Source: Candidatus Rokuibacteriota bacterium (GTDB lineage: Bacteria > Methylomirabilota > Methylomirabilia > Rokubacteriales > CSP1-6). From it: 64,000 bases of DNA. Every line of letters begins with the position of its first letter. The stretch's first letter is position 1. The notes under the pieces were generated by a model. The model made no database searches. It saw only the letters and a program-made list of their open reading frames with translations, and was not told the DNA's origin. This document shows positions 1-64,000 of the stretch, one piece after another. The stretch is taken from NCBI GenBank assembly GCA_016184125.1, contig JACPDG010000044.1, positions 1-64,000 on the forward strand, written 5' to 3'. A program made the translations under genes and the position numbers.

Positions 1-120
1 CTTGGCCCGCTCCAGCATCCCATCCACCTCCGTCAGGAAGATGTTCGCCAGCAGCGGCGAGATCACCCCACCTTGGGGCACCCCGCGTTTCCCGGATGCC
101 TTCAGCATCAGCTTGAGCAA
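1..120 (-). pseudogene. Group II intron reverse transcriptase/maturase fragment
   Basis: Read on the minus strand this stretch encodes a peptide containing KRGVPQGGVISPLLANIF followed by LTEVDGMLERAK, the conserved RT block of group II intron-encoded proteins (the PQGG..SPLL..N.. signature just after the catalytic region). The gene runs off the left edge, so its C-terminal part is outside the window. Upstream of about position 120 the similarity stops and the frame meets a stop near 200, with no N-terminal RT domain. I read it as a truncated copy, not an intact intron protein. The family call is firm; the pseudogene call rests on the missing N-terminus. Confidence 0.75.
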
Positions 121-239
121 GTGCGGAGGGTTTCGCCAGGCGCTCGACGTGTCCTTGTCACCGTGCTGTCGCTCCCACCCCGCCAGAGGGAACCCGCCGC
201 GTCAGCCAGACTGCGACGGACCCTGCTGCCTTCGCGCAC
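1..239 (-). mobile_element. Possible group II intron remnant with internal deletion
   Basis: Upstream of the RT fragment the minus strand carries GTGCGCG (at 239-233), which fits the GTGYG 5' end of group II introns, followed by G-rich, structured sequence with GAAA-type loops running directly into the RT reading frame. This would fit an intron whose 5' RNA domain was joined to the middle of the RT by an internal deletion. The RNA part is judged by eye only and is much less certain than the RT part. Confidence 0.35.
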
Positions 240-370
240 ATGGCACGCGCTCGGCCTCCAGATTTGGCCTTGGTCTCCCGCCTCCCTCCCATCCAAGCTA
301 CGGGGCGGTCTGGCTCTTACCCCGGCGGGTCTGCCTCCCGCTGGACACGCCTGCCTTTCTGGTCGTACGC

Positions 371-474
371 CATGTCGGGCCCCCCGGACCGGGCGTGAAG
401 TAGAGGAGCGCCCCGGGTGTCCCGGGGCGCTCCGAAGGCTGGGGGGTATGGGGGGCCATGTCGGGGCCCCCCAT
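371..474 (-). repeat. Family 1 palindromic repeat, copy a
   Basis: On the minus strand the unit starts ATGGGGGGCCCCGACATGG, continues CCCCCCATACCCCCC, then has a CGCCCCGGG/CCCGGGGCG hairpin and a second GGGGGGCCCGACATGG block. The same order of blocks recurs at 14036 and 44922. It lies between the intron remnant and a small zinc-ribbon gene. Confidence 0.8.
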
Positions 475-476
475 TC

Positions 477-620
477 TCACGGATCGCTGCAGTCGCGCAG
501 GAAGCCGCAGTTCGGGCAGAAGATCTTGCAGTGACTCTCGTACATGCGCTCGCCGCAGCGGTCGCAGACGTGGGTCGGCTCTTCGGCGGCCCGGCGAGCC
601 GTGATGCGGGTCTCTTCCAT
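477..620 (-). CDS. Small zinc-ribbon protein (47 aa)
   Basis: A 47-residue reading frame with CDRCGE near residue 19, then CKIFCPNCGF and a final CSDP. These paired cysteines form a CxxC...CxxxCxxC layout typical of a small zinc ribbon. The ATG at 620 has no strong ribosome site; the frame stays open to a TTG at 656, which would add 12 residues. It is divergent from the 165-aa gene at 713. Function unknown; such mini-ribbons often bind nucleic acid or partner proteins, but nothing here shows that. Confidence 0.6.
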   Translation of the reverse strand: MEETRITARRAAEEPTHVCDRCGERMYESHCKIFCPNCGFLRDCSDP

Positions 621-712
621 GCGGCGAGCTTCCCACTCGTGGCTCAGCGGAGTCAACGACGATCCGGTGCCCGCGGGCTCGCGGCGAGCGACGCAGGCAG
701 TACACTGAGGCT

Positions 713-1210
713 ATGCACGACGAGTGGGACGACGCCGAGCTGCTCCGGCACATCTTCCAGCAGACGGAGGTCGTGCGCAAGCCGCTGACCGGCATCATCA
801 CCGGCTACCACATCCTCCCGTACATCCTGGTCGGGCCCGAGCACGACCATCCGAACCGATCCGTCGAGGTGCGCGGTCGCATCAAGGTCTCGCCCAAGCT
901 GATCTTCGCACCGGGCCGCGACGGTCCGACGTACGGCGAGCTGTTCGGGGAGCGCGAGCTGATGGACCGGCGGCTCATCGCGCGGATCTTCAGCTTCCGC
1001 TACGCGTCGCGCGTGAGCCTGGAGTCGGAGGAGCTCAGGATCCGCCGCCACGAGCACGAGCTGCAGGACCACCTGCAGCAGGTGCTGGACGAGCTGACGC
1101 GGCGCGAGATCGTGAACACCGGGGTGATCGTGACCCCGGATGTGCGGTTCTACCCCGTCTCTCTCGACCGCTTCATCCGGGAGATCCTCGACCAGGAGTT
1201 CCGCGAGTGA
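713..1210 (+). CDS. Conserved-looking hypothetical protein (165 aa)
   Basis: An acidic, soluble 165-residue protein without signal peptide or membrane segment. It has a central IKVSPKLIFAPG stretch and a charged helix around residues 105-140 (ELRIRRHEHELQDHL) that could form a coiled coil. Codon use matches neighbouring real genes. Its 3' end overlaps the convergent receiver gene by 38 bases. I do not recognise a family and assign no function. Confidence 0.65.
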   Translation: MHDEWDDAELLRHIFQQTEVVRKPLTGIITGYHILPYILVGPEHDHPNRSVEVRGRIKVSPKLIFAPGRDGPTYGELFGERELMDRRLIARIFSFRYASRVSLESEELRIRRHEHELQDHLQQVLDELTRREIVNTGVIVTPDVRFYPVSLDRFIREILDQEFRE

Positions 1211-1598
1211 GCAGCGCCGTGAGGTCGGTGGGATCGACCGGCTTCACCAGATGCGCGTCGAAGCCCGCCTCCACCGTGCGCTGACGGTCCTCCGGCTGCC
1301 CGTATCCGGTCAGGGCGACGAGGAAAATCCTCGGCCCGAGAAGCGCGCGGATGCGCCGGCCGACCTCGTAGCCATCGATCCCGGGCAGGCCGATGTCGAT
1401 GAGCGCGATCTCGGGATGCTTGGCCCGGGCGATGTCGATGCCCTGCTGGCCGTCGGCCGCGCCCTCCACGACGAGGCCCTCGAGCTCGAGCAACGCGACG
1501 AGCGCCGCGCGCGCGTCGTCGTTGTCTTCGATGACGAGAACCGTGCGCTGGGCGGACGGGGAGTCGAACGAGGATTCCGAGGCGGTCATGAGACTCAC
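1173..1598 (-). CDS. Stand-alone response regulator receiver protein
   Basis: A single REC domain of 141 residues without an output domain. The acidic pair sits in VLVIEDNDDA, the phospho-acceptor Asp in LIDIGLPGIDGYE, the Thr in LVALTGYG and the Lys in HLVKPVD. Proteins of this shape usually act as phosphate carriers or are pasted onto hybrid kinases. Two in-frame ATG codons lie at the start (1598 and 1589); the first is used here. It is convergent and overlaps the 713-1210 gene. No kinase gene is adjacent; the nearest intact one is at 20468. Confidence 0.88.
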   Translation of the reverse strand: MSLMTASESSFDSPSAQRTVLVIEDNDDARAALVALLELEGLVVEGAADGQQGIDIARAKHPEIALIDIGLPGIDGYEVGRRIRALLGPRIFLVALTGYGQPEDRQRTVEAGFDAHLVKPVDPTDLTALLTRGTPGRGSPG

Positions 1599-1786
1599 AC
1601 CCTATCACCGATTTGCTGCCAACGCGTGCGCAGGGGTGAGAAGCGCGGGCCTGCTGCGGTGTTCGCCACAGCACACGGGCCCCGGCCTTGCAGCGCACTG
1701 CAGGCTGGACGCACCAGACGTCCGGTGAAAGGGGGTCGACGGCGATCGCGGACCGAACCGACGACTGGCTCGCAGGAGCGAGCGGC

Positions 1787-2563
1787 GTGAGACCGGACGA
1801 GACGCCCGAGACCCCGCCGCCCGCCTTTCGTTTCGAGCTCGGCGAGCGCGTCCGCGTCCTGACGCACCCCGCGCAGCCCGCGGTGGCGGTTCTCGAACGC
1901 TGGCCGGGGGAGGCCTGGAACGACGTGTACGATGAGCCGATCTATGCCGTGTCCGGGTTCGTCACGCGCCAGCGGGAGTCGAGCCTCGCGCGCGAGGGAT
2001 CGCTCGCGATCCCGCTCGACCCGCCGACGGGGTGGCGGACCGCCGGACATGGCGAGCCGCGACGGGTCGCGTCCGGAACGGTCGAGTCGTCCGGCGGCCC
2101 CGGCATCGTCTGGTACACGCGCGAGGCCTTCGAGGACTTCGTGCTCACCGTGGACTGGCGACTCGTGTCGCCGGACGACAACTCCGGGGTGTTCATCCGG
2201 ATCCCGCCACTCGGCAGCGGCGACCCGGACCGCGACTGGAAGCCCGCGGTCGACGAAGGCTACGAGATCCAGATCGACGACCGCGGCGTCGATCGGGACC
2301 GCGGGACGACGGGGAGCGCGCTGCACATGAGCGGTGCCATCTCCCGTCGCTCTCCCGCGCGCCGAGCGGCGTCACGCCCGGTGGGGCGCTGGAACACGTT
2401 CGAGATCGAGGCTCGAGGCCCGACCGTCGCCGTGCGGCTCAACGGCGTCGCCGTCTCGACGCTCGACGACCCTCACGGACGCCGGGGCGGTCACGTGGGA
2501 CTCCAGTGCCACCACGCCGGGTCGCGCGTCGCCTTCAGGAACCTCCAGGTCGTGCGGCGCTGA
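1787..2563 (+). CDS. DUF1080 / 3-keto-disaccharide hydrolase-like protein
   Basis: About 258 residues. Residues 80-258 resemble the DUF1080 (3-keto-disaccharide hydrolase, concanavalin-like) fold, with FEDFVLTVDWRL, NSGVFIRI, GYEIQIDDRG, GRWNTFEIEARG and a closing V.FRNLQVVR strand. The first ~70 residues (FELGERVRV...) look like a separate small beta-barrel. GTG at 1787 is chosen because AGGAG lies 9 bases upstream; an ATG at 1688 would add 33 poorly coding residues. No signal peptide is visible with this start, unusual for the family. The next gene follows in the same frame after the TGA. Confidence 0.72.
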   Translation: MRPDETPETPPPAFRFELGERVRVLTHPAQPAVAVLERWPGEAWNDVYDEPIYAVSGFVTRQRESSLAREGSLAIPLDPPTGWRTAGHGEPRRVASGTVESSGGPGIVWYTREAFEDFVLTVDWRLVSPDDNSGVFIRIPPLGSGDPDRDWKPAVDEGYEIQIDDRGVDRDRGTTGSALHMSGAISRRSPARRAASRPVGRWNTFEIEARGPTVAVRLNGVAVSTLDDPHGRRGGHVGLQCHHAGSRVAFRNLQVVRR

Positions 2564-2593
2564 CCGCGGCGCGCCTCGAGGAGTCCTCGCACG

Positions 2594-4111
2594 GTCGCCA
2601 CGCACGAGACGCCGCAGGGAGCCGCCGTCGATCTCGCGCTCGACGTCGTCGTCGCGGGTGTCCTGCTCGGCGGCTTCGCGGCGCTCGGCCTCTACCTCCT
2701 CTGGCGCTCGCTCGCGTGGCCGCTGATCCACGACGCGCCGATCCTCCACTACGTCGCCTGGCGCATCACCGAGGGCGCCGTACCGTACCGCGACGTGTTC
2801 GACATGAACCAGCCTGGCGTGTATCTCGTGCACCTGGCGGTGATGCGCCTGGTCGGCGACGGCGACCTCGCGTGGCGTCTCGTCGACCTGGCCTGGCTCG
2901 CGCTGACCGCCGTCGCGATCGTCGCGTTCGCACGGCCGTGGGGCGCGGTGGCATCGTGGGGCGCCGCGCTCGCGTTCGCCGCCTACCACCTCGCGTCGGG
3001 CGCGTGGCATGCCGGGCAGCGGGACTTCATGCTCTCGCCGTTCCTCGTGGCCGGCGCCCTCGGCGTCGCCCGGTGGCTCGAGGCCGCCCGGATGCGTCCT
3101 GCCGCGCTCGTCCAGCTCGCCCTCGGCGGCCTCGCGCTCGGCGTCGCGGTCACGATGAAGCCTCACACGGTGGTGCTCGGGGCCGCGCTCGCCCTCGTGG
3201 CGGCGCTGTCGCGGCACCGCGCCCCTGAGCGAGCGGCGGGCGTCGCGGTGTATGCCGGAGCCGCCGCGGTCGCCCCGGCGGCGGTCCTCGCGTGGCTGGC
3301 GTCGAGCGGGGCCCTCGGTGCGTGGTGGGCGATCGTCCGCGATTACCTGCTGCCGCTCTACTCGCAGCTCACGCGTCCCGACGACTGGGATGTCTACCGG
3401 TGGGGCCACTGGGCCCCGCTCGCTCTCGCGGTGGTCGTCTCGCTGGCGTCCGCCGCCGTCTCGCGGAGATGGTCGCCGCGTCACACCGTCGCCGTCGCGG
3501 GGCTCGGCTACGGGCTGGTGCACTTCTTCGGCCAGCGGAAAGGCTGGGAGTATCACCTCTACCCGCTCGCCGTGTTCGCGACGCTGCTCGCGTTCTCCGA
3601 GATCGACCGGGTGCTCCGCACGCGGGCGTGGGCGGTGGCGGGACCGCTCGTTGCGAGCCTGATCGCCATCGTCGTGCTGCTCGGGGTGAAGGGCGTCGAG
3701 ACGGTGGACGCGCACTGGGTGTGGGACAAGGAGCGCGTGGTGCGGCTGCTCACCGAGGACCTCCGCCCGCACCTGGGCGCCGGGGATACCGTCCAGGTGC
3801 TCGACACGACGGAAGGCGGCATTCACGCCCTCCTGAGGCTCAGGCGCGCGCCGCCGACGCGCTTCATCTACGACTTCCACTTCCACCACCACGTGGACAC
3901 GCCCACGATCCAGCGCCTGCGCGCGGAGTTCGTCCGCGACCTCGCCGCCCACCCGCCGGGTGCGGTGGTCGTGTTCGCCCGCGGGTGGCCCGCAGGCGGC
4001 TACGACCGGATCGACCGCTTCCCCGAGCTTGCGGCCCTGCTCAGCGCCTCGTACGACATGGTCCAAGAGCGGCCGGCGTACACCATCCTTGCGAAGCGAC
4101 ACCGTCCGTAG
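2594..4111 (+). CDS. Multi-pass membrane protein, glycosyltransferase 39-like
   Basis: A polytopic protein with about eight to ten hydrophobic segments and a soluble C-terminal ~110 residues. The N-terminal motif ILHYVAWRI...VPYRDVFDMN.PG.Y fits ArnT/PMT-type (GT39/GT83-like) membrane glycosyltransferases, where an Asp-containing first loop binds the lipid-linked sugar donor. The start is a problem: homologous sequence extends well upstream of the first GTG (2795), yet back to the stop at 2561-2563 the frame has no ATG, GTG or TTG. The ACG at 2594, 11 bases after a GGAG, is used here as a guess. A methyltransferase gene overlaps the 3' end. Confidence 0.68.
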   Translation, partial: VATHETPQGAAVDLALDVVVAGVLLGGFAALGLYLLWRSLAWPLIHDAPILHYVAWRITEGAVPYRDVFDMNQPGVYLVHLAVMRLVGDGDLAWRLVDLAWLALTAVAIVAFARPWGAVASWGAALAFAAYHLASGAWHAGQRDFMLSPFLVAGALGVARWLEAARMRPAALVQLALGGLALGVAVTMKPHTVVLGAALALVAALSRHRAPERAAGVAVYAGAAAVAPAAVLAWLASSGALGAWWAIVRDYLLPLYSQLTRPDDWDVYRWGHWAPLALAVVVSLASAAVSRRWSPRHTVAVAGLGYGLVHFFGQRKGWEYHLYPLAVFATLLAFSEIDRVLRTRAWAVAGPLVASLIAIVVLLGVKGVETVDAHWVWDKERVVRLLTEDLRPHLGAGDTVQVLDTTEGGIHALLRLRRAPPTRFIYDFHFHHHVDTPTIQRLRAEFVRDLAAHPPGAVVVFARGWPAGGYDRIDRFPELAALLSASYDMVQERPAYTILAKRHRP

Positions 4112-4733
4112 CATCGTCCGCGCCTACGACGACCCGGTGATCCGGCTCTACTGCTGGCTCCGGTTCGGGATCCTGCGCCAGCGGTTTCTCGACGAGATCG
4201 GGCAGTACCTGCCGGCCTCGGGGGCGGTCCTCGACATCGGCTGCGGCTTCGGCCTGTTCTCGCTCTACTACGCGGCCACCGGGCCCGGCCGCTTCGTGCG
4301 TGGCATCGACGTGGACGGCCGGCGCATCCGGATGGCGCGCCGGGCGGCGGCCAGGCTCGGCATCGGCAACGTCGCCTACGAGCAGGGCGACGCGCGCGAC
4401 TTCAAGGGCGACGGCGAGTTCGCCGCCGCGTACATGCTCGACATCGTGCACCACATCCCGCCGGACGCCGTCCCGCCGCTCTGCGCCGCGCTGCGCCGCT
4501 CGCTTGCGCCCGGCAGGCGCCTCCTGGTGAAGGACGTCGACGCCCGGCCCGCCGCGAAGCGCTGGTTCACGTGGGCGCTGGACAAGGCGATGTCGCCGTC
4601 GTCGCCGGTCCACTACTGGTCGGCGGACGATCTCACGCCCCTGCTCGAGTCGATGGGTTTCCGCGTCTACCGCCACCTGATGGTGGACATCCTTCCGTAC
4701 CCGCACATCCTCTACGTGTGTACGGCGGTGTGA
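4089..4733 (+). CDS. Class I SAM-dependent methyltransferase
   Basis: A Rossmann methyltransferase of 214 residues. Motif I is VLDIGCGFGLFS, motif II ends in GIDVDGRRI, an acidic residue sits in YEQGDARDF, and the post-I region has YMLDIVHHIP. TTG at 4089 is proposed because the frame from there reads RSDTVRSIVRAYDDP, a usual beginning for this family; it overlaps the membrane protein by 23 bases. Translational coupling suggests the pair works together, perhaps on a lipid or glycan. The substrate cannot be told from sequence. Confidence 0.8.
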   Translation: MRSDTVRSIVRAYDDPVIRLYCWLRFGILRQRFLDEIGQYLPASGAVLDIGCGFGLFSLYYAATGPGRFVRGIDVDGRRIRMARRAAARLGIGNVAYEQGDARDFKGDGEFAAAYMLDIVHHIPPDAVPPLCAALRRSLAPGRRLLVKDVDARPAAKRWFTWALDKAMSPSSPVHYWSADDLTPLLESMGFRVYRHLMVDILPYPHILYVCTAV

Positions 4734-4985
4734 CGCACGCTCGCAGGACACGTTGGCCACGCGATGGCCGCTGTCCGCCCGCCGACCCCGGGTGTCAGCC
4801 CGCCGCCAGCCGGCGCCGGTGCATCGACTGCAACGCCTGACTTGACGCCTACATAGCGCGCGCGCCGCGTCTGGCGCTCCTCTTGCCCTTCAGCCCACCC
4901 CGGAAAACGTTTGCCGTCCGCGTTGAACGGCCTTCAACGCGGACGAGCGTCACCGGATGTCCGAAGGACGACCCAGGGGGTGTGC
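4734..4985. promoter_or_regulatory. Leader region with 12-bp perfect inverted repeat
   Basis: No gene is seen here. A perfect inverted repeat lies at 4916-4944: arms GTCCGCGTTGAA and TTCAACGCGGAC around the 5-base loop CGGCC, about 40 bases before the glycoside hydrolase start. No T-run follows, so it may be an operator or mRNA hairpin instead of a terminator. AGGGGG at 4974-4979 is the likely ribosome site of the next gene. Confidence 0.5.
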
Positions 4986-7900
4986 ATGAGGCGCTGGAGC
5001 TCGAGGATCGTGATCGTGCTGATGCTGCTGTCGCTCGACCAGGCGCGGCTCGCCAACGCGCAGACGAGCGAACCGCAGCTGACGGTCGCGTTCGCCAACC
5101 CGACCACGGGCGCGACGCTGAGCGGCTCCGCGACCGTCACGGTGAAGGCGGACGGCGGCACCGGGCTCACGTACAGGGTGGGCGTGGGCGACGTGTGGGT
5201 CTACACGGGCGCGAACCCGAGCTTCTCCCTGAACACGACCGCATTCCCGAACGGAAGCCACGTTCTGACCGCGATGGTCACCGACGCGTCGAACCGGACG
5301 GCCACGGCCAGCATCGCCATGACCGTGTCGAACGCGAGCACCGGAGCGGCCGGCTTCACGGCCTCGATCACGTATCCCAGCGCCGGGAAGACGGTCGGCG
5401 GCTCGCAGTCGGTCGGCATGTCGACCACCGTGGACTGGCGGACGCCGAAGACGTTCGTGCTCTCCGTCGACGGCGCGCCGATCGTGAGCCGCTCGATGGC
5501 GACCGGCTCGACGCTGTGGATCATCTGGGACACGCGCACGATCGGGAACGGGGCTCGCACGCTGTCGCTCGCGGTGACGGCGAACGGACAGACCGCGGCG
5601 ACGACGCGCGCCGTGACCGTCGCGAACGGCACGGCGGCACCGCCGCCGCCGCCACCGTCGCCGCCGCCGCCACCGTCGCCGCCACCCCCGCCACCGGGGC
5701 TCACGGCCTCCTTCACGAGCCCCGCGGCCGGCGCGAGCGTCAGCGGCACCACGACGGTCGGGATGGCGGCCGCGAACGCGTCCGGCACGACGACGTTCCG
5801 GCTCGCCCTCGGCGGGACCGTGATCGCGACCCAGCCGGTGGCGGGGAGCACGGCCTCGTACGCGTGGAACACGACGGGCGTCAGCAACGGGAGCCATACG
5901 CTGACGCTCATGGTGACGAGCGGCGCCCAGACGGCCACGACCACGCGCACCGTGACCGTCGCGAACCCGACCTCGGCGGCGAGCTTCACCGCGGCGTTCA
6001 CGTACCCGCACGCCGGACAGGCGGTGAGCGGCTCGCAGTCGATCGGCATGTCGACGACGGCCCCGTGGCGCGCCGCGAAGACGTTCGCGCTCTCCGTGGA
6101 CGGCACGCCCATCGTGAGCCGCGCGATGGCGACGGGCTCGACGCTCTGGATCATCTGGGACACGCGCACGATCGGGAACGGGTCTCGCACGCTGTCGCTC
6201 GCGGTGACGGCGAACGGACAGACCGCGGCGACGACGCGCGCGGTCACCGTCACGAACGGCGCGGCGGCACCGCCACCGCCCCCGCCCCCGCCACCGCCGC
6301 CACCACCACCGCCACCACCACCGCCCCCGCTGCCGTCGCCGCCGCCGGCGCTCACGGCCTCGTTCACGAGCCCCGCGGCCGGCGCGAGCGTCAGCGGCAC
6401 CACGGCGGTCGGGATGGCGGCCGCGAACGCATCCGGCACGACGACGTTCCAGCTCGCCCTCGGCGGGACCGTGATCGCGACCCAGACGGTGACGGGGAGC
6501 ACGGCCTCGTACGCGTGGAACACGACGGGCGTCAGCAACGGCAGCCAGACGCTGACCCTCACGGTGACGAGTGGCGCCCAGACGGCCACGACCACGCATA
6601 GCGTCACCGTCGCGAACCCCACGTCGGGGGCGAGCTTCACTGCGGCGTTCACGTACCCGAACGCGGGGCAGGCGGTGGGCGGCTCGCAGTCGGTCGGCAT
6701 GTCGACGACGGCGCCGTGGGGCGCCGCCAAGACCTTCGCCCTCTCGGTGGACGGCACGCCGATCGCGACCCGCGCGATGGCGACGGGCTCGACGCTCTGG
6801 ATCACCTGGGACACGCGCACGGTGGCGAGCGGCTCGCGCACGCTCTCGCTCGCCGTCACGGCCAACGGCCAGACCGCGACGACGTCGCGCGCCGTGACCG
6901 TCTCCAACGCAGGCACCACGCCGCCACCGCCCCCGTCCGCCGCGCTCACGGCGGCGTTCACGAGCCCGGCGGCCGGCGCGACGCTGACGGGAACCACCCA
7001 GGTCGGCATGGCGGTCAGCGGCGCGACCGCGCCCACGACCTTCAAGCTCTCCGTGGCGAGCCCCTCGCCGGCAGACCTCTCGACGCAGACCGTGGCCGGC
7101 ACGGCCGCGACCTACGCGTGGAACACGTCCTCGGTGCCCGACGGGACGCATACGCTCACGCTCATGGTGACGGACGCGGCGGGCAAGACGGCCAGCACCT
7201 CGCGGACGGTGACCGTCAGGAACACCGGGACACCGCCGCCTCCGCCGCCGGCCGGCGGCGCCATGGGTCCGCTGCGCGTGCTCGCGTCCAACCCGCGTTA
7301 CTTCACCGACGGCTCCGGCCGCGCGGTGTACCTCACGGGCTCGCACCACTGGGAGAGCCTCGTCGACCGCGACATCGTCTACCCGCCGGCGGCGTTCGGC
7401 TACGCAGGCTCCCTGGACTGGATGGCGGCCCGCGGCCACAACTTCATGCGGATGTGGGCGTGGGAGCCGAGCCGGCACCACAGGGTCGGCGGCATACACG
7501 GCACCGGGACGCTCTACTACAACGCGCCCTCGCCGTGGATGCGGACGGGCCCGGGCACCGCGCTGGACGGCCGCCCGAAGTGGGACCTGACGAGGCTCAA
7601 CCAGGCCTACTTCGACCGGCTGCGGTCACGCGTGATCCAGGCGCGCGAGCACGGGATCTACGTGTCCGTGATGCTCTTCGAGGGCTTCGCGGTGCAGTTC
7701 GCGACGATGGTGGTGCATCCCTTCGGCACCGCGAGCAACGTGAACGGCATCAACGGTGACCCGAACGGTGACGGGAAGGTGACCGAGGTGCACACGCTCC
7801 TGAACCCGGCGATCACGGAGATCCAAAAGGCGTACGTGCGGAAAGTGATCGACACGGTCAACGACCTCGACAACGTGCTCTACGAGATCGCGAACGAGGC

Positions 7901-8558
7901 GGGGTCGTACTCGACCTCGTGGCAGTACGCGATGATCGACTACATCAAGCAGTACCAGGCCGGCAAGCCGAAGCAGCACCCGGTCGGCATGACGTTCCAG
8001 TACGCGGGCGGCTCCAACTCGACGCTCTTCTCGAGCCCGGCCGACTGGATCTCGCCCGGCGAGACCGGCGGGTACAAGACCGCCCCGCCGGCGGCGACGG
8101 GTCAAAAGGTGATCATCACCGATACCGACCACCTGGGGGGTGCCCTGGGCGGCCTCGGCCGCGCGTGGGTGTGGAGGAGCTTCACCCGCGGCCTGAACAC
8201 GATCTACATGGACCCGATGGACAACGACGCGACGCGCGAGGATGCGCGCCGGGCGATGGGGTACACGCTGGACTACGCGAACCGGATGAACCTCGCGGCG
8301 ATGACGCCGCAGCCCGCGCTGTGCTCCACCGCGTACTGCCTGGCCGCCACGTCGGGCACGGATGACGAGTTCCTCGTCTACCTGCCGTCCGGCGGAACCG
8401 TCTCCGTCGATCTGACGGCGGCGCCCGGGACGCTGAGCTACGAGTGGTTCAGGCCCAGCACCGGGGCCGTCGTCAGCCGAGGAACGACGACGGGCGGCAC
8501 GCGGCGGTCGTTCACCGCGCCGTTCACGGGCGACGCGGTGCTCTACATCGGCAGATAG
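4986..8558 (+). CDS. Secreted multidomain glycoside hydrolase with Ig-like repeats
   Basis: A 1190-residue exported protein. Residues 1-25 are a signal peptide ending ARLANAQ. Then come one N-terminal Ig-like domain (~25-118) and alternating Ig-like modules of two types: A (~120-218, 329-426, 546-643) and B (~238-327, 455-545, 654-748). They are joined by proline linkers at ~219-238, ~428-454 and ~750. From ~760 there is a TIM-barrel hydrolase resembling apiosidase-like/DUF4038 and clan GH-A enzymes: GSHHWES, RMWAWEP and VLYEIANEAG, with Glu971 a candidate acid/base. The last ~90 residues resemble the putative collagen-binding domain often fused to such barrels. ATG 4986 has a good AGGGGG site. 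Likely extracellular polysaccharide or glycoprotein hydrolysis; substrate unknown. Confidence 0.85.
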   Translation: MRRWSSRIVIVLMLLSLDQARLANAQTSEPQLTVAFANPTTGATLSGSATVTVKADGGTGLTYRVGVGDVWVYTGANPSFSLNTTAFPNGSHVLTAMVTDASNRTATASIAMTVSNASTGAAGFTASITYPSAGKTVGGSQSVGMSTTVDWRTPKTFVLSVDGAPIVSRSMATGSTLWIIWDTRTIGNGARTLSLAVTANGQTAATTRAVTVANGTAAPPPPPPSPPPPPSPPPPPPGLTASFTSPAAGASVSGTTTVGMAAANASGTTTFRLALGGTVIATQPVAGSTASYAWNTTGVSNGSHTLTLMVTSGAQTATTTRTVTVANPTSAASFTAAFTYPHAGQAVSGSQSIGMSTTAPWRAAKTFALSVDGTPIVSRAMATGSTLWIIWDTRTIGNGSRTLSLAVTANGQTAATTRAVTVTNGAAAPPPPPPPPPPPPPPPPPPPPLPSPPPALTASFTSPAAGASVSGTTAVGMAAANASGTTTFQLALGGTVIATQTVTGSTASYAWNTTGVSNGSQTLTLTVTSGAQTATTTHSVTVANPTSGASFTAAFTYPNAGQAVGGSQSVGMSTTAPWGAAKTFALSVDGTPIATRAMATGSTLWITWDTRTVASGSRTLSLAVTANGQTATTSRAVTVSNAGTTPPPPPSAALTAAFTSPAAGATLTGTTQVGMAVSGATAPTTFKLSVASPSPADLSTQTVAGTAATYAWNTSSVPDGTHTLTLMVTDAAGKTASTSRTVTVRNTGTPPPPPPAGGAMGPLRVLASNPRYFTDGSGRAVYLTGSHHWESLVDRDIVYPPAAFGYAGSLDWMAARGHNFMRMWAWEPSRHHRVGGIHGTGTLYYNAPSPWMRTGPGTALDGRPKWDLTRLNQAYFDRLRSRVIQAREHGIYVSVMLFEGFAVQFATMVVHPFGTASNVNGINGDPNGDGKVTEVHTLLNPAITEIQKAYVRKVIDTVNDLDNVLYEIANEAGSYSTSWQYAMIDYIKQYQAGKPKQHPVGMTFQYAGGSNSTLFSSPADWISPGETGGYKTAPPAATGQKVIITDTDHLGGALGGLGRAWVWRSFTRGLNTIYMDPMDNDATREDARRAMGYTLDYANRMNLAAMTPQPALCSTAYCLAATSGTDDEFLVYLPSGGTVSVDLTAAPGTLSYEWFRPSTGAVVSRGTTTGGTRRSFTAPFTGDAVLYIGR
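5343..7230 (+). repeat. Tandem B-A supermodules inside the hydrolase gene
   Basis: Linker, B and A modules at 5641-6262 recur at 6268-6915 with long nearly identical DNA runs; for example 5498-5612 matches 6129-6243. The proline linkers are CCG/CCA microsatellite-like tracts (5641-5698, 6268-6348) of different length. This points to recent duplication and continuing length change. Confidence 0.85.
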
Positions 8559-9346
8559 CGGAGCTGCTCCTCGCCGAGGAACCGGACCAGCACGTTGGGT
8601 GAGTCGACCTGCGGCAGCGCCTCGCGGTGCAGGTGGGAGAGCAGGCCGAAGCGCACGGGGAGTTGTCCGCCGCTGAACCGGAAGCCGTAGGGCAGCGAGA
8701 CGAGCGAGAACCACGCCTCGGCGAGCGCCGCCTCGGTCACGCGCTCGCCCTCCTCGAACTCCTCCGCGAACTCGAACCGGACGACGCCCTGCGCGTACGG
8801 GTCGATGCGGCCGTAGAGGTTCACCTCGACCTCGCGCGGGAACGCGCGGTTCTCGCGGCCGAAGAACGTCCCGGCGTCCGCCTTGTCGACGTTGTCCTGC
8901 GTGACGTTCGCGACAAGGTCGCCCACGATGCCGATGTCGAAGAGGAGCTGGCCCGGGCCGCGGCGCTCGTAGAGCGAGAACGGCTGGCGGGGCCGGAGCA
9001 GGTCGGCGGGGGACGGCGGCGAGCCGGGAGGCGCCTGCATCACGAGGGGCGTGGGGCCCGGCGACGCCGGAGCGGTGGGCGCGACCGGCGCAGCGGCCGG
9101 AAGCGTGGGGCCTCCCGCCGAGGACGGTGGAGCAACGGTGGCTCCCGTCACGAGCGGGGGCTGCCCGCGTTCGAGGCGCCGAAGGCGCTCCGCCAGCGCC
9201 TGGATCGTCGCCTCGTACCGCGTCTTCATCGCGTCGAGCTGCCGGCGGACCTCGGCCAGCTCGTGCCGGACGGAGTCCGCGTCCTGGGCCCAGCCGAGGG
9301 CGGGCAGCAGCACGAGGACGAGGGTGAGCATGACGAACCTGTGCAT
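8543..9346 (-). pseudogene. Truncated outer-membrane/porin-like protein
   Basis: A secreted protein with signal peptide MHRFVMLTLVLVLLPALGWA, a coiled coil (~25-65), a Pro/Ala linker and the start of a beta-barrel-like domain (FDIGIVGDLVANV, EVEVNLYGRIDPYAQG, GQLPVRFGLLSHLHREALP). The frame ends at RFLGEEQLR then YLPM and a stop that lies inside the end of the convergent hydrolase gene. Related outer-membrane proteins continue for several hundred residues after a FLGEEGL-type motif, so I infer the 3' part was lost in a rearrangement. ATG 9346 has GGAGG 7 bases upstream. The truncated peptide could still be made. Confidence 0.65.
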
Positions 9347-9419
9347 AGGGTGACCTCCGTGAGATCGGGCCGTCCGTCGGACGGAGCGGCGCGGATTCAG
9401 ACGCCCGGTTGCGAGCCGA

Positions 9420-9725
9420 TCAGACGGAGCGTGCGGGAGGTGCGCGAGGACGGCGGTGGGCGTGCGGACGCTCCGCAATCGCGAGCGCCGGGAGCGGCGG
9501 CGCCGCGGCGGCCGCCAGCGTGAGGACGAGGGTGATCACGCTCGCGGTGAGCACGACGGTGCCCGCGAGCGTGGCGAGCGCGAGGACCTGGCAATCCGGG
9601 TTGTAGACGGCGGGCGCGCCGTCCGCGTGGAGGTGCACGCTGCTCGATCCGCCGGCCAGCAGCAGGACGAACGCGGTCGCGGCGAGGAGCAGCGAGGCGC
9701 TGGTCACGGAGGAGCGGCGCGGCAT
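9420..9725 (-). CDS. Small membrane protein (101 aa), hypothetical
   Basis: 101 residues with two hydrophobic segments (~8-28 and ~48-72) separated by a short loop containing VHLHADG and VYNPDCQ, and a basic Pro/Arg-rich tail. The loop with His and one Cys could face the periplasm. ATG 9725 is preferred over a longer start at 9833, whose extra residues look non-coding. It is divergent from the ZIP-like transporter. No family recognised. Confidence 0.6.
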   Translation of the reverse strand: MPRRSSVTSASLLLAATAFVLLLAGGSSSVHLHADGAPAVYNPDCQVLALATLAGTVVLTASVITLVLTLAAAAAPPLPALAIAERPHAHRRPRAPPARSV

Positions 9726-9859
9726 CACGCGGTAGAGATACCGTAGGCCGGGGGTGCGTGCAAGGTGAGGGGGCCGGACCGAAAGCGATCGCGCCGTCGA
9801 GACGAAATATCGTACCGTGGTCCGGCGGGACACACCGGTCGCGCGGGGGGAGAGGATCC

Positions 9860-11152
9860 ATGGACCAGAGCCTGGCGATGCAGGCCTTCGTGTTCGGGAT
9901 CATCAGCGCCGCGTCGCTGCCGATCGGCGCGGCGCTCGCCATGGTGTGGACTCCGCGGCAGCGCCTCGTCGCCGGGCTCATGGCCTTCGGCGGTGGCGCG
10001 CTGCTCGCCGCGCTCACGCTCGACCTCGTCGGCGAGGCGATGCGCAAGGGCGAGTTCTATCCCCTGGCGCTCGGCTGCCTCCTCGGGTGTGCGCTGTTCA
10101 TCGTGCTCAACCAGGTCGTCAACCGGCACGGCGGCTTCCTGCGGAAGGCGGCCACCACGATCAGCCACCTCAGGCAGCAGAAGCGGCAGCACGTCACGCG
10201 CGTGTTCGAGACGCTGTCGCACGTGCCGCTGTTCCGTGAGCTCCCGCCCGAGGAGGTCCGCGACCTCGTCCACTACCTCACGCCCCGGACGTTCGCGAAG
10301 GGCACGACCGTCATCCGGCAGGGCGACCCGGGCGACGGCTTCTTCATCATCGATCGCGGCGCCGTGGAGGTCATCGACGAGCGTGCGGGCCGGCACACGG
10401 TCGCGACGCTCGGCGCGGGCGACGTCCTCGGCGAGATGGCGCTGGTGACGGGCGAGCCCCGGTCGGCGACGGCGATCGCCGCCGACGAGACGCGCGCGTG
10501 GATCGTGCTCAAGGAGCACTTCGACCGGCTCGTCCAGACGTCGCCGGTGCTCGCCGAGGCGGTGCGGCGACTCGCGGCGCGCCGCACGGAGAACCTCAAG
10601 CGGTCCCGGGCCGGGGACGGTGAGGGCGCGGCCGAATGGGCCGCCGCGGCGACGCGTGACCTGGAGGGGAAGATCGCCGCGCCGACGCAGACGGAGATCA
10701 AGGAGGCGGCGCTCGCGCACGGCGGCGCGCCGCTCGCCATCTGGCTCGGCATCCTGCTCGACGGCATCCCGGAATCGCTGGTCATCGGGTCGAGCCTGCT
10801 GCACGCGACGATCAGCATCTCGCTGATCGCCGGGCTGTTCCTGTCGAACTTCCCCGAGGCGCTGTCCAGCTCGGTCGGCATGCGCGAGCAGCGCTACAGC
10901 GCGGGCCGCATCCTCCTCATGTGGACGTCGCTGATGATCTTCACGGGCATCGGGGCCTACGTCGGCAACCTCTTCTTCGTCGGCGTGCCGCAGGCGGTCT
11001 TCGCGCTCGTCGAGGGCGTCGCGGCGGGCGCCATGCTCACGATGATCGCGGAGACGATGCTGCCCGAGGCCTATCACCGGGGCGGCGCGATCACCGGCGC
11101 CTCCACGCTCCTCGGCTTCCTCGCGGCGATCTTCTTCAAGACGCTCGAGTAG
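9860..11152 (+). CDS. ZIP-like metal transporter with inserted cyclic-nucleotide-binding domain
   Basis: 430 residues. The N-terminal ~95 residues hold three membrane segments of ZIP type (SAASLPIGAALAMVW, MAFGGGALLAALTLDLVGEA). A complete CNMP-binding (Crp-like) domain fills ~115-235 (FRELPPEEV, VIRQGDPGDGFFII, VLGEMALVTGEPRSATAIA). Five further ZIP-like segments follow, with LLDGIPESLVIGSSL and SNFPEALSSS at the places where ZIP proteins carry their HNxPEG and HxxPEG metal sites. Both histidines are replaced (Asp, Ser), so the metal site is altered. Start ATG 9860 has a GGAGAGG ribosome site. It suggests nucleotide-gated divalent cation transport; cargo and ligand are unknown. Confidence 0.8.
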   Translation: MDQSLAMQAFVFGIISAASLPIGAALAMVWTPRQRLVAGLMAFGGGALLAALTLDLVGEAMRKGEFYPLALGCLLGCALFIVLNQVVNRHGGFLRKAATTISHLRQQKRQHVTRVFETLSHVPLFRELPPEEVRDLVHYLTPRTFAKGTTVIRQGDPGDGFFIIDRGAVEVIDERAGRHTVATLGAGDVLGEMALVTGEPRSATAIAADETRAWIVLKEHFDRLVQTSPVLAEAVRRLAARRTENLKRSRAGDGEGAAEWAAAATRDLEGKIAAPTQTEIKEAALAHGGAPLAIWLGILLDGIPESLVIGSSLLHATISISLIAGLFLSNFPEALSSSVGMREQRYSAGRILLMWTSLMIFTGIGAYVGNLFFVGVPQAVFALVEGVAAGAMLTMIAETMLPEAYHRGGAITGASTLLGFLAAIFFKTLE

Positions 11153-12443
11153 CCTCTCGCTCGACCTTCACGCGGCTGATCTTCGGGCCCTCCACGTCGA
11201 CCACGGTGTAGCGATAGCCGCCGGCGACCACGGAGGCGCCGGGGCGGGGGATCGCGTCGAGGACCCGGATCAGGAAGCCGGCGATCGTCTGGTAGTCGTC
11301 GGACTCGGGCACGGGCAGGCCGAGCTGAGCCTGCACGTCGCGGACGGGTGCGAGACCGTCGAGCACCCACGCGCCGTCCGGCAGGCGCGTGGCGAACGGC
11401 GGCGCCGCGCTCTCGGTCTCGTCGCGGATCTCGCCCACGATCTCCTCGAGCACGTCCTCGATGGTGACGAGGCCGATGACCGCACCGTACTCGTCGACCA
11501 CGAGCGCGAGATTCTGGCGGGTGCGCTGGAGCTCGCGGAGCAGCACGCTGACGCGCGCGCCCTCGGGCACGAACAGCGGCGGGCGGACGATCTCCGGCAG
11601 CGCCGGGGATCGTCCGCCCGCGACGGCGCGGAGCAGGTCCTTCATGACGAGGACGCCGACCGGATGCTCGATCGATCCCCGGTACACCGGGATGCGGGAG
11701 TGGCCGACCTCCGTGGCCGCGCGGAGCACGTCGCGCGCCGGCGTTTCGACGTCGAGGCCCTTGATGCTCGGCCGGGGCACCATGATCTCGCGCACGGTGG
11801 TGTCGGCGAACTCGAAGACGTTGTGGACGAGCTCCTCCTCGACCTTCTCGAAGATGCCCTTCGCGGCGCCCTCCCGCACGAGGTACCGCACCTCCTCCTC
11901 CGACACGAACGGGGATTCCTTCACGGCGCCGAGACCGAGCACGCGCAGGACCCCGGTCGTGGATGCGGTGAGCGCGCGCACCGGCGCCGCCGACGCTCGG
12001 CTCGCGGCCATGATGACCGGCGCGACCACGCAGGCCGCGCGCTCGGGATCGCGGAGCGCGAGGGCCTTCGGCACGAGCTCTCCGACGACGAGCGATACGT
12101 AGGTGATCGCGAGGATGACGAGGGCGAGCGCGGCCGGCTCCGCCGCCGCGCTCGGCAGTCCGAGCCCGGTCAGCCAGGGCGTGAGGGCCGCGATGGCCGT
12201 GGCGCCACCGACGGCGGACGCGAGGGTGCCCACGGCGGTGATCGCGATCTGGATGGTTGCGAGGAAGGATTCCGGATGCTCCTTCAGGGTGATCGCGGTG
12301 GCCGCGCCCTTCCGGCCGTCGTGGCGGAGCTGCGCCAGCCGGCTCACGCGCGCGGACACGAGCGCGATCTCCGATCCTGCAAAGAACCCGTTGGCCAGGA
12401 TGCCGACGATGATGAGCGCCAGCTCGATCGAGGAGGAATCCAT
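11136..12443 (-). CDS. CNNM/CorC-type transporter-associated membrane protein
   Basis: 435 residues: a DUF21/CNNM transmembrane domain (~1-190, beginning IELALIIVGILANGFFAGSE), a CBS pair (~205-330, with REIMVPRPSIKGLD and RIPVYRGSIEHPVG) and a CorC_HlyC domain (~345-430, with PDGAWVLDGLAPV). This family takes part in Mg2+/Co2+ efflux or homeostasis. ATG 12443 follows GGAGAA at about 10 bases. It converges with the ZIP-like gene and overlaps its last 17 bases, so two metal-transport genes share a 3' junction. Confidence 0.9.
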   Translation of the reverse strand: MDSSSIELALIIVGILANGFFAGSEIALVSARVSRLAQLRHDGRKGAATAITLKEHPESFLATIQIAITAVGTLASAVGGATAIAALTPWLTGLGLPSAAAEPAALALVILAITYVSLVVGELVPKALALRDPERAACVVAPVIMAASRASAAPVRALTASTTGVLRVLGLGAVKESPFVSEEEVRYLVREGAAKGIFEKVEEELVHNVFEFADTTVREIMVPRPSIKGLDVETPARDVLRAATEVGHSRIPVYRGSIEHPVGVLVMKDLLRAVAGGRSPALPEIVRPPLFVPEGARVSVLLRELQRTRQNLALVVDEYGAVIGLVTIEDVLEEIVGEIRDETESAAPPFATRLPDGAWVLDGLAPVRDVQAQLGLPVPESDDYQTIAGFLIRVLDAIPRPGASVVAGGYRYTVVDVEGPKISRVKVEREATRAS

Positions 12444-12557
12444 GGGCAGGCTTCTCCGGGAGGGAGTTCGACGGCGTTGCTCTCCACGATTGTCGCATCG
12501 CGAGGCGGCCGTGCGCTCCGGTTGCCGCGGGGCGCGAGCGGGCGTATAGGAAGCGGC

Positions 12558-13550
12558 ATGACGACAGGCACGCCGGTGGTGAGCGGGCTGGAACGCGCCG
12601 CGGGGCGCGAGCGGCTGCGCGACGCGTTCGCGCGTGACGTGCGCGACGGTCTCACCGCGCAGCCGAAGCGCCTCGCGTGCCGGTGGTTCTACGACGACGA
12701 GGGCTCGCGTCTGTTCGAGACGATCTGCGAGCTGCCGGAGTACTACCTCACGCGCGCGGAGCAGGAGCTCCTGGCCGAGCACGCCGGCGCGATCGCGGCG
12801 CGGCTCCCGCGCGACGCGACGCTCGTGGAGCTCGGCTCGGGCAACGCCGCGAAGACGCGCCTGCTCATCGAGGCCCTGCTCGCGCGACAGCGGCGGCTGC
12901 GCTACGTGCCGATCGACATCGCGCACGACGCGCTCGACGCGACCGCGCGCGCCCTCGCGGCGAGCTACGCGGGGCTCGACGTGCGGCCGCTCGCGGCGGA
13001 CTGGGAGGAAGCGCTCGCCGCTCTCGGAACGTCGGGCCCGCTCGCCGTGCTCTGGCTCGGCTCGAGCATCGGCAACCTCACGCGTCCCGAGGCCGCGCGG
13101 TTCCTCGCGCGGGTCGCCGAGCTCGTGGCGCCGCGCGGCCGGATGCTGTGCGGCATCGACCTCCGGAAGGATCGCCGGACGCTGGAAGCGGCGTACGACG
13201 ATGCCTCCGGCGTCACCGCGCGCTTCAACCTGAATCTCCTCGTCCGGATCAACCGTGAGCTCGGCGCGGACTTCGCGCTCGACGGGTTCCTGCACCGCGC
13301 CGTCTACGAGGAGGACAGGGGACGCGTCGCGATGTACGTCGTGAGCCGGCGCGCGCAGCGGGTGCGGATCCCCGCGGTCGGTCTGGACGTCGTGTTCGAC
13401 GCGGGCGAGGCCGTCCACACCGAGGACTCGTGGAAGTACTCGGTACCGGAGATCGACGCGCTCGCGGCCCAGGCGGGCTTCGACGTCGAGGCGCGGTGGC
13501 TGGATCGCGCGGGCCGCTTCAGCGAGACGCTCCTGGTTCCGCGACGGTGA
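12558..13550 (+). CDS. egtD: L-histidine N-alpha-methyltransferase (ergothioneine synthesis)
   Basis: 330 residues, close to the ~320 of EgtD. It has the N-terminal PKRLACRWFYDDEGSRLFE block, ICELPEYYLTRAE, the SAM loop LVELGSGNAAKTR, WLGSSIGNLTR, GIDLRKD and a C-terminal HTEDSWKYS motif. EgtD trimethylates histidine to hercynine using SAM. The usual partner EgtB (sulfoxide synthase) is not next to it or elsewhere in the window, so the gene is either an orphan or its pathway is split. ATG 12558 has TAGGAAG upstream. Divergent from the CNNM gene. Confidence 0.9.
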   Translation: MTTGTPVVSGLERAAGRERLRDAFARDVRDGLTAQPKRLACRWFYDDEGSRLFETICELPEYYLTRAEQELLAEHAGAIAARLPRDATLVELGSGNAAKTRLLIEALLARQRRLRYVPIDIAHDALDATARALAASYAGLDVRPLAADWEEALAALGTSGPLAVLWLGSSIGNLTRPEAARFLARVAELVAPRGRMLCGIDLRKDRRTLEAAYDDASGVTARFNLNLLVRINRELGADFALDGFLHRAVYEEDRGRVAMYVVSRRAQRVRIPAVGLDVVFDAGEAVHTEDSWKYSVPEIDALAAQAGFDVEARWLDRAGRFSETLLVPRR

Positions 13551-13815
13551 CGCGGCCGCGCGCTCGCGCGTTCCGCGGTCGAGCGTCTCGATGCCGCCTC
13601 CCTCTTCCACGAAAATGACCAACGAGGGAAGAGTTTTTCCCGGCACGCGGTCGACGACCCTCTTCACAATTTCGGTCGACCTCGAAGAGTTCTCGCACCT
13701 GCTCGGCCGGGTCGTCGGCTCCCTCGTCTCGCGCGCCGCGTGCCGTGTGCTCCGGTGCGACGCGCGCGATTGGTGGTCCCCGAGTTGCACGGATGGACGT
13801 GCGAGGACGAGACGG

Positions 13816-14031
13816 ATGATCGCTGGCCCCTTCACCGAGATGCTCGAGTTCCTGTGCAGCCACCAGGAGTGCAGCTCCGTCACCCTGGATCTCGCTCGGA
13901 GCCGAACACCCGACGAGCTCGTGTACTCGATCCACTGCACGTGTGGAGCTGTGTTCGAGCGTCCGATCCCGGGTCCCGACGCGCGCTACTGCATCATCCT
14001 TCGCTGCCTGACCCTCATCGCCGAGAACTGA
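13816..14031 (+). CDS. Small Cys-containing hypothetical protein (71 aa)
   Basis: A 71-residue frame (ATG 13816; another ATG at 13840) with CSHQEC near residue 14, HCTCG near residue 44 and one further Cys near residue 63. The paired cysteines may hold a metal. The frame is open farther upstream (to 13591), but that part looks non-coding and contains the 13551-13815 gap, where I see nothing else. Function unknown. A family 1 repeat follows its stop directly. Confidence 0.5.
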   Translation: MIAGPFTEMLEFLCSHQECSSVTLDLARSRTPDELVYSIHCTCGAVFERPIPGPDARYCIILRCLTLIAEN

Positions 14032-14035
14032 CCGA

Positions 14036-14155
14036 ATGGGGGGCCCCGACATGGCCCCCCATACCCCCCCGACGCTCGGAACGTCCGCGGCGCAGCCGCG
14101 GCCGTCCTCGGGGACACGATGCGCGCCGGGGGCCCCGACATGGCCCCCCAGCGTT
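14036..14155 (+). repeat. Family 1 palindromic repeat, copy b
   Basis: Begins ATGGGGGGCCCCGACATGG, then CCCCCCATACCCCCCC, GACGCTCGGAACGTCC, a GCCGCGGC-rich hairpin and a second GGGGGCCCCGACATGGCCCC block, in the same order as the copies at 371 and 44922. The following 200 bases (14156-14357) up to the receiver gene hold no gene that I can see. Confidence 0.85.
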
Positions 14156-14357
14156 CGCCGGTCGGCTCGGCGCCTCGCGGAGCGGAGGGTAATGAGGGTA
14201 ATCGGGTCTCCTGTTTCGGTGATCGTGTCGCGTTCCGGATGTACCGCGCTGCGCATAAGTCAGTGATTCTGCGTCTCGGCACGATGCCTGCTGCCTTCCC
14301 CACCACGTCGCCGCGATCCGCGTGGGCGGCAATCCTGAGAGGAACGGTTTCCGAGGA

Positions 14358-14717
14358 ATGGACAGTCTCCGCGTGCTGATCGTCGAGGATCACGACGACT
14401 CCCGGGAGTCGCTGAGATGGGTGCTCGAGCTCGAGGGGCACCAGGTCGCTGTCGCATCGACCGCAGGCCGCGGCCTCAGCCTGGCGCGCGAGTTCCGCCC
14501 GCACGTCGCGCTCATCGACGTGGGGCTACCCGACATGAGCGGGTACGATCTCGTGCGACGACTCAGGGTGATGCCCGAGTGCCGCCACATCCGCCTGCTC
14601 GCGCTCACCGGCCACGTGAGCCAGGCCGACCGGCAACGCGCCCTGGAGGCGGGTTTCGACGGTCACCTGGCCAAGCCGCTCGATCCGGAACGGCTCGTCG
14701 CGATCCTCGCAGCGTGA
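14358..14717 (+). CDS. Stand-alone response regulator receiver protein
   Basis: A 119-residue single REC domain: LIVEDHDDSRESL, the phospho-acceptor in LIDVGLPDMSGYD, LLALTGHV and HLAKPLD. No output domain. It is the second of several solitary receivers in the first 29 kb, and shares the order of motifs (including the RQRALEAGFD helix) with the one at 1173, suggesting a paralogous set. ATG 14358 sits right after a GAGGA; an alternative start is at 14322. Confidence 0.88.
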   Translation: MDSLRVLIVEDHDDSRESLRWVLELEGHQVAVASTAGRGLSLAREFRPHVALIDVGLPDMSGYDLVRRLRVMPECRHIRLLALTGHVSQADRQRALEAGFDGHLAKPLDPERLVAILAA

Positions 14718-14724
14718 GCGTGTC

Positions 14725-14898
14725 GTGACCGACGGCGATATCTGCGCGACGTGCGGAGCACGGTTCGCACCGGACGATCCAGTCGTGAGCGTGGGTCGTC
14801 ATCTCGTCCACGCAGGGTGCTTCGGGCGCGGTCGGCCCTCACCGACGCCCGATCCACCCGGCCTCGACGTGGACGACGACGTGTCGCCCACGTCCTGA
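14725..14898 (+). CDS. Small LIM/zinc-finger-like protein (57 aa)
   Basis: Begins with GTG eight bases after the receiver stop. It has CATCGARF near the N-terminus and HLVHAGCFGRG about 16 residues later, a CxxC...HxxC arrangement like half of a LIM or treble-clef finger, then an acidic Pro-rich tail. Tight spacing suggests co-transcription with the receiver. Function unknown. Similar small Cys proteins lie next to other receivers in this window. Confidence 0.5.
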   Translation: MTDGDICATCGARFAPDDPVVSVGRHLVHAGCFGRGRPSPTPDPPGLDVDDDVSPTS

Positions 14899-14946
14899 CC
14901 GGGGGCTCGCGGGGACCGGGCCTCCGGGGACGCGATCAGGCGGCGA

Positions 14947-15345
14947 TCAGGCTGCGGCTCTGCGTGCGCTCAGCAGCAGCAGGCCGCGCAGCACGGACCA
15001 CTCGAACGGCTTGCCCAGGACCGCCTCGGCACCGGCGTCGAGGGCACGCTGCCGGTGGGGCTCGGCGTGCGCGGTCATCGCGATGACCGCGGGTCGTCGC
15101 GCGGCGGTCTCGAGGACGTGACGGATGAACAGGTCACCCGGGATGTCCGGGAGCCCGAGATCGGTCAGGAGCACATCGAAGTCGGTCCCGGATGCTGCCT
15201 CCAGGGCCGGCCTCCCGAGCGCCGCGGGCGTGACCGCGGCCCCTTCCGCCTCGAGCAGCCACGTGAGCGCTTCCCGCGTTTCCGCGGCGTCCTCGACGAG
15301 CAGGACGCGGAGACCCTTCAGTGAAGACTCGGAACCCGTCGACAC
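14947..15345 (-). CDS. Stand-alone response regulator receiver protein
   Basis: About 132 residues with one REC domain: LLVEDAAETREAL, acceptor Asp in LLTDLGLPDIPGD, VIAMTAHAEPHRQ and VLGKPFE. The GTG at 15345 is chosen with AGG seven bases upstream; a TTG at 15375 would add ten residues. It has no output domain. It points back toward the small zinc-finger gene at 14725. Confidence 0.83.
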   Translation of the reverse strand: MSTGSESSLKGLRVLLVEDAAETREALTWLLEAEGAAVTPAALGRPALEAASGTDFDVLLTDLGLPDIPGDLFIRHVLETAARRPAVIAMTAHAEPHRQRALDAGAEAVLGKPFEWSVLRGLLLLSARRAAA

Positions 15346-15418
15346 GACCGACCTGGGCTGCAATCCGACGGCCAATGACGCGGTGACCTGCGGTTGCGGA
15401 AGTCGGGTCGCACCGCGT

Positions 15419-15715
15419 CTATCCCGCGGTGCGGCTGGCGATGTGCCCGCCGATGCAGCGCGCGCAGAACCGCTCGCGCGGCCGCTCCCGGAGGAACGTC
15501 ACTGCTCGCTGGAGCGCGGTCAGCCCTCGCCGCCTGCCCGGTGCTCCGCTCGATGGCGAGTCGCTCGCGCCCGCGATGGGCCAGCGGTTGGGCGTCGGAC
15601 GAAGCGACCGGGATGCGCGGCGGAGGTCCTCCGCGCGTCCACGGAGGTCGCGGCTACGAGCGATCCACTCCGCGCCACGGTTGAGCAGACTCTCGACCGA
15701 TGAGACGCGCTGCAC
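15419..15715 (-). CDS. Small protein with C-terminal CxxC motif (~98 aa)
   Basis: A short basic protein whose C-terminus (TFLRERPRERFCARC then IGGHIAS) looks like a half zinc ribbon; the N-terminal helix ESLLNRGAEWIARSRD is plausible coding sequence. GTG 15715 is the most likely start, since residues upstream of it look non-coding. It may be a remnant of a larger protein. No function can be assigned. Confidence 0.4.
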   Translation of the reverse strand: MQRVSSVESLLNRGAEWIARSRDLRGRAEDLRRASRSLRPTPNRWPIAGASDSPSSGAPGRRRGLTALQRAVTFLRERPRERFCARCIGGHIASRTAG

Positions 15716-15770
15716 GCTGAAAAAGTTACGGCGAGTCTCCGGGGCCGTCAACCGATCGGGCCGACTCAGT

Positions 15771-15815
15771 TCGAGCCAACAATCGACCGTCCGGGCGCTC
15801 GGTTGTTGCCGCTCG
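15771..15815. repeat. Family 3 imperfect palindrome, copy a
   Basis: Arms TTCGAGCCAACAATCGACCG and CGCTCGGTTGTTGCCGCTCG pair imperfectly. The core ACAATCGA recurs in the palindromes at 28471 and 47091. The flanking stretch 15716-16013 holds no convincing gene. Confidence 0.55.
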
Positions 15816-16013
15816 GTGGCATTCCCGTTGCGCCGCCGATCGAGCACTGCCGAAGCCCAAGCCCGTCGTCAACCTGATGCGCGCGCTCGAGCAGAAGCCT
15901 CAAAGGTCCGCGCAAGGAAGGCGCGCGGGCCGAGGCGCGTCCGTCGCGCAGGGACCGGCGCGCCCGCCGCAAGGCCGCCTCGCCGCCCGCCGCAACGTCC
16001 TGGTCGCGCGCGA

Positions 16014-16493
16014 TCACGCGGACGGGCTGATCCGACGCGGGCCGGACTCGATCGCCGGAAGCATCACCGTGAACGTGCTGCCCTTGCCTGGACCCTCGCT
16101 TGCCGCGCGCACGGTGCCGTCGTGGAGATCGACGAGCTCGCGAACGAGCGTGAGGCCGATGCCGAGCCCGCCCTGCCGGTCGCCCGACGCGCGTCCGCCC
16201 TGGACGAAGAGGTCGAACAGGCGCCGGTTCCCGGACCCGATGATCCGGCCGAGGATGCCCTCGCCGTGCGGGATGACGGCGCGCGTGACCGCCGGCTCGA
16301 GACCGGGCGTCACGGCGACGGTCGTCGCGTGGCGGATGACGCGCCGCTCGGCATCGTTCAGCCACACGTGCGCGAGCCCGGCGCCGGAGACGGTGATGCC
16401 TGCCTCCGCGATCGCCCGGCAGACCTCCGTCTGGTCAGCCGCTTCCCGGAGTCGGCGCGTCAGGACACGAAGGGGTTCGAGGGCGTGTCGCAT
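16014..16493 (-). pseudogene. GAF-histidine kinase remnant with internal deletion
   Basis: Residues ~1-85 look like a GAF sensor domain (LTRRLREAADQTEVCRAIAE, GLAHVWLND, GEGILGRIIG). They join directly to the end of a histidine kinase ATPase domain: LFDLFVQGG (F box), QGGLGIGLTLVRELVDLH (G2 box) and GKGSTFTVMLPA. The dimerisation/His-phosphorylation domain and the N and G1 boxes are absent, so the protein cannot be a working kinase. The simplest reading is an in-frame internal deletion of about 150-200 residues. Start 16493 is the ATG before the GAF; the frame is open to 16589. Confidence 0.7.
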
Positions 16494-16700
16494 GCCCGTC
16501 GCGTGGTCAGCGTACCCTCGCGCCGCCGGATGGGCCACTGGCAAAGCGTGACGGTGAGAAAATCTTGCCCTTGAAGACTTCTCCTGCATCTAGCGTCGGC
16601 CGTTCCGTCTCGATCGGCCTGGAGGGGCCGAACGGCCGCCGAATCGGATGCGTGTTCACGGCGTACCGCGGAGTGGCGCTTGCAAGATCGAGAGGCGAGC

Positions 16701-16774
16701 GCGGGCGTAGCTCAGCGGCAGAGCGCCGGCCTACCCGGTCGGAAGCAGGGGATCGACACCTCTCGCCCGCTCCA
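16701..16774 (+). tRNA. tRNA-Gly-like gene, apparent anticodon ACC
   Basis: 74 bases fold as a cloverleaf. Acceptor arms are GCGGGCG/CGCCCGC with encoded TCCA, the D-arm is GCTC-AGCGGCA-GAGC, the anticodon arm is CCGGC-CTACCCG-GTCGG and the T-arm is AGGGG-ATCGACA-CCTCT. The ends look like tRNA-Gly. Odd points: anticodon ACC with C at position 37, and a T-loop starting with A in place of T54. It may be a decayed or unusual tRNA. Confidence 0.6.
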
Positions 16775-16780
16775 GCGCCG

Positions 16781-16810
16781 CCGGCGCTGCGGGCCGACCC
16801 GCAGCGCCGG
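16781..16810 (+). terminator. Strong hairpin after the tRNA-like gene
   Basis: A perfect 13-bp stem (CCGGCGCTGCGGG / CCCGCAGCGCCGG) with loop CCGA, six bases after the tRNA-like 3' end. No T-run follows, so termination is plausible but not proved. Confidence 0.5.
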
Positions 16811-16992
16811 TCAGGATGGGCACAGGCTTCCCGCGGGCGGCTCGGCTCCCTCTCGACCGTGTCACGGGCGGCCGGTGCCGTACTCCGGCCGACTCGCCGA
16901 TGCTACGCTCGGGCCCAGTCCACGCGCGACAGGGGTTGGTTGGACTTCACCGGGCCGGCGGTCCGGAGACGCTCGCAACCCGAGGAGGCGTC

Positions 16993-18090
16993 ATGGCGAT
17001 CCCGTACGAGTACCAGGCCGACTGGTCACGTCTCGCAAGGCTCATCGTCCACCAGGCGCTCGAGACGCAGCCGGGCGAACGGGTCCTGATCCACGCCGAT
17101 CCGACGTACTTTCCCGCCCTGACCGAGGCGGTGCGAGTCGAGATCAACCGGGCCGGCGCGGTGGAGGTCGCCGTCCACGCGCTGCACCCGCCCGGGCTCG
17201 AGCGCGTGCGCCGCCAGCTTCGGCGGCGTGAGGACGCGGCCCTGAAGGCGATGGAGGACCGTGCCATGGCCGACCTCTTCGCGCTCGCCGACATCTACAT
17301 CTGGCTGCCGACGAGCCGGGCATGGAACGTCGGCCAGTCCGAGGAGATCCTGAAGTCGTGGCGCGGGCGCTCGGTGCACTTCCACTGGGTCATGGACACG
17401 ACCGTCGACGCCGGACTGTTCCGGCGCCTGTCCGAGATCAACGAGGCTGCGCTCGACATCGATTACGGCGCGCTCACCGCGCACCAGCGCCGGGTCATCG
17501 CCGCGCTGCGCGACGCCACCGTGGAGATCATCGACCGGCGCGGGACGCGGCTGCGCCTGCGTCTGCCCGGCGCGCACTTCCACCTCGGCAACGGCAACGC
17601 GTCGAAGGCGTTCATCGAGTCGTATGCCCGGCCGGGCAGCGCCCGCGACCGCGAGGTGGAGCTGCCGGCCGGCGCCATTCGCACCGTCGACATCGCCGAC
17701 ACCGAGGGCGTCGTCGTCACGCCGCCCGAGGTCTTCGGCGGGCGGCACGTCGGCAGCGTCCGGCTCGAGTTCGCGGGCAACCGCATCACGGCGGTGTCGA
17801 GCGAGCACCACGACGCGTTCGTCCGCGCCGTGTGGGCCTCGCACACCGGCGATCACGACCGGTTCGGCGAGCTCAACGTCGGCGTCAACCCGAAGCTCGC
17901 GATGGTGCCCGACGTCCCCGCGATCCCCTACTACGGCTACGGCGCCGGCGTCATCCGCATCAGCGTCGGCGACAACGCGGAGTCCGGCGGCCCGTACCGC
18001 TCGAGCTATCACCAGTGGTTCTTCCTCACCGACGCGACCGTCACGGCGAACGGCAAGGTGGTGATCGACGAGGGCAGGCTCGTGGTTTGA
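16993..18090 (+). CDS. M29-family aminopeptidase (AmpS/PepS-like)
   Basis: 365 residues, the usual size of M29 metallo-aminopeptidases. It begins with the helical YQADWSRLARLIVHQALETQPGE-type region in which the family binds its active-site partner. The metal-site area near the C-terminus contains GELNVGVNPK, GDNAESGGPYRSSYHQ and WFFLTDATVTANG. These enzymes remove N-terminal residues from peptides using two divalent metals. ATG 16993 has a strong CGAGGAGG site. The ligand spacing differs somewhat from classical AmpS, so substrate range is uncertain. The next gene starts two bases after the stop. Confidence 0.8.
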   Translation: MAIPYEYQADWSRLARLIVHQALETQPGERVLIHADPTYFPALTEAVRVEINRAGAVEVAVHALHPPGLERVRRQLRRREDAALKAMEDRAMADLFALADIYIWLPTSRAWNVGQSEEILKSWRGRSVHFHWVMDTTVDAGLFRRLSEINEAALDIDYGALTAHQRRVIAALRDATVEIIDRRGTRLRLRLPGAHFHLGNGNASKAFIESYARPGSARDREVELPAGAIRTVDIADTEGVVVTPPEVFGGRHVGSVRLEFAGNRITAVSSEHHDAFVRAVWASHTGDHDRFGELNVGVNPKLAMVPDVPAIPYYGYGAGVIRISVGDNAESGGPYRSSYHQWFFLTDATVTANGKVVIDEGRLVV

Positions 18091-18091
18091 G

Positions 18092-18692
18092 ATGATGGAA
18101 AGAGCCGACGTTTTCCCGCTCGGTCGAGTCCGAGCCGGCCCCGGTACCGCTCGCGTCCTATCTCCGCTTCGTCGACGCGCCGGACCTGACGGCGTCCGCC
18201 GCCCGCCACCTCGGCCTCGCGCGCTACGAGGTCCAGGTCCTGGGCGGCGACTGGTACGAGGCCGACGACCACGACGGCGCGCGCGGCGTCTATCGCGTGC
18301 TGCAGCGCGAAGACGGGCGCCGCGTGATCCTGTCGTGGGGCACGCACCGCGGCGCGATCCTGGGCACGGTCGCCGGGAGCGCGCTCACCCTGCTCGAGTT
18401 CGACGCGCGCGAGCGCGGCACGGCGCAGCGGCTCCGCGCCCACGTGCTGATGGAGAGCGGCGTCGCGGCGCGGCTGACGCGGACGTTGCTCCCGCTGTTC
18501 GGCTGGCTCGTGGATCGCAAGCTCACCGAGGGGTTCAGGGTCACGGCGCGCGTGGCCGAGTGGGCCCGCGATCGACCGCGCGAGTTCTGCGCCTGGCTCG
18601 GGTCCGCCTTCGCGGAGCCCCGGCGCAACGAGCTCGTCGCGCTCTTCGGTGATTGCGGCGACGGCCTCGCGCTCACCCCGGACGATCGCTGA
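18092..18692 (+). CDS. Hypothetical protein with likely start-proximal frameshift
   Basis: The clear coding frame (ESEPAPVPLASYLRF..., GDWYEADDHDGARGVYRVL, VILSWGTHRGAIL) runs back to a stop at 18093-18095 without any ATG, GTG or TTG before 18297. Tandem ATGs at 18092 and 18095, right after the peptidase stop, are out of frame. Dropping one A from GGAAAGAG (18098-18103) would give MMEEPTFSRSV and restore a full ~200-residue protein. So either a +1 frameshift has hit the gene, a non-standard start is used, or there is an assembly error. No family recognised; the C-terminal half is helical. Confidence 0.55.
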
Positions 18693-18872
18693 CGGCGTAG
18701 CGGCGGCCCCGCCACTCGACCTCCGCGCGCGGGCACGCGGCGGCCAGGGCCATCGCGGCCGTCGCGACGAGCGCTGCCGGATGCAGCAGCGCGAGCCAGC
18801 CGGCGTAGCCCGCGCGTCGGTCCGTGAGCACGCGGGGCAGCAGGAGCACGGCCAGCTCGCCGAGCGGGACAC
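18673..18872 (-). pseudogene. C-terminal remnant of a family 2 glycosyltransferase
   Basis: The minus frame ends in a hydrophobic pair of segments (GELAVLLLPRVL, GWLALLHPAALVATAAMALA) followed by VEWRGRRYAVS. That is how many membrane-bound GT2 enzymes finish (a W.GR.Y motif after the last membrane helices). No catalytic GT-A domain precedes it. It overlaps the 3' end of the convergent gene, and looks like a leftover 3' fragment. Confidence 0.5.
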
Positions 18873-18884
18873 AAGAGTGAGCCG

Positions 18885-19448
18885 ATGTGGTACCAGCGAG
18901 TCGTGGCAATGTACGACCAGGTGTACCGAGCCCTGCACGGGCTGGACCGCCCGCGCGCACAGGTTCCGCCCGTCCTCCGCGTCGAGGTGCGCCGCAGCAT
19001 GCGGCGGCTCTCGCTCCGCGACGGCACGGCCGTCGCGGTCGGCGACCGGATCGGCGTCCTTCATCTCAACAACGCCGCGCTGGCCGAGCTCCACGCGCAC
19101 GCCGGCACGCCGGCCGCCGTCGGGCTCGAGTTCCGCCGCGCGCTCGTCGCATCGCTGCGCACGCTCGCCTGGCGTGCCCGCCCGGACGGGCCGCTCGCCG
19201 ACCTGACCGCGTTCAGCGCGGTGACGATCCTGCATCACGGGATGCCGCGCATCGGGTTCGAGCACGACGCGGTCGGTCTCGTGTGGCCGCGCGTCACGAC
19301 CGCCTACCAGCGTGCGCTCCTCGCCTCTCTTCATCCCGACGGCTGGGCAAGGACCCTGCGCCTGCCCGGGGCCGGCTCGGAGCGGCTCTGGATGTCGCGC
19401 CGGACGCTGCTCGCCCTGTACGACGCCGCGGAACGGGGGGCGAGGTAG
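18885..19448 (+). CDS. YkoP-like domain protein (187 aa)
   Basis: The protein opens with a helix (MYDQVYRALHGLDRP) and has LSLRDGTAVAVGDRIGVLHLNNAAL, which resembles the YkoP-like domain known from Bacillus and from polysaccharide-deacetylase neighbourhoods. A second half contains FSAVTILHHGMPRIGFE. No signal peptide. The ATG at 18885 or the one at 18909 may be used. The adjacent GT2 remnant suggests this was once a surface-polysaccharide locus. Confidence 0.6.
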   Translation: MWYQRVVAMYDQVYRALHGLDRPRAQVPPVLRVEVRRSMRRLSLRDGTAVAVGDRIGVLHLNNAALAELHAHAGTPAAVGLEFRRALVASLRTLAWRARPDGPLADLTAFSAVTILHHGMPRIGFEHDAVGLVWPRVTTAYQRALLASLHPDGWARTLRLPGAGSERLWMSRRTLLALYDAAERGAR

Positions 19449-19459
19449 CAGCAGGGCCG

Positions 19460-19561
19460 TCAGCGCGCGAGCGCCTGACGCGCCGTCGCGACGATCTTCT
19501 CGAGGTCGTACGGCTTGCCGACGATCTCCCTCACGCCCGTCCCGAACAGCGGTTGAAAGAA
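19460..19561 (-). pseudogene. C-terminal fragment of a response regulator
   Basis: The last 33 residues of a minus frame, including GVREIVGKPYDLEKIVATA, match the end of a REC domain (conserved Lys-Pro then the final helix). The preceding residues are unrelated to REC and the acceptor Asp region is missing. Between here and the tRNA at 19939 (19562-19938) the minus frame is open and contains GQAFTKHVSIEHAVDPLRYA, which may be another gene fragment I could not identify. Confidence 0.5.
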
Positions 19562-19938
19562 GTTCCCGCTCTCCTCGTACGGCCGCGTGCTCCTGTCCCT
19601 GCCTGTCCTCGTGGCGGCGACCTTGCATCGGTTGTGAGCGTGTGCGACTGCCTCCGCGTGCTGGCCGCCGACCTCGATGACGTCGTGCTCGACGGCATAC
19701 CGAAGCGGGTCGACCGCGTGCTCGATCGAGACGTGCTTCGTGAACGCCTGACCGCGTTGCCGCGTGCCGATGTCCCAGCGATTCGCGCGGAGCTCGTTCG
19801 GCTCGAGCGCCACCGGCTCGGGGATCAGGTGTCAGCAGCGCGGGCGCGGTCAGGAGAGCATCACGATCGAGAAGGCGGGCCCTCGGGCGGTGCTGCGGTG
19901 GCACCGGCCGCCGAGGCTCGGGGAGGTGTCGATTAAGG

Positions 19939-20014
<76 letters not shown>

Positions 20015-20065
20015 ACGCGAAAAACCACGTTAGCGGCGCGCCATCTGGTTGTCAAGGAAGGTGGA

Positions 20066-20154
20066 TGGTGCCGGTGAGGGGAGTCGAACCCCTACGCCCT
20101 TGCGGACACGGGATTTTGAGTCCCGCATGTCTGCCAGTTTCATCACACCGGCAC
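20066..20154 (-). tRNA. tRNA-Leu (CAA)
   Basis: An 89-base class II tRNA with acceptor GTGCCGGT/ACCGGCAC, anticodon arm CGGGA-CTCAAAA-TCCCG (anticodon CAA), a long variable arm, T-loop TTCGACT and encoded CCA. It follows tRNA-Ala in the same orientation. Confidence 0.95.
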
Positions 20155-20467
20155 GTGTCCGACGCCTCCGGCGTCATTGTACGCGATCGGACGCATTCAA
20201 CTCGCCGTCGTCACGTTCCCGGGAGCCGGCACAGCGTTCCAGATCGGCGTCATTGGACCGGGGTGTCGAGGCTACACGTCGCGAGAAAACGTTTTCCGGG
20301 ATTGAAGTCCCTGCGGGGCGTTCGTAGCATCGTGGTATCCCGCTCACGACCGCCTCCGATGGACGACGCACCCGTGGACACGCACACGCGCAGCGCAGGA
20401 TCGCCGCCGGCGTCGGGCGCCGCGCACGCGACGACGACGGCGGACCGCCGGTGCACGTGACTTCGTG
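20155..20467. promoter_or_regulatory. Gene-free leader before the hybrid kinase
   Basis: About 300 bases without a convincing gene. It contains GAGAAAACGTTTTCCGG near 20282 (an AAAACGTTTT palindrome), and a related AAAACGTTT occurs near 4904 upstream of the hydrolase gene. No clear -35/-10 pair was found. Confidence 0.3.
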
Positions 20468-22138
20468 ATGCGCGACGCGTCTGGTGCGGACGACCGCATC
20501 CTCGTGCTCGCGCCGCCCGGCCGCGACACCCCCCCGGTTGCGAGCGTCCTCGCCGAGGCCCGGCTCCATGCGGAGCACTGCGAGGACGTCGACGTGCTCG
20601 CGATGATGCTCGAGGCCGGGGCCGGTGCGGCGGTCATGACGGACGAGGCGCTGGGGCCGCCCGGGAGCTGGAGGCTGGTCGAGGTGGTGCGCCGACAGCC
20701 GCCCTGGTCGGACGTGCCGTTGCTCGTGCTCACGACCGGCGGCCCGGCGACCGGCGAGAGCGCCGCAGCGCTGCGCGCCCTCGAGGAGAGCGGCAACGTC
20801 ACGCTGCTCGAGCGGCCGGTCCACGTGGCGACGCTGCTGTCCGCGATCCGCGCGGCGCTCCGCGCGCGTCGCCGACAGTACGAGGTGCGCGATCACCTGG
20901 CCGAGCGGCGGCGGGCCGAGTCGGAACGGGAGCAGTTGCTGGCGCGCGAGCGCGCGGCGCGCGCCGAGGTGGAGGCGGCCAATCGCGCGAAGGACGAGTT
21001 CCTCGCGGTGCTGTCGCACGAGCTCCGGACGCCGCTCCAGCCGATCCTGGGATGGGTGAAGCTCTTGCGGCAGCAGCCCGTCGACGCCGCGACGATCAGA
21101 CGCGGGCTCGAGACGATCGAGCGCAACGCCCGGATGCAGGCGCAGATCGTCGAGGACCTCCTCGACGTGTCGCGTGTCATCGCGGGGAAGCTGCGGCTCG
21201 AGCTGCGTCCCGTCAGCCTCGTGCCCGTGATCGACGCGGTCCTGGACGCGGTGCGCCAGCCGGCGGCGTCGAAGGCCATCGCGATCGAGACGGCGTTTCC
21301 CGGCGGCAATCCCATCATCTACGGCGACGCGAACCGGCTCCAGCAGATCGTGTGGAACCTCGTCTCCAACGCGATCGCGTTCACCCCCGAGCACGGGCGC
21401 GTGAGCGTGCGCGTCGAGCGCTCGGCCACCGACGCGTGCGTGCACGTCATTGACACCGGGGAAGGCATTCCCGCGCACTTCCTGCCGCACATCTTCGAGC
21501 GCTTCCGGCAGGCCGACTCCACGAGCACGCGCCGGCACGGCGGCCTCGGGCTCGGGCTCGCGATCGTGCGCCACCTCGTCGAGCTGCACGGCGGCACCGT
21601 GCGCGCGGACAGTCCCGGCGAGGGCCTCGGCGCCACCTTCACCGTCACGCTCCCGCTCGTCAGCCAGCCCGCCGGGCTGGGGACGGGCGTTCCGGCAGGC
21701 ACCACGCCGTCGGCGCGGGCGACCGGCGCGCTGTCGCTCGCCGGGCTGTCGATCCTCGTGGTGGACGACGACGCGGACACCTGTGACCTGCTCTCCACGG
21801 TCCTCGGGTACTACGGCGCGGACGTGCGCTCCGCGAGCTCCGCGGAAGAGGCGCTCCGGCTGGTCGACGAGCGCCCACCGAGCGTGCTCGTGAGCGACAT
21901 CGCGATGCCCGGCATCGACGGCTACGAGCTGGTGCGGCGGGTGCGCGCCATGGAGAAGGAGCGTGGCTGGCGCATCGCGGCCCTCGCGCTGACCGCCCAT
22001 GCACGGGCGTCCGACACCGAGCAGGCGTTCATCGCGGGGTTCGAGGCGTACATCGCGAAGCCGGTCGAGCCGGCGGAGCTGGCGCAGGCCATCGTGAAGC
22101 TGGCGCCGGGCCGTGAGCCCGCCCCCCAGCCCCGGTAG
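20468..22138 (+). CDS. Hybrid sensor histidine kinase / response regulator
   Basis: 556 residues in the cytoplasm with no membrane segment. The N-terminal ~120 residues resemble a degenerate receiver. A coiled coil (~125-170) leads to HisKA with H box FLAVLSHELRTPLQP. The ATPase domain has the N box (NRLQQIVWNLVSNAI), DTGEGIP, FERFRQAD and GGLGLGLAIVRHL. A C-terminal REC (~430-545) has VVDDDADT, acceptor Asp in VLVSDIAMPGIDG, ALTAHA and IAKPVE. This is the one intact kinase in the window, and a candidate phosphodonor for the lone receivers at 1-15 kb; that link is speculative. An alternative GTG lies three bases upstream at 20465. Confidence 0.9.
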   Translation: MRDASGADDRILVLAPPGRDTPPVASVLAEARLHAEHCEDVDVLAMMLEAGAGAAVMTDEALGPPGSWRLVEVVRRQPPWSDVPLLVLTTGGPATGESAAALRALEESGNVTLLERPVHVATLLSAIRAALRARRRQYEVRDHLAERRRAESEREQLLARERAARAEVEAANRAKDEFLAVLSHELRTPLQPILGWVKLLRQQPVDAATIRRGLETIERNARMQAQIVEDLLDVSRVIAGKLRLELRPVSLVPVIDAVLDAVRQPAASKAIAIETAFPGGNPIIYGDANRLQQIVWNLVSNAIAFTPEHGRVSVRVERSATDACVHVIDTGEGIPAHFLPHIFERFRQADSTSTRRHGGLGLGLAIVRHLVELHGGTVRADSPGEGLGATFTVTLPLVSQPAGLGTGVPAGTTPSARATGALSLAGLSILVVDDDADTCDLLSTVLGYYGADVRSASSAEEALRLVDERPPSVLVSDIAMPGIDGYELVRRVRAMEKERGWRIAALALTAHARASDTEQAFIAGFEAYIAKPVEPAELAQAIVKLAPGREPAPQPR

Positions 22139-22143
22139 AGCGC

Positions 22144-22180
22144 CGGGAGGGGGCTTCGCCCAGGGCTTCGCCCCCTCCCG
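22144..22180. terminator. Bidirectional terminator-like hairpin
   Basis: Arms CGGGAGGGGG and CCCCCTCCCG enclose a 17-base loop that itself contains GGCTTCGCC. It lies just after the kinase gene and before the convergent HlyD gene. Confidence 0.5.
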
Positions 22181-22278
22181 AACCGGCAGCCGCGGACGAT
22201 TCGCGAAGCGATCACACGACAGGCGGCGGTGTCACTGTTCCCGATCGAGTGCCAGGGCGCATTGACTCGCCGCCGTTC

Positions 22279-22346
22279 GAGCGCCGGCTTTGCCGGCGCA
22301 ACGATCTGGGGGGAGGTTCGGAAGGGGGGCGAAGCCCCCCTCCGAG
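22279..22346 (+). repeat. Family 2 two-hairpin repeat, copy a
   Basis: GAGCGCCGGC-TTT-GCCGGCGC hairpin, then AACGATCTGGGGGGAGG, TTCGGA, and AGGGGGGC-GAA-GCCCCCCT followed by CCGAG. Same architecture at 34380, 39570 (inverted) and 41089. Confidence 0.85.
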
Positions 22347-22350
22347 GAAG

Positions 22351-23625
22351 TCAGCGGACGCGGATGGTCACGACGCCGGACATGCCCGCACGCAGCGTGT
22401 GCGGGTTCGCGGACGGATGGGTTTCCAGCCGGATCTTGACCGGCACGCGCTGCACCACCTTCACCCAGTTGCCGGTCGCGTTCTCGGGCGGCAGCAGTGA
22501 GAAGCGGGCACCCGTACCCGCGCTGATCGAGTCGATGACGCCCTTGAACACCGTGTCGCCGAAGGTATCCACGGTCACGTCGGCGCGCATGCCCGGCGTG
22601 AGACGCGCGAGCTGCGTCTCCTTGAAGTTCGCGACCATCCAGACGTCGTGCAGCGGCACGATCGCCATGAGGGGCTGGCCGACCTGCACGACCTGGCCGA
22701 GCTCGACGCCGCGCTTGGCCACGACGCCGTCGGTCGCCGCGCGCACTTCCGTGTACGCGAGCTGGAGCTCGGCGAACGCGAGGTTCGCCTGCGCCTCCTT
22801 GAGCTCCGCCCCGGCGAGCTCGCGCTCCGCGTCGCGCACCCGGACTTCCTGCTGCGTGGCCTCGGCCTGGATCTGGCGCGCGCGTGCGTCCGCCGCCCGC
22901 GCCCGGGCCATGCCGAGCCCGATGCCCTGCGGCTCGAACCCGGCGTCGCGCAGCCGCATGTCCGCCTCGGCGGCCGCGAGATCCCGCTCGGCCTGCGTGA
23001 TGCGCTCCTGGGCGGCACGCACCGCCGCCTCGGCCGTCTTGGCGTCGGCGAGCGCCTGATCGTAGTCGCGCTGGGCGACGAGTCCCTGGCCGACGAGCTT
23101 CGCGAAGCGCTCGAGCTCGCCGCGCGTCCGGTCGTTCACGGCGCGCGCGCGATCCAGTTCGGCGCGCGCCGCGCCGACGGCCGCGCGCCGCGCGGCGACG
23201 ACGGCGCGGTTCGACTCGATCATCTCCAGCGCCGAGCGTCGCGTCGACTCCGCGCTGATGGCCGACGCCTCCGCCTGCGCCCGCTGGCCCTTCGCCATCG
23301 CGCGCGTGACGTGGACGCGCTCGGTCGCGGCCCGCACGCGGCTCTCCGCCATCGACACGGAGGCGCGCGCCTGGGCGACCTTCGCCTGGTGGTCGCGCGG
23401 GTCGACCCTGAGGAGCAGGTCGCCTTTCTTCACGGCCTCGTTGTCCTCGACCAGGAGCTCGACGACGTGGCCCGACACCTTCGCGCTGACCGGCGAGATC
23501 GTGCCCTCGACGTAGGCGTCGTCCGTCGAGACGTACGTGACGGCGTAGTACCAGGCGTAGGCGCCATAGCCGACCGCGGCCAGTGTGACGACGACGGCGA
23601 GGGTCACGAGGAGGACGCGCTTCAT
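22351..23625 (-). CDS. HlyD/EmrA-family membrane fusion (adaptor) protein
   Basis: 424 residues: one N-terminal membrane anchor (LLVTLAVVVTLAAVGYGAYA), a biotinyl-lipoyl half-motif (ISPVSAKVSGHVVELLVEDN), a long alpha-helical hairpin (~75-270) rich in Ala/Arg/Glu, the second lipoyl half (AATDGVVAKRGVELGQVV) and a beta-barrel with FKETQLARLTPGM. Such adaptors link an inner-membrane pump to a TolC-type channel. No pump or TolC gene is adjacent, so it is an orphan here. ATG 23625 is preferred; the frame is open to 23670. Confidence 0.88.
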   Translation of the reverse strand: MKRVLLVTLAVVVTLAAVGYGAYAWYYAVTYVSTDDAYVEGTISPVSAKVSGHVVELLVEDNEAVKKGDLLLRVDPRDHQAKVAQARASVSMAESRVRAATERVHVTRAMAKGQRAQAEASAISAESTRRSALEMIESNRAVVAARRAAVGAARAELDRARAVNDRTRGELERFAKLVGQGLVAQRDYDQALADAKTAEAAVRAAQERITQAERDLAAAEADMRLRDAGFEPQGIGLGMARARAADARARQIQAEATQQEVRVRDAERELAGAELKEAQANLAFAELQLAYTEVRAATDGVVAKRGVELGQVVQVGQPLMAIVPLHDVWMVANFKETQLARLTPGMRADVTVDTFGDTVFKGVIDSISAGTGARFSLLPPENATGNWVKVVQRVPVKIRLETHPSANPHTLRAGMSGVVTIRVR

Positions 23626-23755
23626 ACGATCAATCCCGCAGTCCGGTTCCTTGGGAGGTGACTGTAACACAGCGGTCCCGCAGCGACCGGAGGCGCGCGG
23701 GTCCGTCTCCTAGTACTATTGCCTCAACCGATCATCCGCCCGTCCCGAGGAGAGC

Positions 23756-25957
23756 GTGGGAGAACGGTCGTTCGCCGAGGACGTGAAGCAGCTCGGATAC
23801 GGCGCCGGAGCGACGCTGCGCGGCGAGGGCATCCTGGCGATCACGAAGACGCTGCTCCAGTCCGGCGTGAGCTACGTCGGCGGGTACCCGGGCGCGCCGA
23901 TCTCGCATCTCCTCGACGTGCTCGCGGACGCCAACGAGCCGCTCCTGAACCCGCTCGGGATCTACTTCGAGATGTCCGGGAGCGAGGCGGCTGCCGCGGC
24001 GCTGCTCGGCGCCTCCATCAACTATCCGGTGCGCGGCGCCGTCACGTGGAAGTCGGTCGTCGGGACCAACGTGGCGTCCGACGCCCTGTCGCACGTGGCG
24101 TCGGCCGGCGTCGCCGGCGGCGCGCTCGTGGTCATCGGCGAGGACTACGGCGAGGGCGCGTCGATCCTCCAGGAGCGGACGCACTCGGCGGCGCTCAAGT
24201 CGTCCATCCCGCTCATCGACCCGCGCAACGACCTCGGACACTTCGCGCGGATGGTGGAGGAGGGCTTCGGCCTCTCGGAGGCGTCGAACGAGCCCGTGTT
24301 CTTCTCGATCCGCATCCGCGCCTGTCACATGCGCGGCACGCTCACCTGCAAGGACAACGTCCCGCCGAGGATCAGCATGCTGTCGCCGCTCGGCCGGCCG
24401 AGCTTCAGCCTCGAGCGGATCAACCTGCCGCCGTTCACGTATCAGATGGAGGCGCAGAAGTTCGAGCGGCGGATGCCGGCGGCGCGGCGCTACGTCCTCG
24501 AGCGCGGGCTCAACGAGCTCTTCCCCGGCGACGAGTCGGACGTCGGCCTCGTCATGCAGGGCGGGCTCTGGAACACGACGGTCCGGGGCCTCGAGACGCT
24601 CGGCCTCGCCGACGTCCGCGGGCGCACCCCGATCCCGCTCCTGGTGCTCAACGTGCTGCACCCGCTCGTGCCGGAGCAGCTCGTCGGGTTCCTGCGGGGC
24701 AAGCGCCGCGTGCTCGTCGTCGAGGAGGGGATGCCGAACTACATCGAGCGCGAGCTCAAGGCCATCGCGCACGACGAGCGCCTCGACGTCGAGATCCACG
24801 GCAAGGACGTGCTGTCGCCGCACGGCGAGTACGTCCCGCAGCTCGTGATCCGCGGGCTGGCGCGCTTCCTCGCGGCCGGCGGGCTCGCGCGCGTCGGCGG
24901 GACCGAGATCCAGCGCCGGTACGAGCGCCTGGTCGAGCACCAGGCGAAGATCCGCGAGGCGCTGCCCGAGCCGGTGGCGAAGCGGCCGCCGTCGTTCTGC
25001 ACCGGCTGCCCCGAGCGGCCGCTCTTCAGCGCGATGAAGATCCTCCGCCAGCAGGACCCGTCCGTCGGCGACACGCACGTCGCGGCCGACATCGGGTGCA
25101 CGACGTTCTCCACGCAGGCGCCGTTCAACGTGGGCAACACGGTGCTCGGCTACGGCATGGGCCTCGCGTCCGCGGGCGCCGTCGCGCCGCTCTTCGGCAA
25201 GCGGGTGATCTCCGTGATGGGCGACGGCGGCTTCTGGCACAACGGGCTCCTGAACGGCGTCGCGAGCGCGGTCTACAACAAGCAAAACTCGGTGCTCGTG
25301 ATCGTCGACAACCGGTACGCCGCAGCGACGGGCCAGCACCACCACCCGTCGACGGGGACGAACGCGCGCAAGGAGCCGACGGGCATGACGATCCCCGACG
25401 CGCTCCGCGGTGTCGGCGTGACGTGGATCCGCGAGGTGAGCTCGTACCGGATCCCGGAGATGATGCGGACGCTGCACGAGGCGCTCACGACCGAGGAGCG
25501 CGGGCTCAAGGTCGTGATCGCGCGCGGTGAGTGCCAGCTCGAGCGGCAGCGCCGGGAGAGGCCGCGTGTGCGGGGTCTGCTCGCGAAGGGGCAGCGCGTG
25601 GAGCAGCCGCGCTTCGGCGTCGACCCTGACGTCTGCACCGGGGACCACTCGTGCATGCGGCTCAACGGCTGCCCGTCGCTGACGCTCGAGCCGAACCCCG
25701 ACCCGCTGCGCGAGGACCCGGTCGCGCACGTCGACGACACGTGCGTCGGTTGCGGGGTGTGCGGCGAGGTCGCGCACGCCGCGGCGCTGTGCCCCTCGTT
25801 CTACGAGGTGCGGGCGATCGCCCATCCATCCGGGTGGGAGCGCGTCCTCGCCCGCGTGCGGCGGACGGTGATCGGCTGGCTGGCCGGCTCTGGGGAGAGG
25901 AGCGCGCGGCCCATCGCCCGGCGGGCGCCGCGCCAGGTCCCCGTCCCCGGCCGATGA
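23756..25957 (+). CDS. iorA: Indolepyruvate ferredoxin oxidoreductase alpha subunit
   Basis: 733 residues. The N-terminal pyrimidine-binding half (GYPGAPISHLLDVLAD, FEMSGSEAAAAALLGAS) and the thiamine-diphosphate half (GDGGFWHNGLLNGVASAVYN with the GDG...N motif, ~485-510) are those of 2-oxoacid:ferredoxin oxidoreductases. SFCTGCPERPL lies at ~418. The C-terminus carries ferredoxin-like cysteines: CTGDHSCMRLNGC and CVGCGVCGEV...C. It decarboxylates aryl pyruvates to acyl-CoA with ferredoxin as acceptor. GTG 23756 has a CCGAGGAGAG site. The iorB start overlaps its stop (ATGA), so the two are translationally coupled. Confidence 0.9.
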   Translation: MGERSFAEDVKQLGYGAGATLRGEGILAITKTLLQSGVSYVGGYPGAPISHLLDVLADANEPLLNPLGIYFEMSGSEAAAAALLGASINYPVRGAVTWKSVVGTNVASDALSHVASAGVAGGALVVIGEDYGEGASILQERTHSAALKSSIPLIDPRNDLGHFARMVEEGFGLSEASNEPVFFSIRIRACHMRGTLTCKDNVPPRISMLSPLGRPSFSLERINLPPFTYQMEAQKFERRMPAARRYVLERGLNELFPGDESDVGLVMQGGLWNTTVRGLETLGLADVRGRTPIPLLVLNVLHPLVPEQLVGFLRGKRRVLVVEEGMPNYIERELKAIAHDERLDVEIHGKDVLSPHGEYVPQLVIRGLARFLAAGGLARVGGTEIQRRYERLVEHQAKIREALPEPVAKRPPSFCTGCPERPLFSAMKILRQQDPSVGDTHVAADIGCTTFSTQAPFNVGNTVLGYGMGLASAGAVAPLFGKRVISVMGDGGFWHNGLLNGVASAVYNKQNSVLVIVDNRYAAATGQHHHPSTGTNARKEPTGMTIPDALRGVGVTWIREVSSYRIPEMMRTLHEALTTEERGLKVVIARGECQLERQRRERPRVRGLLAKGQRVEQPRFGVDPDVCTGDHSCMRLNGCPSLTLEPNPDPLREDPVAHVDDTCVGCGVCGEVAHAAALCPSFYEVRAIAHPSGWERVLARVRRTVIGWLAGSGERSARPIARRAPRQVPVPGR

Positions 25958-27633
25958 CCGAGATCATGGCTGTGGGGGACCCTGGATGGGTCCCCCACAC
26001 CCCCCCGACGCTCGCAACCGGCCCGGGGGACCCGGGCCGGTGCTCGGGTCCGCCCCAGCCCCCGCCGAAGCTGCTGAGCCTGCTCATTCCCGCCGTGGGT
26101 GGGCAAGGCGGAGGCGTCCTGTCCGAGTGGATCGTCGACGCCGCGTCACGCGCGGGCCTCGCCGCGCACGGGACGTCGATCCCCGGCGTCGCGCAGCGCA
26201 CCGGGTCCACGACGTACTACGTCGAGGTCTTCACGGGGTGGGCGGACGCACCCGTGGGGTGCGCGGACGCACCCGTGGGCGCCGAGGGCGACATGCCCGC
26301 CTTTTCGCTCTACCCGATTCCGGGGGCGCTCGACGTGCTGCTGGTCCCGGAGCTGCTGGAGCTCGGCCGCATGGTCGAGCTCGGCCTGCCGTCGCCGGCC
26401 CGCACGACGATCATCGCGAGCACGCACCGGCTCTACTCGATCCACGAGAAGATCACGACGGCCGGCACGCTGTACCCGTCGGAGCGGCTCCTCCAGGCGG
26501 CCCGTGCGTTCTCGCGCCGCCTCGTCGCGTTCGACGCGCTCGCGCTGGCGCGGGAGCACGGGACGGAGGCCAACGCCGTGCTCCTCGGCGCCCTCGCCGG
26601 GGCCGAGGCGCTGCCGGTCCCGGACGACGCGTACCGCGCGGCGATCGAGTCGCGCGGTATCCAGGTCGAGGCGAACTGCAAGGGCTTCGACGCGGGGCGC
26701 GCGCGGGCGCGGGCGCTGCTCCGCGAGGGCGGCGACGGTATCGACGCCGACCATGCCAGGCCCCGGCGGGCCGCGCCCGACGACCCCCTGGTCGCGGGGC
26801 TGCCCGAGCCCGTGCGCGGCATCGCCCGTCACGCCGTCGTCCGTCTGGTCGATTACCAGGATCGCGCGTATGCCGAGCGGTACGCGCGCCGGCTGGCGCC
26901 GTTCGTCGCGCCGGGGCGTGACCTGGAGGTCGCCGGGACCGTCGCGCGTCTGCTCGCGGTGTGGATGACGTACGAGGATGCGATCCGCGTGGCGGACCTC
27001 AAGACGCGGGCCGCACGGTTCGAGCGCATCCGCCGCGAGGCCCCGGTCGAGGACGCCGAGATCGTCGTGACCGACTACCTCAAGCCGGACCTCGACGAGC
27101 TCTACGGGATCCTGCCCTACCGCCTCGTGGCGCCGTTCGCGCGCTGGGCCGAGCGCCGCTGGCCGGCGGGCCGCCCGAGCCTCGCGCAGCACGTGCGTAC
27201 GACGACCGTGAGCGGGTACCTGCGCGTCTGGGCGCTCGCGCGCCTGCGCCGCCTGCGCCCGGTCTCGTACCGCGCGCGCCACGAGCACGCGGGCATGGAG
27301 CGTTGGCTCGCCGCCGTGGAGCGGGCCTCGGCGTGGAGCCCGGCACTCGCGCGTGAGGTCGCGCTGGCCGCGCAGCTCGTGAAGGGGTACGGCGCGGTGC
27401 GCCGGCGGATGGTGTGCCTCTTCGACGAGCTGATCGACACGGTCATGCGCGCGGGCGCGATCGAGCACGCCCGGACCGGCGATGTGTCCGGCGCGACCGC
27501 GTTTGCCGAGCAGTATCGAACGCTCGTACGCCAGGGGCCGGAGGGCGAGACCGGGGCGCAGGCGCTCGCCCGGCGCGTGCGCGGCGACGCCGCCGGCGAC
27601 CGGCACCCGAACACGCCCGCCGCGGCCGTGTAA
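25954..27633 (+). CDS. iorB: Indolepyruvate ferredoxin oxidoreductase beta subunit, extended
   Basis: 559 residues; the gamma/beta core begins at ~residue 38 (LLSLLIPAVGGQGGGVLSEW) with PGVAQRTGSTTYYVEVF and LDVLLVPELLELGRMVE. A long C-terminal helical extension (~240-540) of the kind seen in fused IorB proteins includes GYLRVWALARLRRLRP. Residues ~5-36 (VGDPGWVPHTPPT...) are encoded by a family 1 repeat placed between the ATG and the core. A second insert at ~96-109 is a 17-bp direct repeat (26242, 26263) giving ADAPVGC twice. Both inserts keep the frame. Works with IorA. Confidence 0.87.
   Translation: MTEIMAVGDPGWVPHTPPTLATGPGDPGRCSGPPQPPPKLLSLLIPAVGGQGGGVLSEWIVDAASRAGLAAHGTSIPGVAQRTGSTTYYVEVFTGWADAPVGCADAPVGAEGDMPAFSLYPIPGALDVLLVPELLELGRMVELGLPSPARTTIIASTHRLYSIHEKITTAGTLYPSERLLQAARAFSRRLVAFDALALAREHGTEANAVLLGALAGAEALPVPDDAYRAAIESRGIQVEANCKGFDAGRARARALLREGGDGIDADHARPRRAAPDDPLVAGLPEPVRGIARHAVVRLVDYQDRAYAERYARRLAPFVAPGRDLEVAGTVARLLAVWMTYEDAIRVADLKTRAARFERIRREAPVEDAEIVVTDYLKPDLDELYGILPYRLVAPFARWAERRWPAGRPSLAQHVRTTTVSGYLRVWALARLRRLRPVSYRARHEHAGMERWLAAVERASAWSPALAREVALAAQLVKGYGAVRRRMVCLFDELIDTVMRAGAIEHARTGDVSGATAFAEQYRTLVRQGPEGETGAQALARRVRGDAAGDRHPNTPAAAV
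25966..26060 (+). repeat. Family 1 repeat inside the iorB 5' end
   Basis: GTGGGGGACCCTGG/GGTCCCCCAC hairpin, then ACCCCCCCGACGCTCG, then GGCCCGGGGGACCCGGGCC, the same block order as the intergenic copies. It is translated as iorB residues ~5-36. Confidence 0.7.
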
Positions 27634-27691
27634 CGGATCCGGCTGCCTCGCGCCTCTCTCGCCCGCGTGGTGCAAGCCCGTGCGAGGACCA

Positions 27692-27724
27692 CGGTATGGG
27701 GGGCCATGTCGGGGCCCCCCATGT
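27692..27724. repeat. Family 1 repeat, short copy c (hairpin only)
   Basis: ATGGGGGGCC and GGCCCCCCAT arms around ATGTCGG, lying between the convergent iorB and REC-PilZ genes. Only the first hairpin of the longer unit is kept. It may act as a two-way terminator although no T-run is present. Confidence 0.75.
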
Positions 27725-27730
27725 GGTAGT

Positions 27731-28429
27731 TCAGGCGTGCGCGCTGCGCGCGATCACGTCCCGGAGCCGCTGCGAGTCGGTCGCGCTCAGGTTGACGAAG
27801 AAGTAGGTTGGGCCCTCCGGGTCCTCGCGCGTCAGCACCGCCGTGACGTTCACGGGCGGACCACTGTCCGGCAGCGGGAAGTCGAGCCTGACGGCCTTTC
27901 CCGGCTGGACGCGCTCGCGCGGTCGCAGCTTCACGGCATGAAGGCTCAGCGTCAGCGAAGCGCCCTGCCACTCGCGGCCCGAGTACTCGCTCACCCGCAC
28001 GGGGAGCGCGATCGCGGCGCGTGGAGAGCGCCGGCGTTCCGGCCGTCCGGTCGAGTCTTCGCGCCGCTCGAGCGCGAGGGGACCGACGCAGTCGAGGACG
28101 TCGGCGAGGCGCTCGAGGGGGACGGGCTTGCCGACGAAGTCGAGCGCGCCGAGCCGCAGGCACTCGCGCGCCTGACTCTCGGTGGCCACGCCGGAGACCG
28201 CGACGATGGGGACGCCGAGATCGCGCACCCGCCGGAGCTGGAGGAACTCGAGCCCGCTCATCCCGGGGAGGTTGATGTCGAGGATGATCGCGTCGGGCCG
28301 GTCGACGTGCAGTCGCCCGAGCGCCGCCTCCGCGCTGCGCACGAGGATCGGCTGGTGACCGAGCTCGATCAGGTAGTCGACCAAGACGTCGCCGACACCT
28401 TCCTCGTCCTCGACGACGAGCACGCGCAT
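27731..28429 (-). CDS. Response regulator with PilZ output domain
   Basis: 232 residues. The REC domain occupies ~1-118 (VLVVEDEEGVGDVL, acceptor Asp in IILDINLPGMSGLE, VAVSGVA, FVGKPVP). A linker (ERREDSTGRPERRRSPR) leads to a PilZ domain (~130-225) that starts with RRSPRAAIALPVRVSE, the usual RxxxR...c-di-GMP-binding opening. PilZ domains bind c-di-GMP to control motility or exopolysaccharide. The second PilZ motif (D/NxSxxG) is not clear, so c-di-GMP binding is uncertain. ATG 28429 starts the REC domain. Confidence 0.82.
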   Translation of the reverse strand: MRVLVVEDEEGVGDVLVDYLIELGHQPILVRSAEAALGRLHVDRPDAIILDINLPGMSGLEFLQLRRVRDLGVPIVAVSGVATESQARECLRLGALDFVGKPVPLERLADVLDCVGPLALERREDSTGRPERRRSPRAAIALPVRVSEYSGREWQGASLTLSLHAVKLRPRERVQPGKAVRLDFPLPDSGPPVNVTAVLTREDPEGPTYFFVNLSATDSQRLRDVIARSAHA

Positions 28430-28470
28430 CGCCGAGAGTCTAGCATGCGGGCGCGCGCTCGGGTCGAGGG

Positions 28471-28499
28471 ACAATCGATTGCCGTGGCAGTCGATTGTT
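28471..28499. repeat. Family 3 palindrome, copy b
   Basis: ACAATCGATTG and CAGTCGATTGT flank CCGTGG. It sits between the starts and ends of two minus-strand genes and shares ACAATCGA with the copies at 15771 and 47091. Confidence 0.6.
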
Positions 28500-28509
28500 C
28501 CTCGACCTC

Positions 28510-29073
28510 TCAGGCCATGGGGTCGGACACGGGCGTCACCACCGATGGTGCCCCCCGGCGCGCGACCTGCCCGCTCCCCGGGACGGAGGCTCCGCGGAAG
28601 AACCCGGCCCAGAAGCCGCGCGGCACCTCGAGATCGTTCGGGAGGGCCAGCAGGGTCGGCATGTCGAAGCCGTGCGCGGCTCGATACGCGAAGCTGTAGA
28701 ACGCACTGATCGACCGCGGCGTGTACTCCCCGTTGAAGACGAGATCCAGCGCCAGGTGCATGAGCGCGCCCCACAGGTAGCCCCACAGGAGGACCGAGTC
28801 CGTCCACCACGCGAGCCCGCCGAGCATCGTGAACAGCTCGTACGAGTGGAGGACCAGGACCGCACGCTGTACCTTGCCGCCGATGTAGTACCGCAGGAAC
28901 GTGCCGGGACGGAGGTCGCGCTGCCGCTCGAACGCGACGTAGTCGATCGCGTGGTCGACGTCGATCAGGAAGCCGCCGACGGCGACGGCCGCCGTGACCT
29001 CGAGCGACCCGGTGAGCGCGGCCCACGCGGCACAGGCCGCCGTGGTCGTGACGAGGTGACCACCGGGACTCAT
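28510..29073 (-). CDS. Membrane-bound YdjM/DUF457-like putative hydrolase
   Basis: 187 residues with three to four membrane segments. Conserved polar residues within or beside helices (GGHLVTT, GGFLIDVDHAIDY, LHSYELF, ALMHLALD) match the His/Asp pattern of the YdjM/DUF457 family of inner-membrane putative metal-dependent hydrolases. Activity for the family is largely unproved. ATG 29073 starts MSPGGHLVT. It is divergent from the complex I operon, with a 240-base promoter region between. Confidence 0.6.
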   Translation of the reverse strand: MSPGGHLVTTTAACAAWAALTGSLEVTAAVAVGGFLIDVDHAIDYVAFERQRDLRPGTFLRYYIGGKVQRAVLVLHSYELFTMLGGLAWWTDSVLLWGYLWGALMHLALDLVFNGEYTPRSISAFYSFAYRAAHGFDMPTLLALPNDLEVPRGFWAGFFRGASVPGSGQVARRGAPSVVTPVSDPMA

Positions 29074-29273
29074 GCCGGCGTCCGCGGGGTGACGTGGTGG
29101 TTCATGAGGATCGCAGCGAGCAAGGCGCGTGCCTTCGCGACGATTGCGATCCGCGGGCGCCTGCAGGGGTGCGACACATCACGGCAGGTCCCGGCCGGTG
29201 CCGAGAGTGGCGAAGTCCAGTGCTCATTTTGTCCACCGAGTGTCATGCCTCCGTCGGCTCGTGACGCGCTGCG

Positions 29274-29282
29274 TGGTATACT
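29274..29282 (+). promoter_or_regulatory. Candidate promoter (extended -10) for nuo operon 1
   Basis: TGGTATACT gives TATACT at 29277-29282 with an upstream TGn, 34 bases before the nuoA GTG. No convincing -35 hexamer was found, fitting an extended -10 promoter. Confidence 0.45.
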
Positions 29283-29316
29283 CGCCCGTCGGGGCAGATT
29301 TCGGAAAGGAGTTTCC

Positions 29317-29670
29317 GTGTCGGGCTACACGGGCGTCTTCGTCTTCGCCCTGTTCATCGTCGGGTTCGGGGTCGTGTCGCTGGTCGCCTCGCGGGTTCTC
29401 CGGCCGTCGCGGCCGGACCCGATCAAGCTCATGAATTACGAATGCGGGGCCGAGCCGATCGGTTCCGCCTGGATCCAGTTTCCCGTCGGGTTCTACCTCG
29501 TGGCCATCGTGTTCATCGTCTTCGACGCCCTCGCGGTGTTCCTGTTCCCGTGGGCGCTCATCCTCGGCGCGGTCGGGCTCCCGGCGTTCTGGGTCATGGC
29601 GGTGTTCGTGGGCATCATCCTGCTCGGCTGGCTCTATGCCTACCGGGAGGGAGTGCTCGAGTGGAAGTGA
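29317..29670 (+). CDS. nuoA: NADH-quinone oxidoreductase subunit A (operon 1)
   Basis: 117 residues with three membrane helices and the family loop [21 protein letters not shown]-type segment between helices 1 and 2. NuoA belongs to the membrane arm near the quinone site. GTG 29317 has GGAAAGGAG six bases upstream. It opens an 11-gene operon and overlaps nuoB by 10 bases. Confidence 0.93.
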
Positions 29671-30296
29671 AGCCGCCGACGCCGGAGATCCCGCCCCCGG
29701 TCTGGACGGAGATCAAGGATCTGCAGGAGTGGGAGAAGTATCACCAGGAGCGCTCGGCGGGCGACGCCACGTCGAACACGCTCGCCGGCCTCGCGGACTC
29801 GATCCAGAACATGCCGGGCGGCTGGATCATGACCACGACGACTGAGAAGGTCTTCAACTGGGCCCGCAAGTCCTCGATCTGGCCGGTCACGTTCGGGCTC
29901 GCGTGCTGCGCGATCGAGATGATGGCCACGTTCGCGTCGCGCTTCGACGTCGAGCGGTTCGGCATGGTCCCGTTCGCGTCCCCGCGACACTCGGACCTGA
30001 TGATCGTGTCAGGCACCGTGACCATCAAGATGGCGCCGATGCTGCGGCGCATCTACGACCAGATGCCCGACCCGAAGTGGGTCGTGTCGATGGGCTCGTG
30101 CGCGAACTCGGGCGGTCCGTTCCGGCACGGGTACCACGTCGTGAAAGGCGTCGACCGGGTCGTGCCCGTCGACGTGTACGTGCCCGGCTGTCCGCCGACG
30201 CCCGATTCTCTGATGTACGGACTCCTCCGGCTCCAGGAGCGGGTCGCGGAGTTCCAGAAGACGGGAAAGCGTTCCCCGGCCGCGGTCGAAGGCTGA
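29661..30296 (+). CDS. nuoB: NADH-quinone oxidoreductase subunit B (operon 1)
   Basis: 211 residues. The four cysteines of the N2 [4Fe-4S] cluster are present in [17 protein letters not shown] and VPGCPPTP. An N-terminal ~55-residue extension ([10 protein letters not shown]...) precedes the core that starts [10 protein letters not shown]; the second NuoB copy at 62892 lacks it. GTG 29661 has a GGAGGG site and overlaps nuoA. Confidence 0.94.
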
Positions 30297-30298
30297 GC

Positions 30299-30745
30299 GT
30301 GACCTCGTCCGAGGCCGCCACCCTCATCCGCGAGCGGTTCCGAGCGGAGCCTGTCGTCGACGGCCGGGCGGTCACCGTGGCCGTCGGCCGCGACCGGTGG
30401 CAGGAGCTCGGGGCCTTCGCGCGCGAGCGGCTCGGGTGCCTGTACTTCAACTGGCTCTCGGCCATCGACTGGAAGGAGCAGGGCCTCGAGGTGGTGGGCC
30501 GCGTCGAGAACCTCGGGACGAGGCTGGTGCTGATCATGCGCACGAAGCTCGGAGCGGAGACGCACTGTCCGACCCTCGTGGGGGTCTGGAAGGGCGCGGA
30601 CTGGATGGAACGCGAGTGCTTCGACATGTTCGGGATCACGTTCGACGGTCATCCCGACCTGCGGAGAATCCTGCTGGCGCAGGACTGGGTCGGCCACCCG
30701 CTGCGCAAGGACTGGGTCGATACCGGGTACACGCCGTATCGGTGA
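30299..30745 (+). CDS. nuoC: NADH-quinone oxidoreductase subunit C (operon 1)
   Basis: 148 residues with the 30-kDa subunit signature [20 protein letters not shown] and GHPLRKDW. It builds the connecting arm next to NuoD. GTG 30299 starts three bases after nuoB's stop. NuoC and NuoD are separate genes here, not fused. Confidence 0.92.
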
Positions 30746-31905
30746 TGGACACCGAAGCGCGCAAGGTCGTCGAGATGGGCTGGGGCGGGAACGAGCGCCT
30801 CGTGATGAATATGGGGCCGCAGCACCCGTCCGCCCACGGCGTGTTCCGCGCGATCCTCACGCTCGAGGGCGAGACGGTCGTCGCGGTCGACGCCGTGATC
30901 GGGTACCTGCACCGCTGCCACGAGAAGCTCGGCGAGACGCTGACGTACGTGCAGTACCCGACGATCGCGTCGAAGACGGACTACGTCGCCGCGATGACCT
31001 CGGAGCTCGCGTACGTGCTGGCCGTGGAGCACCTCGGCAAGTTCGAGGTGCCGAAGCGCGCGCAGTACCTGCGGGTGATCGCGGCCGAGCTGCAGCGCAT
31101 CGCGTCGCACTGCCTGTGGCTCGGCACGTGGTGCCTGGACATCGGGGGCGCGCTCGGCGGCGGCGCGACGATCTTCCTCTACGCCATCCGTGAGCGCGAG
31201 GACGTCCTCGACCTGTTCGAGGCGCTGACCGGCGCGCGGCTGCTCTACGGCTTCCACCAGGTCGGCGGCACCCGCTACGACGTCCCGGCGGGCTGGGACA
31301 AGCAGGTCCGCGAGACGATCGACCGCATCGAGCGGCGCCTGGACGAGTACGAGGCCATGCTCGAGGACAACGCGTTCTTCCTCGTCCGCACCCAGGGCGT
31401 CGGCGTGATCTCCCCGGAGCTCGCGCAGGAGGTCGGCATCTCGGGACCGCTGATCCGCGGCTCCGGGATCGACTTCGACCTGCGCCGCTGGGCGCCGTAC
31501 TCCTCCTACGAGGACTTCGACTTCCGCGTCCCGGTCGAGACCGCGGGTGACTGCTACGCGCGCTACCGCGTCCGGATGGTGGAGTTCCGGGAATCGATCA
31601 CGATCGTGCGCCAGGCCCTCGACGGCCTGCCCGAGGGGCCGATCTCGTCGCGGCCGGGCGTGAAGTCGGTCGGCCAGGTGCGCGTGCCGAAAGGCGAAGG
31701 CTACGCGCGGGTCGAGGGCGCGCGCGGGGAGGTGGGCTGCTGCATCGTGGCGGACGGCAGCCCGAAGCCGTACCGGATGAAGTGGCGCGGCGCCTCGTTC
31801 TCGAACCTCGCGATCCTTCCCCACATCCTGCCGGGCTGCAAGATCGCCGACGTCGTGGCGATCATGGGCTCCATCGATCCGGTGTTCGGCGAGGTGGACC
31901 GGTGA
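30745..31905 (+). CDS. nuoD: NADH-quinone oxidoreductase subunit D (operon 1)
   Basis: 386 residues, the usual 49-kDa subunit length. It has MGPQHPSAHGVFR, GYLHRCHEKLGE, ELQRIASHCLWLGTW and a C-terminal DPVFGEVDR ending. Together with NuoB it forms the quinone-binding cavity. The ATG overlaps the nuoC stop (TGATG). Confidence 0.95.
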   Translation: MDTEARKVVEMGWGGNERLVMNMGPQHPSAHGVFRAILTLEGETVVAVDAVIGYLHRCHEKLGETLTYVQYPTIASKTDYVAAMTSELAYVLAVEHLGKFEVPKRAQYLRVIAAELQRIASHCLWLGTWCLDIGGALGGGATIFLYAIREREDVLDLFEALTGARLLYGFHQVGGTRYDVPAGWDKQVRETIDRIERRLDEYEAMLEDNAFFLVRTQGVGVISPELAQEVGISGPLIRGSGIDFDLRRWAPYSSYEDFDFRVPVETAGDCYARYRVRMVEFRESITIVRQALDGLPEGPISSRPGVKSVGQVRVPKGEGYARVEGARGEVGCCIVADGSPKPYRMKWRGASFSNLAILPHILPGCKIADVVAIMGSIDPVFGEVDR

Positions 31906-32900
31906 CGCTGCCGCCGCTCGCCCAGGCCGCGATCGCCGCGTTCATCGTGCTCAACGCCGTGATCCTCATGGTCGCGTACGTCACGCTCCTCGAGCGGAAG
32001 TTCGCGGCGCGCATGCAGTCTCGCATCGGCCCGTACTACGTCGGCTGGCCGCACGGGTGGCTGCAGCCGATCGCGGACGCGCTCAAGCTGATGCTCAAGG
32101 AGGACGTCGTCCCCGCCGCGGCCGACCGCTGGGTCTACAACCTGGCGCCGATCGCGTTCCTCGTCCCCTGCGTCCTGATCTTCGCGACGATCCCGTTCGC
32201 GCCGGGGCTCGGCGTCGCGGACCTGAACATCGGCATCCTCTTCTTTCTCGCCGTCTCCGCGCTCGAGATCGTCGGACTGTTCATGGGCGGCTGGGGATCG
32301 AACAACAAGTACGCGCTGATCTCGGCGATGCGGGCCGTGAACCAGATCATCTCGTACGACCTGCCGTTCATCTTCACGGCGCTCGTCCCCGTGGTGCTCG
32401 CCGGCTCGATGCAGCTCTCCGAGATCGTGTCCGCCCAGACCGGGCTCTTCGGGTGGTTCGTGTTCCGCGCCTGGGGGCTCGGCGTGCTGGCGTTGCTCGC
32501 GTACCTGGTCGCGACGATCGCCGCGGAGAACCGCGTGCCCTTCGACATCCTCGAGGCCGAGTCCGAGCTCGTCGCCGGCTTCCGCGTCGAGTACAGCGGG
32601 ATGAAGTTCGCGCTCATCCAGCTCGGCGAGTACGCGCACATCCTCGGCACGTCCTTCCTCGGCGCGCTCCTGTTCCTCGGCGGATGGCTCGGCCCGGGCC
32701 CGGCCTGGCTCGGGCCGATCTGGTTCCTGCTGAAGGCGATCTTCGTGTTCCTGCTGATCACGTGGGTGCGGTGGAGCTTCGTCAGGATCCGCGTGGACCA
32801 GATCCTCGCGATCTCGTGGAAGCTGCTGCTGCCGCTCTCGATCGTGCTGCTGATGGCGGCCGCCTTCGCCGTCGCCTGGAGTGGAGGGGCTCGTGTCTGA
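31902..32900 (+). CDS. nuoH: NADH-quinone oxidoreductase subunit H (operon 1)
   Basis: 332 residues, about eight membrane helices. Conserved loops are LERKFAARMQSRIGP, GWLQPIADALKL and the charged ENRVPFDILEAESELVAGF quinone-channel loop, plus RVDQILAISWK. It joins the peripheral and membrane arms. GTG 31902 overlaps nuoD by 4 bases. Confidence 0.95.
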   Translation: MTLPPLAQAAIAAFIVLNAVILMVAYVTLLERKFAARMQSRIGPYYVGWPHGWLQPIADALKLMLKEDVVPAAADRWVYNLAPIAFLVPCVLIFATIPFAPGLGVADLNIGILFFLAVSALEIVGLFMGGWGSNNKYALISAMRAVNQIISYDLPFIFTALVPVVLAGSMQLSEIVSAQTGLFGWFVFRAWGLGVLALLAYLVATIAAENRVPFDILEAESELVAGFRVEYSGMKFALIQLGEYAHILGTSFLGALLFLGGWLGPGPAWLGPIWFLLKAIFVFLLITWVRWSFVRIRVDQILAISWKLLLPLSIVLLMAAAFAVAWSGGARV

Positions 32901-33020
32901 TTTCATGGGGGGACTATCGAAGCCCCCCGAGCCCCCCACACGCTCGGAGCCGTCCCGGGGGGTGCGCGGACGCACCCGTGAAACCCGGGACGGCCCTCGG
33001 GGACCGGAGTCGGTCACCGG
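32893..33020 (+). repeat. Family 1 repeat forming the nuoI 5' end
   Basis: GTGTCTGATTTCATGGGGGG, then GACTATCGAAGCCCCCC, GAGCCCCCCAC, GCTCGG, CCCGGGGGGTGC and GCGGACGCACCCGTG. The reverse complement of 49037-49170 (comF start) matches it block by block. Confidence 0.82.
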
Positions 33021-33813
33021 CTTCGGGACCGGGACCCAGAGGGGCGGCGGTTCGGTCGCCGTCCTCCGCGACGGCGCGAAGGGCTTCTGGGGCGAGACGC
33101 TCCAGCTCGCGCGGGCCGTCGGCCGCACCATGGGCGTCACGTTCAAGAACCTCGTCGCGCGCAAGCCCGTGACAGTGATGTACCCGGACGTGCGCCGGCA
33201 GTACCCCGACCGCTTCCGGGGCGTGCTCGCGCTGACCTACGACAAGGAGACCGGCGAGGAGAACTGCATCGGCTGCCGTCTCTGCGAGTACATCTGCCCG
33301 CCGCAGGTCATCAAGGTCGAGATGCTGAAGGCCAAGGAGCGGAACTGGGCGAAGCACTTCACGCTCGAGCTCTACTCGTGCGAGTTCTGCGAGCTGTGCG
33401 TGCAGGTCTGCCCCACGGACGCGATCGTCATGCTGAAGACCTTCGAGCTCGCGACGTCCGACCGGCGCGAGCTGCTGCTCGACAAGGACCGGCTGCACGC
33501 GCTCGGCCTCGAGCACGAGCACTCGTGGGCCACGGGCACCAGGCTGCGTGACATGCAGGCGCCGCCGAAGGCCGCGCGCGGCGAGGGCCACCGCGACGGG
33601 GCCACCAGGGGCGAAGCCGCCGTGACAGCGCCCGCGGCCGCGGCGAAGCCGGCCGGCACCGCCGCCCTGGCAGGAGCCGGGAGCGCCGAGGAGTCCGCGA
33701 CGCCGGCACCCGCCGCGAAGGCGGACGGTCCATCGACGGCCGAGGCCGTGAAGACGGCGGCGGCGCCGCCGGCCGCGCCGGGCGAGGTGAAGACGAAGGA
33801 GACCGCTGAGTGA
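32893..33813 (+). CDS. nuoI: NADH-quinone oxidoreductase subunit I with repeat-encoded N-terminus
   Basis: 306 residues, much longer than the ~160-230 usual for NuoI. Two [4Fe-4S] motifs lie in the middle: CIGCRLCEYICP and CEFCELCVQVCPTDA. The first ~50 residues (SDFMGGLSKPPEPP...RGRTRETRDG) are encoded by a family 1 repeat, and even the GTG start (32893) is part of its sequence. The core begins at ~residue 58 (VLRDGAKGFWGETLQLARA). The C-terminal ~95 residues are an Ala/Pro/Lys-rich low-complexity tail. GTG 32893 overlaps nuoH by 8 bases; another GTG lies at 32881. Confidence 0.92.
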   Translation: MSDFMGGLSKPPEPPTRSEPSRGVRGRTRETRDGPRGPESVTGFGTGTQRGGGSVAVLRDGAKGFWGETLQLARAVGRTMGVTFKNLVARKPVTVMYPDVRRQYPDRFRGVLALTYDKETGEENCIGCRLCEYICPPQVIKVEMLKAKERNWAKHFTLELYSCEFCELCVQVCPTDAIVMLKTFELATSDRRELLLDKDRLHALGLEHEHSWATGTRLRDMQAPPKAARGEGHRDGATRGEAAVTAPAAAAKPAGTAALAGAGSAEESATPAPAAKADGPSTAEAVKTAAAPPAAPGEVKTKETAE

Positions 33814-34301
33814 CGGTCGAGACGGTGGGGTTCTGGCTGGTGGCGGCGGTGCTGCTGGCATCGAGCCTCGCCGTGGTGCTGACGAAGAACCTGTTCCACG
33901 CCGTGCTGTACCTGGCCGTCGCGCTGGTGGCGACCGGCGTCGTGTTCCTGCTCCTCGAATCCCCGTTCCTCTTCGGCGTCCAGCTCCTGCTGTACGCGGG
34001 CGGCGTCGTCACGATCGTCGTGTTCGCGATCATGCTGACCGAGCGCCTCGTCGGCGAGCGGATCACGCAGACGAGCCGGCACGTCGTGAACGGCGCGATC
34101 GTGTCGGCGGCCGTGTTCGTCGCGGTCGTCGGCTTCCTCCTGCAGGCCGGTGCGCCGGCGCCCGTGACGGAGCGACCCGACCAGCTGGCCGGGCTCGGCC
34201 GGGCCCTCGTCGGCCCGTATGCGGTGACGCTCGAGCTGCTCGGCGTGCTCCTGGTCGCCGCGCTCCTGGGCGCGATCTACTTCGCGCGCGCCGACGACTG
34301 A
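33810..34301 (+). CDS. nuoJ: NADH-quinone oxidoreductase subunit J (operon 1)
   Basis: 163 residues with five membrane helices and the conserved LFGVQLLLYAGGVVTIVVFA helix 3 region that carries the pi-bulge. GTG 33810 overlaps nuoI by 4 bases. Confidence 0.92.
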   Translation: MTVETVGFWLVAAVLLASSLAVVLTKNLFHAVLYLAVALVATGVVFLLLESPFLFGVQLLLYAGGVVTIVVFAIMLTERLVGERITQTSRHVVNGAIVSAAVFVAVVGFLLQAGAPAPVTERPDQLAGLGRALVGPYAVTLELLGVLLVAALLGAIYFARADD

Positions 34302-34379
34302 TCCGATGACGCCCCTCGACTCCCTGAGAACAGCCGTGCGCGCGTGTGACCTCGAACAGCCCTCAATCCCTGCCGCTCC

Positions 34380-34483
34380 GAGCGCCGGCACCGGTCCGGC
34401 CGCGGACCGCGTTGCCGGCGCAATCGATCCTGGGGGGAGGTCTCGGCCGGGGGAGTTCCGAGGGGGGCGTAGCCCCCTCCGAG
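34380..34483 (+). repeat. Family 2 two-hairpin repeat, copy b (between nuoJ and nuoK)
   Basis: GCGCCGGCA...TGCCGGCGC arms with a longer loop holding a CGGTCCGGCCGCGGACCG inner stem, then AATCGATCCTGGGGGGAGG and AGGGGGGC-GTA-GCCCCCT, CCGAG. It occupies most of the only large gap (34302-34490) in the operon. Confidence 0.8.
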
Positions 34484-34490
34484 TTACGCG

Positions 34491-34790
34491 ATGAGTCTGC
34501 ACGGCTACCTCACGCTCGGCGCCCTCGTGTTCGCGATCGGCCTCTTCGGCGTCGTCACGCGCAGGAACGCCGTCGGCATGCTCCTCGGCATCGAGCTCAT
34601 GCTGAACGCCGTCAACATCAACCTCGTCGCGTTCTCGCGGTTCCACGCGGATCTCGGCGGGATCGTCTTCTCGCTCTTCACGATCGCCATCACGGTCGCG
34701 GAGGTCGCGCTCGGGCTCGCGATCGTGATCGTGATCTTCCGTGTCCGCAAGACGATCGAGGCCGACCGCCTCGACCTGCTGAGGGGCTGA
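34491..34790 (+). CDS. nuoK: NADH-quinone oxidoreductase subunit K (operon 1)
   Basis: 99 residues, three membrane helices, with the conserved Glu in GIELMLNAVNINLVAF and a second Glu in ITVAEVALGLA, both part of the proton path. ATG 34491 lies eight bases after the family 2 repeat, whose CCCCCTCCGAG tail leaves a weak ribosome site. Confidence 0.95.
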   Translation: MSLHGYLTLGALVFAIGLFGVVTRRNAVGMLLGIELMLNAVNINLVAFSRFHADLGGIVFSLFTIAITVAEVALGLAIVIVIFRVRKTIEADRLDLLRG

Positions 34791-34794
34791 CGCC

Positions 34795-36615
34795 GTGTCA
34801 CTGCCACTCGCCGTCCTGGCGCTTCCGTTCGTCTCGTTCGTGCTGCTCGCCGTCGTCCCGCCGCTCAGGCGCGCGGGGCGCGTCGCCGGCGGCGTGTCGA
34901 TCGCCGCGACGGCCGTCGCCTTCGTCTGCGCGCTCGCGACGTGGCAGGGGCATCTGGAGGGCGAGCAGCTCGTGCCCTGGATCCCGGGTGACGCCGGCCC
35001 GATGGCGACGGTCGGGCTGCTGGTCGATCCGATCACCAACGCGATGCTCGTGCTCGTCACGCTGGTGAGCCTGCTCATCCAGATCTACTCGCTTGCGTAC
35101 CTGTCGGACGAGCCGTCGCCGGCGCTGGGCCGGTACTACACGTACCAGTCGCTGTTCGCGTTCTCGATGCTCGGGCTCGTGCTGTCGCCGACGTTCCTCC
35201 AGATGTTCATCTTCTGGGAGCTCGTCGGCCTCTGCTCGTACCTGCTGATCGGCTTCTGGTACCAGCGGCCGGCGGCGGCGCGCGCCGCCGTGAAGGCGTT
35301 CTGGATCACGAAGCTCGGCGACCTCGGCTTCGTCACGGGCATCGTCATGCTGTGGGCCGCGACGGGGACGTTCGAGTTCTCGACCCTCTTCAGGATGGGC
35401 GCCGCCGGGCAGCTGCCGGCCGAGAGCCTCGGGCTGATCCTCTTCCTCATCTACCTCGGCGCCGTGGGGAAGTCGGCGCAGTTCCCCCTCCACGTCTGGC
35501 TGCCCGACGCGATGGAAGGCCCGACGCCGGTCTCCGCGCTCATCCACGCCGCGACGATGGTGACCGCGGGCGTGTTCATGGTGACCCGCGCGCAGCCGCT
35601 CTTCGCGCTGGTCCCGGACCTGGTGTGGCTGATCGGCACGGTCGGCGCCTTCACGGCCCTGCTCGCGGCGTCGATGGCGTGCGTCGAGCACGACATCAAG
35701 CGCGTGCTCGCGTACTCGACGGTGAGCCAGCTCGGCTACATGATGGCCGCCGCCGGCGCGGGGGCCGCGGACGCCGGCTTCTTCCACCTGCTCACGCACG
35801 GCGTCTTCAAGGCGCTGCTCTTCCTCGCGGCCGGCTCCGTGATCCACGCCGTCGGCACCAACGACATGTTCCGCATGGGCCGCCTCTGGCACGGCCTGCC
35901 GCACACGGGGATCGTGTTCATCGTCGGCACGCTGGCGCTGGCCGGCGTGTGGCCGCTGGCGGGCTTCTTCTCCAAGGAATCGATCCTGGCGGCCGTGTGG
36001 GGAGCGGGGCGCACCGGCACGTTCGCGGTGCTCGCGCTGACCGCGTTCCTCACCGCGTTCTACATGTTCCGCGCGGTGTTCCTCACGTTCTTCGGCCACG
36101 CTCACGCCGGGGGGCATCCGCACGAGGCGCCGTGGCCGATGCGCGGTCCGCTCTGGATCCTCGCGATCCTCACCCTCGTGCTGGGGCTCGCCTTCCTCGC
36201 GTCGCCGCCGCCCGCCGTGGAGGCGCACCACGGGCCGGGCTGGCTCGGGCCGTTCTCTCTCGGGCTCGCCGCCGCCGGGCTCGCGCTCGCGTGGGCGATG
36301 TACCAGCAGCGGGCGATCGCGCCCGCGTCGTTCTCGCGCGTGCTCGCCCCCATCGACTTCGCCGCCCGGCGGCGCTACGGCATCGACGCGCTCTACCTGG
36401 GGCTCTACAAGGGCCTGATCCTCGGCTTCTCGAAGCTGATCGGCCTGATCGACCGCTACCTGGTCGACGGGCTCGTGAACGTCTTCAGCGCGCTGTCACT
36501 CAGGAGCGGCGACCGGCTCCGCCGGATCCAGAGCGGCCAGGTCCACGACTACGTTTACGGCGTCGCGTTCGGCGTCCTCCTCGTGGTGGTGTTCGCGCAC
36601 TGGTGGGCCCGATGA
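34795..36615 (+). CDS. nuoL: NADH-quinone oxidoreductase subunit L (operon 1)
   Basis: 606 residues, typical length. The antiporter-like core has FWELVGLCSYLLIGFWY, a LHVWLPDAMEGPTPVSALIHAAT loop of the family, AYSTVSQLGYM and FFSKESIL. The long lateral helix lies near the C-terminus. It is the distal proton pump. GTG 34795 follows nuoK by 4 bases. Confidence 0.95.
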   Translation: MSLPLAVLALPFVSFVLLAVVPPLRRAGRVAGGVSIAATAVAFVCALATWQGHLEGEQLVPWIPGDAGPMATVGLLVDPITNAMLVLVTLVSLLIQIYSLAYLSDEPSPALGRYYTYQSLFAFSMLGLVLSPTFLQMFIFWELVGLCSYLLIGFWYQRPAAARAAVKAFWITKLGDLGFVTGIVMLWAATGTFEFSTLFRMGAAGQLPAESLGLILFLIYLGAVGKSAQFPLHVWLPDAMEGPTPVSALIHAATMVTAGVFMVTRAQPLFALVPDLVWLIGTVGAFTALLAASMACVEHDIKRVLAYSTVSQLGYMMAAAGAGAADAGFFHLLTHGVFKALLFLAAGSVIHAVGTNDMFRMGRLWHGLPHTGIVFIVGTLALAGVWPLAGFFSKESILAAVWGAGRTGTFAVLALTAFLTAFYMFRAVFLTFFGHAHAGGHPHEAPWPMRGPLWILAILTLVLGLAFLASPPPAVEAHHGPGWLGPFSLGLAAAGLALAWAMYQQRAIAPASFSRVLAPIDFAARRRYGIDALYLGLYKGLILGFSKLIGLIDRYLVDGLVNVFSALSLRSGDRLRRIQSGQVHDYVYGVAFGVLLVVVFAHWWAR

Positions 36616-38156
36616 ACTTCCCGGTCCTGAGCGTCATCACCTGGTCGCCGTTCGTCGGCGCGCTGCTGGTCATGTTCACCGCGCGCCGGAGCCCGCTCGC
36701 CGTTCGCCTGATCTCGGCGGTGACGACCGGGATTTCCGCCGTGCTCTCGATCGTCGTGTACGTGACCTACGACCGGCAGGCGGCGGCCACGGACGACGCG
36801 GCGCGGTTCCAGTTCTACGAGAAAGTGCCGCTGGTGCCGCCGCTCGGGATCAGCTACGAGGTCGGCGCCGACGGCATCTCGCTCCTGCTGGTGCTCCTGA
36901 CGGCCGTGATCATCTTCACCGGTGTCTTCGCGTCGTGGACCGTGAAGGTCCGCAGCCAGGAGTTCTACGCCCTGCTGCTGACCCTCGTCACCGGCGTCTT
37001 CGGCGTCTTCGTGTCGCTCGATCTCTTCGTCTTCTTCCTGTTCTACGAGCTGGCCGTGCTGCCGATGTACCTCCTGATCGGCATCTGGGGCTCGTCGGGC
37101 GAGGTGCGGCCCCGGGGCATCTTCGCGTGGGCGTACCGGGAGACGGGTGTCGGCACGAAGGAGTACGCGGCGATGAAGCTGACCCTCTACCTCCTGTTCG
37201 GGTCGGCGTTCATCCTGGTCGGGATCTACGCGCTCTACGTGTCCGCGGGCGCCGGGTCGTTCTCGATCCTGGAGCTCGAGGCCGTGCCGTTCGACCCGGT
37301 GCTCCAGCGGTGGGTGTTCCTCGCCTTCTACGTCGGCTTCGGCGTCCTCGCCGGCATCTGGCCGCTCCACACGTGGTCGCCGGACGGGCACGCCTCGGCG
37401 CCCACCGCGGTGTCGATGCTCCACGCCGGCGTGCTGATGAAGCTCGGCGCGTACGGCATCGTCCGGGTCGGCATGGGGCTGGTGCCGGAGGGCGCGGTGG
37501 AGTTCGCGTGGCTCGTCGGCGGCATCGCGTGCATCAACATCGTCTACGGCGCGCTCTCCGCGATGGCGCAGACCGACCTGAAGTACGTCATCGCGTACTC
37601 GTCGGTCTCGCACATGGGGCTCGTGCTGCTCGGCGCGGCGACGCTCACCGAGGCGGGGCTGAACGGCTCGGTGTTCCAGATGTTCGCGCACGGCGTGATG
37701 ACCGGCCTCTTCTTCGCGCTCGTCGGCCTCGTCTACGAGAAGGCGCACTCGCGCGACATCCCGACGATGGGCGGGTTCGGCCGCTCGATGCCCGGCGTCG
37801 CGGCCGCGTTCACCGTGGGCGGGCTCTCGTCGCTCGGGCTGCCGGCCACCGCGGGCTTCGTCGCCGAGCTGCTGACGTTCATGGGCGCGTGGCGGTCGGA
37901 GCACCCGTGGTGGCTGTTCCCCGCGGTCCTCGGCACGTTCCTGACCGCGATCTACGTGCTGCGGGTCGTCCGCGCGATCTTCTGGGGGCCGCCCTCGCCG
38001 CATTTCCACGACCTGCCCGACGCGCAGGGACCCGAGTGGGTGGCGCTCGTGCTGCTCGTCGGCGTCATCGTCGTGTTCGGCATGGCGCCGGCGCTGGCCC
38101 TCGGGCTCGTGGACAGCGCGACGGTGCCGCTCCTCGCGAGGCTGCCGCTCCCATGA
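36612..38156 (+). CDS. nuoM: NADH-quinone oxidoreductase subunit M (operon 1)
   Basis: 514 residues, antiporter-like. It has FYELAVLPMYLLIG, LHTWSPDGHASAPTAVS, MLHAGVLMKLGAYGI and AYSSVSHMGLVLLG. The conserved proton-channel Glu/Lys pair is present in those helices. ATG 36612 overlaps the nuoL stop (ATGA). Confidence 0.95.
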   Translation: MNFPVLSVITWSPFVGALLVMFTARRSPLAVRLISAVTTGISAVLSIVVYVTYDRQAAATDDAARFQFYEKVPLVPPLGISYEVGADGISLLLVLLTAVIIFTGVFASWTVKVRSQEFYALLLTLVTGVFGVFVSLDLFVFFLFYELAVLPMYLLIGIWGSSGEVRPRGIFAWAYRETGVGTKEYAAMKLTLYLLFGSAFILVGIYALYVSAGAGSFSILELEAVPFDPVLQRWVFLAFYVGFGVLAGIWPLHTWSPDGHASAPTAVSMLHAGVLMKLGAYGIVRVGMGLVPEGAVEFAWLVGGIACINIVYGALSAMAQTDLKYVIAYSSVSHMGLVLLGAATLTEAGLNGSVFQMFAHGVMTGLFFALVGLVYEKAHSRDIPTMGGFGRSMPGVAAAFTVGGLSSLGLPATAGFVAELLTFMGAWRSEHPWWLFPAVLGTFLTAIYVLRVVRAIFWGPPSPHFHDLPDAQGPEWVALVLLVGVIVVFGMAPALALGLVDSATVPLLARLPLP

Positions 38157-39568
38157 CGACCTCACCCTTCGTGCTCGAGGTCGGTCTCGGGATCCTCATG
38201 CTGTGCGTGTTCGCCGCGAGCCTGGTCGCGCGCGGGGAGGACCGCCGCCACATCGGCTGGCTCGCGACGGCGGGCGTCGCGGTGCTGGCGGTGGTCTCCA
38301 TGACCCTCGGACCATCGGGGCCGGCGTTCGGGGGCGCCTTCGTCCAGGACGGTCTGGCCGTCTTCGCGAAGCGGCTGTTCCTCTGGGCGACCGCGATCGG
38401 CCTCCTCGGTGGCATGAGTCAGGACCGCCTGCCGTTCCTGCGGCGGTCCGGCGAGTATCACCTCCTGATGCTCGCGTCGCTCCTCGGCATGTTCGTCCTC
38501 GCGTCGGCGCGCGACATCATCCTGCTGTTCGTCGGCTTCGAGCTCATGTCGATGCCGCTCTACGCGCTGTCGGGCTTCGTCAAGCGGGACGAGATGGCCG
38601 TCGAGGCGGCCCTGAAGTTCTTCGTCGTCGGCAGCGTGTCCTCCGCGGTGATGGCCTACGGGCTCTCGTTCGTGTACGGAGCAGCGAGGACGACCAGTCT
38701 CGCGGGCGTCGCGAAGGCCTTCGCCGCGGGCGACCCCTTCGTGGTGCTCGGGCTCCTCGCCGCCTTCGCCGGCTTCGGCTTCAAGATCGCCGCGTTCCCG
38801 TTCCACATGTGGGTGCCGGACACCTACGAGGCCGCCTCCACGCCGTTCGTCGCGTGGCTCAGCGTCACGCCGAAGGCGGCGGGGTTCGTGGCGCTCTTCC
38901 GCCTGTACTTCGAGGGCGTGGGCGATCGGGTCGTGTTCTGGGTGCCGATCGCGGCGGCGCTGGCGACGATCACCATCGTGGCCGGCAATCTCATGGCGCT
39001 GCCCCAGCAGAACGCCAAGCGGCTGCTCGCCTATTCCGGGATCGCGCACATCGGCTACATGCTCGTCGGGCTCGCCGCCGCCTCGTCGAACGGCACCGCG
39101 ATGGTGCTCTTCTATCTCGTCGCGTACGTGTTTGGGAACATGGGGGCGTTCCTCGTCGTCGAGGCGGTCGGGCGGTCGGAGCGCTCCGAGCACCTGTCGG
39201 CGTTCCGCGGGCTCGCGCAGCGCTCGCCGCTGCTCGCGCTCGCGATGCTGCTGTTCCTGCTGTCGCTCGGCGGCATCCCGTTCGTCGCCGGCTTCTGGGC
39301 CAAGCTCTACGTCTTCTGGGCCGCGGCCCAGCAGGGGCTCTACTGGCTCGTCCTCGTCGGCGCGGTCCTGACGGTCGTCGCGCTCTTCTACTACCTGGTC
39401 GTCGCCAAGCGGATGTACATCGAACCGCCGGACCGCCCGGACCCTGTGGCCCTGCCCGGATCGCTGGCCGTCGCCGTCACGCTCTGCGTGCTCGGCATCG
39501 TCGTGATCGGCGTGTGGCCGAAGCCGGTCGTGATGGCGGCGTTGCGGGTGGCGGCGCCGCTATTTTAG
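38153..39568 (+). CDS. nuoN: NADH-quinone oxidoreductase subunit N (operon 1)
   Basis: 471 residues, the third antiporter-like subunit. It has FVGFELMSMPLYALSGF, FPFHMWVPDTYEAASTP, AYSGIAHIGYMLVG and GGIPFVAGFWAKLYVF. It ends operon 1; nuoE, nuoF and nuoG do not follow. ATG 38153 overlaps nuoM by 4 bases. Confidence 0.95.
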   Translation: MTTSPFVLEVGLGILMLCVFAASLVARGEDRRHIGWLATAGVAVLAVVSMTLGPSGPAFGGAFVQDGLAVFAKRLFLWATAIGLLGGMSQDRLPFLRRSGEYHLLMLASLLGMFVLASARDIILLFVGFELMSMPLYALSGFVKRDEMAVEAALKFFVVGSVSSAVMAYGLSFVYGAARTTSLAGVAKAFAAGDPFVVLGLLAAFAGFGFKIAAFPFHMWVPDTYEAASTPFVAWLSVTPKAAGFVALFRLYFEGVGDRVVFWVPIAAALATITIVAGNLMALPQQNAKRLLAYSGIAHIGYMLVGLAAASSNGTAMVLFYLVAYVFGNMGAFLVVEAVGRSERSEHLSAFRGLAQRSPLLALAMLLFLLSLGGIPFVAGFWAKLYVFWAAAQQGLYWLVLVGAVLTVVALFYYLVVAKRMYIEPPDRPDPVALPGSLAVAVTLCVLGIVVIGVWPKPVVMAALRVAAPLF

Positions 39569-39569
39569 T

Positions 39570-39637
39570 CGAAGGGGGACTTCGTCCCCCTCCGAGCCAC
39601 CTCCTTTTCGGTTGCGCGGGCAAAGCCCGCGCTCGAA
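39570..39637 (-). repeat. Family 2 two-hairpin repeat, copy c (inverted)
   Basis: On the minus strand: GAGCGCGGGC-TTT-GCCCGCGC, AACCGAAAAGGAGG, CTCGGAGGGGGAC-GAA-GTCCCCCTTC. Stem bases differ from the other copies but both arms change together. Located right after nuoN. Confidence 0.75.
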
Positions 39638-39740
39638 CCGCGCGGAATGTCACTGTTTCCTTGCGCTTGAACGCTCGGGCGTCTCGATCGGAGGGAGCGA
39701 CGAAGAGGGTTGACGTTCGTGAGGCGGGTGGCTTATGGTC

Positions 39741-39762
39741 GTGTACCGACTGGTCGGTACAC
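39741..39762. promoter_or_regulatory. Perfect palindromic operator of the TetR gene
   Basis: GTGTACCGAC-TG-GTCGGTACAC, 10-bp perfect arms, ending one base before the TetR ATG. ACCGACTGGTCGGT is a common TetR-family operator core. Binding here would block its own transcription. No ribosome site fits between operator and ATG, so the mRNA may be leaderless or start inside the palindrome. Confidence 0.8.
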
Positions 39763-40407
39763 ATGACACGACAGGTGCAGCCAGCTCAACCGGGACGGCC
39801 GCGTGAGGGGCGAGCGACGAGGGATGCGATCCTGGCCACCGCCCGACGCCTGATCCACGTCCACGGCTACCGCGGGACGAGTCTCGACGACGTGCTCAAG
39901 GAGAGCGGGGTCGGCAAGGGTAACTTTTACTACTACTTCAAGAGCAAGGAAGAGCTCGGTCACGAGATCCTCAACGAGCTGATCCAGGAGTTCCTGGAGG
40001 AGACGCTCGAGCCCTGCTTCGCCGATCCCGGCGCGAGCCCGCTCGGACAGATCCGCTGCTTCCTCGCCCGCGTGCTGGAGATCCAGCGGCGGACGAACTG
40101 CGTCGGCGGCTGTCCGCTCGGCAACCTGGCCGCGGAGCTCGCCGACCGGCACGAGGGGTTCCGGGCGCGCCTGCACGGAGTCTTCAGCGCCTGGCAGGAG
40201 CGACTCAGGGACGCCCTGTGCCGGGCGCAGGCGCGCGGGCATCTCGACGCCGCGTGCGACCCGGCGGCGATGGCCGCATTCGTGGTCGCGTCGCTCGAGG
40301 GCGCGATCCTGATGGCGAAGCTCGCGAAGGACATCGAGGTCATGGAGCGGTGCGTGGCGGAGCTCGGGCGGTACCTGTCCATGTACGAGATGCTGCCGGC
40401 GTCGTGA
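39763..40407 (+). CDS. TetR/AcrR-family transcriptional regulator
   Basis: 214 residues. The N-terminal HTH is typical (TRDAILATARRLIHVHGYRG, TSLDDVLKESGVGKGNFYYYF, KSKEELGHEIL). The C-terminal ligand domain contains CVGGCPLGNLAAELAD, found in the TetR_C_11/YcdC-like group. A palindromic operator abuts the start codon, so it is probably autoregulated. The ECF sigma gene overlaps its stop (GTGA), so both should be induced together. Ligand unknown. Confidence 0.92.
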   Translation: MTRQVQPAQPGRPREGRATRDAILATARRLIHVHGYRGTSLDDVLKESGVGKGNFYYYFKSKEELGHEILNELIQEFLEETLEPCFADPGASPLGQIRCFLARVLEIQRRTNCVGGCPLGNLAAELADRHEGFRARLHGVFSAWQERLRDALCRAQARGHLDAACDPAAMAAFVVASLEGAILMAKLAKDIEVMERCVAELGRYLSMYEMLPAS

Positions 40408-41012
40408 GCGTCCTCGTGTCCCGACTCGATCCGGACCAGGCGCTCGTGGACGCGCTCCGCCGCGACGATTCGTCCGCGCCCGATCTGCTCGTGGACACCT
40501 ACGGCGACCGCGTGTACCGCCTGGCGTTCCGCATCACCGGGTCGCGCGAGGACGCCGAGGAGGCCGCGCAGGACGCGCTGTGGACGGCGGCGCGAAAGAT
40601 CGACAGCTTCAAGGGCGATTCCGCGTTCGGCAGCTGGCTCTACCGGATCACCGCGAACGCCGCGTACCAGAAGCTGAGGCGGCGCCGGACGAAGGAGCGC
40701 GAGATCGCGCTCGAGGACGTGCTCCCGGCCATCGAGCGGGACGGCCGGCACTTCGAGCCGATGGACGACTGGTCGCGGCGGGTCGACGACCGTGCGTTCG
40801 ACAGCGAGCTCCGGCGCGTGCTCGAGCACGCGATCGAGACGCTACCGCACGACTACCGGACGGCGCTCGTCCTGCACGACGTCGAGGGCCTGTCCAACCC
40901 GGACATCGCCGAGACGCTCGGGATCAGCCTGCCCGCGGTGAAGTCCCGCGTGCACCGGTCGCGCCTCTACCTGCGCCAGCGGCTGTCGGCCTACATGGAG
41001 AGCACCCGCTAG
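40404..41012 (+). CDS. ECF RNA polymerase sigma factor (RpoE type)
   Basis: 202 residues. Region 2 has YRLAFRITGSREDAEEAAQD and SFKGDSAFGSWLYRITANAA; region 4 has LPHDYRTALVLHDVEGLSN and IAETLGISLPAVKSRVHRSR. No anti-sigma gene follows. Instead the gene is coupled to the upstream TetR gene, so TetR ligand release may control it. Confidence 0.92.
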   Translation: MSVLVSRLDPDQALVDALRRDDSSAPDLLVDTYGDRVYRLAFRITGSREDAEEAAQDALWTAARKIDSFKGDSAFGSWLYRITANAAYQKLRRRRTKEREIALEDVLPAIERDGRHFEPMDDWSRRVDDRAFDSELRRVLEHAIETLPHDYRTALVLHDVEGLSNPDIAETLGISLPAVKSRVHRSRLYLRQRLSAYMESTR

Positions 41013-41088
41013 GGCAGGGCGTGTCGGGGAAGCCGGTGACCAGGACGAGGGCCGACGAGATCGACCGCAGCCGGATGCCCGCGGGTCC

Positions 41089-41159
41089 GAGCGCCGGCTT
41101 TGCCGGCGCAACCGATCCTGGGGGGAGGCTTCGGAAGGGGGGCGAAGCCCCCCTCCGAG
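41089..41159 (+). repeat. Family 2 two-hairpin repeat, copy d
   Basis: GAGCGCCGGC-TTT-GCCGGCGC, AACCGATCCTGGGGGGAGG, CTTCGGAAGGGGGGC-GAA-GCCCCCCTCCGAG. Almost identical to the copy at 22279. It lies just upstream of the selenoprotein start. Confidence 0.85.
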
Positions 41160-41171
41160 TTGTCTAGGGCC

Positions 41172-42032
41172 ATGCCCGTCAAGTCCGACGCGAGCTGGAT
41201 CCCCGGGTTCCATGCGCGCTTCGAGCCGTGGTGGGTCGAGGCGCGTCCGCTCGTCGCGCAGCATCAGTACGCGGCGGCGTTCCGGACGTACCCGTGGCCG
41301 ACGTTCGCCGACGCCCCGTGGACGCCACTCGCGAAGCCGCTGGCGGAGTCGACGGTCGCGCTGGTCACCACCGGCGGCTTCTACCGCCGGGGCGTGGACG
41401 TGCCCTTCGACGCCGAGGGCCTCGAGGGCGATCCGAGCTTTCGCGCGATCCCGCACGCGACCGACCCCGCAACGCTCGCGATCGCGCACGCCCATTACCC
41501 GCACGATGTGGCGGAAGCCGACGTGAACACCGTCTTCCCGATCGAACGGCTCGACGACCTCGCCCGAGAGGGCGTGATCGGCGGCGCGGCGCGGACCCAC
41601 TACAGCCTCATGGGCTACGTCGTGCGGGCCGACGATCTCGCGATGGTCACGGCACCGACGATCGCTGCGCTCATGCTCGAGGAGCGCGTCGACGTCGCGC
41701 TCGTCGTTCCCGTCTGACCCGTATGCCACCAGTCCGGTGGGCTGGTCCAGCGGGAGGTCGAGGCGGCCGGTATCCCGACGATCTCCCTGACGAACAACCC
41801 CGCGGCGACGGCACGGATCCGACCCCCGCGGGCCGTGCAGGTCCGCTTCCCCCGGGGCAGCATGTTCGGCGAGCCGGGCAACCGCAGCAAGCACCTCGCC
41901 GTGCTCCGCGAGACGTTCGACGCTCTCGAGCGGATCGAGGCGCCGGGCAGCTCGGTCGTGCTCGGCCACCGGTGGGAGGCGCCCCCCGTCATGTGGCGAG
42001 GGAAGGGGCTCGTGGAGGGCTCGTACAGTTGA
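41172..42032 (+). CDS. GrdB/PrdB-family reductase-like selenoprotein (Sec at UGA 41715)
   Basis: A 286-residue protein if TGA 41715-41717 is read as selenocysteine (Sec182). The frame before it (...LALVVPV-type beta strand) and after it (PVCHQSGGLVQREVEAAGIPTISL) belong to one domain of the glycine/sarcosine/betaine/D-proline reductase selenoprotein B family. There a Sec in a U-x-x-C redox motif precedes a G..v.reiE.AGIP helix, as in GrdB. The downstream part ends properly at TGA 42030. A 5-bp hairpin starts 8 bases after the UGA. ATG 41172 begins MPVKSDASWIPGF. No other Grd/Prd gene is nearby, so the reductase substrate is unknown. Alternative: a nonsense mutation in a Cys homologue. Confidence 0.82.
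41725..41742 (+). promoter_or_regulatory. Candidate bacterial SECIS hairpin
   Basis: GCCACC-AGTCC-GGTGGGC: stem CCACC/GGTGG with a 5-base loop, beginning just after the in-frame UGA, where bacterial SECIS elements bind SelB. The short stem makes this tentative. Confidence 0.45.
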
Positions 42033-42057
42033 CGGACCCACCGCCCTGTGGTCTGAT
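42029..42057 (+). promoter_or_regulatory. Candidate promoter for rplU-rpmA-obg
   Basis: TTGACG at 42029-42034, a 17-base spacer and TCTGAT at 42052-42057. The -35 overlaps the stop codon of the selenoprotein gene; rplU starts 50 bases downstream of the -10. Confidence 0.45.
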
Positions 42058-42107
42058 AGGTCCTCGTCACTATTGACGAATCGAAACCCCAAGGCAGGCT
42101 GATCCCC

Positions 42108-42416
42108 ATGGAAGCGGTCATCGCGAGCGGCGGTAAGCAGTACCGCGTCGTCCCCGGCCAAGTGATCTCGGTCGAGAAGGTCCCGGGCGACAAGGGCGCA
42201 CCCGTGGAGTTCCGGGACGTGCTTCTCGTGACCCGGGACGGCGACGTCCTCACGGGCGACCACGTGCGGTCCGCCCGCGTCGCGGGCGAGGTCGTGCGGC
42301 AGGCACGCACGAAGAAGGTCATGGTCGTGAAGTTCAAGCGGCGCAAGGGGTACCGGCGCCACCGCGGCCACCGGCAGGCGATGACGGCCGTGCGGATCAC
42401 GGCGATCGAGGTCTGA
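42108..42416 (+). CDS. rplU: 50S ribosomal protein L21
   Basis: 102 residues, the full L21 length. It begins [18 protein letters not shown] and has the basic [25 protein letters not shown]-binding stretch typical of L21. It leads the conserved rplU-rpmA-obg cluster. Confidence 0.97.
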
Positions 42417-42423
42417 GCGAGCC

Positions 42424-42681
42424 ATGGCACACAAGAAGGGCGTCGGCAGTTCACGGAACGGTCGCGACTCGAATCCACAGATGCTCGGCGTGAAACGGTT
42501 CGCCGGGCAGCTCGTGACGGGCGGCTCCATCCTCGTCCGCCAGCGCGGCACCCGGTTCAAGCCCGGCCTCAACGTCGGTCGCGGCTCCGACGACACGCTC
42601 TTCGCGAAGATCGACGGCGTCGTCCGCTTCGAGCGTCGGCGGGGTGATCGCTTCGTCAGCATCGTCGCCGGCCGGGCCTGA
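42424..42681 (+). CDS. rpmA: 50S ribosomal protein L27
   Basis: 85 residues starting [20 protein letters not shown], with [15 protein letters not shown]. No cleavable N-terminal extension is present, so the N-terminus can reach the peptidyl transferase centre directly. Confidence 0.97.
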
Positions 42682-44918
<2,237 letters not shown>

Positions 44919-44921
44919 GAA

Positions 44922-45045
44922 TGGGGGGCCCCGATATGGCCCCCCATACCCCCCCGGCGCTCGGAAGCGCCCCGGGGGACCCGGGGCGCTCCTCGACCTG
45001 GGGGCGCGGTTTGGGGGCCCGACATGGCCCCCGTGGGGGGATGGT
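44922..45045 (+). repeat. Family 1 palindromic repeat, copy d
   Basis: ATGGGGGGCCCCGATATGG, CCCCCCATACCCCCCC, GGCGCTCGGAAGCGCC, CCGGGGGACCCGG, then a second GGGGGCCCGACATGGCCCCC block. Between proB and proA; block order as at 371 and 14036. Confidence 0.85.
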
Positions 45046-45144
45046 GCGCGGCATCCATGGGTAGGCGGCCGAGAATACGCGGCCGAGCCCGGCCCTTCTC
45101 GGCGGGTGTTCACCCCGGAGTCTGAGCGACAGGTAGGAGCGGCG

Positions 45145-46401
45145 ATGGACCTGAAGACGATGGTGGAGTCGAAGGCCCGAGCGGCGCGGGAGGCGGCGCG
45201 CGAGCTCGCGCTCTGCCCGACGCGGGTGAGGAACGAGGCCCTCGCGCAGATGGCGCGCGGGCTCGACGAGAAGACCGAGGCGCTGCTGGAAGCCAATCGG
45301 AGCGACCTCGAGCGCGTTCGCGCCCAGGGCGTGACCCGGGCGTTCCTCGACCGGCTCACGCTGACGGACGCGCGCATCGAGGAGATGGCGCAGGGGCTCC
45401 GGCAGGTCGCGGCGCTCCCCGATCCCGTCGGCCGCGTCGTCGAGAGCTGGCGGCGGCCGAACGGCATCGACATCGCGCGCGTGCGGGTGCCCCTCGGCGT
45501 GATCGGCTTCATCTACGAGTCGCGCCCCAACGTGACCGCGGACGCCGCCGCCCTCTGCGTGAAGTCGGGCAACGCGGTCGTGCTCCGCGGCGGCAGCGAG
45601 GCGATCGACTCGAACACGATGATCGCCGCGGTCCTCGCAAAGGCGCTCGAGAAGGCCGGCGCGCCACCCGGGGCCATCCAGTACATCGACACGATCGACC
45701 GCGAGGCGGTGAGGGTCCTGCTCGAGCTCGACGAGCTGATCGACCTCGTCATTCCACGCGGAGGCGAGGACTTCGTCCGCTGGGTCGCGCGCACGGCGCG
45801 GATGCCGGTGCTCAAGCACGACAAGGGCCTCGTGCACGTCTTCGTCGACGCCGGCGCCGACCTCCGGATGGCCACGGCGATCGTCGTCAACGCCAAGGTG
45901 CACCGGCCGAGCGTGTGCAACGCGATGGAGACGCTGCTGGTCCACGCGGCCGTCGCGGAGCAGTTCCTGCCGGCGGTCGCTGGCCGGCTCATCGGGGCCG
46001 GTGTCGAGCTCCGCGGCTGCCCGCGGACGCTCGCCCTCGTCCCCGAGGCACGCCCCGCGATCCCCGAGGACTGGGACACGGAGTACCTCGATCTCGTGCT
46101 CGCCGTCCGCGTGGTGGACAGCCTGGACGACGCGCTCGCGCACATTCGCCGCCACTCGTCCGGCCTCGCCGAGGCGATCGTCACGTCGAGCTTCCAGAAC
46201 GCCCGGCGGTTCACGCGCGAGGTGGACGCGGCCGCGGTGCTCGTCAACGCGTCCACGCGTCTGGTGGACGGCAACCAGTTCGGCATGGGCGCGGAGATGG
46301 GCATCTCGACGTCGCGCGTGCACGCCCGAGGTCCGGTCGGCGTGCAAGAGCTCACGACCACGAAGCTCGTCGTGCACGGCGACGGTCAGGTGCGGGAGTA
46401 G
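45145..46401 (+). CDS. proA: Glutamate-5-semialdehyde dehydrogenase (gamma-glutamyl phosphate reductase)
   Basis: 418 residues. It has VRVPLGVIGFIYESRPNVT, the active-site Cys in HRPSVCNAMETLLVH, and the C-terminal NQFGMGAEMGISTSR. It reduces gamma-glutamyl phosphate with NADPH, following ProB. ATG 45145 has TAGGAGC upstream and is preferred over a GTG-type start at 45106. nadD begins on the last base of its stop. Confidence 0.97.
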   Translation: MDLKTMVESKARAAREAARELALCPTRVRNEALAQMARGLDEKTEALLEANRSDLERVRAQGVTRAFLDRLTLTDARIEEMAQGLRQVAALPDPVGRVVESWRRPNGIDIARVRVPLGVIGFIYESRPNVTADAAALCVKSGNAVVLRGGSEAIDSNTMIAAVLAKALEKAGAPPGAIQYIDTIDREAVRVLLELDELIDLVIPRGGEDFVRWVARTARMPVLKHDKGLVHVFVDAGADLRMATAIVVNAKVHRPSVCNAMETLLVHAAVAEQFLPAVAGRLIGAGVELRGCPRTLALVPEARPAIPEDWDTEYLDLVLAVRVVDSLDDALAHIRRHSSGLAEAIVTSSFQNARRFTREVDAAAVLVNASTRLVDGNQFGMGAEMGISTSRVHARGPVGVQELTTTKLVVHGDGQVRE

Positions 46402-47165
46402 TGCGGACGGCCGTCTTCGGCGGGTCGTTCAATCCGATCCATCTCGGTCACCTGCTCCTCGCGGACGAGGTCCTCGAGACCCTCGGCGCCGATCGCGTGC
46501 TGTTTGTCCCGGCCGGTGAGCCGCCGCACAAGAGCGCCGCGACGGTCGCGCCCGCTGCCGACCGCCTGGCGATGGTGAGCCTGGCGATCGCCGGCCATCC
46601 CGGCTTCGAGGTCTCGGACATCGAGGTCCGGCGTGCCGGGGCGTCCTACACGGTGGACACGCTCGCGGTGCTCGCGCGGCCGGGCGACGAGCTCTTCCTG
46701 GTCCTCGGCTCGGAGATGTTCCTGGATCTGCTCACGTGGCGGCAGCCGCGGCGGATCGCCGGGCTGGCCCGCCTGGTCGTCGTGCCCCGGTCCGGCAGCG
46801 CCTTCGATCCCGAGAGCGCCGCGGCGCAGAAGGTGCTGCACGCGATCGGGCTCGAGCGGTTCGCGTCCGTCCCCGTCGAGACGGCTCCGCCGTCGAGCGT
46901 GCTCGTCGTGCACGCCACGTCGCTGCCGCTGTCGGCGTCGGACCTCCGCCGGCGGGTGAGGCAGGGGCGCTCGCTGGCCTATCGTGTGCCCGAGGCGGTC
47001 GCCGAGTACATCCGGGCGCACGGGCTCTATCGCGACCAGGATCACGGCGCCTGCACCGCCGAGCGAGGCGCCACGCGGACGGCCACGGAGAGTTCGAGCG
47101 ACAATCGAGCGCCCGGGCGCTCGATTGTCGCTCGAACTGAGCCACGAGGTGGGCGGACGGCATGA
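46401..47165 (+). CDS. nadD: Nicotinate-nucleotide adenylyltransferase with repeat-derived tail
   Basis: 254 residues. The nucleotidyltransferase core (~1-208) has FGGSFNPIHLGHLLLAD with the HxGH motif and LSASDLRRRVRQG near the end, where the family has its ISSTxIR motif. The last ~40 residues (ESSSDNRAPGRSIVART...) are encoded by a 48-bp perfect palindrome and are not part of the family. GTG 46401 starts on the proA stop codon. rsfS overlaps by 4 bases. Confidence 0.93.
   Translation: MRTAVFGGSFNPIHLGHLLLADEVLETLGADRVLFVPAGEPPHKSAATVAPAADRLAMVSLAIAGHPGFEVSDIEVRRAGASYTVDTLAVLARPGDELFLVLGSEMFLDLLTWRQPRRIAGLARLVVVPRSGSAFDPESAAAQKVLHAIGLERFASVPVETAPPSSVLVVHATSLPLSASDLRRRVRQGRSLAYRVPEAVAEYIRAHGLYRDQDHGACTAERGATRTATESSSDNRAPGRSIVARTEPRGGRTA
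47091..47138. repeat. Family 3 perfect 48-bp palindrome, copy c
   Basis: The arm AGTTCGAGCGACAATCGAGC plus GCCC is followed at once by its exact reverse complement, 24 + 24 bases with no spacer. It lies inside the 3' coding end of nadD. The core ACAATCGA is shared with copies at 15771 and 28471. Confidence 0.92.
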
Positions 47166-47518
47166 CGACGGACAGGACGGCGGAGTGGAAGGCGCGGCGC
47201 GCCGCGCAGGCCGCGCAGGACAAGACGGCCATCGACGTGGTCGTCCTCGACGTGCAGCAGCTGTCCAGCGTCGCGGACTACTTCCTGGTCTGCTCGGGGC
47301 GCTCGTCGACGCACATGGAGACCATCGCGGAAGCGATCATCGCCGATCTCAAGAGCGATGGCGTACGCCCCCGGCACGCGGAAGGCGTCGCCGCCAGCGG
47401 CTGGATGCTCCTCGATTACGGCGACGTCCTCGTGCACGTCTTCCTGCAGGACACCCGCCTCTACTACGCGCTCGAGCGGCTGTGGGGCGACGCGCCGTCG
47501 CTGCCGCTGGAGGGATGA
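47162..47518 (+). CDS. rsfS: Ribosomal silencing factor RsfS
   Basis: 118 residues with DKTAIDVVVLDVQQLSSVAD, YFLVCSGRSSTHMETIAEAI and GWMLLDYGDVLVHVF, the Iojap/RsfS signatures. It binds L14 and blocks subunit joining under starvation. nadD-rsfS is a widely conserved pair; ATG 47162 overlaps the nadD stop. Confidence 0.95.
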   Translation: MTTDRTAEWKARRAAQAAQDKTAIDVVVLDVQQLSSVADYFLVCSGRSSTHMETIAEAIIADLKSDGVRPRHAEGVAASGWMLLDYGDVLVHVFLQDTRLYYALERLWGDAPSLPLEG

Positions 47519-47607
47519 CGGAATATTGCACGCGTTCGGCGCACATGCTAGCGTGACTTCTCCACGCGCACGACGCGCGGGCGCCGAGGGGACTGGAGGA
47601 GATGCTG

Positions 47608-47973
47608 ATGCGGAAGGACCGACTGACCCACTTCAAGAAGCAGCTGCTCGACAAGCAACGCCAGCTCGTTGACGAGGTCGGTCGCACCGCGCTGTACGGA
47701 AAGGATGCCGAGGACGACTCGATCAAGGACCTCGGAGACCAGGCGAACACCGCCTACACGCGAGAGTTCTTCTTCGAGCTCGGCAACGGCGATCGGCGCA
47801 TCCTCCGCTACGTCGTGTCCGCGCTCAAGAAGATCGACGAGGGCGCCTTCGGCTCGTGTGAGCGGTGCGGCGAGGACATCCCGGAGAAGCGGCTCGAAGC
47901 GCTGCCGTTCGCGCGGTACTGCATCGACTGCCAGCGGCTGGTGGAGCAGGAGGAGCGCACGGCCGCCGGGTGA
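47608..47973 (+). CDS. DksA/TraR-family C4 zinc-finger protein
   Basis: 121 residues: an N-terminal coiled-coil (~5-75), then the C4 zinc finger (CERCGEDIPEKRLEALP and YCIDCQ). ATG 47608 is preferred to the ATG at 47602 because GGAGGA sits seven bases upstream of it. These proteins bind RNA polymerase's secondary channel or are CarD/YocK-like relatives. Whether this is DksA proper is open, since the acidic coil-tip residues are not clear. Confidence 0.88.
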   Translation: MRKDRLTHFKKQLLDKQRQLVDEVGRTALYGKDAEDDSIKDLGDQANTAYTREFFFELGNGDRRILRYVVSALKKIDEGAFGSCERCGEDIPEKRLEALPFARYCIDCQRLVEQEERTAAG

Positions 47974-48021
47974 TCCTCCATGATTGTGCTGTCCCACCTC
48001 GCCTGACCTGACGCCCGGCCC

Positions 48022-49029
48022 GTGTCCCTCGGGTCGATCTCGCGCTCGCTCTCATCGTGGCTCCGATCGCTCGGCACCCTCGCGTCGACCGGCCCTGAGC
48101 TCGCGCGCCTGGCCGACAGCCTCGGCCTCGACTGGCGCCGCTGGTCGCGGCGTCGGACGGGCTCCGCGCGGGACGAGGTGGACGTCGCGGCCCTGCTGGA
48201 CCGTGCGCGGGCGGCGCGGGAGGCCCGACGCACCGACGAGGCGATCACGCTCTACCGTGAGGCGCTCGGCCGTGACCGCTCGCACGTCGCCGCGCTGCGC
48301 GGGCTGAGGGAGGTTGCGGTCGCGGCGCGGCGGTGGTCCGTCGCGCTCGAGGCCCAGGAGCGGCTGGTCGGCGTCGTGCCGGCAGCGGAGCGCGGCGGCG
48401 AATTCGCCTGGCTCGCGGTCGTGCACTACGAGCGCGGCCGGGAGGAGCTCGGAGCGGACCGCGCGAGCGCGGCGCTCGCGGAGTTCAAGCAGGCGCTCCG
48501 TGCCGACCGGCAGTTCGTCCCCGCGGCCGTGGCCCTCGGTGACGTCCTCGACGCGGCCGGGGACACGCGCGAGGCGATGCGCGTGTGGGAGCGCGCTGCG
48601 GAGGCCACGCCGTCGCTGCCGCTGCTCGCGCGACTCGAGCGCGTGTACCGGCAGGAGGGGCGGCCGAGCCGCATGATCGCGCTCTATCGCGGCGCGAGCG
48701 AGCGGGCGCCCGACGACCTCGGCCTCGCCGCGGCGCTCGGGCGCGTGTACTTCGAGCTCGAGATGCTGGACGAGGCCGCGGACCAGTTCGAGAAGCTCGA
48801 CGTCCGAGCGCCGGACCTGCCCGTGATCCACGCGTTCCTCGGCGCGATCTTCGAGCGCCGCGGCGACACCCGCGAGGCGTTCGACGAGTACCGCCGCGCG
48901 CTCCGGCTGGCCCATTCGTTCACGTGGCCACACCGCTGCGCCGCGTGTGCCGCGCTGGCACCGAGCTGGGAAGACCGGTGCCGCGCGTGCGGGCGGTGGA
49001 ACACGCTGCGACCGGCCGACGGGCGGTGA
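48022..49029 (+). CDS. TPR protein with C-terminal rubredoxin-like zinc ribbon (LapB/YciM-like)
   Basis: 335 residues: TPR helices from ~55 to ~300 (LLDRARAAREARRTDEAITLY, AALAEFKQALRADRQFVPAA, EYRRALRLAH), then a metal-binding ribbon CAACAALAPSWEDRCRACGRW. This order is that of LapB, which controls LpxC and lipopolysaccharide amount. The usual N-terminal membrane anchor is absent, since residues 1-30 are not hydrophobic enough. GTG 48022. Confidence 0.82.
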   Translation: MSLGSISRSLSSWLRSLGTLASTGPELARLADSLGLDWRRWSRRRTGSARDEVDVAALLDRARAAREARRTDEAITLYREALGRDRSHVAALRGLREVAVAARRWSVALEAQERLVGVVPAAERGGEFAWLAVVHYERGREELGADRASAALAEFKQALRADRQFVPAAVALGDVLDAAGDTREAMRVWERAAEATPSLPLLARLERVYRQEGRPSRMIALYRGASERAPDDLGLAAALGRVYFELEMLDEAADQFEKLDVRAPDLPVIHAFLGAIFERRGDTREAFDEYRRALRLAHSFTWPHRCAACAALAPSWEDRCRACGRWNTLRPADGR

Positions 49030-49036
49030 AGCCACC

Positions 49037-49159
49037 GTGAAGTCGGAGCCCGTGACCGAATCCGGTATCGAGCCGCGCCCCGGGTTCCACGGGTGCGTCC
49101 GCGCACCCCCCGGGGCGCGTGCGAGCGCGGGGGGTTTGGGGGGCCTCGCTAGTCCCCCC

Positions 49160-49170
<11 letters not shown>
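49037..49170 (-). repeat. Family 1 repeat forming the comF 5' region
   Basis: On the minus strand: GTGTCCGACTTCATGGGGGG, GACTAGCGAGGCCCCCC, AAACCCCCCGCGCTCG, CCCCGGGGGGTGC, GCGGACGCACCCGTG, then a block like the nuoI copy. The comF ATG (49160) lies inside it. TGAAGTCGGA occurs at both ends on the plus strand. Confidence 0.82.
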
Positions 49171-50987
<1,817 letters not shown>

Positions 50988-50991
50988 GCCG

Positions 50992-52215
50992 GTGGCGAAG
51001 CTCGGCATCGGCGAGCTCGACCTCGCCGGCAGGCGGCTGTTCCTGCGCGCGGACCTCAACGTGCCGCTCGCCGGCGGCGCCGTCTCGGACGACACGCGGC
51101 TGACCGCCGTGGTGCCGACCATCCAGCACGCCCTCGGCGCCGGCGCCACCGTCGTGCTCGCCTCGCACCTCGGGCGGCCAAAGGGCAAGCCGATGCCCGA
51201 GCTCAGTCTCAGACCCGTCGCCGACAGGCTGGCCGCGCTCCTTGCCCGCCCGGTCCCGCTCGCGCCCGACTGCGTCGGCCCCGACGTGGAGGCCACGGCG
51301 CGCGACCTCGAGCCCGGCGGCGTGCTCCTCCTCGAGAACCTCCGGTTCCACCCCGAGGAGGAGAAGAACGACGAGACGTTCGCGCGCGGGCTCGCCGCGC
51401 TCGCCGACGTCTACGTGAACGACGCGTTCGCCGCGGCCCACCGCGCGCACGCGTCGATCGCCGCGATCACGCGCTTCCTGCAGCCGGCCGCCGCCGGGCT
51501 GCTGATGCAGAAGGAGCTGCAGGCGCTCGGTCGCGTGCTCGAGGCGCCCGCCAAGCCGCTCCACGCGATCCTCGGCGGCGCCAAGGTGTCGGACAAGGTC
51601 ACGCTCGTCGAGCACCTGCTCGACCGCGTGGACGCGCTGCTGATCGGCGGCGGGATGGCGTTCACGTTCCTGCGCGCGATGGGGCACGACACCGGCCGCT
51701 CGCTGGTCGAGACCGACCGGATCGAGACGGCGCGCCGCGTCCTCGAGACGGCACGCCGCCGCGGCGTCCGGATCGTCCTGCCCGTCGATGCCGTGGTCGC
51801 CGCCGGGCTCGACAGCCCCTCGGGACGCACCGTCGGCATCCGCGAGATCCCGGCGGCGGAGATGGGCCTCGACATCGGCCCGCGGACGGTGGAGCGCTTC
51901 GCGACCGCGTTGCGCGGGGCGCAGACCATCGTGTGGAACGGGCCGATGGGCGTGTTCGAGCGCGCGCCGTTCGCCGAGGGCACCGTCGCGATCGCCCGCG
52001 CGGTGGCCGAGTCGCGAGCGTTCTCGGTCGTCGGCGGCGGGGACACGGTCGCGGCGGTGAACCAGGCGGGCGTCGCGGACCGGATCGGGTACATCTCGAC
52101 GGCCGGCGGAGCCTTCCTCGAGTTCCTCGAGGGGCGCACGCTGCCGGGCGTCGAGGCCCTCACTGACCGAGTGCCCGAGGGCTGCCAGGCCCCGCTCGGG
52201 GTCCCCCGGCCCTGA
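50992..52215 (+). CDS. pgk: Phosphoglycerate kinase
   Basis: 407 residues. It has FLRADLNVPLAGG, LASHLGRPKGK, HRAHASI, GGAKVSDKVTLVEHLL and a nucleotide loop GGGDTVAAVNQAG. GTG 50992 follows gap by four bases. The end overlaps tpiA by one base. A Pro-rich tail of about 15 residues extends past the usual C-terminus. Confidence 0.97.
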   Translation: MAKLGIGELDLAGRRLFLRADLNVPLAGGAVSDDTRLTAVVPTIQHALGAGATVVLASHLGRPKGKPMPELSLRPVADRLAALLARPVPLAPDCVGPDVEATARDLEPGGVLLLENLRFHPEEEKNDETFARGLAALADVYVNDAFAAAHRAHASIAAITRFLQPAAAGLLMQKELQALGRVLEAPAKPLHAILGGAKVSDKVTLVEHLLDRVDALLIGGGMAFTFLRAMGHDTGRSLVETDRIETARRVLETARRRGVRIVLPVDAVVAAGLDSPSGRTVGIREIPAAEMGLDIGPRTVERFATALRGAQTIVWNGPMGVFERAPFAEGTVAIARAVAESRAFSVVGGGDTVAAVNQAGVADRIGYISTAGGAFLEFLEGRTLPGVEALTDRVPEGCQAPLGVPRP

Positions 52216-52991
52216 TGCGCACGCCGCTCGTCGTCGGCAACTGGAAGATGCACGGAACGCTCGCCGAGGCGCGCCCGCTCGCCACCGCGATCCGCGACGG
52301 CACGAAGCGTGTCAAGGGCGTGGACGTGGCCGTCTGTCCACCGTTCACCGCGCTCGCCGCCGTCGGCGAGATCGTGCGCGAGAGCTCGGTGCGGCTCGGC
52401 GCCCAGGACTGTCACGCGGAGCCGTCGGGCGCGCACACGGGCGAGGTGTCGCTCCCGATGCTGCTCGAGCTCGGCTGCGCGTTCGTCATCGTCGGGCATT
52501 CCGAGCGACGACGGGAGATCGGGGAGAGCGACGCCGTGATCAACGGCAAGGTCCACGCCGTGCTCGCCCAGGGGCTGACGCCGATCCTCTGCGTCGGCGA
52601 GACCGGCGAGGAGCGCCGCCAGGGGCTGACGTTCACGACGGTCGAAGGGCAGCTCCGCGCCGGCCTGGCGGGCGTGACGCCCGACGCGATCACGCGGATC
52701 GTGCTCGCGTACGAGCCGGTCTGGGCGATCGGTACGGGCGTGAACGCGACGCCGGGGCAGGCCAGTGAGGTGCACGGGTATCTCCGTGGCCTCGTGTCGG
52801 AGCTGGCCTCGAAGGAGGCGGCACAGGTGATCCGCATCCTGTACGGCGGCAGCGTGAAGCCCGAGAACACCGGAGAGCTCATGGCCGCACCGGACATCGA
52901 CGGCGCTCTCGTCGGCGGCGCCTCCCTGAACGCCCAGGGATTCCTCCAGATCGTGCGCAAGGCGGCACATGCCGGCGCCAGGGGAGACTGA
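52215..52991 (+). CDS. tpiA: Triose-phosphate isomerase
   Basis: 258 residues. It has VGNWKMHGT (substrate Lys), VGHSERRREIGE (His), AYEPVWAIGTG (catalytic Glu) and RILYGGSVKPEN. ATG 52215 is on the last base of the pgk stop; secG starts on its own last base. Confidence 0.97.
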   Translation: MRTPLVVGNWKMHGTLAEARPLATAIRDGTKRVKGVDVAVCPPFTALAAVGEIVRESSVRLGAQDCHAEPSGAHTGEVSLPMLLELGCAFVIVGHSERRREIGESDAVINGKVHAVLAQGLTPILCVGETGEERRQGLTFTTVEGQLRAGLAGVTPDAITRIVLAYEPVWAIGTGVNATPGQASEVHGYLRGLVSELASKEAAQVIRILYGGSVKPENTGELMAAPDIDGALVGGASLNAQGFLQIVRKAAHAGARGD

Positions 52992-53377
52992 TGTACATCG
53001 CGCTCGTCGTGTTCCACGTGCTCGCCTCCTTCGCCATCATCGGGATCGTGCTCCTGCAGGCCGGCAAGGGGGCGGACATCGGGTCGGCCTTCGGCGGGGC
53101 GGGCAGCCAGGCGGTCTTCGGCTCCATGGGAACGCCGACGATCCTCGGCAAGATCACCGCCGCGGTCGCCGTGGTCTTCACGATCACGTCGTTCACGCTC
53201 GCGCTCCTGGGCGGCGAGCGCGGCGGCTCCGTGGTGCGCGAGCCCGCCCCCGCGTCCGCGCCTGCTCCGTCGGCGCCTTCGGCACCGGCGCCGGCCTCGG
53301 GCCCCGGGCAGAGCGCGCCGCAGCAACAGGGCACGCCGGCCCAGCCGAGCGCGCCGCCAGCCGAGAAGTCGAAGTAA
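52991..53377 (+). CDS. secG: Preprotein translocase subunit SecG
   Basis: 128 residues: two membrane helices (~3-22, ~53-75) around LLQAGKGADIGSAFGGAGSQ-type loop, then a Pro/Ala/Ser-rich tail of ~45 residues. The tpiA-secG pairing is common in bacteria. Confidence 0.93.
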   Translation: MYIALVVFHVLASFAIIGIVLLQAGKGADIGSAFGGAGSQAVFGSMGTPTILGKITAAVAVVFTITSFTLALLGGERGGSVVREPAPASAPAPSAPSAPAPASGPGQSAPQQQGTPAQPSAPPAEKSK

Positions 53378-53378
53378 C

Positions 53379-55043
53379 TTGGGGCGCCGCCGGGCTCGCG
53401 CAGCGCTCGGCTTGGTGGCGGTCCTGCTCTGCGCGGCCGTGGTCGCCGGCTGCTCGAACGACCTCGACGGCGCCGAGGTGCCGGGCGGCGGCGCACCGGC
53501 GAAGCGCGCGTACGGCGACACGCTCATCGAGGCGCTCCTGGCCGACGTCTCGGGGCTCATCCCCAACATCCTGAGCGACTCGCCGTCTTACGAGGTCGGT
53601 GGGCTCATCTACAACGGCCTCGTCGGGTTCGACCGGGACCTGAACCTCGTCGGCGAGCTGGCGGAGTCGTGGTCGTTCAGCACGGATTGCCTGGACCTCA
53701 CGTTCACGCTGCGCCCGAACGCCACGTGGCACGACGGGCGGCCCTTCACCGCGGACGACGTGCTCTTCACCTACGAGACGATGGTCCATCCGAAGACGCC
53801 GACCTCGAACCGCGAGAGCTTCAAGGTGATCGAGCGGGTCGACGTCGTGGGCCCGCGCACCGTGCACATCCGATACTCGAAGCCCTACGCGAAGGCGCTC
53901 CAGAGCTGGGGGCTGAGCGTGCTGCCGCGCCACGTGCTCGAGCCGTACGTGCGTGACGGCAAGCTGCGCGAAGCGCCCCAGAACTGGAAGGACCCGGTCG
54001 GCACGGGACCGTACCGGTTCGCGGAGCGGCGGGCGGGCGAGAAGATCGTGCTCGTGGCGAACAGGGCGTACTTCGCCGGCCCGCCGTACATCTCGCGCGT
54101 CGTCTACCGGATCATCCCGAGCCAGCCGACGATCTTCCTCGAGCTCAAGGCCAAGGGCGTCGACGCGGGCCGTCTGAACGCGCTCCAGTACGCCCGGCAG
54201 ACGAATTACCCCGCCTTCGAGAAGGCCTACCGGAAGTACCGCCACGCCGGCGGCGGCTACACCTACCTCGGGTTCAACCTGAAGGACCCGCGGTTCGCCG
54301 ATCGCCGGGTCCGGCAGGCCATCGCGCACGCGATCGACAAGCGCGAGCTGATCGACGGCGTGCTGTTCGGCCTCGGGCGCGACGCCACCGGGCCCTACAA
54401 GCCCGGGACGTGGGCCCACAACCCGAACGTGAAGACGTACCCCCACGACCTCGCGCGCGCCCGTGCCCTGCTCTCGGAGGCCGGCTGGAAGGAGAAGAAC
54501 GCCGAGGGGCTGCTCGTGAAGGACGGCAAGCCGTTCACGTTCGAGCTCATGACGAACCAGGGCAACGAGGAGCGCAGGAAGGTCGCCGAGATCGTGCAGG
54601 CGTCGCTGAGGGACCTCGGCATCGGCGTCGAGATCCGGATCATCGAGTGGGCGTCCTTCATCAAGGAGTACGTCAAGAAGCGGCGCTTCGAGGCGATCGT
54701 CCTCGGCTGGGGGATCGGACCGGACCCCGATCAGTACGAGATCTGGCATTCGTCCAAGACGGGGCCCGACGACCTGAACCACATCTCGTACGCGAACCCC
54801 GAGGTGGACGACCGGCTCGAGAAGGGCCGGAGCGCCTGCGTGCCCGCCGAGCGCGTGAAGCACTACCACCGACTCCAGGAAATCCTCGCCGAGGACCAGC
54901 CGGTCGTGTTCCTCTACTTCGGGGACGCGCTGCCCGTGGTGTCGTCGCGCGTGCACGGGATCGTGCCCGGCCCGAACGGCATCCGGTACAACTTCCCCGA
55001 GTGGTACGTGCCGGCGGCCCTGCATCGCTACACCTCGGGCTGA
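53379..55043 (+). CDS. Peptide ABC transporter substrate-binding lipoprotein
   Basis: 554 residues. A signal peptide ends in a lipobox (VVAGCS, Cys ~25). The SBP_bac_5 (DppA/OppA) fold follows: LTFTLRPNATWHDGRPFTADDV, GTGPYRF, AIAHAIDKRELIDGVL. TTG 53379 is the only reasonable start, one base after the secG stop. It captures peptides or related solutes outside the membrane; two permease genes follow. Confidence 0.92.
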   Translation: MGRRRARAALGLVAVLLCAAVVAGCSNDLDGAEVPGGGAPAKRAYGDTLIEALLADVSGLIPNILSDSPSYEVGGLIYNGLVGFDRDLNLVGELAESWSFSTDCLDLTFTLRPNATWHDGRPFTADDVLFTYETMVHPKTPTSNRESFKVIERVDVVGPRTVHIRYSKPYAKALQSWGLSVLPRHVLEPYVRDGKLREAPQNWKDPVGTGPYRFAERRAGEKIVLVANRAYFAGPPYISRVVYRIIPSQPTIFLELKAKGVDAGRLNALQYARQTNYPAFEKAYRKYRHAGGGYTYLGFNLKDPRFADRRVRQAIAHAIDKRELIDGVLFGLGRDATGPYKPGTWAHNPNVKTYPHDLARARALLSEAGWKEKNAEGLLVKDGKPFTFELMTNQGNEERRKVAEIVQASLRDLGIGVEIRIIEWASFIKEYVKKRRFEAIVLGWGIGPDPDQYEIWHSSKTGPDDLNHISYANPEVDDRLEKGRSACVPAERVKHYHRLQEILAEDQPVVFLYFGDALPVVSSRVHGIVPGPNGIRYNFPEWYVPAALHRYTSG

Positions 55044-55077
55044 CGGGGAGCCGCGTCGCGTAGAATAGCCGCCGCCC

Positions 55078-56070
55078 ATGCTCCTCTACGCGCTCAGGCG
55101 GCTCCTGCTCGCCGTGCCTCTCCTGATCGGCATCACGTTCATCTCCTTCCTCGTCATCCACCTCGCCCCCGGCGACCCGACCGAGTTCCAGCAGGCCGAC
55201 CCGAGCACCGAGTCGAGCGCCCAGGCACGGCAGCTCCTCCGCGAGCTCTACGAGCTCGACAAGCCGCTGCACGTGCAGTACTGGAACTGGCTCACGCGGA
55301 TCGTCCGGCTCGACTTCGGGCGCTCGTTCGCGCCGGACGCGCGTCCGGTGATCGACAAGATCGGCGAGGCCCTGCAGATCACGCTCATCCTGAACCTCAT
55401 CGAGCTGCTCATCATCGTGTCCTTCGCCGTGCCGATCGGGGTGCTGTCCGCGACGCGGCAGTACTCGCTCTTCGACAAGGTGACGACCGTGTTCGTGTTC
55501 GTCGGCTTCGCGACCCCGGACTTCTGGCTCGCGCTCCTGCTCATGATGCTCTTCGGCGTGCAGCTCGGCTGGCTGCCGATCTCCCAGCTGCACTCCGCGA
55601 ACTGGGAGTACCTCTCGTTCTGGAAGCGGTACCTCGACCTCGCGTCGCACCTCGTGCTGCCGGTCGTGGTCGCGACCTTCGGCGGCCTCGCCGGGCTGTC
55701 GCGGTACATGCGCCAGTCGATGCTGGAGGTCGTGCGCCAGGACTACATCCAGGTGGCGCGCGCGAAGGGCCTCGCGGAGAACGTGGTCGTGCACAAGCAC
55801 GCCCTCCGGAACGCGCTCCTGCCGATCGTCACGATCCTGGCGCTCTCGCTGCCCGGGCTCATCGGGGGCAGCGTCATCGTCGAGCAGATCTTCGCGATCC
55901 CGGGCATGGGACGGCTGATGGTGCAGGCCGTCTTCGCGCGCGACTACCCGGTCATCATGGGCAACCTGGTGATCGTCGCGACGCTCACGCTCGCCGCGAA
56001 CCTGATCGCGGACATCGTCTACGGCCTCGTGGATCCCCGCATTCGGCTCGCGGGGCGCCGGCGGACCTGA
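55078..56070 (+). CDS. Peptide ABC transporter permease, DppB type
   Basis: 330 residues with six membrane helices, N-terminal LRRLLLAVPLLIGITFISF, and the EAA-type loop QDYIQVARAKGLAENVVV. Works with the next permease as a heterodimer. Confidence 0.94.
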   Translation: MLLYALRRLLLAVPLLIGITFISFLVIHLAPGDPTEFQQADPSTESSAQARQLLRELYELDKPLHVQYWNWLTRIVRLDFGRSFAPDARPVIDKIGEALQITLILNLIELLIIVSFAVPIGVLSATRQYSLFDKVTTVFVFVGFATPDFWLALLLMMLFGVQLGWLPISQLHSANWEYLSFWKRYLDLASHLVLPVVVATFGGLAGLSRYMRQSMLEVVRQDYIQVARAKGLAENVVVHKHALRNALLPIVTILALSLPGLIGGSVIVEQIFAIPGMGRLMVQAVFARDYPVIMGNLVIVATLTLAANLIADIVYGLVDPRIRLAGRRRT

Positions 56071-56071
56071 C

Positions 56072-56911
56072 ATGCACGCGTTCTGGCGCAGCTTGGCCCG
56101 CAACCGGCTCGCGATCGCCGGTGGCGTCGTCGTCGTGTGCCTCGTCGCCGCCGCGCTCCTCGCGCCCGCGCTCGCCCCCTGGGACCCGCACCGGCCGAGC
56201 ATCAAGCAGGCGCTGGCCGCGCCGAGCGCCGCCCACCCGCTCGGGACCGATCAACTCGGCCGGGACGTGCTGTCGCGGATGCTCTACGGCGCGCGAGTCT
56301 CGCTCGCGGTCGGCTTCGTGTCGGTCGGCATCGCCACGATCGTCGGGCTCATCCTCGGCTCGCTCGCCGGGTACCACGGCGGGACGGTCGACGCCGTCGT
56401 CATGCGCTTCGTCGATCTCATGCTCGTGTTCCCGAGCTTCTTCCTGCTCCTCGCCGTGCTCGCGTTCCTGCGACCGTCGATCTGGACGATCATGGCGGTG
56501 ATCGGGCTCACGAGCTGGATGCGCGTGGCCCGGCTCGTGCGCGCCGAGTTCCTCACGCTCAAGGAGCGCGAGTTCGTGATCTGGTCGCACGCGATCGGCG
56601 CGTCCACGCTCCGGATCATCTGGCGGCACATCCTGCCGAACGCCATCGCCCCCGTGCTGGTCGCGATGACGCTCGGCATCCCCGCCGCGATCCTCACCGA
56701 GTCCGGCCTGTCGTTCCTCGGTCTCGGTGTGCAGCCGCCGCACGCCTCGTGGGGCAACATCCTGAACGAGGGCAAGGACGCGATCGAGATCGCGTGGTGG
56801 CTGTCGTTCTACCCGGGCCTCGCGATCCTGGTGACGGTGCTCTCCTACAACCTGCTCGGCGAGGGCATCCGGGACGCGCTGGACCCTCGGCTCCGGCAGC
56901 GCGGGCGGTGA
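56072..56911 (+). CDS. Peptide ABC transporter permease, DppC type
   Basis: 279 residues. It has HPLGTDQLGRDVLSRMLYGA and the EAA loop EFVIWSHAIGASTLRIIWRH. The usual DppD/DppF ATPase genes do not follow: the next feature is a tRNA. The ATPases must be elsewhere or shared. Confidence 0.94.
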   Translation: MHAFWRSLARNRLAIAGGVVVVCLVAAALLAPALAPWDPHRPSIKQALAAPSAAHPLGTDQLGRDVLSRMLYGARVSLAVGFVSVGIATIVGLILGSLAGYHGGTVDAVVMRFVDLMLVFPSFFLLLAVLAFLRPSIWTIMAVIGLTSWMRVARLVRAEFLTLKEREFVIWSHAIGASTLRIIWRHILPNAIAPVLVAMTLGIPAAILTESGLSFLGLGVQPPHASWGNILNEGKDAIEIAWWLSFYPGLAILVTVLSYNLLGEGIRDALDPRLRQRGR

Positions 56912-57030
56912 GATCGAGGGCGTCCCGCGCTGCGCCCCCGGCATGCCATGACGCGGGCATCGAGCCCTTCGAGCCCTCGTGAGGGTTGCGACCGGCGGGA
57001 GCGCACGGTAGACTCGTCTCCTGCTCGCGG

Positions 57031-57115
<85 letters not shown>

Positions 57116-57169
57116 TTCTCAGATTTCCGGCTAGATCGGCGCAGTCGTGAGGGCTGCGCTAACAAACGA

Positions 57170-57535
57170 CTAACGGGGCTCTTCAGCTTCAGGGGTCGCA
57201 GCCAAGAACCTATCGCCCATGCTGCCACCCCACCAGGGCTGGTAGATCACGTCACCGCGCCGCAACTTCTTGGGGTCGGCGTGACCGCTGGCATCGAGGA
57301 TGCCATCCGGGCGAAGATAGCGGTGAGCCTCGGCGATGTGGGTTCCGTCTTGATCGACATATGCGATAAGCTGACTTTGCGTGCCGGAAGGCATGTTCAG
57401 CGACCGCTTCGCGTCGTGCGACTTCAAGACCCGGATCGTCAGTTCGCCAGCGGCGGCTCGACGCTCGATGCCGTCCTCTTGAAACATGCGCCGCAGTTCA
57501 GCGGTGCTCACCGATCGCGTGAGGGGGCCTGGCAT
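57170..57535 (-). CDS. Hypothetical protein (121 aa)
   Basis: 121 residues, soluble. Residues ~55-95 (QLIAYVDQDGTHIAEAHRY, LRPDGILDASGHADPKKLR) recall a small uncharacterised family with an RPDG...SG..DPK motif. Start 57535 overlaps the start of the divergent gene at 57534 by two bases. GTG within ACCGATCGGTGAG offers a later start. Its GC content is visibly lower than the flanking operons. Confidence 0.55.
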   Translation of the reverse strand: MPGPLTRSVSTAELRRMFQEDGIERRAAAGELTIRVLKSHDAKRSLNMPSGTQSQLIAYVDQDGTHIAEAHRYLRPDGILDASGHADPKKLRRGDVIYQPWWGGSMGDRFLAATPEAEEPR

Positions 57536-57911
57536 GGGAGATCTAGAGCAGTTGCTCCGGGAACAGGTCGTCGGTTACCTGAGGGGTGAGATCGCTCTGC
57601 CGAGCCTCTACGATTCGGTGGCCCGGTTTACCTGGCAAGTAGAGCAACGCGAGCCGGCTATCGCCGATCTGGCCCGTGATGTCGAGCTGTACCTCGCTGA
57701 ACTTCAGCACGGCGACTCGACAGAGGACGAACTGAAGAGCCATCTGAGAGGGCTCTTCGGGTTCATCGTTCCGGCCGCAACTCACACGGCGAGGTCCGGC
57801 TCTACGGTAAGGACCGGGTCCAGTTCGAAAACCACGATTGAGCAGACACCGGTGCGGATCGGCGGCGCTGCGTTCACGGTCCGAGCACGAGCCGTTGGTA
57901 GACCAGCCTGA
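57534..57911 (+). CDS. Hypothetical protein (125 aa)
   Basis: 125 residues. The first ~70 are helical and acidic (EQLLREQVVGYLRGEIALPS, EPAIADLARDVELYLAEL), followed by a Ser/Thr-rich tail. ATG 57534 has GAGGGGG upstream. The 3' end overlaps the convergent DUF6941-like gene by ~38 bases. No family recognised. Confidence 0.55.
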   Translation: MGDLEQLLREQVVGYLRGEIALPSLYDSVARFTWQVEQREPAIADLARDVELYLAELQHGDSTEDELKSHLRGLFGFIVPAATHTARSGSTVRTGSSSKTTIEQTPVRIGGAAFTVRARAVGRPA

Positions 57912-58431
57912 GCGGCATCCGTGTCATGAGCCTTTCGCCCACATAGACGTCGAACCAATACAGGCCTTCCTGCTCTAGCACGAGACCGACCTGGAGGACG
58001 ATGTTCTGGCCTCGATCATCGCCTTCCAGTTGCATCGGTATGCTTACGTCTGGCAGCGGCTTACCGTCCGGCGATACACCGCGAATCTTCACGGGGAAGG
58101 ACCCCTTTGCGAAGCCGGACTTGAAGCTCAGAACCAAGTGCGCGTTGACCGGCACTGCAGGCATCTTCTCCGGTGCGCCTGCCCCAACGGCCGTGTGGAC
58201 GAATCGGTCGATGACGCGGATAAGGCTCAGGACGCCGTCCTTGCCCTCGATGACGTTTTCGCAGAACGCCGCGATCTGGAGGTACGGTCCGCCGAGATCT
58301 GGATCGGTGCTCACGGGCCAGATGTTAGGCTCTGGCCAGGCCTGGAACAAGTCGGATGTGTACGCGCCCCCGCCCTGCCGACGCATCGAGGGCTCGAGGT
58401 CTCCCTGAACGCGCGCCTCTCCAGAACCCAT
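57874..58431 (-). CDS. DUF6941-like hypothetical protein
   Basis: 185 residues. The core (YLQIAAFCENVIEGKDGVLS, LIRVIDRFVH, LEQEGLYWFDVYVGERLMTR) resembles the DUF6941 family of beta-sandwich proteins of unknown role. ATG 58431 has a GGGGAG site; ATG 58386 would shorten it by 15 residues. Last gene of the lower-GC group. Confidence 0.6.
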   Translation of the reverse strand: MGSGEARVQGDLEPSMRRQGGGAYTSDLFQAWPEPNIWPVSTDPDLGGPYLQIAAFCENVIEGKDGVLSLIRVIDRFVHTAVGAGAPEKMPAVPVNAHLVLSFKSGFAKGSFPVKIRGVSPDGKPLPDVSIPMQLEGDDRGQNIVLQVGLVLEQEGLYWFDVYVGERLMTRMPLRLVYQRLVLGP

Positions 58432-58649
58432 GCGCCCGCGCTCCCCGCCCATGCGGCACGACGTCGCGTTGCGCCGCCGCCGAGGGCGGACTAGGATGAC
58501 AGCCGTTCGCCCCGCGCCTCGTCGATCCACGCAGAACGAGATACCCGGGGGACTCGATGCCGGGGAGCGGTCGTGTCCTTGTCCCCCCCGGCTCTCCCAC
58601 AACCGACTCGGTGACCGGCCGAGCGCCGGTCGCGGCAGGAGGCAACCTC

Positions 58650-59678
58650 ATGCGGACGCGATGGACCATCGGAGCGGTCGTCCTCGGGCTCGTCGGGCTG
58701 GTCGCGCTGGGCGGGGCGCGCACCGCACAGGCGCAGAGCCACCAGTGGAAGCTGCAGTCACTCCTGAACCCGGGGCACATGGCCACCGACGCGGAGCTCT
58801 GGTTCGCGAAGGAGGTGGAGAAGCGGACCAACGGCAAGGTCAAGATCACGGTCTACACGGGGGCCAGCCTCGGCTTCGGCGGCGCGCGGATCATGCAGGT
58901 CGTCAAGGACGGCCTCCTCGAGACGGCCCAGATGTGGGGAGCGCACACCGCGGGCGAACTCCGCATCAACGAGGTGATCGAGCTGCCCGGGCTCATCCCC
59001 TACGACATCCCGCTCCGCAAGAAGATCGTCGCGGCGCTGATGCCGTACTGGGAACGGGAGCTCGGCCAGCGCAACATCATCCCGCTGGCGGTGGCCCAGG
59101 TGGAGCCGCGGAACATCTACACCCGGGCCCCGGTGAAGTCGCTCGAGGACCTGAAGGTCATGAAGATCCGCGCCCAGGGGGTGGTCGAGACGGACTTCAC
59201 CCGCGCCATCGGCGCGACCCCCGTGACGCTCTCCTGGGAGGAGGTCTACCCGGCGCTCCAGCAGGGCGTCATCGACGGCTACTGGGTGACGCACTCCGCG
59301 ACCTTCAACGCCAAGCTCCACGAGGTGGCCAAGCACGCGTGGAACATCGGCCTCGGTGGCGCCACCTGGTACATCATCGCGAACAAGCGCACGGTGGAGG
59401 GCCTGCCCGACGACCTCGAGAAGATCGTGCGTGCCACCGGCAAGGAGGCGGCCGGGCGGGTGTGGGACCGCGTCGACCAGGACATCCGCACCTACCGCAA
59501 GCGGCTGGAAGACGCGGGGATGAAGTTCACGGACGCCTCGCCCGAGGACATGCAGGTCATGCTCGACAAGGCCCGTGGCGTCTGGGGGCAGTGGCAGGAG
59601 AAGGGCGGCCCGGTCGCCAAGGAGATGGTGGGGAAGATCCAGGCCATCGTGAAGCAGTCGCGGGCGTCGGCGAAGTAG
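58650..59678 (+). CDS. dctP: TRAP transporter substrate-binding protein (DctP family)
   Basis: 342 residues. A signal peptide ends GGARTAQAQ. The fold is the DctP type with ELWFAKEVEKRTNGKVKITV, VMKIRAQGVVETDFTRAIGA and the substrate loop region QQGVIDGYWVTHSATFNAK. Binds an organic acid in the periplasm; the ligand cannot be read off. ATG 58650 has GCAGGAGG upstream. Confidence 0.93.
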   Translation: MRTRWTIGAVVLGLVGLVALGGARTAQAQSHQWKLQSLLNPGHMATDAELWFAKEVEKRTNGKVKITVYTGASLGFGGARIMQVVKDGLLETAQMWGAHTAGELRINEVIELPGLIPYDIPLRKKIVAALMPYWERELGQRNIIPLAVAQVEPRNIYTRAPVKSLEDLKVMKIRAQGVVETDFTRAIGATPVTLSWEEVYPALQQGVIDGYWVTHSATFNAKLHEVAKHAWNIGLGGATWYIIANKRTVEGLPDDLEKIVRATGKEAAGRVWDRVDQDIRTYRKRLEDAGMKFTDASPEDMQVMLDKARGVWGQWQEKGGPVAKEMVGKIQAIVKQSRASAK

Positions 59679-59688
59679 CCTCCTGGGG

Positions 59689-60171
59689 ATGCGCCGTCTC
59701 GCCGCGCTCTTCGACCGCCTCTCGGACGCGGCCGGCGCCGTGGCGGGCGCGGCCACGCTCGTGCTCACCATCATGGTGACCGCGGGCGTGGTCGCCCGCC
59801 GCGTTCTCAACGCACCGTTCCTGTTCGTGGAGGAGGTCTCCGGCTACGTCGTGCTCCTCATCGTCTTCCTCGGCCTTGCGTACACGATGAAGGTGGGCGG
59901 CCACGTCCGGGTCGAGGTCCTGGTGGAGCGCGTCCGTGGCCGCGGCGCCGTCGTGCTCAGGGGTGCGACGCTCGTGCTGGCCGGAGCGTGGGCGGCGATC
60001 CTGCTGGCCGGGACCATCTACCAGGTCCGCGAGTACTACACGCAGAACGTCCTTTCGTTCGCGTACCTGCAGACGCCGCTCTGGATCCCCGGCAGCCTGA
60101 TGGCCGTCGGCGCGGCCATCCTCGTGCTCCAGTGCCTGGCGCTCCTCCTCCGGGTCGGCCGGGACGACTAG
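59689..60171 (+). CDS. dctQ: TRAP transporter small permease (DctQ family)
   Basis: 160 residues with four membrane helices and the family motif NAPFLFVEEVSGYVVLLIVFLG. ATG 59689 follows dctP by ten bases. Confidence 0.92.
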   Translation: MRRLAALFDRLSDAAGAVAGAATLVLTIMVTAGVVARRVLNAPFLFVEEVSGYVVLLIVFLGLAYTMKVGGHVRVEVLVERVRGRGAVVLRGATLVLAGAWAAILLAGTIYQVREYYTQNVLSFAYLQTPLWIPGSLMAVGAAILVLQCLALLLRVGRDD

Positions 60172-60177
60172 CGCTCG

Positions 60178-61491
60178 ATGCCGCCGCTGTCCTGGCTCCT
60201 CGCGGGCATCGCCATCATGCTCGTGTTCCTCGCCGGCGGCGTGTGGATCGCGTTCGCCGTCGGGCTCGGCGCCGCCATCACGCTGTGGCCGGTGCTCGGG
60301 ATCAAGACGCTGTCCCTCATCGGGATCCAGTCCTGGGACACCACGACGTCGTTCGTGCTCGTCGCCATTCCGCTCTTCGTCTTCATGGGCGAGATCATCG
60401 CGGGCGCCCAGCTCGTCGACCGCCTCTACTCCGGCGTCTCGAAGCTGATCAGCGGCCTGCCCGGCGGGCTCGTCCAGACCAACCTCTTCGCGTGCTCGAT
60501 CTTCGCCGCGTGCTCGGGGTCGAGCCTGGCATCGGCCGCGACGATGGGGCGGATGGCGTACGAGGAGCAGGTGGGCCGGCGCGGCTACCAGCCGAGGCTC
60601 GTGCTCGGCTCCGTGGCCGCCGGAGGAACGCTCGGCATCCTGATCCCGCCCAGCATCTTCTTCATCGTCTTCGCCGCCATCGCCGACGAGTCGGTGGGCC
60701 GGCTCTTCCTCGGCGGCGTCTTCCCCGGGCTCGTCGCGGTCACGCTCTTCATGAGCTACGTGGCGATCCGCGCGATCATGGACGCGCGTCTGGTCCCGCG
60801 CGGCGCGGGCGAGATCGACCAGCGCCTCACGCTCGGCCAGCGGCTCCGCGGGGCGCTCGAGATCTGGCCCTTCCTGCTGCTGATCGTCGCGGTGCTCGGC
60901 AGTCTCTACGGCGGCATCGCGACGCCGACGGAGGCGGCCGGCGTCGGCGCATCCGCGGCGCTCCTCATCGCGGCCGGCTACCGCACGCTCACGTGGCAGG
61001 GGCTCAAGCGCGCGTGCCTCGGGACGGTGCGGACGTCGTCGATGCTCTTCTTCATCATCATCTCCGCGAAGCTCATGGCGATCGCGCTCGCGTACTACGG
61101 CGTGCCGGTCATGATGCGGAACGTCGCCCTGGCCCTGGGCTCGCCCCACCTGCTCCTCCTGCTCATCTCGGCCATCTACCTCCTGCTCGGGACGGTGTTC
61201 GAGGACTTCTCGCTCATGATCATCCTGCTGCCGTTCGTGCTCCCGATGATCCGGACGGCCGGCTTCGACACCGTCTGGTTCGGCGTGTTCATGACGGTGC
61301 TCCTCCAGGCCGGGCTTCTCTCGCCGCCCGTCGGGCTGAACCTCTTCGTCATCCAGGGCGTCACCGGCGCGCAGCTCGCCGAGGTGATCTGGGGCAGCGT
61401 CCCGTTCCTCATCCTGCTGCTCACGATCGGCGTGCTCCTCGTCGTCTTCCCGCCGCTGGCCCTCTGGCTTCCGTCGTTCTGGATCGGCTGA
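60178..61491 (+). CDS. dctM: TRAP transporter large permease (DctM family)
   Basis: 437 residues, about twelve helices. It has VAIPLFVFMGEIIAGAQ, ACSGSSLASAATMGRMAYEE, GGTLGILIPPSIFF and GIATPTEAAGVGA. With dctP and dctQ it makes a complete Na+-driven importer. Confidence 0.95.
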   Translation: MPPLSWLLAGIAIMLVFLAGGVWIAFAVGLGAAITLWPVLGIKTLSLIGIQSWDTTTSFVLVAIPLFVFMGEIIAGAQLVDRLYSGVSKLISGLPGGLVQTNLFACSIFAACSGSSLASAATMGRMAYEEQVGRRGYQPRLVLGSVAAGGTLGILIPPSIFFIVFAAIADESVGRLFLGGVFPGLVAVTLFMSYVAIRAIMDARLVPRGAGEIDQRLTLGQRLRGALEIWPFLLLIVAVLGSLYGGIATPTEAAGVGASAALLIAAGYRTLTWQGLKRACLGTVRTSSMLFFIIISAKLMAIALAYYGVPVMMRNVALALGSPHLLLLLISAIYLLLGTVFEDFSLMIILLPFVLPMIRTAGFDTVWFGVFMTVLLQAGLLSPPVGLNLFVIQGVTGAQLAEVIWGSVPFLILLLTIGVLLVVFPPLALWLPSFWIG

Positions 61492-61588
61492 TCCCGGTCG
61501 CTGAAGCGTCCGGCTCAATCCACTGGCGTGCGGTGCCCAAAATGCTCGCTTCGATGCGTTCCCCCGGGTGCGGCCGCCGTTGCCCGTG

Positions 61589-61597
61589 TGGCATAAT
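61589..61597 (+). promoter_or_regulatory. Candidate extended -10 for lipA
   Basis: TGGCATAAT, a TGn plus CATAAT hexamer about 24 bases before the lipA ATG. No -35 seen. Confidence 0.35.
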
Positions 61598-61620
61598 GAC
61601 CCTGTTGGCATGATCCGCAA

Positions 61621-62547
<927 letters not shown>

Positions 62548-62901
62548 ATGGTCGAGTATCTTCCGATCCTCATGACGTTCGGGGCGGCCGCCGCCGTGGC
62601 GGGCGCGCTCCTCGGGCTGCCGTACCTCCTCGCGCCGAAGCGTGTGACGCCGGTGAAGGCGCAGCCGTTCGAGTGCGGCAAGGACCCGATCGCGGTCTCC
62701 GAGGGCCGGTTCGCGATCAAGTTCGCGATGATCGCGATCTTCTTCATCCTGATCGACATCGAGCTCCTGTTCGTGTGGCCGTGGGCCGCGCTGTACCGGA
62801 GGCTCGGATGGTTCGGCTTTGCCGAGATGCTCGTCTTCCTCGGCATCCTGATGCTCGGGTTTCTCTACATCTGGAAGAAGGGTGGGCTCGAATGGGAGTA
62901 G
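62548..62901 (+). CDS. nuoA: NADH-quinone oxidoreductase subunit A (operon 2)
   Basis: 117 residues, three membrane helices with PFECGKDPIAVSEGRFAIKF, clearly different from the operon 1 copy. It lies next to lipA and starts a second set of complex I genes. Overlaps nuoB by ten bases. Confidence 0.92.
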   Translation: MVEYLPILMTFGAAAAVAGALLGLPYLLAPKRVTPVKAQPFECGKDPIAVSEGRFAIKFAMIAIFFILIDIELLFVWPWAALYRRLGWFGFAEMLVFLGILMLGFLYIWKKGGLEWE

Positions 62902-63350
62902 GGACCTTCTTCACGTCGAAGCTCGACGAGGCCCTCGGCTGGGCGCGCAAGTACTCCATCTTCCAGTACCCGTTCGTGACGGCGTGCTGTGGCATGGAGT
63001 ACATGGCGACGGCGTGCTCGCACTACGACATCGACCGCTTCGGGGCCGGGCTGCCGCGGTTCTCGCCGCGCCAGGCGGACGTGCTCTTCGTCGTCGGCAC
63101 GATCAGCCACAAGATGGCGCCGGTGCTCAAACGCATCTACGACCAGATGACCGAGCCGAAGTGGGTCGTGGCGTTCGGCGTGTGCACGTGCACGGGCGGG
63201 TTCTACGACAACTACGCGACCGTGCAGGGCATCGACACGATCATTCCCGTCGACATCTACATTCCCGGCTGCCCGCCGCGGCCGGAGTCCGTCCTCGACG
63301 GGCTCATGAAGCTCCAGGACAAGATCGCGGCGTCCGCGCAGAGGTTCTGA
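62892..63350 (+). CDS. nuoB: NADH-quinone oxidoreductase subunit B (operon 2)
   Basis: 152 residues with N2-cluster Cys in TACCGMEYMA, GVCTCTGGFYD and IPGCPPRP. It is shorter than the operon 1 NuoB and has CCGMEYMA and GVCTCTGG in place of CCAIEMMA and GSCANSGG, so the copies are from different subgroups. Confidence 0.94.
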   Translation: MGVGTFFTSKLDEALGWARKYSIFQYPFVTACCGMEYMATACSHYDIDRFGAGLPRFSPRQADVLFVVGTISHKMAPVLKRIYDQMTEPKWVVAFGVCTCTGGFYDNYATVQGIDTIIPVDIYIPGCPPRPESVLDGLMKLQDKIAASAQRF

Positions 63351-63838
63351 TGGCGATCCTCGCGCACCTCCGGGAGCGGTTCGGCGAGCGCATCGTCGAG
63401 ACCCACGACCGCCGCGGTGACCACACGGCCGTCGTGACCCGCGAGGCGCTCCTCGACGTGCTGCGCCATTGCCGCGACGACGCGTCGCTCCGGTTCGACC
63501 TGCTCATGGATCTGACGGCGGTCGACTACCTGAAGTTTCCCGGGCGCGAGGACGGCCCGCGGTTCGAGGTCGTGTACCACCTCTACTCGGTGCCGCACAA
63601 CCACCGGTTGCGCGTGAAGGTCCGCGTCGAGGAGGACGACGCCGTGGTGCCGACCGCCGTCCCGCTCTGGCCGATCGCCAACTGGATGGAGCGCGAGGTC
63701 TGGGACATGTTCGGCGTGCGATTCGCCGGCCACCCCGACCCGAGACGGCTCCTCATGTACGAGGAGTTCGTCGGGCACCCGCTCCGCAAGGATTACCCGA
63801 TCAACCGGCGGCAACCGCTGATCGGCCCGAAGGTCTGA
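63350..63838 (+). CDS. nuoC: NADH-quinone oxidoreductase subunit C (operon 2)
   Basis: 162 residues with FDLLMDLTAVDYL, MEREVWDMFGVRFAGHPDPR and GHPLRKDYP. ATG 63350 starts on the last base of the nuoB stop. Confidence 0.93.
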   Translation: MAILAHLRERFGERIVETHDRRGDHTAVVTREALLDVLRHCRDDASLRFDLLMDLTAVDYLKFPGREDGPRFEVVYHLYSVPHNHRLRVKVRVEEDDAVVPTAVPLWPIANWMEREVWDMFGVRFAGHPDPRRLLMYEEFVGHPLRKDYPINRRQPLIGPKV

Positions 63839-63841
63839 GGC

Positions 63842-64000
63842 ATGGAACCGATCCGAGCCCCGGACACCGCGCCCCGCGACCCCGTCACGCGGGAGTTCAT
63901 GCTGGGCGAGGGCAGCGGCTCGGGCGCCGGCCCGCAGTCGATGCAGCTCGGCATCGGCCCGCAGCACCCCGCCATGCACGGCATCATCCGGATCATCACC
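63842..64000 (+). CDS. nuoD: NADH-quinone oxidoreductase subunit D (operon 2), partial
   Basis: The first 53 residues are in the window, including LGIGPQHPAMHGIIRII, the NuoD opening motif. An N-terminal leader (EPIRAPDTAPRDPVTREF) precedes it. The rest lies beyond the right edge. Confidence 0.9.
   Translation, partial: MEPIRAPDTAPRDPVTREFMLGEGSGSGAGPQSMQLGIGPQHPAMHGIIRIIT

Follow-up and report, generated by a model that had tools for sequence, protein, structure and literature searches.

A predicted stand-alone PrdB-like selenoprotein encoded downstream of a TetR regulator and an ECF sigma factor in Rokubacteria

Rokubacteria are uncultured, and the source organism of the DNA described here is a soil bacterium. 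The window, by which we mean the whole stretch of 64,000 nucleotides that was analysed (GCA_016184125.1, contig JACPDG010000044.1, positions 1 to 64,000), belongs to a genome assembly of 4.09 Mb in 121 contigs that is 92.8% complete. By inspection, the genes upstream of the locus are nuo genes for complex I, which fits an organism that respires. The locus itself has the following features.

39763–40407, forward strand: TetR-family regulator, AcuR/NemR-like, with a C-[VI]-G-G-C pair that is invariant in 15 genomes
40404–41012, forward strand: ECF sigma factor (TIGR02937), overlapping the TetR gene by 4 bp
41133–41156, forward strand: dispersed palindromic repeat between the sigma factor gene and the selenoprotein gene
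41172–42032, forward strand: predicted stand-alone PrdB-like selenoprotein gene, 286 aa, with Sec182-Pro-Val-Cys185 (open frame, TGA in relatives, profile match, AlphaFold)
41715–41717, forward strand: UGA codon, predicted selenocysteine, residue 182 (TGA in relatives and family genomes; Cys in Roseomonas and Haematobacter)
41728–41746, forward strand: putative bSECIS hairpin, 8-bp stem 41728–41735/41739–41746, loop GGU 41736–41738 (folding, covariation)
42108–42416, forward strand: rplU, the conserved downstream neighbour that marks the site

One frame extends from the ATG at 41172 to the TGA at 42030–42032, and its sole internal stop is the TGA at 41715–41717, codon 182. The initial annotation expected ordinary gene calling to split this frame, and a plain gene caller did so, giving 41172–41717 and 41835–42032. 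Its view that the two halves are one protein held up in a set of 15 genomes, made up of the window and 14 orthologs from the same bacterial family (58–70% identity), in which codon 182 was TGA without exception and substitutions were of the coding type on both sides of it (0.26/0.26/0.43 at codon positions 1/2/3 upstream, 0.21/0.16/0.46 downstream). Amino-acid identity of the family orthologs to the window protein was 59% before the TGA and 72% after it. Relatives were found in 75 of 146 related genomes, and almost every full-length match carried exactly one internal TGA, indicating that close relatives read on rather than stop at this codon. The Sec column held TGA in all 61 relatives read, which came from about a dozen phyla, and the anticipated alternation with cysteine at position 182 was seen in Roseomonas and Haematobacter (CP[VI]CHQ) and in Paraclostridium (CGTCHR). 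Two very divergent relatives had no internal TGA, one with CVVC (G103) and the other with GGPLG (G145); a search for selB in the latter gave no match. Candidatus Rokubacteria GWA2_73_35 (L070) also belongs to the family of the window, which places the source organism among the Rokubacteria; the L070 protein is identical to that of another genome (G043:C264).

The small hairpin predicted just past the UGA was found at 41728–41746, beginning 10 nt past the codon, with a folding energy of -20.1 kcal/mol and a distance of 18 nt as counted under the bSECIS model. That model allows a loop of 3–9 nt with G in the first two positions, a stem of 4–16 bp, a distance of 16–37 nt from the UGA and an MFE <= -7.5 (PMC13188914), and the window hairpin lies within every one of these limits. 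As a single sequence it is only mildly stable relative to shuffles (z -1.3 to -1.8), so the weight falls on covariation. Among 36 distinct sequences, 92.4% of cells were paired, compared to 81.6 ± 1.1% in shuffles and 12–50% in slid controls, and the stem had 34 doubly changed cells compared to 11.7 ± 2.5 in shuffles; no shuffle out of 500, and no slid control, reached the covariation score of the hairpin, the shuffle statistics being subject to kinship among the sequences and the slid controls preserving their relatedness. Codon usage agrees with the stem: Gly190 is encoded by GGA in 14 of the 15 family genomes, although 5.6% of the window's glycine codons are GGA; pairing of the third base of this codon with the Ser188 codon would produce such a bias.

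The genome also encodes the full selenocysteine machinery, as the initial annotation proposed to check. The selB gene (C13:7800–9683) is adjoined by selA, a tRNA-Sec with anticodon TCA lies on the same contig (C13:12454–12551), and selD, itself with an internal TGA, is on contig C39. Comparative sequence evidence strongly supports the prediction that 41172–42032 is a genuine bacterial selenoprotein gene.

Assignment of this protein to a GrdB/PrdB-like family proved right in the broad sense, in that it has the homologous domain with Sec/Cys-x-x-Cys that defines the PrdB-like superfamily, but it is nearer to PrdB than to GrdB and falls outside true PrdB. The best NCBIfam model was TIGR04483 (PrdB), at 147.6 bits against a curated cut-off of 300, followed by GrdB-type models that were below their own cut-offs; the match to Pfam GRDB (PF07355) was restricted to positions 205–343 of 347, the C-terminal part. 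Other branches of the family score 139–181 on the PrdB model. In a phylogenetic tree the PrdB clade (six rows, 100/100) and the window clade (16 rows, 100/100) were apart; the deep nodes are weakly resolved and long branches lead to the GrdB row and to two divergent forms, so our claim is that the clades are separate, not that any are sisters. The PrdB rows were taken from plasmid records, where most of the prdB genes sit with PrdA. One Sec-containing gene inside the PrdB clade, on a Peptoclostridium acidaminophilum plasmid (L130 5962–6675), has no annotated PrdA within 6 kb. We rejected identity with the D-proline reductase subunit PrdB, given a score half of the cut-off, a position outside the PrdB clade and a genome in which PrdA was not found, and we rejected a full GrdB because the N-terminal GrdB domain is missing and no GrdE is adjacent.

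The earlier statement that no Grd or Prd subunit lies near the gene was correct, and elsewhere the genome has two UGA-containing paralogs and one GrdE–GrdB pair. Only one PF09338 (GrdE/PrdA-type) gene was found; it is GrdE-like, lies on contig C83, and precedes a gene for a full-length GrdB selenoprotein, whose in-frame TGA gives the motif UGSG (L018 7233–9814; G000:C83). The pyruvoyl proprotein PrdA was not found in the genome (assembly 92.8% complete), and a search for GrdA gave no match there or in control genomes. With no pyruvoyl partner in the genome, the window protein is very unlikely to reduce D-proline, a conclusion we regard as well supported. Of the proposal that it is a stand-alone Sec reductase, the first part is supported; reductase activity is a prediction from homology and the UxxC motif. 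The two PrdB-like paralogs are both on the reverse strand. The first, on contig C79 (G000:C79:7122–7817), is beside an arsenosugar-type glycosyltransferase gene, and the second, on contig C120 (G000:C120:46900–47613), lies after a pair of HpaB-type hydroxylase genes, one of which was checked for its HpaB domains.

AlphaFold produced a confident model of the window protein (mean pLDDT 95.4, from a 62-sequence alignment), yet a Foldseek search of the PDB returned no match at E < 0.001 (best TM about 0.3), and searching the PDB by sequence yielded either nothing or spurious short matches to designed or unrelated proteins; the structure offered no lead to a mechanism. PrdB has most of the near-invariant residues as well (H106, D117, N119, P123, U182, C185, R194, E197 and R220), so an active-site pocket resembling that of PrdB is likely.

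Gene order was the same in all 15 family genomes: TetR, ECF sigma factor and selenoprotein gene, often with 4-bp overlaps or short gaps between them, then rplU, rpmA and obg where the contig continues, with nuo or Rnf genes further upstream. Prd and Grd genes were absent from the neighbours that recur around the window clade in these genomes. For the TetR regulator, AcuR was the best NCBIfam model, below its cut-off, and NemR was the PDB match at 2e-14. NemR is a cysteine-based sensor of reactive electrophiles and chlorine species (PMC5297802), and the likeness to it, together with the conserved cysteine pair, at first suggested an electrophile-response operon. Both this reading and a regulation unit dedicated to the selenoprotein, which the 15 family genomes taken alone had seemed to show, were weakened, given that 53 of the 57 family genomes have the TetR protein and the ECF gene persists next to rplU where the selenoprotein gene is missing. 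In 20 of 20 relatives examined that have no selenoprotein gene, the ECF gene lies directly before rplU, 66–398 bp apart, so co-regulation may be positional. The ECF–rplU gap of one genome (G040; L151, G040:C105) contains a 33-codon remnant with 58% identity, indicating recent gene loss at a conserved site. The selenoprotein gene is an accessory passenger of the TetR–ECF operon, not the operon's reason for being, and has probably passed down vertically in the family, with repeated losses.

We considered whether absence of the gene is tied to loss of selB, and rejected this: most genomes without the selenoprotein gene retain selB, so its loss is not due to loss of the Sec trait. Five family genomes gave no selB match, and among these only one (G033, 77% complete) has a PrdB-like UGA gene. 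The aligned intergenic stretches between the ECF and selenoprotein genes have no common motif that would mark a conserved promoter. The GC-rich palindromic repeat in this interval, GGAAGGGGGGCGAAGCCCCCCTCC, occurs at 22320–22343 and 41133–41156 of the window and has 16 copies in the genome with <=1 mismatch, compared to none in the control. A possible short frame with a recurring LFPLG[LF] follows directly after the sigma factor gene in five relatives (L103, L105, L106, L095 and L100) and was not seen in the window.

The wider family occurs in very different gene contexts. A branch with the motif UGLC, like the C79 paralog, clusters with genes for ArsS, an rSAM–ArsM fusion, a TIGR04283 arsenosugar glycosyltransferase and a MerA-like reductase. 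At one such selenoprotein gene, the adjoining gene (L117 10148–12040) fuses an N-terminal radical SAM domain to a C-terminal arsenite methyltransferase-like domain. A luciferase-like monooxygenase gene directly precedes three members, two from Alphaproteobacteria and one from Candidatus Binatus. Three proteobacterial members (L083, L087 and L090) have U-P-L-D, in which Sec is kept and the second Cys is replaced by Asp; these proteins may have no resolving Cys or may use another. Two of the three UPLD members follow a luciferase-like monooxygenase gene. Relatives of the C120 paralog follow a B12–CoA-transferase fusion, a CoA-transferase/mutase context, and in Bacillaceae the neighbours of the gene encode a CDP-alcohol phosphatidyltransferase-type protein and an ABC transporter. 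One of these Bacillaceae is a named strain, Neobacillus novalis NBRC 102450, whose UGA-containing member (L068 9992–10693) has genes of both these types next to it, which makes the function accessible to ordinary genetics. The differences in context make a single function for the whole family unlikely, and the family probably has several substrates.

The reading we consider probable is that residue 182 of the window protein is selenocysteine, read by SelB with the help of the hairpin, and that this stand-alone relative of PrdB is a selenol reductase acting on a small electrophile. SelB carrying Sec-tRNA would read the UGA as selenocysteine, aided by the downstream hairpin, and the Sec182 selenolate would attack a small electrophilic or oxidised substrate held in the pocket common to PrdB (H106, D117, N119, E197 and R220). 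Cys185 could then resolve the adduct as a selenenylsulfide, with cellular dithiols such as thioredoxin regenerating the enzyme, and the gene may be induced through the TetR–ECF pair. GrdB-type proteins attack with Sec as the nucleophile, and one system of this type has been implicated in fluoroacetate C–F cleavage, where a Schiff base is impossible (PMC10838667). The position of the gene in the TetR–ECF operon hints, weakly, at an optional stress or detoxification function and not at a core pathway.

It is also conceivable, but unlikely, that the protein is an ordinary catabolic enzyme that cleaves C–N or C–X bonds of an organic substrate reductively, like GrdB or FarB, and that its place after TetR–ECF is accidental. 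GrdB homologues cleave C–N bonds, the GrdB-type system mentioned above is implicated in C–F cleavage of fluoroacetate (PMC10838667), TetR–ECF persists where the selenoprotein gene was lost, and other branches are near luciferase-like monooxygenase, HpaB-type hydroxylase and acyl-CoA genes. In the 15 genomes of the window clade, however, the genes that recur beside the selenoprotein gene include no transporter and no catabolic enzyme, and without a pyruvoyl partner the known route of amine activation is impossible.

Handling of metals or metalloids, with the selenol binding or reducing arsenic, mercury or copper species, seems to us improbable for the window protein. Selenols bind soft metals, which is established chemistry; the UGLC branch and the C79 paralog have arsenic- and mercury-related neighbours, and several members have a P-type ATPase gene nearby. 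The immediate neighbours in the window clade are instead TetR, ECF sigma and rplU, and the tree keeps the branches apart. A shade less probable still is that the protein binds substrate as the B subunit of a glycine- or proline-reductase-type complex whose partner is encoded elsewhere, either the C83 GrdE-like protein or an unassembled PrdA. Such a complex would suit the homology to PrdB, the presence of a GrdE–GrdB pair in the genome and an incomplete assembly from which PrdA could be missing, but the C83 GrdE already has its own adjacent GrdB, and the recurring neighbours are TetR, ECF sigma, rplU, rpmA, obg and upstream nuo/Rnf. That the UGA is a real stop, so that the frame is a pair of genes, a gene in decay or a product of misassembly, is scarcely credible despite TGA being the commonest stop in the window (47 of 65 called genes) and the frame being split by a plain gene caller, in view of the TGA in 61 of 61 relatives, the coding constraint on both sides, the covariation of the bSECIS and the complete Sec machinery.

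Proline reductase is an anaerobic Stickland enzyme, and the samples of ocean surveys are mostly surface water. PrdB-type selenoproteins are nevertheless among the most abundant in those surveys, where they were filed as proline reductase (PMC1088965, PMC2398784). Counts of genes filed as proline reductase or PrdB include 42 with Sec (PMC1088965), 235 with Sec and 110 with Cys (PMC2398784), and 131 with Sec (PMC5029168). One publication mentions a MAG of Methylomirabilota for which 63 selenoproteins are predicted (PMC13188914). Taken broadly, the window protein adds no new selenoprotein family: it belongs to a wide and mostly Sec-bearing one, and "PrdB" selenoproteins with UxxC have been counted since 2005. 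Our search of the open literature found no paper on selenoproteins or selenocysteine in Rokubacteria that covers the window clade; as far as that literature shows, what is new is a clade separate from true PrdB, its lack of a partner, its operon and its history of loss. By the tree, the model scores and the partner evidence, true PrdB makes up a small clade, and the majority of the relatives sampled are something else. We see about an even chance that the "PrdB" of the surveys are mostly stand-alone selenoenzymes, spread over roughly a dozen phyla, that act on several substrates other than D-proline, with the Rokubacteria branch being a pyruvoyl-free selenol reductase. The recurring "PrdB" annotation is probably mistaken, and the use of selenium by respiring bacteria is under-explained.

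Among known systems, PrdB (TIGR04483; prdB of Enterococcus raffinosus and Terrisporobacter mayombei) shares with the window protein homology over residues 46–266, Sec in UxxC, and conserved H106, D117, P123, E197, R220 and others. The window motif is UPVCHQ whereas that of PrdB is UGTCHR, and the window protein has an N-terminal extension, falls in a separate clade and comes from a genome in which PrdA was not found. With GrdB, the selenoprotein B of glycine/sarcosine/betaine reductase (PF07355, TIGR01918), it has in common the C-terminal domain and the Sec-xx-Cys position, but not the N-terminal GrdB domain or a neighbouring GrdE. FarB of the fluoroacetate-degrading system is a GrdB homologue in which Sec is likewise proposed as a nucleophile acting without a Schiff base (PMC10838667); it is a full GrdB-type protein with a FarE partner, a transporter and an rSAM gene, none of which is beside the window gene. 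The ocean-survey "PrdB" genes (Sargasso Sea 2005, GOS 2008; PMC1088965, PMC2398784), which we set alongside by their broad annotation and UxxC motif, are called proline reductase in those papers, and we found no description of the Rokubacteria clade or its operon. The PGAP name "glycine/sarcosine/betaine reductase selenoprotein B family protein" is the one borne by the alphaproteobacterial Cys forms.
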